Origin: Oribacterium sp.
Lineage (GTDB): Bacteria; Bacillota_A; Clostridia; Lachnospirales; Lachnospiraceae
Assembly (NCBI GenBank): GCA_017940955.1
Contig: JAGAXP010000048.1
Span: 1 to 11,551, forward strand
Direction of reading: 5' to 3'
DNA: 11,551 nt
In this document: positions 1-11,551 of the stretch, one piece after another
Layout: the number at the start of each line of letters is the position of its first letter
Numbering within the stretch: the stretch's first letter is position 1
Position numbers and translations under genes: made by a program
Notes under the pieces: generated by a model
Databases searched by the model: none
What the model saw: only the letters and a program-made list of their open reading frames with translations
Told to the model about the DNA's origin: nothing

Positions 1-102
1 GGCAATACCATCATTCCCTTCAAGGACAGGTTCCCGAAGGATACGAAGCTCTACAAGATTATGACGACGAACCCGAGGGACTTGGAAAATAGCGATGTAT
101 GA
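1..102 (+). CDS. C-terminal end of an upstream conjugation gene, probably a VirB4-type ATPase
   Basis: Frame 1 is open from the first base and ends at a TGA at 100-102, giving the last 33 residues of a protein. The visible tail contains IPFKDRFPKDTKLYKIMTT followed by an Asn-Pro-Arg. This resembles my recollection of how VirB4-type conjugal ATPases of clostridial ICEs end (a polar segment, then LYxxMTT). Position also fits, because the VirB4-type (CD1110-like) gene normally lies directly upstream of the NlpC/P60 (CD1108-like) gene in such elements. The ATPase would energise substrate transfer and assembly of the type IV secretion channel on the inner face of the membrane. None of the Walker motifs are in the window, so the identity rests on a short tail and gene order. 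That this is a real coding end is fairly secure. The family assignment is moderate. Confidence 0.5.
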   Translation, partial: GNTIIPFKDRFPKDTKLYKIMTTNPRDLENSDV

Positions 103-150
103 CGGTGCAGAGGGAAGCGCCTATGGAACGGAAATGGATTTATGTGATGT

Positions 151-174
151 GGGGGCTGTCACGGGATAGTCCCC
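151..174 (+). other. 10-bp hairpin in the gap before the NlpC/P60 gene
   Basis: Bases 151-160 (GGGGGCTGTC) pair along their whole length with 165-174 (GATAGTCCCC), counting two G-U pairs, around a four-base ACGG loop. No T-run follows (the next bases are GGGAAAAAGAGAGG), so it is not a standard intrinsic terminator. It lies 48 bases after the upstream stop and 8 bases before the purine-rich ribosome binding site of the 197 gene. It could be an RNA processing or stability element that uncouples the two genes. The pairing is seen in the sequence; the role is inference. Confidence 0.45.
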
Positions 175-196
175 GGGAAAAAGAGAGGATGGTTAA

Positions 197-3091
197 ATGC
201 ATGATGATCTGAAGCTGGAGACCAGGGACAAGGTTTTACAGAAAATGAGCCGGAACGGGGCTGTGGAGCAGAATCTGAACCGTGGGACTTCACAGAATGT
301 AAGCAGCCGCATAGCGGAGATCACGTTTGAGAAAAGCCCGGCTCCTGGAAGTGATATGGAGTTTGGCAGGGGAGCAAAGGGAGCGGCAGGAGCCGGCGGC
401 TCCGGTAGTTCCCACAGGAGTTATAGCGGAACTGCAGGGCAGGGTACGGATTATGCCGGCGGCGGACAGGGCGGAGCACCGGGGAATTCTTATGGTGGGA
501 TTTCCGGTAATGCGCAGGGAACATCGTATAGCGGCGATAGCATTGGCGGCTTTCGTGGAGGCTCGCAAGGCGGATATCAGGGTGATGTGACGGGAGAGTA
601 TTCCAGTTCATCACAGAGCGGTTCGCAGGGCAGTATGCCATATAGTGATCATGAGGCGTATCTGGACAGTCTGTTACAAAAGGCCGGAGTTGATACCGGG
701 CATGGAGCGGATGGGTTTACGGATTCCGGAAGTTCACACCATAGCAGGAACCGCAGATATCGGGCGGAAGCGGGCAGACCGTTTGAAACGCAGAGGATGC
801 AGGATTATCAGATGTCCGGGGACAGTTTTGATATCTCAGGACACCGAACAGTCGGAGGGCAGGGCGCATCAGAGTCAACTGAAGAATCTGTCTCACACGA
901 ACAGACAGGCGGGGAACAGGCTGGATCTTATCTGTCTGAAGGTGGAAACGGCGTTTTACAGGAGAGCCGGTCAAGTGCATTCAGGATAGACGGCGGCAGC
1001 AATGCCGGAAGGAGTCTTGCGGAAAAGGAAGCCTATAAAAAGCGGATAAGCCGGGCAAGCGTCCGTCAGAATGCAATGCATGAAAAGCCTGTGGGACAGA
1101 GGATTTCATCGGACAGAGGCACAGCGGATACTGCCGGTAGTCTGTCTGACAACAGTGGTATTTCTAAACGTTCCGGCACTAAAAAGACCATGACCGCCAT
1201 CAGGGAGGGTCAGAAGGCAGGAACGGTCTTAAAGCCTTTCAGTGGTGCTGCGGACAAGCTGAGGGAAACGGCGCTGTCATCTGCCCATGAGAAGATACAC
1301 GAATCCGAGGACGAAAATTCGGGTGTCCAGGCGGCTCATGAAGCTGAAATCCAGGCGGAGCATGTATTACAGACCGCAGGGCGGAAGGCGGTTGATGCTG
1401 GTAAAGGTGCGGCAACTAAGCGCAGAGGGAGGCTCAAGTTCGATGATGAAGAGCCGGCGGAGGAACTGAATACCGGAAGGAAAGCTTCAGAGCAGGCACA
1501 GGGCGAAAGAAACAGGCTTCAGCTTGGAAACAAGGCGGATACAGAGTTTCAGAAGTCCGGCGGCAGTGAAAGAAAGAGCGGGGCGACAGATGATAGAAAG
1601 AGTGTTGATAATGGAAAAACTGTTTCGGATTCCCAAAGCGTGAAAGCTCCAAAAGATGCTGTGCAGGTATCGAAGGATGCCCAAACACAAGGCGCAGAAA
1701 CACTTGCCGGTCAGTCTGAAAAATCAAGTCGGTTAAGCTTTTCATCAAACAGGGCGGAGAATGTATCTCAGGTGCCAATGGAAGCCGGGAAGTCCGGAAA
1801 TTCAGCACTGGCAGCAAAAAAGCAGAGCGGCGGAAAGCTTTATTTCGGGGAAAAGCCAAATGTAGATGCAGGTAAGAAAGCAACAGACCTTAATAAGCAG
1901 TTCCAGAAAAAGCATATCAAAAGAGAGTACGCTGCTATGCTGAAAGCTGAAAAAAGCAGCACAGGTGCCGGGACGAAAGCATCCTCAAAAGCAGCGGAAG
2001 CGGTCAAAAAGGGAGCCGGAAAACTTAGGGACGTACTCGCAGGTGTCATAAAGAAAAACTATGGTGTGCTGATCGCTCTTGGTGTTATGGGTGTTTTTTT
2101 CATCATGATCTTAAGCGCATCCGGTACGGTGATGTCCATGTTTTCAGAGGCGGGGGAGTCTTTTGTGGGTTCTACATATTTGGCTGCGGATGATGATATC
2201 ACGACCAATGACACAGCATACGAGGAAATGGAGGCTGAGCTTCAGGATCAGATCGACAGCATTGAAGAGGACTATTCCGGTTATGACGAGTACCGATACC
2301 AGGTGGACGAGATCAGTCATGATCCCTATGCCCTTGCATCCTATTTTACGGCAATTTACGGGAATTATCAGGCTGCGGATGTGGAGGCAGAGCTGCTTCC
2401 GCTGTTTCAGGAGCAGTACACCCTGACTTTGAATGAGGTAGTTGAGACAAAGACAAGGACAGTGACAGACCCGGATACCGGAGAGGAGTCAGAGGAAGAA
2501 TACGACTGGTACGTGCTTGAAGTTACGCTGACAAACGCAGGCATTGACACTGTAGCGCAGGCTCATATGAATGAAAACCAGAAGATGCTTTACGGGGCAT
2601 ACATGGTATCAAAGGGAAACCGCCCATATCTGTTTGGAGACGGGGCGGTTCCGGGGAATGTGGCAGGCGGCGGACTTTCTTATGATATACCGCCGGAGGC
2701 ACTGGAGGACGAAGCCTTTGCAAGGATGATAAATGAGGCGGAGAAGTACCTTGGCATGGAGTATGTCTGGGGAGGAAGCAGCCCGTCCAGCGGTTTTGAC
2801 TGTTCAGGATTTGTAAGCTGGGTCATAAACCACAGCGGGAACGGATGGAACGTGGGCAGGAGTACGGCAAACGGGCTGATGGGGCATTGTACCCATGTTT
2901 CTTCATCGGAAGCGAAGCCAGGGGATCTGATCTTTTTTGAAAGGACCTATAACACCAGCGGAGCGAGCCATGTGGGAATCTATGTCGGTGACGGGATGAT
3001 GATCCACTGCGGAAACCCGATCCAGTATACCTCAATAAACAGCAACTACTGGCAGAATCACTTCCTCGGATTCGGCAGGATTAGTGATTGA
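197..3091 (+). CDS. CD1108-type membrane-anchored NlpC/P60 peptidoglycan hydrolase of the ICE transfer apparatus
   Basis: This 964-residue protein probably cuts cell-wall peptide stems so that the conjugation channel can cross the wall. Residues 1-56 form a charged N-terminal segment. Residues 57-150 are very rich in Gly, Ser and Tyr. A long polar, Lys/Ala/Ser-rich disordered stretch runs to about 620. One membrane segment lies at about 622-645, so the N-terminus should be cytoplasmic and the C-terminus outside. Residues 660-840 hold an acidic, coiled and beta-rich linker typical of this ICE family, with a HDPYALASY motif. From 844 to the end is an NlpC/P60 fold with an intact Cys-His-His triad: Cys869 in DCSGF, His925 in SHVGIYVG and His937 in MIHCGNP. 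The start has GAGAGG at 183-188, 8 bases upstream. Membership of the hydrolase family is secure; the very long N-terminal disordered part is unusual. The true substrate bond is not visible from sequence. Confidence 0.9.
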   Translation: MHDDLKLETRDKVLQKMSRNGAVEQNLNRGTSQNVSSRIAEITFEKSPAPGSDMEFGRGAKGAAGAGGSGSSHRSYSGTAGQGTDYAGGGQGGAPGNSYGGISGNAQGTSYSGDSIGGFRGGSQGGYQGDVTGEYSSSSQSGSQGSMPYSDHEAYLDSLLQKAGVDTGHGADGFTDSGSSHHSRNRRYRAEAGRPFETQRMQDYQMSGDSFDISGHRTVGGQGASESTEESVSHEQTGGEQAGSYLSEGGNGVLQESRSSAFRIDGGSNAGRSLAEKEAYKKRISRASVRQNAMHEKPVGQRISSDRGTADTAGSLSDNSGISKRSGTKKTMTAIREGQKAGTVLKPFSGAADKLRETALSSAHEKIHESEDENSGVQAAHEAEIQAEHVLQTAGRKAVDAGKGAATKRRGRLKFDDEEPAEELNTGRKASEQAQGERNRLQLGNKADTEFQKSGGSERKSGATDDRKSVDNGKTVSDSQSVKAPKDAVQVSKDAQTQGAETLAGQSEKSSRLSFSSNRAENVSQVPMEAGKSGNSALAAKKQSGGKLYFGEKPNVDAGKKATDLNKQFQKKHIKREYAAMLKAEKSSTGAGTKASSKAAEAVKKGAGKLRDVLAGVIKKNYGVLIALGVMGVFFIMILSASGTVMSMFSEAGESFVGSTYLAADDDITTNDTAYEEMEAELQDQIDSIEEDYSGYDEYRYQVDEISHDPYALASYFTAIYGNYQAADVEAELLPLFQEQYTLTLNEVVETKTRTVTDPDTGEESEEEYDWYVLEVTLTNAGIDTVAQAHMNENQKMLYGAYMVSKGNRPYLFGDGAVPGNVAGGGLSYDIPPEALEDEAFARMINEAEKYLGMEYVWGGSSPSSGFDCSGFVSWVINHSGNGWNVGRSTANGLMGHCTHVSSSEAKPGDLIFFERTYNTSGASHVGIYVGDGMMIHCGNPIQYTSINSNYWQNHFLGFGRISD

Positions 3092-3139
3092 GAAAACTGT
3101 ACGGATTCTATGAATGAAGCCGGCAGGGAAAGGAGAGGA

Positions 3140-3574
3140 ATGAACCCAAAGATTGAACGAGTAAGGGAGGATATAAAACGCACGGAGAAGAAGATAAGGG
3201 AGCTTGATGAGTACCTGAAATCCCTTCGTATCCGTGAAAAGCAGCTCTGTGACGATGAGCTGATCAAAGTAATGAGGGGCATGGCAGGAAAAGACGGGGA
3301 TGTGATCGCTCTTCTGGATGCTTTCCAGAAAAGCCATGAGGACGACGGGGCATCGGATTTGCCCGGAAAACCCGGGGATAATAAGAAGTCGGTGGCAACA
3401 AAGCCTGATACCGGAAGGGTTCCGGACAAACATGAGAATGCCGGCAGGGAGAAACAGCAGGATGTGAATGGGGGTATGGTTCATCCTGAAAAAACAGCCA
3501 TCGGTGCAGATGGCATTCACGGAGAAATTCATGCCGGGATAAACAGAAGCCCCGCAGGTACTGATAATAACTGA
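3140..3574 (+). CDS. DUF4315-type small coiled-coil protein of ICE
   Basis: I place the start at ATG 3140, not the in-frame ATG at 3110. It is preceded by the purine-rich GGGAAAGGAGAGGA, and the protein then begins MNPKIERVREDIKRTEKKI, which is how DUF4315 proteins usually begin. The result is 144 residues. Residues 1-40 form a highly charged helix likely to be a coiled coil (KIRELDEYLKSLR), and a second helix follows (DDELIKVMRGMAG, then a VIALLDAFQKS stretch). From about 75 to the end the chain is polar, Gly/Asp/Lys-rich and probably disordered, longer than I expect for the family. There is no signal peptide or membrane segment, so it should be cytoplasmic. In ICEs of this type it sits between the NlpC/P60 and DUF4366 genes, as here. 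Its molecular role is unknown; a small structural or regulatory partner of the secretion channel is plausible. Confidence 0.82.
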   Translation: MNPKIERVREDIKRTEKKIRELDEYLKSLRIREKQLCDDELIKVMRGMAGKDGDVIALLDAFQKSHEDDGASDLPGKPGDNKKSVATKPDTGRVPDKHENAGREKQQDVNGGMVHPEKTAIGADGIHGEIHAGINRSPAGTDNN

Positions 3575-3591
3575 AAATACGGAGGTAAACA

Positions 3592-4557
3592 ATGCGAAGC
3601 AAAACAATAATGAAGTTTCTGACCATGCTTGTGACCTGCTCACTGTTTATCGGTGGAAGCACAATGACATCTTTTGCATACGGAAACGGGGATGAGAATA
3701 CAAAACAGACGACGGAGGACAGTACCAATGATAGCTCCATAGGCGCAGATACATCCACGGTTTCAGAGGATGAGAGCCATTGGAAGTATGATGATATCCA
3801 AAAAGATGGGGAAGAAAAGGAAGACGATAGTATAACCGGCAGTTCTTATGGGGGCTCTCTTGCCAGGGATGATGATTCTCTGGATGTGGAGTGGAGCATC
3901 ATTGAAAAGCACGATCCTGACGGTGATGGGATTCTTACACCCGTGGGAAACCTTTCGCTGGTGGATGACCTCACCAAAGAAGAGGCGGAAAACCTCCAGT
4001 ACATGACCGTAAAGACCAAGAGCGGAAATATCTTTTACCTGATCGTGGACAGGAGCGGGGATGAGGACAATGTATATTTCCTCAACATGGTAGATGAATC
4101 AGACCTGATGGCTCTTATGGACGAAGAGACACAGGAAAAGTTCAAAGAAGCCACTTCTTCGGACGGCGAGGTAAAAGAGACGGAGGGCTCAACCGATACG
4201 GTTCTTTTTACAAGCCAGGATAAGGAAAAGGGTGCTGATGAAGCGGAAGATAAGGAGGATGCAAAAGAAAAGAAGCAGACCGGAGCCAATCCCATCGCTC
4301 TGCTTGTGATCTTCGGCATTATCGGCGCTGGCGTTGCAGGCGGCTATTACTACTTTAAGATAAAGCCCCAGAAAGAGCAGCCCACTGTGGACGAGGACAT
4401 GGAGTTTTATGATGATGAGGACTATGTGGCCGAGGAGACTGTGAATGAGGATCAGGAGGACGGAAATCAGGATGCCGGTGATGATCCGGATAATGACGAG
4501 GAGAAGGAAGAGTATCATCCCGGCGTAGATGATTTTTCAGATGAATGCGTAGACTGA
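3592..4557 (+). CDS. DUF4366 (CD1107-type) secreted, membrane-anchored ICE protein
   Basis: This 321-residue protein has a signal peptide (basic MRSKTIMK, a hydrophobic core, probable cleavage after Ala29 in TSFA-YG). An acidic, low-complexity stretch follows. The family core at about 115-180 shows LTPVGNLSLVDDL, then TVKTKSGNIFYLIVDR and NVYFLNMVDESDL. After an acidic/Lys linker there is one membrane helix at about 235-255 (from NPIALLVIFG), then a cytoplasmic tail of about 65 residues that is almost entirely Asp/Glu. The core would therefore face outside. GGAGGT at 3581-3586 lies 5 bases before the ATG, and the gene follows the DUF4315 gene by 17 bases, so the two are co-transcribed. A DPDGDG motif just before the core resembles a calcium-loop half but lacks the final acidic residue. 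The function of the family is unknown; its steady linkage to VirB4 and NlpC/P60 genes argues for a part in the transfer channel. Confidence 0.88.
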   Translation: MRSKTIMKFLTMLVTCSLFIGGSTMTSFAYGNGDENTKQTTEDSTNDSSIGADTSTVSEDESHWKYDDIQKDGEEKEDDSITGSSYGGSLARDDDSLDVEWSIIEKHDPDGDGILTPVGNLSLVDDLTKEEAENLQYMTVKTKSGNIFYLIVDRSGDEDNVYFLNMVDESDLMALMDEETQEKFKEATSSDGEVKETEGSTDTVLFTSQDKEKGADEAEDKEDAKEKKQTGANPIALLVIFGIIGAGVAGGYYYFKIKPQKEQPTVDEDMEFYDDEDYVAEETVNEDQEDGNQDAGDDPDNDEEKEEYHPGVDDFSDECVD

Positions 4558-4595
4558 TCTTTTATGAGGAAAACAGCATATGGTGATCGTTTGCA

Positions 4596-4630
4596 GGGGA
4601 GTTCCGCCTTAGTGTGGTTCTCCCCTTTTT
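4596..4630 (+). terminator. Rho-independent terminator after the DUF4366 gene
   Basis: GGGGAG (4596-4601) pairs with CTCCCC (4620-4625). Inside, a TT/TT internal loop is followed by a second helix, CCGC (4604-4607) with GTGG (4614-4617, one G-U pair), and a six-base loop. Five T residues follow at 4626-4630. It starts 38 bases after the DUF4366 stop and separates the core transfer block from the surface-protein block. Confidence 0.75.
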
Positions 4631-4647
4631 ACGTTTGCAAAGGCAGG

Positions 4648-4681
4648 GAGCCATGCAAGTGGCAGATGATCGGCATGGCTC
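4648..4681 (+). promoter_or_regulatory. Perfect 9-bp inverted repeat in the leader of the collagen-like gene
   Basis: GAGCCATGC (4648-4656) and GCATGGCTC (4673-4681) are exact reverse complements separated by 16 bases. They lie between the terminator and the ribosome binding site (AGGAGGAG, 4699-4706) of the gene starting at 4712. The repeat could be an operator for a dimeric regulator, or a hairpin in the mRNA leader. No T-run follows, so it is not a terminator. I could not find a convincing sigma-70 promoter in 4631-4700. Confidence 0.5.
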
Positions 4682-4711
4682 GGATAAAAATACATTTCAG
4701 GAGGAGAATGC

Positions 4712-6667
4712 ATGTCTAAGAGATTTTTTGATGATGAAGACACTTATGATACTGATTTTGATGATGAAAAGGAAGATGTGGAAACAAGACCGGCACCTGT
4801 GAAAGGGAAGGGCCTCGGTTCCAAGTTTGTAATGGGAGCCTGTGCCATTGCCCTGATCGGGGCAGTTGCCGGGCTTGGCTCTCTTGGCATTTCCGCCATG
4901 CAGGGCGCATCGGCAAAAAGGCAGATGCAGAAAGCAGTGGATGAGTACATTAAGAGTGCGGATACCGGCATGGAAGAGCGGATCAGCGAAGCGATTGATG
5001 CCTATGCGAAAGAAAACCAGCCTGTAAGCTTGAAAGACCTTGTGGGGGAAGAGGGGGAAGCGGAGCTTATGGACTCCATCCTTTCCGACCTTGGTCAGAT
5101 GGAGCTTACGGATACGCAGAAGGAGCAGCTGTCAGAAGCCCTTACGGAAATCTTTTCTGAAGATGGTTCTTTTACCATTTCCGGAAAAGCTGTTTTCAGC
5201 GACGAGTCAAAGGCATACCTTACAGATCTGATCTCACAGGAGCTGGCTAAGACCCTGGTGGAATATTACGGTGAGGGCAGCGATGTAGAGGGACTTATGA
5301 CTAAGTATGCCGACCTTGAAAAGACCGTGAAGGAGATCGTGTCAACTCAGACAGGAAAGGCAAACATTACTTACAGCTTGACGGACTCCGACAGGGACAA
5401 GATCAAGGAATCCGTCATTTCCGCCCTTGGAAATATCAAGGGGGCAGATGGAAAGAACGGATCTGACGGAAAGGACGGGCTCAACGGTAAAGACGGCGTG
5501 GATGGCAAGGACGGAAAAGATGGGGACGATGGAAAAGACGGCGAGAACGGAAAGGATGGAGAGGACGGTGCTGATGGCAGGGATGGCCGTGACGGCAGGG
5601 ATGGAATCGATGGAATAGACGGTAAGGACGGAAGCGACGGAAAAGACGGCCGTGACGGGAAAGACGGTTCCGACGGATACTCTCCCAGAAAGGGTGTTGA
5701 CTATTTCACGGAAAGCGAGATCGACAGCTTTGTAAAGACCATAGAGGGAAATGTGAAAACCTACTTTGACAGGCATGAGCTGGACGAGATCGCTGCCATG
5801 ACCGAATCCATCAAGCAGGATGTGCTGGAGGTGTTTACCAGTTCCGCTGATAACCTGGAGATCACTATTACTGATAATGAGAAGGCGGTTGATACCATCA
5901 ATGATGCCATTGGCACCGGGGAATCCTCTGAGGGCGGTAACAGCAACGTCTACAGCAATACAACCGTTTATAAGAAGGGCGACATTATCGTAAGGGATGG
6001 AAAAATCTACCAGTGCCTTGAGGATATGGAGAAATCCGGGGCATGGGATCCTTCCAGGTGGAGCGAGACGGATCTTGTGACCGTGAATAATTACTACAAT
6101 ACCCACATCTCGGAAACGAAGGAAGAGATCACAAAGGAGTACACCGGTCTTGTGGGCTCTTTGGAGCAGAAGGTTACGGAGCTTGTAAATAAGGTGGTCT
6201 CCGGCCTTACTCAGTCCATTGAGAATACAAATAAGGAAACCAGTGAGAGACTCGGTAATCTGGAGAACAGCACCAACTCCAAGCTTGATAACATGGCAGA
6301 GAATGCTGACAGCAGGATGGATGCCATTGAGTCCGGGACGAATGACAGGCTTGATTCCATGCAGTCTGACACGGATGGAAAGCTTGACAGCTTAAAGTCT
6401 GATACGGATCAGAAGCTCGGGGATCTTCAGAGTGACACCGATGATAAGATCACAGCCCTCGGCTCTACCGTGGAGGAGAAGATCGGAAACCTTTCCGACA
6501 GCATGAATGCTGCTCTGGATAAGTTGAATGCTTCTCTTCTTGAAAAAATCGGGGCAGTTCAGACGGATGTGGATAAGCTTAAGGAGAACCAGCCGGATTA
6601 TGAGCTGACTGACAACGGCGACGGAACCTACAGACTGGACATCACGAATCCTGTGGACGGCGAATGA
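4712..6667 (+). CDS. Membrane-anchored collagen-like fibre protein with phage-tail-like and carbohydrate-binding-like modules
   Basis: This 651-residue protein is built in clear blocks. Residues 1-30 are acidic. Residues 31-38 are basic and lead into one membrane helix at about 39-62, so the rest should lie outside the cell. Residues 63-243 are acidic and helical. Residues 244-324 are 27 uninterrupted Gly-X-Y triplets, mostly GKD, GRD and GSD. A DGYSPRKGVDYFTESEI linker follows, of a kind common in phage tail and baseplate proteins. Residues 412-452 carry an aromatic YKKGD...GKIYQC...GAWDPSRW pattern resembling CBM5/12-like modules. Residues 508-628 are eleven 11-residue repeats, probably a right-handed coiled coil, followed by a short polar tail. 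The start has AGGAGGAG at 4699-4706. I infer a trimeric surface stalk with a sugar-binding part. No catalytic site and no LPXTG sorting signal are visible. The exact family is not recognised as a named one. Confidence 0.85.
   Translation: MSKRFFDDEDTYDTDFDDEKEDVETRPAPVKGKGLGSKFVMGACAIALIGAVAGLGSLGISAMQGASAKRQMQKAVDEYIKSADTGMEERISEAIDAYAKENQPVSLKDLVGEEGEAELMDSILSDLGQMELTDTQKEQLSEALTEIFSEDGSFTISGKAVFSDESKAYLTDLISQELAKTLVEYYGEGSDVEGLMTKYADLEKTVKEIVSTQTGKANITYSLTDSDRDKIKESVISALGNIKGADGKNGSDGKDGLNGKDGVDGKDGKDGDDGKDGENGKDGEDGADGRDGRDGRDGIDGIDGKDGSDGKDGRDGKDGSDGYSPRKGVDYFTESEIDSFVKTIEGNVKTYFDRHELDEIAAMTESIKQDVLEVFTSSADNLEITITDNEKAVDTINDAIGTGESSEGGNSNVYSNTTVYKKGDIIVRDGKIYQCLEDMEKSGAWDPSRWSETDLVTVNNYYNTHISETKEEITKEYTGLVGSLEQKVTELVNKVVSGLTQSIENTNKETSERLGNLENSTNSKLDNMAENADSRMDAIESGTNDRLDSMQSDTDGKLDSLKSDTDQKLGDLQSDTDDKITALGSTVEEKIGNLSDSMNAALDKLNASLLEKIGAVQTDVDKLKENQPDYELTDNGDGTYRLDITNPVDGE
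5441..5683 (+). repeat. Collagen-like Gly-X-Y tract, 27 triplets
   Basis: Codons 244-324 of the 4712 gene encode 27 consecutive Gly-X-Y triplets without a break. The third position is Asp in nearly all of them, and Lys, Arg, Ser or Ile often fill the second. At the DNA level this gives imperfect 9-bp units around GGAAAAGAC and GGTAAGGAC. Glycine codons vary (GGA, GGC, GGT, GGG), so the tract is probably kept by selection on the protein, not recent slippage. There is no proline in the tract, so stability would have to come from charge pairing of Lys/Arg with Asp, as in known bacterial collagen-like proteins. Confidence 0.93.
6233..6595 (+). repeat. Eleven tandem 11-residue (hendecad) coiled-coil repeats
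   Basis: Codons 508-628 of the 4712 gene divide into eleven 11-residue units. The clearest are SGTNDRLDSMQ, SDTDGKLDSLK, SDTDQKLGDLQ and SDTDDKITALG. A basic residue followed by Leu, Met or Ile recurs at unit positions 6-7, and an aliphatic residue at position 10. The units near the 3' end (STVEEKIGNLS, DSMNAALDKLN, ASLLEKIGAVQ) diverge but keep the spacing. An 11-residue period is typical of right-handed or nearly straight coiled coils, which are often trimeric or tetrameric. Confidence 0.85.
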
Positions 6668-6686
6668 TGAAACGGAGGGAGAGTAC

Positions 6687-9215
6687 ATGAAGAAAAGAAC
6701 AGTCATTACACGCATCGGCACCTTTCTCCTTGCCGGTGCGCTCATGGTGGGAGGCGCTTCGGCGTCTTCCACCGCTTATGCGGAGAACGGAGCAGACATT
6801 AAAATTGTAGAGGCGTCTATGCCGGAGTTTATGTCACAACCCGGGCAGGGCAGCGTTACTGTTTCATCAGGTGATGCAGATATCGGTGCGTCACAGGATA
6901 AGTTACAGTCTGATGCGGATACTGTTGGGGATGTTGCAGGAGTGGAAGAATCGGATGGTGGTTCCTCAGAGAAGGAAGCAGATGAAGCGATACCGGATGA
7001 TAGCGCTGCGGAAGATAAAGCATCTTCTGATGGCGGAGTATCGGAGGATAATGGAAAAGAGGATAAAGCCGTTTCTGATGACGGAACATCAGCCGATGGA
7101 ACTACCGTAGATAAGGATATTTCTGATAACAGTGTTGATAATTTCTCGGAGGATGGCGGTCCTGACAATAGGCTGACAGATACCAAAGGCTTGGAAGAAT
7201 CGGACGCTGATATGGGTTCAGACACCGATGAAAGCCTATCTGATTCTGATGAGGCAGGCTTTGATGATGGGTGGAATGAAGTTGACGAGTCTGACCTGCC
7301 ACCTGATGAGTCGGTCATAGATACGATTGACTTTCATATCGAGGAGATTGAGGAATTATCTGAGGATTCAGTGCTTGATCCCATAATTGAGTCCAAGGTG
7401 GTTCTGCCTCAAAGAGTGCTTATGGCTAATGCAGATGCAAAGAGCACGGACAGGGTGGTAGGCGACCTTATCGACCTTACGGATATCTATACAGGAGAGG
7501 CGGCAAGCCATGACTGTGAGAATTACCTGCGGGAAAACCATGATGGAGATCACCATTGGAAGGAATGTGCCGTATGCGGGAAAAAATATGACATAGAACA
7601 CCATGAGTTTACCACTATGGGAAACGATTCCTGCGGCTGGTGGAATGCAGGGGAGACACGGTACTGCGAGGAGTGCGGTTATATCACGGTATATAAGCGA
7701 TCTCATGTGGATGATACATCTCAGTGGTACACAAGGCCGGATCAGAAATACCATTATCACAGATGTACCTACTGCAATTCCTATGGAAGCGTGTCGGAAT
7801 CCTGCAGGGATGCAAAAGGAAATGTGATCAGCTGTGACGGTGGGACCTGTGCGGTCTGTGGTTATACCTATGGAAAAGGGCATACTTACTTCAACAGCGC
7901 ATATGGGGAGTCAGGAACCATAAATTGCCATAAATGCGGTGAAATGATGCTCACATATGACAGCAATACCGGATACTGGAGTGGGGATAACACCTACAGA
8001 GCCTCTATGCGCATCACCGGCTGGAATGAGGAAATCTTTGGAAAGGATGCTGCGGCACTTGCGGAAACACTTTCTGTAGGCGGAACAGGCGGCGGAGTAA
8101 ACGGTGAGGTATCAGACCTCAAAACCTCTGTAAAAAACGGGTGCATCTATGCTTCCTGTACACTGACCTTTCCTTATGAGGAAAGGGATGCCTCCTATGT
8201 AAATGATGTATGGAGCGTACAGCCTTATTCTACGAGGATATCCCTTGCCTGCAATGGAGGAAGGATCGAAAACCGTGCGCCGGAGATCAAGTCGGCAAAT
8301 ATATCATACGCTTCAAAGAATGGCGAATATTCTACAAAAGCGACGCTTACCGTTACCTGTACGGACAACTGGGTTTATGAGCCGAACTATGTACAGGTGA
8401 GGCTTGTTGATGATAAGAAGGAACCTGCATCAGACTGGGTGACCTGTGCCAAAAGTGGTACGACCTTTTCCCAGACTCTTGATCTTGTGACTGAGGCGAG
8501 TGGAAGCAAGACCTTTTATGTGCAGGCACAGGATGCAGGAGGAAATGTCTCCGAAAAGCAGGTGACGCTTGCGAACCTGGATTCCAGGGCTCCGGTTGTC
8601 ACATCCGCACTGACAACCACAGAGGACTGGTCGAAAATGAAGACCATTACATTTACCTGTACGGATGAAGGTGTCGGGGATGTGCAGATTGCCTTTAATA
8701 ACCAATCGGATTATCGGAAGGCGGACTTTGACGGAACCATCTATAGCCGATCCTATACCTTTACCGGCGATGTGTATGGAAGCGCAAGGGCGGCGGTATA
8801 TTTTAAGGACGGGGCCGGGAACGTAACTACGGAGTTTGTGGAGATTTACAACTTGGATAACACAGAGCCGGTGATCTCCATGACGGATGTATCCGATGCC
8901 TTTAACGCATCGGGTGAGGCATACGGATGGAATGTTAGGGCAGGGGGAAGCGATGATAATGCAAAACTCTCCAAGACAGGTTCCGGTATTGCCGGTTATG
9001 CCCTGACAAGGGATGATGCCGAACCGGAGGACGATGCATATCAGGCAGATCAGACCCTCTTCCTTGGAAGATCAGGAAAATATTATCTCTGGATTAAGGA
9101 CGGAGCCGGGAACGTGACCAGGAGCGATGACCGTATCGTGATCCATTCGGATTATTATTTCAACGGAAAAGGGTTCAAAAAGATTGTCGCAAGCATTGAA
9201 AAGAAGGAGGACTGA
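6687..9215 (+). CDS. Secreted acidic protein with five CxxC units and three Ig-like modules
   Basis: This 842-residue protein has a signal peptide (MKKRTVITRIG, a hydrophobic core, probable cleavage after Ala32 in TAYA-ENG). Residues 33-250 are dominated by Asp, Ser, Glu and Gly, like a flexible surface stalk. Residues 275-420 hold five CxxC pairs (Cys294/297, 327/330, 360/363, 388/391, 414/417) with nearby His residues, the first unit reading DHHWKECAVCGKKY. These could bind metal or form disulfides. Three beta-rich modules follow at about 531-634, 635-725 and 726-842, each ending near an AGNV motif (DAGGNVSE, DGAGNVTT, DGAGNVTR), typical of bacterial Ig-like domains. There is no C-terminal membrane helix or LPXTG, so retention on the cell must come from a partner. 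GGAGGGAG at 6674-6681 sits 5 bases before the start, 19 bases after the collagen-like gene, so the two are co-expressed. Function is not recognised; an adhesin or fibre partner is inference. Confidence 0.85.
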   Translation: MKKRTVITRIGTFLLAGALMVGGASASSTAYAENGADIKIVEASMPEFMSQPGQGSVTVSSGDADIGASQDKLQSDADTVGDVAGVEESDGGSSEKEADEAIPDDSAAEDKASSDGGVSEDNGKEDKAVSDDGTSADGTTVDKDISDNSVDNFSEDGGPDNRLTDTKGLEESDADMGSDTDESLSDSDEAGFDDGWNEVDESDLPPDESVIDTIDFHIEEIEELSEDSVLDPIIESKVVLPQRVLMANADAKSTDRVVGDLIDLTDIYTGEAASHDCENYLRENHDGDHHWKECAVCGKKYDIEHHEFTTMGNDSCGWWNAGETRYCEECGYITVYKRSHVDDTSQWYTRPDQKYHYHRCTYCNSYGSVSESCRDAKGNVISCDGGTCAVCGYTYGKGHTYFNSAYGESGTINCHKCGEMMLTYDSNTGYWSGDNTYRASMRITGWNEEIFGKDAAALAETLSVGGTGGGVNGEVSDLKTSVKNGCIYASCTLTFPYEERDASYVNDVWSVQPYSTRISLACNGGRIENRAPEIKSANISYASKNGEYSTKATLTVTCTDNWVYEPNYVQVRLVDDKKEPASDWVTCAKSGTTFSQTLDLVTEASGSKTFYVQAQDAGGNVSEKQVTLANLDSRAPVVTSALTTTEDWSKMKTITFTCTDEGVGDVQIAFNNQSDYRKADFDGTIYSRSYTFTGDVYGSARAAVYFKDGAGNVTTEFVEIYNLDNTEPVISMTDVSDAFNASGEAYGWNVRAGGSDDNAKLSKTGSGIAGYALTRDDAEPEDDAYQADQTLFLGRSGKYYLWIKDGAGNVTRSDDRIVIHSDYYFNGKGFKKIVASIEKKED
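7509..7937 (+). repeat. Cys/His-rich region with five CxxC units
   Basis: Within the secreted 6687 protein, residues 275-417 hold CAVC, CEEC, CTYC, CAVC and CHKC at intervals of 33, 33, 28 and 26 residues. Most are followed by Gly, and His clusters lie beside the first (DHHW and EHHEF) and the third (HYHRC). Further single Cys residues lie at 276, 316, 373 and 383. The spacing suggests a degenerate tandem repeat of small zinc-ribbon-like units. Such HxWxxCxxC units are seen in Firmicute extracellular proteins; whether they hold metal is not known. Confidence 0.75.
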
Positions 9216-10402
9216 TGGCTATGGCAAATATGAGTTTTGATGAATTTAAGGAAACCATTGTGGAGGAAATCAAGGCATTCCTGCCTGAAAAGTATGAGGA
9301 TGTGGATATCAGAATCAATACAGTACAGAAAAATAATGAAGAGCTTACTGGTATTACGATCAGAAGCAGCGAGAGCAATATTGCCCCGAACATCTATCTG
9401 GATAGCTATTATGAGAGTTATCTTGATGGGGAATCCATGGAGGATATCATGCAGAACATCGCGGATGTGCGTGTGGAGCATGAGATCGAAAAGCCCCTTG
9501 CCGTGGATATGATCACGGATTATGAAAAGGCAAAGGACAAGGTTATGCCGAAGATCGTGGGAATGGAAGGGAATGAAAAGTATCTGGAGGACAAGCCTTT
9601 TACCCGGATGGAAGACCTAGCGGTGGTCTATTACGTTGACATGGGAAGGCTTGGCGGCGGTGTCATGAGTTCCCCTGTTACGGAAAATCTTATGGAGACT
9701 TGGGGAGTATCAACGGAAGAACTTCATCAAACGGCGCTTTCCAACATGGAAGCCCAGTCGGTATCATCTTTTAAGTCCATGCATGAAAAGATGATGGAGA
9801 TGATGCTGCCGGATATGGTAGAGCGTTTCGATGGAGATAAGGATGCCGCCCGAGAAGCAATTTCCGATATGGTTCCTCCGGATGACGGCAATATGTTTAT
9901 TCTTACAAATCAGGAGAAGCTTAACGGAGCAACGGCTCTTCTTGATACGAAGATCATGGGCGAGATTTCTGAAAGGTTCGGTGAGAACTTCTTTATCCTC
10001 CCGTCCAGCCTGCATGAGGTTCTGATTGTACCGGAAAAGGAAGGCATGGAGCTTTCCGTTCTTGAAAACATGGTACAGGAAGTGAATGCCACGCAGGTGG
10101 CACCGCAGGACAGGCTTTCAGACCATGTTTATAAATATGATGCGCAGGAGCAGTCCGTATTCCGTGCGGACAGGGAAGCGGAGCATATGGCTGAAAAAGC
10201 GGCGAAGCTTGAAGCAGCTGATAGAACGGGGGAAAGGTCTGACCGTGTGGGAATGCCTGAAAAGAATGCTGCTGAAAAAGGCCAGGAGAGGAAACGTACC
10301 TCCGTAAAGGCAAGACTCGCTGAAAAGCAGAACATCGTTGCATCCACGGCAAGAAAAGACAGACCGCAGGCTATGGGCAGGGTGGCTGAGGCAGCTATCT
10401 GA
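9215..10402 (+). CDS. DUF5688-type cytoplasmic ICE protein
   Basis: This protein is 395 residues from ATG 9215, or 393 from the in-frame ATG 9221. The first start shares its A with the stop of the preceding gene (TGATG), and AAGGAGG at 9204-9210 serves either start (4 or 10 bases away), so translation is probably coupled. It has no signal peptide or membrane segment. The N-terminal part (SFDEFKETIVEEIKAFLPEKY), the SNIAPNIYLDSYYE region, the TRMEDLAVVYYVD strand and the PPDDGNMFILTNQEKLNGA then FFILPSSLHEVLIVP stretches match my memory of DUF5688 proteins, which are frequent in clostridial ICEs. From about residue 310 onward the chain is basic and disordered (KAAKLEAADRTGERSDR and further Lys/Arg runs), which might contact nucleic acid. 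The function of the family is unknown. Its place directly after the secreted protein and before the MASKYELVSAL gene ties the surface cassette to the ICE backbone. Confidence 0.82.
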   Translation: MAMANMSFDEFKETIVEEIKAFLPEKYEDVDIRINTVQKNNEELTGITIRSSESNIAPNIYLDSYYESYLDGESMEDIMQNIADVRVEHEIEKPLAVDMITDYEKAKDKVMPKIVGMEGNEKYLEDKPFTRMEDLAVVYYVDMGRLGGGVMSSPVTENLMETWGVSTEELHQTALSNMEAQSVSSFKSMHEKMMEMMLPDMVERFDGDKDAAREAISDMVPPDDGNMFILTNQEKLNGATALLDTKIMGEISERFGENFFILPSSLHEVLIVPEKEGMELSVLENMVQEVNATQVAPQDRLSDHVYKYDAQEQSVFRADREAEHMAEKAAKLEAADRTGERSDRVGMPEKNAAEKGQERKRTSVKARLAEKQNIVASTARKDRPQAMGRVAEAAI

Positions 10403-10426
10403 CCATAATTACAGGAACAGAGGACA

Positions 10427-10457
10427 GGGCGGTGGAGGCAATCCGCCGCCCTTTTTT
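10427..10457 (+). terminator. Strong Rho-independent terminator just upstream of the last gene
   Basis: GGGCGGTGGA (10427-10436) pairs over ten positions, one of them U-G, with TCCGCCGCCC (10442-10451) around a GGCAA loop, and is followed by six T residues (10452-10457). It lies 24 bases after the DUF5688 stop. The next ribosome binding site (AAAGGAG, 10461-10467) begins only 3 bases after the T-run, so there is no room for a promoter between the two. The downstream gene must depend on read-through or on a promoter upstream of this hairpin. Confidence 0.88.
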
Positions 10458-10471
10458 CGGAAAGGAGATCT

Positions 10472-11551
10472 ATGGCATCAAAATATGAACTGGTATCCGC
10501 CCTGGCAGAAAGCACGGCGCAGGACTTGTCCCGTGACCCTGCTGCGTGGATGCGTTTTCTGGATACCGCAGGCAGGATGTACCGGTATCCTTTTATGGAC
10601 CAGCTTTTGATCCATGCACAGCGTCCGGATGCTACAGCCTGTGCGGAGCTTGAAGTCTGGAATGAAAAGATGAACTGCTGGGTCAACAAAGGCTCTAAGG
10701 GAATCGCGCTGCTTACGGAGAGGAACGGCTGGCCACGCCTCCGGTATGTCTTTGATGTATCGAACGTGCATCCGGCATGGAATGTGGGAAGGCTCCCATA
10801 TATCTGGCAGATGCGTGAGAGGGATGAGGGTGCAGCTATCGCTCAGCTTGAAAAGACCTATGGGAAAACAGACGAAAACCGCAGTTTAGGGTACAGGCTT
10901 CTAGAAATCGCAGACCGGATTGCGGAAGATTATTCGGGGGATCTGTTACCGGACTTAAAGGACAGGCTGGAGGACAGCCTTCTTTATGGCCTGGATGACC
11001 TGAATCTTGAGACCCGCATTAGGGATACTCTGAGGGATTCCATCGGGTACATGCTTTTATCACGCTGCGGACAGGACACGGCAGACTATGATTTTTCATT
11101 TGAATACCTGCAGGATTTTAATAATCTGCAGGTAATGTCCGTACTTGGAAATGCGGTTTCTGAAATGACGGAGCCGCTCCTCATGGAGATCGGCAGGACA
11201 GTGCGCATCACGGAACAGCAGATAGCACGGCAGGAAATCAGGGAAGATCGTGCCTTGGAAACTGCCGGAAACCGTGACAATGCAGGACAGGAAAGAATCG
11301 TCAACGAAGTCTCTGAGCGACAGAAAGAGGCAGGTGCGGGGAATATATCACCATACGCAGAAAAAAACGAAAATGGCCTTGCAAACGGGCAAGGGAATGA
11401 ATATAATGCTTTAAAGCGTGAAAGCAAGCGGCAAGGTGATATTTCCACCGATGATTATGTAAAGGGCGAAAGCGCTGAAACCAATGAGGCCATTACAGAA
11501 GAAGTCAAAGGAGGGAATGATCATGGAACTGACTTACATGCAGAGCGGGGA
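10472..11551 (+). CDS. N-terminal part of the large ICE helicase-type protein, or a short version of it; runs off the window
   Basis: The frame is open from ATG 10472 to the last base (360 codons, no stop). AAAGGAG at 10461-10467 lies 4 bases upstream of the ATG. The N-terminus MASKYELVSALAESTAQDL, then PFMDQLLIHAQRPDATACA (40-58) and a CWVNKGSKGIALL stretch (69-81), match the start of the very large helicase/methyltransferase-type proteins of clostridial ICEs. The QLLIHAQ...W...GSKG pattern loosely recalls the N-terminal domain of ArdC-type antirestriction proteins. A second conserved stretch lies at 211-244 (FNNLQVMSVLGNAVSEM, then EPLLMEIGRTVR), and YNALKRES at 311-318. After about 250 the chain is polar and probably disordered. 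No helicase or methylase motif is inside the window. Because another start opens at 11523 within this frame, the gene may end soon after the window as a stand-alone N-terminal domain protein. Cytoplasmic; role in transfer or protection of DNA is inference. Confidence 0.8.
   Translation, partial: MASKYELVSALAESTAQDLSRDPAAWMRFLDTAGRMYRYPFMDQLLIHAQRPDATACAELEVWNEKMNCWVNKGSKGIALLTERNGWPRLRYVFDVSNVHPAWNVGRLPYIWQMRERDEGAAIAQLEKTYGKTDENRSLGYRLLEIADRIAEDYSGDLLPDLKDRLEDSLLYGLDDLNLETRIRDTLRDSIGYMLLSRCGQDTADYDFSFEYLQDFNNLQVMSVLGNAVSEMTEPLLMEIGRTVRITEQQIARQEIREDRALETAGNRDNAGQERIVNEVSERQKEAGAGNISPYAEKNENGLANGQGNEYNALKRESKRQGDISTDDYVKGESAETNEAITEEVKGGNDHGTDLHAERG
11523..11551 (+). CDS. Possible start of a TnpV-like gene, cut by the window end
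   Basis: ATG 11523 is preceded by AAAGGAGGG (11507-11515) with a 7-base spacer, one of the best ribosome binding sites in the window. It is in a different frame from the 10472 gene. The nine complete codons read MELTYMQSG, followed by GA, which begins an Asp or Glu codon. TnpV proteins, as I recall them from clostridial mobile elements, begin with a similar LTYxxxGDYLLP pattern. Only nine residues are visible, so the match is suggestive only. TnpV proteins are about 110-130 residues, named from Tn4451-type transposons, with no firmly known function. Confidence 0.38.

Follow-up and report, generated by a model that had tools for sequence, protein, structure and literature searches.

A collagen-stalked, fibre-like protein encoded among ICE-type transfer genes is a candidate sortase-independent surface adhesin

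We describe a gene for a 651-residue fibre-like protein that combines a collagen tract, a CBM5/12-like module and a hendecad coiled coil and lies among ICE-type genes. It is found in an 11,551-nucleotide stretch of DNA that was analysed as a whole (the window). The best overall explanation, to which we give an even chance, is that the protein is a trimeric type II membrane fibre acting as a sortase-independent adhesin in an adhesin slot of the ICE. The fibre gene and its surroundings are as follows.

197..3091, + strand: transfer-region protein of the CD1108 family with NlpC/P60 domain, 964 aa
3110..3574, + strand: DUF4315 protein, 154 aa (PF14193, 31.0 bits, cut-off 27)
3592..4557, + strand: CD1107-like mobile element protein, 321 aa (PF14283, 126.6 bits)
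4595..4631, + strand: hairpin and T run between the CD1107 and fibre genes, from folding a probable terminator or attenuator
4699..4704, + strand: AGGAGG ribosome-binding site of the fibre gene, read off the sequence, 7 bases before the ATG
4712..6667, + strand: fibre gene, intact open frame, 651 aa
6687..9215, + strand: Cys-rich 842-aa protein, presumed exported, a candidate partner, starting 19 bases downstream of the fibre gene
9215..10402, + strand: DUF5688 protein (PF18941, 312.6 bits), which begins within the stop codon of the 842-aa gene
10426..10452, + strand: terminator-like hairpin 3' of DUF5688, followed by a T run; G-C makes up 8 of its 11 pairs
10472..11551, + strand: 5' part of a larger ORF that runs off the end of the window, with no family match

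The gene order is that of a CD1108/CD1107-type ICE, with CD1108, DUF4315 and CD1107 upstream of the fibre gene and DUF5688 and a large ORF downstream, and we take the element to be of this type and CTn4/Tn1549-like. Judged by their sequences, the CD1108, DUF4315, CD1107 and DUF5688 neighbours form an ICE transfer region. A comparable order (CD1108, CD1107, topoisomerase, DUF5688, large ORF) is found at locus L050, where part of a 2543-aa open ORF shares 62.5% identity with the larger ORF of our window. The ICE context of the fibre comes from this window and from one fusion protein (P0012) of a second lineage, in which the fibre CBM is joined to an 842-type Cys-rich domain; the same fusion is what suggests a link between the fibre and the 842-aa gene in that lineage. 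Elsewhere, the 842-aa gene was matched in 5 of 387 genomes, and in three stretches from two of these five only the 842-type gene was matched when genes of the window, the L003 reference and the fibre family were compared. Counting against the adhesin reading, neither a relaxase nor an integrase lies within the window, and the strong hairpin upstream of the fibre gene (fold of 4588-4640, -21.7 kcal/mol, z -4.6; absent from the listing of a simple scan) parts it from the CD1108-CD1107 genes, as would be expected for cargo.

The modules that the initial annotation had read in 4712-6667, namely an acidic head, a hydrophobic segment, 27 Gly-X-Y triplets, a GYSPRKGVDYFT linker, a CBM5/12-like module and hendecads, are all present, and the fibre divides into these parts.

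4712..4819, + strand: acidic head, residues 1-36, presumed from the sequence to be cytoplasmic
4820..4891, + strand: hydrophobic segment, residues 37-60, presumed uncleaved signal anchor (sequence and alignments)
4892..5440, + strand: conserved helical domain, residues 61-243, with no known relative (helices in a low-confidence model)
5441..5683, + strand: collagen tract of 27 uninterrupted Gly-X-Y triplets, residues 244-324
5675..5710, + strand: GYSPRKGVDYFT linker, residues 322-333, its motif also in the phage-tail-like proteins P0013-P0017
5711..5911, + strand: helical segment, residues 334-400 (low-confidence model; first half conserved in the family)
5945..6067, + strand: CBM5/12-like module, residues 412-452 (PF02839; model mean pLDDT 65)
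6101..6586, + strand: hendecad coiled coil, residues 464-625 (lag-11 periodicity in 465-625)
6587..6664, + strand: conserved C-terminal beta hairpin, residues 626-651, the likely tip (alignment and model)

Aspartate or glutamate makes up 12 of residues 1-24. That the head is cytoplasmic and the hydrophobic segment a membrane anchor is predicted from these features, and by eye the family alignments show no conserved signal-peptidase motif after the segment. Residues 1-242, or a profile of them, matched nothing in Pfam, PHROG or PDB below E 0.01, and the Pfam Collagen model scored 52.0 bits on the fibre against a cut-off of 27.2. Within residues 465-625, identity at a lag of 11 was 0.24 compared with a shuffle mean of 0.08, a value reached by none of 1000 shuffles. 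The coil comprises 13 in-register blocks of 11, 12 of them with a hydrophobic first residue; the hendecad repeats thus stand, and their number is about 13 rather than the eleven first counted. At the C-terminus, ELxDNGDGTYTLxIT is conserved across 8 aligned family rows, hairpin strands are modelled with low confidence at residues 629-634 and 640-645, and the CFSR profile reached 18.0 bits, under its cut-off of 27. This end bears no LPXTG-like motif or hydrophobic tail as a sortase signal, and Pfam matched no thioester domain (at E up to 0.1) and no SpaA or ester domain in the fibre. The full-length model is too poor to rely on (pLDDT 41.3), which counts against the adhesin reading. A long antisense ORF at 5342-6106 looks, in our judgement, like a by-product of the repeats.

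Linkers of P0013-P0017 follow the pattern G[YKHV][TS]Px[KR]..DY. The fibre linker, first ascribed to a phage-tail type, shares this motif, but a 144-aa piece comprising linker and CBM matched no tail family in PHROG, and tblastn of 45 aa gave only E 3 to 5. For the CBM5/12-like module, the CBM_5_12 model (PF02839, cut-off 26.2) scored 27.6 bits on a 61-aa piece, 24.8 on the 144-aa piece and 21.8 on the whole protein, so residues 412-452 exceed the cut-off on the short piece but not in the whole protein, the latter counting against the adhesin reading. By fold, the module was closest to receptor-binding proteins of phages and to the chitin-binding domain of chitinase A1, with every match at E >0.1. 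The ChiA1 domain (1ed7) came at rank 4 with probability 0.82 and E 0.23 for a model of pLDDT 65, and the CBM5/12-like folds matched in phage Milano and 7-7-1 structures also had E >0.1. As the module is flanked by two helical stretches, it lies mid-shaft, and the C-terminus is instead a predicted beta hairpin (low confidence). The initial annotation had allowed for a receptor-binding tip; for the sugar-binding module this part of its interpretation is not supported in that form, whereas a modular fibre-like protein with a CBM5/12-like fold (all E >0.1), a linker motif shared with phage-tail-like proteins and an ICE context is retained.

The family of the fibre comprises 11 protein clusters with their parts in the same order. 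Collagen tracts range from 9 to 27 triplets and vary in whole triplets, and coil length among close members differs in steps of 11. The CBM is absent from one cluster (P0011), which retains shaft and tip; among the ten members that bear it, the first conserved aromatic residue is W in nine and F in one, and the second is W in all ten. Such variation in triplets and 11-residue steps, together with a dispensable CBM on a retained shaft and tip, is what a spacer-plus-binder design would lead one to expect. Among sampled genomes the gene is rare, which counts against the adhesin reading. Weak partial matches occurred in 5 of 397 genomes (best E 3.1e-4), and two further samples yielded 0 of 391 and 0 of 394; none of the three samples, which may overlap, had a positive control. 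All five weak loci were read and rejected by eye as chance or head-plus-hydrophobic-segment matches with neither collagen nor an ICE-type neighbour. No relative was confirmed by family alignment in GTDB r220 contigs or IMG/VR, each searched with two peptide patterns, and 12 plasmid tblastn records of Borrelia Bdr repeats matched the coil only and were rejected as repeat similarity.

The place after CD1107 was compared across 41 distinct loci, in 39 of which CD1107 was found by blastp. At L045, which has a SpaA-like ORF, and at L043, blastp found no CD1107, and neither locus was classed; L034 was dropped from the slot count as the same place as L003; and G643 (which ranked among the 41 best matches to CD1107), weaker matches and L002, a 3.8-kb contig, were left out. 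A topoisomerase usually follows CD1107. Four of the 41 loci encode, downstream of CD1107, a sortase and a large SpaA or DUF11 protein that is exported, and three of these surface proteins (L003, L030 and L049) contain a thioester domain; a 308-aa multi-segment protein at L056, flagged as exported, was excluded from this count. Only L001 and L003 give a firm shared slot, because the L030 and L049 stretches contain no topoisomerase and the L049 protein comes fourth among the ORFs that follow CD1107; this, too, counts against the adhesin reading. A collagen gene was seen in none of the 41 slots, which likewise counts against it, and this survey gave no support for conservation of the gene beside ICE transfer genes. 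Across 28 CD1107-bearing genomes there were 37 collagen matches, none near CD1107 by eye (L001 contig not cross-checked); on shared contigs of often fragmented assemblies, distances of about 0.45 and 1.5 Mb separated the nearest from CD1107. No CD1107 relatives were found in IMG/VR.

In the mechanism that we favour, a type II membrane protein would trimerise to form a surface fibre. From the inside outwards, its acidic cytoplasmic head would be followed by a membrane segment, a base of helices, a rod of collagen triple helix and a short helical stretch; a mid-shaft CBM5/12-like glycan-binding module and the hendecad coiled coil would come next, with a beta hairpin as the cap. At full extension, the stretch between the start of the collagen and the end of the coil would measure ∼62 nm, sufficient to pass through a Gram-positive wall. 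The gene appears to occupy the post-CD1107 place where some relatives carry sortase-linked thioester/SpaA or DUF11 surface proteins; as these are adhesive, the fibre may help cells to hold each other or surfaces. Most likely, the adhesin would attach the donor, through CBM and tip, to recipients or to a surface coated with glycans, perhaps with the help of the 842-aa protein encoded beside it, and a role in mating is plausible. According to the passages cited from PMC12857230, Gram-positive conjugation systems encode no pili and often depend on adhesins, which speaks for this reading, as do the thioester surface proteins at related loci.

The fibre could also be surface cargo that rides the ICE for the benefit of the host, binding mucus, food or fungal glycans for colonisation and taking no part in transfer. 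A proposal of this kind has been made for CD0386 of C. difficile CTn1. We consider such cargo possible, if on the doubtful side: the hairpin between transfer genes and fibre and the chitin-binding type of the CBM5/12 fold speak for it, but three of the four post-CD1107 surface proteins elsewhere are of the thioester type used in pLS20 conjugation, where, in the passages cited, the class II thioester adhesin of the conjugation operon is needed for efficient conjugation (PMC8092201), which by analogy argues for a part in transfer. Alternatively, the protein might belong to the transfer machine, as a wall-spanning scaffold with its acidic head docked to the secretion complex, or be an exclusion factor against redundant donors. 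It shares one hydrophobic segment and an acidic stretch with the neighbouring CD1107-like protein, and the CD1107 tails compared here are acidic. Yet two unrelated proteins of the sampled family have a similar acidic stretch before a hydrophobic segment, so the head is not special and the acidic motif common to it and the CD1107 tails was rejected as evidence of docking. The fibre was, moreover, unseen in the other 41 CD1107 loci and so is not needed for such machines, making this explanation improbable.

That the gene derives from a prophage tail fibre, left in the ICE as a remnant without any function in the cell, we regard as very improbable. PHROG tail-fibre matches, chiefly over the collagen stretch, and the phage-tail-type linker motif would fit such an origin, as would matches of the CD1108-family neighbour to PHROG tail families. 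That neighbour, however, scores higher against the curated conjugation family NF045974 conju_CD1108 (189.1 bits, cut-off 100; NLPC_P60 89.7 bits) than against its best tail family, phrog_329 (154 bits, E 1e-44), and PHROG matched none of the other five window genes, the DUF4315 gene among them. The frame is intact, the 11 related clusters share one part order, and the conserved N-terminal domain has no phage relatives; no homologue with this N-terminus was found inside phage tail operons, and whole-protein tblastn against 50,697 phage records gave nothing at E 1e-5. There is an equally slim chance that the topology is misread, with the protein either staying in the cytoplasm or being secreted after cleavage. 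An AxA-like motif follows the hydrophobic segment in P0001, but by eye it is not conserved in the family, and the bacterial collagen-like proteins known to us are all surface, spore or phage proteins.

Going beyond the sortase-independent adhesin, a tentative and rather unlikely reading is that a domesticated phage-tail-type fibre serves as the recipient-recognition organ of the conjugative element. The membrane-anchored, collagen-shafted trimer would replace the sortase-anchored thioester adhesins of related elements, its mid-shaft CBM5/12 module would bind GlcNAc-containing glycans of the recipient wall and its variable shaft would set the reach. If true, Gram-positive conjugation would have its own counterpart of a sex pilus, built from collagen. 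Since Gram-positive conjugative elements have no pili, little is known of how they select recipients and hold on to them.

Surface adhesins as such are already known from ICEs and conjugative plasmids, and those in the cited passages of PMC3158075, PMC8092201 and PMC12857230 are CnaB, thioester or polymer-adhesin proteins, none of them collagen fibres. The initial annotation had known of no described conjugative element with a membrane-anchored fibre like this one in its transfer region. CD0386/CD3392 of C. difficile CTn1/CTn7 are also ICE-carried surface proteins (PMC3158075, PMC5569036), but in these excerpts they are SPKTG sortase substrates with CnaB repeats, annotated as collagen-binding rather than collagen-like. 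PrgB/aggregation substance, a conjugation adhesin acting on polymers (PMC12857230, PMC7726212), differs in its LPXTG anchor and polymer adhesin domain and has no collagen. Scl1/Scl2 and Lcl share the Gly-X-Y stalk, and NCBIfam Scl/Lcl models match the collagen stretch of the fibre only, far under their cut-offs (Scl2, 64.8 of 325 bits); their anchor and remaining domains differ from those of the fibre. Collagen rods also occur in collagen-like tail proteins of phages (for example PHROG 1806, 5073, 6320); unlike them, the fibre has a presumed membrane-anchored N-terminus, no whole-protein match in the phage collection and, instead of tail genes, the ICE-type neighbours CD1108, DUF4315, CD1107 and DUF5688. 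The TIE adhesins (TIE_pLS20 p34 and the thioester/SpaA proteins at L003, L030 and L049) resemble the fibre as long stalked proteins encoded in Gram-positive conjugation regions, those of the three loci also downstream of CD1107. In contrast to them, the fibre has no thioester, SpaA or ester domain or sortase signal, its stalk is collagen and coiled coil, and its presumed anchor is an N-terminal membrane segment. A slot in which thioester adhesins are swapped with a collagen/CBM fibre would link phage-tail parts to conjugation and allow tests of whether exchanging adhesins determines which recipients are chosen.

The fibre gene is a single open frame of 651 residues, with AGGAGG seven bases 5' of its ATG:

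window 4712-6667 (+), predicted membrane-anchored collagen-like fibre protein

The protein begins with an acidic segment, with Asp or Glu at 12 of its first 24 positions, followed by a single hydrophobic segment. Residues 244-324 form 27 Gly-X-Y triplets without a break, and the Pfam Collagen model scored 52.0 bits (cut-off 27.2). The CBM_5_12 model matched residues 414-448 of the whole fibre at 21.8 bits, below its cut-off of 26.2, and gave 24.8 and 27.6 bits on shorter pieces of 144 and 61 residues. Residues 465-625 showed a strong 11-residue period (lag-11 identity 0.24 vs 0.08 in shuffled sequence, with none of 1,000 shuffles reaching 0.24). Acidic head, collagen stretch, CBM-like module and 11-residue repeats, as listed in the initial annotation, were all recovered. 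Two points are corrected: the CBM-like module lies mid-shaft, with a helical stretch on either side, and the fibre appears to end in a conserved beta hairpin, judged from alignments and a low-confidence structure model.

Searching ∼5.8 billion proteins for relatives yielded 11 clusters (P0001-P0011, P0001 being the fibre itself), none of which is named by any source. The order of parts is common to all, except that P0011 has no CBM and P0008 stops short of the C-terminal cap. The membrane segment, a helical domain of ∼180 residues and the linker are conserved across the alignments, as is a C-terminal ELxDNGDGTYTLxIT in members where that end is present; searches of Pfam, PHROG and PDB with the helical domain revealed no relatives. 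From P0001 to P0011, the Gly-X-Y triplets number 27, 24, 19, 27, 13, 13, 9, 12, 18, 23 and 18. The distance from CBM end to cap, measurable in 8 of the 11 members, is 167, 178 or 189 residues in six, that is, in steps of 11, and 119 in P0009 and P0010. Using textbook rises per residue and 3 nm assigned to the CBM, the computed extended length from collagen through coil end is ∼46-63 nm across the family (P0008 being cut short). Such register-keeping changes in the collagen and coil repeats are what one would expect of a working spacer. The family appears rare: 5 of 397 sampled genomes gave weak matches, none a relative on inspection, further samples gave 0/391 and 0/394 (without a positive control and possibly overlapping), and no relative was confirmed when GTDB contigs and IMG/VR were scanned, using two peptide patterns for each.

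All 11 members carry the linker motif G[YK][TS]PxKxxDYFT. The last family search also returned five further proteins (P0013-P0017, E 4e-8 to 1e-3), each of which repeats the motif two to eight times in a less strict form. All five are matched by PHROG tail families, which suggests a linker of phage-tail type, in line with the initial annotation. Other results call for caution here: the linker plus CBM piece of the fibre matched no PHROG tail family; against 50,697 phage records, the whole protein had no match and tblastn with 45 fibre residues gave nothing better than E 3 to 5. The CBM piece matched 82 phage records weakly, the lowest E among the 20 matches listed being 0.005, to Vibrio phage baseplate proteins. 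The best fold matches of the CBM model (mean pLDDT 65) were the phage Milano receptor-binding complex, phage 7-7-1 tail fibres and the ChiA1 chitin-binding domain, every one at E > 0.1.

Family searches placed a CD1108-family NlpC/P60 protein, DUF4315 and a CD1107-like protein 5' of the fibre. The CD1108-family protein also has PHROG tail matches (phrog_329, E 1e-44), weaker than that to its curated conjugation family; the other five window neighbours had none in PHROG. Phrog_329, a phage minor tail family, aligns to residues 559-961 of this protein (window 197-3091), spanning the CD1108 region and NlpC/P60, and a phage link of this conjugation protein is possible. CD1107-like proteins of the window and L001-L055 carry a short acidic C-terminal tail after the last hydrophobic segment, often with aromatics, possibly a docking tail.

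Between CD1107 and the fibre, folding revealed a hairpin and T run at 4595-4631 (z -4.6), absent from the simple-scan list. The gene for an 842-residue Cys-rich protein with a signal-like start lies 19 bases 3' of the fibre gene; its stop overlaps the start of DUF5688, after which comes a terminator-like hairpin. Given this spacing, overlap and the flanking hairpins, the three genes look like one transcription unit. The 842-residue protein (window 6687-9215) has a CxxC-containing domain and no Pfam match over cut-off; relatives occurred in 5 of 387 genomes from the family of G001, and three stretches from two of those five were inspected. The sole support obtained for a conserved linkage of the two genes, with no bearing on the ICE genes, is P0012 (307 residues), which opens with a fibre CBM (95% identity to P0009 across 62 residues) and passes directly into the 842-type Cys-rich domain (51% identity over 247 residues). 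P0012 may be a genuine fusion or an artefact of assembly; in either case it suggests that the two genes adjoin in another lineage. For P0012 and P0007 the longest contig is 8521 bases each, perhaps one and the same.

CD1107-like proteins matched in 60 of 391 genomes of the class, 47 over cut-off. We surveyed the slot after CD1107 in 40 of the 41 best matches plus L001 and L003, giving 41 loci, some sharing a genome, after L034, which repeats L003, was dropped. CD1107 was detected by blastp in 39 of the 41; the topoisomerase was the next ORF in 18 of these, came later in 12 and was absent from the stretch in 9. A large exported surface protein plus sortase followed CD1107 in four:

L001 and L003, surface protein directly after CD1107, before the topoisomerase
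L030, surface protein directly after CD1107, in a stretch without topoisomerase
L049, surface protein as fourth ORF after CD1107, in a stretch without topoisomerase

By Pfam, the surface proteins of L003, L030 and L049 contain SpaA together with thioester domains, and that of L001 contains DUF11 repeats. The ORF directly after CD1107 in L030 (6868-11826, - strand; 1653 residues) holds thioester, SpaA and sortase domains in one polypeptide and, if correctly assembled, would encode an adhesin that carries its sortase within the same chain. Across 42 stretches, the 513 ORFs with 80 or more residues contained only one Gly-X-Y run of at least six; it has seven triplets and lies in a CD1108-type protein (L053 ORF 1, 732 residues). 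In L050, whose downstream DUF5688 and large ORF are 46.9 and 62.5% identical to their window counterparts, a topoisomerase lies between CD1107 and DUF5688. Because the window, unlike L050, has none there, and surface proteins occupy the slot in some relatives, a surface cassette seems to fill this position in the window too, although its protein is of another type.

That the fibre is a structural part of the transfer machine is unlikely, because the survey of ICEs for homologues in the same position, called for by the initial annotation, did not find its gene in the other 41 CD1107 loci. No collagen-like conjugation fibre was reported among the matches listed in the literature searched, mostly without subscription papers and including passages of PMC1949102, PMC8950961, PMC13188886 and PMC3486910, and 'collagen' does not occur in the main text of PMC12857230. 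According to that paper, Gram-positive conjugation systems encode no pili and often use wall-anchored adhesins. The slot comparison therefore favours an adhesin, whether it serves mating or attachment to surfaces; overall, the fibre is probably a surface adhesin, the two roles being hard to tell apart. In C. difficile, the ICEs CTn1 and CTn7 encode sortase substrates of CnaB type (CD0386 and CD3392), of which CD0386 is considered an accessory protein, possibly one acting together with the host (PMC3158075, PMC5569036).
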